Assembly (NCBI GenBank): GCA_902783995.1
Contig: CACZTG010000146.1
Span: forward strand, 1-7,894
Direction of reading: 5' to 3'
Origin: an uncultured Ruminococcus sp.
GTDB lineage: Bacteria; Bacillota_A; Clostridia; RUG12999
DNA: 7,894 nt
Shown here: positions 1-7,894 of the stretch, in pieces
How positions within the stretch are numbered: position 1 is the stretch's first letter
Layout of the letters: each line of letters opens with the position of its first letter
Program-made: the position numbers and the translations under genes
The notes under the pieces: model-generated
Databases searched by the model: none
What the model saw: only the letters and a program-made list of their open reading frames with translations
What the model was told of the DNA's origin: nothing

Positions 1-989
1 ATGAACTGACGATTGCGGCTGTTGGAAACGCTATGGATAACGGCGCGGAGCTGAAGCTTGGTTTTAAAGTCTCCGATATAAAAAAAGGGGAAAATTTTTA
101 TATTATATCATCGGAGGATGAAACCGTCAAAGCTGAATTTGTTGTAAACGCCGCAGGTTGCCATTCTGACGAGATAGCGGTCATGGCAGGCGATAACAGT
201 TTTAAAATAACGCCGAGAAGGGGAGAATATATCCTTCATGACAAAGAGTATGGAAATACGGTTTCAGCCACAATTTTCAGAACGCCCGGCAAAATGGGCA
301 AAGGCATACTTATTACGCCGACGGTTGACGGTAATCTCTTAACGGGACCTACGGCCGAAGATATTGAGGAAAAAGATGAAACAAGGACAACGGCGGAAGG
401 GCTTGAAAAAATTATTTCACAAAGCGTTGAAACCATTCCGAAGTTTAAATTTAATAAATCAATTACATCTTTTTGCGGCGTAAGGGCGACAGGGAATACG
501 GGAGATTTTATAATCAATTCACCTTTTAAAGGGTTTATAAATGCCGCCGGCATAGAATCTCCCGGACTTTCATCAGCACCTGCTATTGCTGTTTATATAG
601 TCAATATGTTAAAAGACGAGGGAATGAAGCTTAATAAAAACGAGGACTTTAACCCAATAAGAAAGCCTGCGCATTTTTTCAGAGAGCTGAGTACGAAAGA
701 GAAGAATGAAATTATAAAAAAGGATAAAAGCTATGGAAAAGTTGTTTGCCGGTGCGAAACAATTACCGAAGGGGAAATATTATACGCGATGAGGCAAAAC
801 CCAAAACCGTCCGACCTTGACGGTATAAAAAGGCGAACAAGAGCGCAAATGGGCAGATGTCAGGGAGGTTTCTGCTCGCCGTATATTGTTGAACTGATAA
901 AAAATGAGCTTGGTATTCCGTACGAAAAAGTTACAAAATGCGGAGGAAAATCATTTGTGAATGTCGGTAAGACGAAAGGAGATGAGTGA
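1..989 (+). CDS. FAD-dependent glycerol-3-phosphate dehydrogenase-like oxidoreductase with BFD-type [2Fe-2S] domain (5' partial)
   Basis: The frame is open from base 3 (codons for ELTIAAVGNA precede the first ATG at 33), so the gene starts upstream of the window and its N-terminal FAD-binding Rossmann motif is not visible. The visible part has the C-terminal half of a DAO-family oxidoreductase, including a FAD-domain stretch near 475-580 (GVRATGNTGDF, then AAGIESPGLSSAP). After it comes a BFD-like iron-sulfur domain with cysteines in a CxC (747-755) plus CxxxxC (858-875) pattern. This architecture is that of GlpA-type anaerobic G3P dehydrogenases, which oxidise G3P to dihydroxyacetone phosphate. 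The stop overlaps the GTG start of the next flavoprotein, which implies translational coupling, and the nearby glpP supports a G3P role. The substrate is inferred; L-2-hydroxyglutarate oxidase-like relatives share the fold. Confidence 0.88.
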   Translation, partial: ELTIAAVGNAMDNGAELKLGFKVSDIKKGENFYIISSEDETVKAEFVVNAAGCHSDEIAVMAGDNSFKITPRRGEYILHDKEYGNTVSATIFRTPGKMGKGILITPTVDGNLLTGPTAEDIEEKDETRTTAEGLEKIISQSVETIPKFKFNKSITSFCGVRATGNTGDFIINSPFKGFINAAGIESPGLSSAPAIAVYIVNMLKDEGMKLNKNEDFNPIRKPAHFFRELSTKEKNEIIKKDKSYGKVVCRCETITEGEILYAMRQNPKPSDLDGIKRRTRAQMGRCQGGFCSPYIVELIKNELGIPYEKVTKCGGKSFVNVGKTKGDE

Positions 990-2224
990 TAGTGACAGAC
1001 CTTGTAATTATAGGCGGAGGACCTGCCGGTATGAGTGCCGCGGTTGCCGCGTATGACAGCGGCATAAAGGACATACTGATACTTGAACGCGATACCGAGC
1101 TCGGCGGTATATTGCAGCAGTGTATTCATAACGGTTTCGGGCTTCATAAATTCGGTGATGAGCTTACGGGACCAGAATATGCGGGAAGATATAAAAAAAT
1201 GGTATATGAAAGAAAAATTCCGTATAAGCTTAATACAATGGTGCTGAGCATTAGCCCGGATAAAGTCATTACCGCTGCAAATGAGAATGACGGTATTTTT
1301 GAGATACGGGCAAAAGCGGTAATTCTCGCCATGGGCTGCCGTGAAAGACCAAAAGGAGCGCTTAATATTGCGGGAACAAGACCTGCAGGCATTTACAGCG
1401 CGGGAACGGCGCAGAAGTTTGTTAATATAAAGGGATATATGCCGGGGAAAAATGTTGTAATTTTAGGTTCCGGCGATATTGGGCTTATTATGGCAAGGCG
1501 AATGACGCTTGAAGGCGCGAAAGTGCATGCGGTGTGTGAAATTATGCCTTATTCGGGAGGACTTGCGAGAAATATTGAACAGTGCCTTAACGATTTTGAT
1601 ATTCCGCTTAAATTAAGTCATACGGTAGTAAATATTCACGGCAAAGAAAGGCTTGAGGGAGTGACTATCGCAAAAGTAGATGAAAGGCGCAGACCGATAC
1701 AGGGAACAGAGGAGTATATCACCTGCGATACCTTGCTTTTATCTGTTGGGCTAATACCCGAAAACGAGCTTTCCAAAACGGCGGGAATTGAACTTTCGGA
1801 TATAACGAACGGCGCGGTTGTTGACCAGGACAGGCAAACCTTTCGGGACGGTATTTTTGCCTGCGGAAATGTGCTTCACGTTCATGATTTGGTTGATTAT
1901 GTTTCGGACGAGGCGGAAATCGCGGGAAGAAGCGCAGCGGAATATATAAACGGCTGTAAATTCGACACCGTTTCAATACCCGTAACAACAGACGGTAAAG
2001 TAAGATATACGGTGCCGCAGTTAATAACAAAGAAAAAAGACATAACAATTTATTTCAGAGTAAGCGATGTTTTTAAAGATGTCAAAGTAAATGTTTACGG
2101 GGACGATAAACTTTTAATTTCAAAAAAGAAAAAAAAGGTCGCTCCGGGCGAAATGGAAACTTTAAAAATAAAAAAAGAGCTTTTTGAAGGAATAAACAGG
2201 CTTAAAGTACAGCTTGAAAGTTAA
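986..2224 (+). CDS. NAD(P)/FAD-dependent oxidoreductase, probable second subunit of G3P dehydrogenase complex
   Basis: A 412-residue two-dinucleotide-binding flavoprotein. Residues 10-15 (GGGPAG) form the N-terminal FAD-binding loop, residues 161-166 (GSGDIG) a second Rossmann loop for NAD(P), and FACGN at 291-295 followed by HVHDLVDYVS closes the FAD site. The conserved QQCIHNGFG (44-52) and MGCRERPKG (116-124) segments are typical of the family that sits beside GlpA-like proteins and DUF1667. Residues from about 330 form an extra lysine-rich beta-type C-terminal domain. The start is GTG at 986, overlapping the previous stop, with AAAGGAG at 975-981 only 4 bases upstream; a GTG at 992 (10 bases away) is an alternative start. 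It probably passes electrons between G3P dehydrogenase and NAD(P) or another carrier; the direction and partner are inferred. Confidence 0.9.
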   Translation: MIVTDLVIIGGGPAGMSAAVAAYDSGIKDILILERDTELGGILQQCIHNGFGLHKFGDELTGPEYAGRYKKMVYERKIPYKLNTMVLSISPDKVITAANENDGIFEIRAKAVILAMGCRERPKGALNIAGTRPAGIYSAGTAQKFVNIKGYMPGKNVVILGSGDIGLIMARRMTLEGAKVHAVCEIMPYSGGLARNIEQCLNDFDIPLKLSHTVVNIHGKERLEGVTIAKVDERRRPIQGTEEYITCDTLLLSVGLIPENELSKTAGIELSDITNGAVVDQDRQTFRDGIFACGNVLHVHDLVDYVSDEAEIAGRSAAEYINGCKFDTVSIPVTTDGKVRYTVPQLITKKKDITIYFRVSDVFKDVKVNVYGDDKLLISKKKKKVAPGEMETLKIKKELFEGINRLKVQLES

Positions 2225-2246
2225 ATCGAAAGGAACGATTTTAAAT

Positions 2247-2525
2247 ATGACAGAACGAAATATGACTTGTATAGTTTGTCCGCTCGGATGCGGCATTAAT
2301 GTTACAATGAACGAAGGAAAAATTATAAAAATCGAGGGAAACGGCTGTCCGAGAGGAGCAAAATACGCGGAAAGCGAATGTACAAACCCTGTGAGGACTC
2401 TCACAACCACAATAAAAAGTGATGACGGCAGAGTTTTGCCTGTTAAAACAAAAAAACCGATACCGAAAGGCAAACTTACGGAATATATGGAGATGATAAA
2501 TAATCTTGTTATTCATCTTGACTAA
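2247..2525 (+). CDS. DUF1667 family protein, C-terminally short
   Basis: A 92-residue protein. The N-terminus carries C8-x2-C11-x3-C15 and a distant C34, arranged like a 4Fe-4S cluster site; C45 is an additional cysteine. The block from GCPRGAKYAESE through NPVRTLTTT to PVKTKKPIPKG is the DUF1667 signature. ATG 2247 is preferred because AAAGGAA (2229-2235) lies upstream of it; the in-frame ATG at 2214 is inside the previous gene and has no ribosome binding site. Members I recall are about 115-125 residues and continue after this point with a V-rich KAPVKIGD-like tail; here the protein stops after MEMINNLVIHLD, so roughly 25 residues appear to be missing. No frameshift that restores the tail is visible in the following bases. 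It is probably a small Fe-S partner of the two flavoproteins; its function is experimentally unknown. Confidence 0.85.
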   Translation: MTERNMTCIVCPLGCGINVTMNEGKIIKIEGNGCPRGAKYAESECTNPVRTLTTTIKSDDGRVLPVKTKKPIPKGKLTEYMEMINNLVIHLD

Positions 2526-2546
2526 ATCCCAAAAAAATGATAAAAT
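2518..2546 (+). promoter_or_regulatory. sigma-A promoter for glpP-HAD unit
   Basis: TTGACT (2518-2523), a 17-base spacer, and TAAAAT (2541-2546): each box matches consensus at five of six positions with ideal spacing. The -35 box overlaps the stop codon of the DUF1667 gene. It would give a short leader of about 30 bases before glpP, allowing glpP to be expressed independently of the upstream flavoprotein genes. Confidence 0.75.
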
Positions 2547-2581
2547 GTCAGTATATTATCAAGACCGGAGAGTGAGTAAAA

Positions 2582-3109
2582 GTGCGAAAAAAAATTATCG
2601 CGGCGGTGAAGGGGGATATCGGCACCGCGCTAAAATCAGACACAGATATAATTTTTTATTTAAGTCCGAGTATAATGGATATTGAAAAAATAATTGACGA
2701 TGTACATAATGCGGGTAAAAAAATTTTTTTGCATTTTGACCTTGCTGAGGGTATCGGAAAAGATAAAGCGGGTTTAAAGTTTATTAAAAATCTTAGAATA
2801 GACGGTATAATAAGCACAAGAGTAAATATTATTAAAACGGCAAAGGAATTGGGAATTGTAACCGTTCAGAGGTTTTTTATTGTGGATTCACATTCTATAG
2901 AAACCACGGCAGAAGCTTTAAAAGCTTCAAAACCGGATATGATTGAGCTTATGCCCGGCATATTGCCGAAGGTTATAAAAAAAATCAAAGAGCAAACAAA
3001 TATTCCGATTATAGCGGGCGGGCTTATAGAAACTCCGGAGGAAGCGCAGGTATCGTTTGACGCGGGCGCAAGCGCTGTTTCGACAAGCAATAAAGAGCTT
3101 TGGAAATAA
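2582..3109 (+). CDS. glpP: GlpP, glycerol-3-phosphate-responsive antiterminator
   Basis: A 175-residue protein, full length for GlpP, a TIM-barrel-like RNA-binding regulator. In Bacillus, GlpP bound to G3P prevents termination in leaders of glpFK and glpD mRNAs. Clear signature blocks are FLHFDLAEGIG near residue 49, GIISTR at about 75, TVQRFFIVDS at about 94, PDMIELMPGILP, IPIIAGGLI and the C-terminal GASAVSTSNKELWK, all matching B. subtilis GlpP as I remember it. The start is GTG with GGAG (2567-2570) about 11 bases upstream. It has its own promoter in the tail of the preceding gene and is followed after 20 bases by the HAD gene. The location just after the dehydrogenase genes, rather than before them, and the lack of a visible target leader mean its regulated transcripts (probably including the operon upstream) begin outside the window. 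Confidence 0.93.
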   Translation: MRKKIIAAVKGDIGTALKSDTDIIFYLSPSIMDIEKIIDDVHNAGKKIFLHFDLAEGIGKDKAGLKFIKNLRIDGIISTRVNIIKTAKELGIVTVQRFFIVDSHSIETTAEALKASKPDMIELMPGILPKVIKKIKEQTNIPIIAGGLIETPEEAQVSFDAGASAVSTSNKELWK

Positions 3110-3129
3110 CAAAAAAGGAAGAAAAACAA

Positions 3130-3915
3130 ATGAAGAACAAAAAACTTTTTTTACTTGATATGGACGGGACAATTTATCTTGATAACACGCTTTTTGACGG
3201 AACAGAAGATTTTTTGTCTTACGTAAAAAAAATAGGCGGTAAATACATTTTTCTTACAAACAATTCTTCAAAAAGTGTAGATAAATATATAGAAAAAATG
3301 GCAAGTCTCGGCATTAAAACCACAGCTGATGATTTTTTGACTTCAACAGACGCAACAATTCCTGTATTAAGAAAAAGAAATTATAAGAAAATATATGCCT
3401 TTGGCACAACATCTTTTAAAAAGCAGCTTCTGGACGCCGGTTTTCCGATAACAGATAAGCTTGAGGACGGTATAGATTGCCTTTTAATGGGGTTCGATAC
3501 AGAGCTTACGTTTAAAAAGCTTGAAGATGCCTCAATACTTCTCGGTAAGGGCGTTGACTATATAGCGACCAATCCCGATTTGGTGTGTCCTACATGGTAC
3601 GGCTACGTTCCCGATTGCGGCTCTGTGAGCCGGATGCTGTACAACGCCACAAAACGTATGCCCGAATTTATAGGCAAGCCGCAGCCGGCAATGGCGCTTG
3701 CGGCAATGGAAAAAACAGGATTTTCAAAAGACGAAACGGCACTTATAGGGGATAGAATATATACGGATATTGCCTGCGGTGTAAATGCCGGTATAACCTC
3801 GGTGCTTGTACTCAGCGGTGAAGCCACACCGGAGGATGTTGAAAAAAGCGATGTTAAGCCTACATTCATATACAAAAATATAAGAGAAATATATAATGAA
3901 CTTATAAAAACTTGA
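3130..3915 (+). CDS. HAD-IIA (NagD/AraL-like) phosphatase
   Basis: A 261-residue HAD hydrolase of the p-nitrophenylphosphatase/NagD class. All four HAD motifs are present: nucleophile D10 and D12 in LDMDGTI, T43 with N44 in FLTNNSS, K183 in IGKPQP, and acidic D208/D213 in GDRIYTD. The cap between motifs II and III (about residues 75-180, containing TNPD and PTWYGYVPDCGS) is the type C2 cap of subclass IIA, which excludes large substrates and favours small sugar or polyol phosphates. ATG 3130 is chosen because AAAGGAAG (3114-3121) lies 8 bases upstream; an in-frame ATG at 3100 is inside glpP. Coexpression with GlpP makes phosphatase action on G3P, dihydroxyacetone phosphate or phosphoglycolate plausible, but the substrate is not determined by the sequence. 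Confidence 0.88.
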   Translation: MKNKKLFLLDMDGTIYLDNTLFDGTEDFLSYVKKIGGKYIFLTNNSSKSVDKYIEKMASLGIKTTADDFLTSTDATIPVLRKRNYKKIYAFGTTSFKKQLLDAGFPITDKLEDGIDCLLMGFDTELTFKKLEDASILLGKGVDYIATNPDLVCPTWYGYVPDCGSVSRMLYNATKRMPEFIGKPQPAMALAAMEKTGFSKDETALIGDRIYTDIACGVNAGITSVLVLSGEATPEDVEKSDVKPTFIYKNIREIYNELIKT

Positions 3916-3940
3916 CATTCTTTTATTTTTACGGTATAAT
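3912..3940 (+). promoter_or_regulatory. perfect consensus sigma-A promoter for DMT transporter leader
   Basis: TTGACA (3912-3917), 17 bases, TATAAT (3935-3940), all twelve consensus bases present. The TGA stop of the HAD gene is bases 3913-3915, inside the -35 box. Such a strong promoter ahead of a hairpin-terminator leader is typical of genes controlled after initiation by attenuation. Confidence 0.88.
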
Positions 3941-3948
3941 ATATAAAA

Positions 3949-4016
3949 ATGGTGAATACTACCGACAGCCGGGCTGAATATAGCCCGGTTGTTTTTAGAG
4001 ACACCCGGCTAAGGAG
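3949..4016 (+). promoter_or_regulatory. structured 5' leader: candidate riboswitch/attenuator upstream of DMT transporter
   Basis: Two hairpins with related loops stand in tandem. The first is GGT-GAATACT-ACC (3951-3963). The second is an 11-bp stem with loop GAATAT (3965-3992) and doubles as a terminator. The segment AGCCGGG (3967-3973) in the 5' arm of hairpin 2 can alternatively pair over 7 bp with CCCGGCT (4004-4010), which directly abuts the Shine-Dalgarno AAGGAG (4011-4016). The alternative partner lies downstream of the T-tract, so it cannot prevent termination by simple competition during synthesis; it may act in an aptamer fold or on translation. The guanidine-IV (mepA) class, also upstream of clostridial exporters and acting on termination, is one candidate from memory; I cannot confirm the consensus. 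Confidence 0.6.
3965..3996 (+). terminator. intrinsic terminator in leader (attenuator)
   Basis: The stem ACAGCCGGGCT (3965-3975) pairs with AGCCCGGTTGT (3982-3992), 11 bp including one G-T pair, around a 6-base loop, and runs straight into TTTTT (3992-3996). It lies about 25 bases after the predicted transcription start and before the ribosome binding site. It can stop both the new transcript and any read-through from the HAD gene, which has no other terminator. Confidence 0.82.
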
Positions 4017-4024
4017 ATTTAAAA

Positions 4025-4441
4025 ATGTATTTTCCGATATTAATTATTGTTTTATCAAATATTTTTTATCACATATGCTCAAAGGAAACGCCAAAAAGTA
4101 TACATCCGATGGCATCGCTTGCGGTTACATATATTGTTGGAGCTGTTTTCTCGGTAATTCTGTATTTTATAATGAATAAAGGCGGTAACATAATTGCCGA
4201 ATGTTCTCATATCAATTGGGCTTCGGTTGTGCTTGGCATTGCGATTGTAGGGCTTGAAGGCGGTTTTATTTATGCCTATAAGGCGGGGTGGGAGGTTAGC
4301 ACGGCGCAGCTTGTATCAAGCGCTTTGCTTGCTCTTGCGCTTATAGCCGCAGGAACACTTTTATATCATGAAACAATAACATTAAAAAAAGTTATCGGTA
4401 TAGCGGTTTGCCTTGTAGGTCTGGGGATTATTAATATGTAG
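4025..4441 (+). CDS. half-size EamA/DMT-family transporter
   Basis: A 138-residue, very hydrophobic protein with five predicted membrane segments at about residues 2-18, 29-50, 64-85, 92-114 and 119-137. This is one EamA repeat rather than the usual ten-helix pair, so it probably works as a dimer in the inner membrane. The GLEGGFIYAYKAG stretch followed by STAQLVSSALLAL, then a short basic loop (LKK) and a glycine-rich last helix, are typical of this small drug/metabolite transporter group. AAGGAG (4011-4016) lies 8 bases before the ATG. It has its own consensus promoter and terminator-containing leader, pointing to induction by a small molecule that may be the exported substrate. The substrate is not identifiable; toxic cation or metabolite export is an inference. 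Confidence 0.85.
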   Translation: MYFPILIIVLSNIFYHICSKETPKSIHPMASLAVTYIVGAVFSVILYFIMNKGGNIIAECSHINWASVVLGIAIVGLEGGFIYAYKAGWEVSTAQLVSSALLALALIAAGTLLYHETITLKKVIGIAVCLVGLGIINM

Positions 4442-4494
4442 ATTTTGATGACTTATGTAAAATTAAAAAAATTTTAAAAATAACACAAATTTTG

Positions 4495-4523
4495 TTGACA
4501 ACTTTTTTGTTTTGTGGTAAAAT
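4495..4523 (+). promoter_or_regulatory. sigma-A promoter for tRNA-Leu
   Basis: TTGACA (4495-4500), 17-base spacer, TAAAAT (4518-4523). The predicted start near 4530 leaves a leader of about 45 bases before the tRNA. The -35 box is within a small palindrome GTTGACAAC. The spacer is T-rich. No G+C-containing hairpin terminator is visible between the transporter stop (4441) and this promoter, only A/T-rich sequence. Confidence 0.78.
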
Positions 4524-4573
4524 AATAAAGTCAGGAAAATATATAATGCTAAAAAACTTTAAATTTAATATTC

Positions 4574-4660
4574 GCACCTGTGGCGGAATTGGCAGACGCG
4601 CACGGTTCAGGTCCGTGTGCCGGTAACGGCTTAGGAGTTCAAGTCTCCTCAGGTGCACCA
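4574..4660 (+). tRNA. tRNA-Leu(CAG)
   Basis: An 87-base class II tRNA with CCA encoded. The acceptor stem GCACCTG (4574-4580) pairs perfectly with CAGGTGC (4650-4656), then discriminator A and CCA (4658-4660). The anticodon arm is CACGG-TTCAGGT-CCGTG, giving anticodon CAG, which reads the leucine codon CTG. A long variable arm (GCCG-GTAA-CGGC) and T arm AGGAG-TTCAAGT-CTCCT complete the leucine-type cloverleaf. It is a single gene with its own promoter and terminator. Confidence 0.97.
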
Positions 4661-4662
4661 CG

Positions 4663-4693
4663 TCGGAGCAAGCTTCATTTGCTCCGATTTTTT
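4663..4693 (+). terminator. intrinsic terminator of tRNA-Leu
   Basis: A perfect 9-bp stem, TCGGAGCAA (4663-4671) with TTGCTCCGA (4679-4687), a 7-base loop and six T residues (4688-4693). It starts two bases after the encoded CCA. Confidence 0.93.
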
Positions 4694-4814
4694 ATTTGCC
4701 TCCAAACCCCATATTTCAAGCGGTCAACTTGTTTTTCGCAGACAAAAAAACCGCCCCGACAATAAAAACAGAGCGATTTTATTATTATATTACCTTTTTA
4801 TACAAAGTCTAAAC
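4694..4814. other. A/T-rich spacer without recognised gene
   Basis: No convincing gene is visible on either strand. A run of seven A followed by CCGCCCCGAC (from about 4744) looks like one arm of a minus-strand terminator, but its complementary arm is not present. Open frames here begin inside the tRNA or its terminator and have no ribosome binding site. Confidence 0.5.
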
Positions 4815-4877
4815 CGAGGTGTTGTAAAAGTATAGTTGTCAAGAGAACCGTCCCCTTGACACCCCATTGACACCTCG
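4815..4877. repeat. REP-like nested palindrome, copy 1 (3' side of GH18 gene)
   Basis: The inner arms TGTCAAG (4837-4843) and CTTGACA (4855-4861) enclose AGAACCGTCCC. The outer arms CGAGGTGT (4815-4822) and ACACCTCG (4870-4877) pair over 8 bp around them, giving a long imperfect hairpin. The unit TTGACACC occurs twice, at 4856-4863 and 4867-4874, and ACACC-TCGC-GGTGT (4870-4883) is an alternative local hairpin. The reverse complement of the core matches copy 2 at 6076-6109 apart from one substitution and a 7-base insertion. I recall very similar palindromes dispersed in clostridial genomes; a link to Y1-type (RAYT) transposases is an inference. Confidence 0.72.
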
Positions 4878-4914
4878 CGGTGTTCCGATTCAAATCGGCA
4901 AAAGTCAGGACTAA

Positions 4915-6060
4915 TCACTTCTCCGCTTTTGCTTGCACGATCGCCTTAAACAGGGAATATTCGTTATCCGCCGGGACATCGCAGGCGTAGTGCCAGACCA
5001 TGACGCCGCCGAGGCCTTGCTTAACGGCCCAAGCTGTTTTATCGTACACAGTCTTCGGTGTGTTAAAGGAATGAATCAGACCGGTGTCGGTTTCATAATA
5101 CAGTCCGTCGTTGTCAAGCTGATCATAAAAGCTGTTGTACGCGTACCAGATGTCCTCGTGCGTTGTTGGACGGGCATAGAACGGGATGCCGAGGTCAATC
5201 TTTTCCGCGGGATAACCCAAATCAAGCAGCTTACGCACCTCGTTCTGCGCGATTGTCAGCGTTGAGTGCATCCCGTTGTCATCCCAGAGGTCGTAGCTCA
5301 TGAGTTCCACCATATTTACTGCGTCGATTGAAGCCGTCGGGAAGTCTGCGCACCATCCACCGACCGCCATTCCGAGAGCGTACTCCTCGCCGAGCGTCTG
5401 CCGCAGAGAAACAAGAAAATCTCCGAACTGCTTTTTGGCGGTTTCGGATATCGGATATTCATAGTCGAAGGATATGCCGTCCAGATTATACTGTCGGAGG
5501 AAGGATAGAATGTTTTTTTCGAGTACACCGCTGTCAAAGGCTTTTTTGTGTTCCTCCGCCATTATGTTCATCTGTTGTTCCCAGCTACCGCCGTCAGCTG
5601 CGGGTTTCGGTCCTCTCAGAGTCGCGTGAACACGGACGTGCAGCCCTTTGGTTAGATTCTGTATTTTTCTGATTGCCGCAGCAAAGCTGTTTTCGACCGA
5701 TACCATACCCGTACTGTCAAACCCTGCATCTCCGATGATAATGATATCCGTCACGTCCGCAAGATGAGAGGCATCAAAAGATTTGGTATTCTTAAGCGAT
5801 CCGGCCGTGATATAGGCTGTGACGCGAAACCCGTCGTTGTCATAGGTCGTTCTGACCGCTTTCCGTCCGGCTGTTTGCTCCGGATTCTGATTTACATTCT
5901 CCAACGTCTCTTTTTTCTCCTGCTTTTCCGCCTCGTCTTCCGGGAATGTGACCTTCACCCGGTTTGTTCTGTCCTGCCTGTCTGTTTCGCACATGGCAAG
6001 GACGGAAAAAATTATTGCGGTTACAAGCAAAAGTGGCGCGACACGTTTTATATATTTCAT
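4915..6060 (-). CDS. GH18-family glycosidase, putative secreted lipoprotein
   Basis: A 381-residue protein. Residues 1-24 are a signal peptide (KYIKR, hydrophobic 8-22) ending in LAMC, a lipobox-like site with an unusual Met before C24. Residues 25-75 are a charged, low-complexity linker. The rest is a GH18 TIM barrel: strand 1 FRVTAYITAG, strand 4 LDGISFDYEYP (193-203), the MSYD motif (254-257), strand 7 LGIPFYARP and strand 8 GVMVWHYACD with W356. The catalytic acid is E201 and its partner D199, but the middle aspartate of DGxDxDxE is Ser197. GH18 enzymes cleave beta-1,4 GlcNAc linkages in chitin, peptidoglycan-like material or N-glycans; the substrate here is unknown. AGGAGG (6075-6070) lies 9 bases before the ATG. 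The gene is monocistronic, convergent to the tRNA, flanked by inverted REP-like repeats, and visibly richer in GC than its neighbours (by eye), suggesting acquisition. Confidence 0.9.
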   Translation of the reverse strand: MKYIKRVAPLLLVTAIIFSVLAMCETDRQDRTNRVKVTFPEDEAEKQEKKETLENVNQNPEQTAGRKAVRTTYDNDGFRVTAYITAGSLKNTKSFDASHLADVTDIIIIGDAGFDSTGMVSVENSFAAAIRKIQNLTKGLHVRVHATLRGPKPAADGGSWEQQMNIMAEEHKKAFDSGVLEKNILSFLRQYNLDGISFDYEYPISETAKKQFGDFLVSLRQTLGEEYALGMAVGGWCADFPTASIDAVNMVELMSYDLWDDNGMHSTLTIAQNEVRKLLDLGYPAEKIDLGIPFYARPTTHEDIWYAYNSFYDQLDNDGLYYETDTGLIHSFNTPKTVYDKTAWAVKQGLGGVMVWHYACDVPADNEYSLFKAIVQAKAEK

Positions 6061-6069
6061 ATCGATAAT

Positions 6070-6086
6070 CCTCCTGTGTCAAGGAG
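6070..6086 (-). promoter_or_regulatory. possible Shine-Dalgarno-sequestering hairpin of GH18 mRNA
   Basis: On the mRNA strand CTCCT (complement of 6082-6086) can pair perfectly with AGGAG of the Shine-Dalgarno (complement of 6071-6075) around a 6-base loop TGACAC. The same bases are needed for the larger palindrome 6076-6109, so the two folds exclude one another: the large hairpin frees the ribosome site, the small one hides it. This is sequence complementarity only; no function is shown. Confidence 0.4.
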
Positions 6087-6109
6087 ACGTGTGTCAGTTC
6101 TCTTGACAC
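6076..6109. repeat. REP-like palindrome, copy 2 (5' leader of GH18 gene)
   Basis: Perfect 8-bp arms GTGTCAAG (6076-6083) and CTTGACAC (6102-6109) separated by 18 bases. Relative to copy 1 it is inverted, has a 7-base insertion TGTGTCA, and one A for G. The insertion creates an alternative inner hairpin, GTGTCA (6091-6096) with TGACAC (6104-6109). It abuts the AGGAGG ribosome site of the GH18 gene. Confidence 0.75.
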
Positions 6110-6110
6110 C

Positions 6111-6312
6111 TGGTTTTTTTAGTATTACATCGAGCTTGACTCAATTATCTTTTTTAAACAGATGAGCACGGTTCCCGTTTAGCAATAAACGCGCATTTTA
6201 ACAGACGCTTTTACTTCGAGTATTCATTGCTATGGGATAATTATATCATATTCTTTTGAAAAAATCTACTGCTTTTATAAAAAGACTTCACTTTTTCATT
6301 GTTTTATGTTGA
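6111..6312. other. intergenic stretch with no recognised gene
   Basis: A/T-rich DNA between the repeat upstream of the GH18 gene and the insertion-sequence remnant. It holds the long predicted 5' leader of the GH18 transcript and the candidate -10 element. Six-frame reading by eye gave only short peptides with no family resemblance, apart from a possible frameshifted transposase stretch (LFYVEKLKN) just before 6320. Confidence 0.5.
6240..6248 (-). promoter_or_regulatory. candidate extended -10 promoter for GH18 gene
   Basis: On the minus strand the bases read TGATATAAT, a consensus TATAAT with the TGn extension. The -35 position (TAGATT) is poor, as allowed for extended -10 promoters. It would give a leader of about 170 bases that includes REP-like copy 2. 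No better promoter was seen closer to the gene. Confidence 0.4.
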
Positions 6313-6423
6313 AAAATTAAAAAATACATTAATTACTGTAATAACGCAAGAATTTCTGCAAGACTGAAAGGAATGAGTCCGGTACAATACCGAACTCATT
6401 ATCAAGCAAGTTATTTTGTCTAA
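6313..6423 (+). pseudogene. remnant of IS3-family transposase (OrfB) C-terminus
   Basis: Read in the frame ending with TAA at 6421-6423, the bases encode KIKKYINYCNNARISAR and then LKGMSPVQYRTHYQASYFV. YINYxNNxRI followed by LKGMSPVQYRTH is the unmistakable last segment of IS3/IS150-type transposases (end of the rve integrase domain, after the catalytic glutamate). Only 36 codons remain; a TGA at 6310-6312 closes the frame. The stretch LFYVEKLKN in another frame just upstream, next to a run of A residues (6319-6324), hints that a one-base indel separates two pieces. The DDE catalytic domain and OrfA are absent, so the element is dead. Confidence 0.82.
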
Positions 6424-6441
6424 ACTTTGTGATTCACTTCA
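6417..6441 (+). mobile_element. right terminal inverted repeat of an IS3-family element
   Basis: TGTCTAAACTTT followed by a sequence ending CACTTCA, with the transposase stop codon inside the repeat, is the usual layout of the right end of Firmicute IS3/IS150-like elements. The element end is placed at CA 6440-6441. No matching left end (TGAAGTGA and following bases) was found in the window, so the element is truncated on its left side. Confidence 0.6.
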
Positions 6442-6584
6442 ATTTTGGGAGCGCAGACCACGTTTATTTGCGCTTTTGTTTCCGTACCTTTTGCGAAACA
6501 GAATACAATCCTGACGTCCTTGTAAACGGTAAAATTGTTCAATTTTGCGTATGGTTAATAAACGTTTTTAATTGTTTATATCAG
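6442..6584. other. spacer between IS end and glutathione peroxidase gene
   Basis: No recognised gene. On the minus strand a stop-free stretch of 44 codons (6554 down to 6420) reads protein-like (for example FTVYKDVRIVFCFAKG) and runs into the IS end, but it lacks a start codon with a ribosome site, and the plus strand is also open here. The small palindrome AAAATT-GTTC-AATTTT (6531-6546) is A/T-only. No convincing terminator for the peroxidase operon was seen. Confidence 0.4.
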
Positions 6585-7124
6585 TTACAATAATGACGCC
6601 ACACACTTTTCCACTTCAGCCATATCTGCTGTCGGTTCAAAACGTGCAACAACATTGCCGTTACAGTCTATAATAAATTTTGTGAAATTCCATTTTATAT
6701 CGGACTTTTTATCCCAATCGGGGTCAGCCTCGGAAAACATCTTTTCGAGCAGAGCTTTATATTGATGTTCATCAAAACCCCCGAACCCTTTTTGGGATTT
6801 CAGATAAGTGTATAACGGCAGTTCGTTTTCGCCGTTTACGTCTGCTTTCTTCATCTGCGGAAAGGTAGTATTAAAGTGCATTGTGCAAAAGTCATGAATT
6901 TCATCATCGGTTCCGGGAGCTTGCCCGCCAAACTGATTACACGGTATGTCCAAAATTTCCAACCCTTTATCATGATACTTTTCATACATCTGTTCAATCG
7001 GTGCATACTGTGGCGTGAAGCCGCATCCTGTGGCTGTATTTACAACCATAATTACTTTGCCCTTATAGTCAGATAAATTTAGCTGTTCGCCTTTTCCTGT
7101 TGTAATTGTATAATCATAAATCAT
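6585..7124 (-). CDS. glutathione peroxidase family protein, probably thioredoxin-dependent
   Basis: A 179-residue thioredoxin-fold peroxidase. The peroxidatic residue is C34 in NTATGCGFTPQY (cysteine, not selenocysteine); Q64 in PCNQFGGQ and W145-N146 in WNFTKF complete the catalytic tetrad. C80 in IHDFCTMHF matches the resolving cysteine of yeast Gpx3-like and plant enzymes, so it most likely reduces H2O2 or lipid hydroperoxides with thioredoxin rather than glutathione, as expected for a clostridial cytoplasm. No signal peptide. GGAGG lies 9 bases before the ATG and 14 bases separate it from the flavodoxin gene, so it is the last gene of a three-gene operon. The operon promoter is outside the window. 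Length and motifs are complete. Confidence 0.94.
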   Translation of the reverse strand: MIYDYTITTGKGEQLNLSDYKGKVIMVVNTATGCGFTPQYAPIEQMYEKYHDKGLEILDIPCNQFGGQAPGTDDEIHDFCTMHFNTTFPQMKKADVNGENELPLYTYLKSQKGFGGFDEHQYKALLEKMFSEADPDWDKKSDIKWNFTKFIIDCNGNVVARFEPTADMAEVEKCVASLL

Positions 7125-7138
7125 TTCTTGAAACCTCC

Positions 7139-7531
7139 TTATACAAACTTTTCAGCAAAGACTGCCGCTTCTTTTTTCTGCGCTTCGCTCGGCTTATTTT
7201 TTACATAGAAATATTCGGGTTCAACGGTAATGCCATTGACGGACAATCCCTTTTTTATAAGTTCCACAGAATGCTTTGAAAGCCAAGAGGTCGAAAAAAC
7301 GACAGCCTTTTTTACATTATCCTTTTTCAGTGTCTTCATGTATTCTTTCAGGTGACTGTCAAGACCGTAAGCATATAACGCTCCGCCTATAAACAGCACA
7401 TCGACAGGCTCGGTTATTTGTGCTTCGAGCTTTTCAACTGATATAGCCTCTGCATTAACCGCTCTTGCGATTGCTTCTGCAACCGCTTTTGTATTTCCTG
7501 ACCTTGAGTAATATCTGACCGCTATATTCAT
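7139..7531 (-). CDS. small flavodoxin-family protein
   Basis: A 130-residue cytoplasmic protein. Residues 7-18 (YYSRSGNTKAVA) form the flavodoxin FMN-phosphate loop, with the usual S/T-x-S/T-G-x-T spacing (S9-S11-G12-T14) after the first beta strand. FIGGALYAYGLDSHLKEYM (about 48-66) corresponds to the loop over the flavin ring, and KAVVFSTSW to the next strand. It is slightly shorter than classical flavodoxins (about 140-170 residues) and may be of the protoporphyrinogen-oxidase-like/flavodoxin_5 type. AAAGGAG ends 7 bases before the ATG and overlaps the region of the upstream stop, leaving a gap of 12 bases from the rubredoxin-containing gene. It probably exchanges electrons with that protein or with its redox partners. 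Confidence 0.88.
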   Translation of the reverse strand: MNIAVRYYSRSGNTKAVAEAIARAVNAEAISVEKLEAQITEPVDVLFIGGALYAYGLDSHLKEYMKTLKKDNVKKAVVFSTSWLSKHSVELIKKGLSVNGITVEPEYFYVKNKPSEAQKKEAAVFAEKFV

Positions 7532-7543
7532 AATTGTTCTCCT

Positions 7544-7894
7544 TTAAGCCTTATTGAATTTTTCTTTTGGTTGCTTGCATCTCGGACATTTCCAGTCGTC
7601 GGGCAAATCTTCAAATGCAACTCCGTCATGCTCTGAAGGGTCATATACATATCCGCATACGGAGCAGACATATTTGCCGCTTGCTTCTTTTTTAGAAAAA
7701 TCCACTTCGGCAAGGACGGTCGGTACAGGGTTATCCAAATCCATTACACGCTTTGCTTCAAGATTTTCATATCCTTGCGGTGTGTGAGTGCCGCAATATA
7801 CCGTTGGATTATTGCGTATAAAATCACGCACGCGGTCAAGCGTCTTGCGAGCAGCAGTTTTGTCATCAAACACAACAGAGAGTTTATTGTCGTA
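7544..7894 (-). CDS. MBL-fold hydrolase with C-terminal rubredoxin domain (5' partial)
   Basis: The frame is open to the window edge: codons for YDNKLSV precede the GTG at 7873, so that GTG is internal and the N-terminal part is missing. The first visible third ([39 protein letters not shown]) resembles the end of N-acyl-homoserine-lactonase-like metallo-beta-lactamase proteins, the His in GTHTP being the likely last metal ligand. The rest is a complete rubredoxin: CSVCG, then [16 protein letters not shown], four cysteines binding one iron, with the conserved DDW. It is the first visible gene of the operon with flavodoxin and peroxidase. A redox role (rubredoxin electron transfer, as in other MBL-rubredoxin proteins) is inferred; the MBL metal site HxHxDH is outside the window, so activity cannot be judged. 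Confidence 0.85.

Follow-up and report, generated by a model that had tools for sequence, protein, structure and literature searches.

Among described systems, those most similar to the RNA element reported here are the guanidine-IV riboswitch and its variant Gd4v. In the accessible text of the studies on guanidine-IV (also called GGAM-1 or the mepA motif), a first hairpin and a terminator hairpin are joined by a pseudoknot and the ligand blocks termination; its gene partners include MATE transporters and N-acetyltransferases, with sugE the commonest (PMC7736828, PMC9788692, PMC12186494, PMC11611296). The loop-2 bases G66, U67 and G72 in L. lactis are given there as 97% conserved, and for C. 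botulinum the kissing partners are A29-U72 and C30-G71, with G71, U72 and G77 in loop 2 (PMC7736828, PMC11611296). The constructs described measure 88-95 nt, with 40 nt between C30 and G71 (PMC7736828, PMC11611296). Gd4v, whose ligand is unknown, likewise has a terminator hairpin joined to the first hairpin by a pseudoknot, and the accessible text on it describes constructs of 95-105 nt, an extra terminator hairpin and a position ahead of a transaminase in more than half of the cases (PMC9788692). EamA transporters are not mentioned in the main text, as accessible, of PMC7736828 and PMC9788692.

In this paper we describe the leader of a half-size EamA exporter gene from an uncultured Ruminococcus sp. 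and compare it with the leaders of related genes. The whole stretch of DNA analysed, 7,894 nucleotides, is referred to as the window. Based on sequence comparison we conclude, with a probability of roughly two in three, that this leader is a diverged and probably decaying member of an unnamed conserved family of cis-regulatory RNAs in Clostridia, which is a candidate riboswitch.

Results

The leader is found between a HAD gene and the exporter gene, and its features are as follows.

3912..3940, + strand: sigma-70-type promoter, TTGACA-17-TATAAT, 12 of 12 consensus bases
3947..3978, + strand: diverged copy of the putative pseudoknot element, the best match in the window to our model R1 (17.4 bits, E 0.0018)
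3950..3952, + strand: stem 1, 5' strand, UGG (family CGG), from alignment A3 and the model alignment
3953..3961, + strand: loop 1, UGAAUACUA (family GUGAGCACCUA; two bases shorter in the window), from the alignment and the model alignment
3962..3964, + strand: stem 1, 3' strand, CCG, from the alignment and the model alignment
3966..3996, + strand: intrinsic terminator, stem 3966-3976/3981-3991, loop 3977-3980, U run 3992-3996
3971..3975, + strand: GGGCU, counterpart of the family AGGCU (putative stem 2, 3' strand), from the alignment
4004..4010, + strand: CCCGGCU, able to pair with 3967-3973 in the swapped-partner test, without conservation in the family
4011..4016, + strand: Shine-Dalgarno sequence AAGGAG, read from the sequence
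4025..4441, + strand: half-size EamA/DMT exporter gene, 138 aa (PF00892, 36.9 bits, cut-off 28.2)

The TTGACA hexamer of the promoter shares bases with the HAD stop codon. A first-pass annotation of the same DNA had described a perfect promoter, two GAATA sequences (3954-3958 and 3976-3980), the segments AGCCGGG (3967-3973) and CCCGGCT (4004-4010) and an 11-bp terminator followed by five T, all of which we find as described. The terminator stem has 11 pairs, two of them G-U, and none of 38 swapped partners pairs with its 5' arm as strongly as its own 3' side does. The leader from 3947 to 4030 folds with -28.6 kcal/mol; shuffled sequences average -15.4 (sd 2.7; z -4.8, 0/200 as good).

The annotation had also proposed that the AGCCGGG arm chooses between the terminator and CCCGGCT. 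Within the window this alternative pairing is strong, with -17.0 kcal/mol for the terminator arm and the stretch past the U run and -7.5 with swapped partners. As a conserved switch arm it does not hold up, the own partner being the stronger one in just 18 of 45 leaders. Furthermore, the third partner lies past the terminator, so that it is impossible for this pairing to form before the termination decision is made.

Elsewhere in the window, positions 3-3109 carry a glycerol-3-phosphate-like operon with an FAD oxidoreductase with a BFD domain, a second FAD protein, DUF1667 and a GlpP-type antiterminator. A tRNA gene (49 bits) is found at 4574-4657, and a hairpin resembling a terminator comes after it at 4662-4688.

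A protein search resulted in 102 relatives, and 39 sequences, that of the window and 38 relatives, were aligned. With this alignment more than 80 orthologous loci were located, and the best 80, whose titles are mostly Clostridia with many gut or rumen assemblies, were used for the leader analysis, in which the 150 bases 5' of each orthologous gene were read. These leaders contain a strongly conserved block, GGGTGAGCACCTACCGACAGTCAGGCTA and its variants. Among the best 80 leaders, 28 are included in alignment A2, 49 have no clear element and two (L025, L059) are diverged or doubtful, while L058 retains the element separated from the exporter by an inserted transposase-like gene. The L058 element lies at 2328-2360, and the translation of the inserted gene (2459-3745) reads like an IS110-type transposase. 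The GAATA sequences do not recur in the orthologous leaders, which carry UGAGCACCUA and AGGCU in these places, and their suggested role as twin ligand loops is not supported.

The conserved block of about 30 nt fits an H-type pseudoknot. Stem 1 would consist of CGG and CCG, and stem 2 of (A/G/C)G-CA-CCU with AGGC(U/C/G), in which loop bases 9, 10, 13, 14 and 15 pair with 32, 31, 30, 29 and 28. Our pair and linker counts are based on 62 leaders; they omit the window and the diverged L055, L042, L025 and L059, the last four of which would reduce the pair counts if added, as well as L312 (cut by a contig end) and L326 (no recognised gene). The terminator and loop-signature counts have the same omissions with the window kept (63 leaders), and L142, which has no recognised gene, is absent from all leader counts.

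The outermost stem-2 pair, 9-32, is the variable one: it is AU in 38 leaders, GC in 16, CG in four, GU and UG in one each and mismatched in two. A standard pair is thus found in 60 of 62 leaders; 5000 shuffles gave 41.0 on average and never more than 49. The kinship of the sequences inflates this covariation, however. The other stem-2 pairs are near-invariant and therefore speak neither for nor against the pseudoknot model. For the whole structure, 96.3% of the cells in A2 are paired, against 92.4% after shuffling and 22-56% after sliding; two pairs are changed on both sides, a number equalled in 56 of 500 shuffles. Two loop bases are near-constant in the 39 distinct rows (U7 in 39, G8 in 38) and may line a binding pocket. 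The linker has a length of 4-9 nt and measures 6 nt in 51/62 leaders, so that, with the ACCG added, 10 nt separate the innermost stem-2 partners in most leaders. A -10-like hexamer is found at most 24 nt upstream in 49/65 leaders, where about 30 would be expected. A sequence-based search for a solved structure found none.

A terminator that begins in or past the ACCG is predicted in 45/63 leaders, including the window. Each consists of a single hairpin, interrupted in some leaders by small bulges or internal loops, and all 45 pair at least one base of AGGCY. In 27 of them the pairing also involves stem 1, at C17 or C18; in the other 18, among them the window, stem 1 stays free. The sharing of AGGCY between the putative pseudoknot and the terminator implies that the two folds compete, to a degree that differs among leaders, and this use of AGGCY by the terminator predicts an ON switch. 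The terminators are maintained despite sequence change: there are 22 distinct 5' arms and pairing is kept nonetheless. The own partner exceeds the mean of the swapped partners in 46/47 leaders (window included; the exception is L329) and ranks among the top 5% of swaps in 33/47.

No terminator is predicted for the remaining 18/63 leaders. Two of these, L321 and L328, are counted here by our U-run rule and seem to have a terminator whose U run is short. In the other 16, AGGCC is found near the Shine-Dalgarno sequence. Judging from this arrangement, the terminator-less leaders probably act on translation. Three terminator-less leaders (L043, L044, L068) show an extra hairpin just upstream of the element, with arms GGAGC/GCTCC or AAGAG/CTCTT that appear to covary.

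For the taxonomic survey, model R1 was built from exporter leaders with the window excluded, and it was run on genomes sampled by class, family and phylum. As a consequence of this construction the survey is biased toward exporter-type elements. Positive genomes numbered 7/391, 13/250, 3/398, 5/280 and 19/250 in the samples, which overlap. There was one match per positive genome except in G1446, which has three, two of them the same element at two contig ends. This genome therefore carries two separate elements, one before a half-size EamA gene (L328/L312) and one before another EamA frame (L329).

After merging, 43 distinct elements remain, and 41 of them are located ahead of an exporter or GNAT gene. 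The partner is a half-size EamA gene in 27/43 (by translation reading or as orthologous loci), a MATE gene in 9/43 (all confirmed by Pfam), another EamA gene in 4/43 (Pfam; that of L329 is a 159-aa reading frame) and a GNAT acetyltransferase gene in 1/43 (Pfam). Two elements, L142 and L326, have no recognised gene. A BLAST search of plasmids and phages with a leader-like query returned short pieces only. The pattern scan of viral contigs gave at least 120 stretches, which we take as chance hits, the pattern having no more than 15 fixed bases.

Protein-dependent attenuators likewise use hairpins that overlap terminators, and the element could be bound by a regulator of attenuation or antitermination instead of a small ligand. 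A candidate is encoded in the window itself, where a GlpP-like gene (PF04309) is found two genes ahead of the exporter gene. At the other loci viewed, the neighbour genes are diverse in size and translation, and no shared neighbour of the exporter was seen at those where we looked for one. The bases that are conserved belong to the small putative pseudoknot or its immediate surroundings, and nearly all positive genomes have a single element, placed before differing exporter families. We consider a protein binder rather improbable, and favour direct sensing of a small ligand.

Comparison with known riboswitches

A scan of 18 motif-bearing loci against the 4227 families of Rfam gave no match at the gathering score, a result that carries no weight on guanidine-IV. 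The window leader gave no match at this score either, in agreement with the option of an undescribed class that the first-pass annotation had left standing. At a relaxed threshold the window and L003 leaders have sub-threshold matches to unrelated families and the L043 leader has none. We also searched the literature, other than subscription journals and preprints, for the core sequence and the gene sets, and met no account of this element.

Several small or orphan riboswitches resemble the new family in part. The preQ1-I riboswitch and other small H-type pseudoknot riboswitches are similar to it in size and topology and differ in sequence and genes; no Rfam match is found at threshold in the window leader or the 18 family loci. 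Rfam includes a model of the HMP-PP riboswitch. In the accessible text of PMC8632094, the HMP-PP riboswitch and the HRC-8-4 motif have conserved bases at the terminator tip and an aptamer fold that would block the terminator, as we propose here, but they precede other genes, and the 18 family loci lack an Rfam match. The orphan ykkC subtype 2d shares an unknown ligand and EamA transporters with the new family in the accessible text of PMC7266159, but belongs as a variant to guanidine-I, whose fold is much larger than the compact new element. Guanidine-I (RF00442) has matches in SMR loci and none in the 18 scanned loci of the new family.

The most serious comparison is that with guanidine-IV and Gd4v, of which the element might be a compact branch, a terminator-tip aptamer for guanidine or for the ligand of Gd4v. 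The regulatory logic is alike: guanidine-IV and Gd4v join a first and a terminator hairpin by a pseudoknot, and in 45/63 leaders of the new family the terminator hairpin bears one of the putative pseudoknot partners. MATE and N-acetyltransferase (GNAT) genes are common to all, and Gd4v, according to the accessible text on it, is also from gut bacteria. The details differ, however. The guanidine-IV loop signature G-U-N4-G occurs in 3/63 leaders (L044, L080, L108) when the whole loop region is scanned, in 1/63 when the scan begins at the AGG, and is absent from the window leader. The element measures about 30 nt with about 10 nt between the innermost partners in most leaders, against 88-95 nt and 40 nt (C. 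botulinum) in guanidine-IV and the still larger Gd4v. Neither sugE (SMR), the commonest partner of guanidine-IV, nor the transaminase that Gd4v mostly precedes is found among the 41 recognised genes.

In 42 SMR-gene loci, R1 gave no match below E 0.1 (best 15.2 bits, E 0.11); this SMR-gene route to guanidine-IV sequences yielded guanidine-I leaders, coding overlaps and other leaders. Three of the SMR leaders (L157, L174, L175) have GATTACCGCCGGGTACG in common, ahead of a terminator whose tip reads CCAGTAGGCCTT, possibly another terminator-tip element; by eye they are not guanidine-I, and a Rfam scan of L157 was without match. Another leader upstream of an SMR gene, L145, resembles a truncated guanidine-I remnant in which the terminator part alone is recognisable, and has no Rfam match.

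A branch of guanidine-IV or Gd4v is thus unlikely, and the guanidine-IV membership that had been suggested for the window leader finds no support, the published loop signature and spacing not being those of the family. Judging by the published descriptions, we regard the family as probably separate. Since gene classes are shared, it is plausible that its ligand is chemically similar to those of guanidine-IV and Gd4v.

Divergence of the window copy

The window leader is in register with the terminator-type leaders, with GGUGAAUA-CUACCGACAGCCGGGCU beside GGGUGAGCACCUACCGACAGUCAGGCU, and its element lies between the promoter and the half-size EamA gene with the AGGCY-equivalent strand inside the terminator. 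Stem 1 can still form, as UGG/CCG with a closing U-G pair. The putative stem 2 is damaged. Two loop bases are deleted, one of which is a stem-2 C, and with it one of the five pairs is lost. From the others an A-U and one C-G are kept, a U-G wobble stands for U-A and an A-C mismatch for G-C. The diverged 5' strand of stem 2 is contained in loop 1 (3953..3961), and all five bases of GGGCU (3971..3975) are also paired within the terminator. For the stem-2 duplex we obtain +0.2 kcal/mol, where the median of the family is -2.7.

The R1 match of 17.4 bits at 3947-3978 coincides exactly with this aligned place; a second match, of 14.4 bits, is found elsewhere in the window. Arithmetic from the first score gives an E of the order of 1e-5 for the about 110 same-strand leader bases, yet the score is near chance level for larger searches, and a match elsewhere in L080 reaches 18.7 bits. 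As the score is weak and stem 2 is essentially gone, homology of the window copy rests on position and register.

This raises the question whether the window hairpin belongs to the family at all, or is a terminator of the HAD gene or a strong hairpin arisen by chance. The near-chance score, the broken stem 2 and the lack of a recognisable element in the leader of L001, the closest distinct ortholog (91% protein identity), are all in line with an unrelated hairpin. The idea of a mere read-through terminator conflicts with the 12/12 promoter, which sits between the HAD gene and the hairpin; in addition, GGUG...CUACCGACAG...GGGCU is kept in register at the orthologous place, and the z-score of the fold speaks against chance. 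We give an unrelated hairpin little credence and return to the window leader as a diverged family member.

In the exporter tree the window joins L001 with support 100/99. The two stand beside 15 rows, of which ten are of the terminator type, two are diverged and three are without element, in a joint group whose support of 93/77 is not strong. The simplest reading of these comparisons is that the element is decaying in the lineage of the window. With the terminator intact and stem 2 broken, the window copy is probably on its way to a plain attenuator; a shift in specificity is less likely. As the terminator is still strong, the exporter gene may be weakly expressed by read-through.

Discussion

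We propose that in intact members of the family, such as L003 (Faecalicatena faecalis) and L029 (Oscillibacter), a pseudoknot of the H-type, about 30 nt long, would form near the transcript start and be stabilised by a small ligand. The AGGCY strand, and in many leaders also the CC of stem 1, would be needed by the terminator, so that the two folds would compete. Transcription would enter the exporter gene with the ligand bound and stop when it is absent. A second form without terminator would probably be translational. What we observe directly is the conservation, the covariation, the overlap with the terminator and the gene partners; the pseudoknot fold, the binding of a ligand, the ON direction and the nature of the ligand are deduced from these.

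The earlier proposal of a ligand-sensing leader survives in so far as a riboswitch-like, terminator-bearing family stands ahead of exporters. For the window itself a response is doubtful, its copy having diverged. Given that the gene partners are exporters and an acetyltransferase, the ligand may be a small amine or cation that is harmful; it would be exportable and possibly acetylatable.

On balance we lean towards the view that the family is an undescribed riboswitch class, an H-type pseudoknot of about 30 nt that would be among the smallest aptamers, with a termination and a translation form. It would sense a small exportable amine or cation of gut and rumen and activate exporters of the EamA and MATE kinds as well as an N-acetyltransferase; the window would be an example of the class being lost.

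If this view is true, the ligand would reveal what some MATE pumps and a large group of still uncharacterised half-size EamA exporters transport in gut bacteria, and the aptamer size of about 30 nt allows quick structure work. Furthermore, comparing related species that carry the element with a terminator, without one, in damaged form or no longer at all would show how a riboswitch decays.
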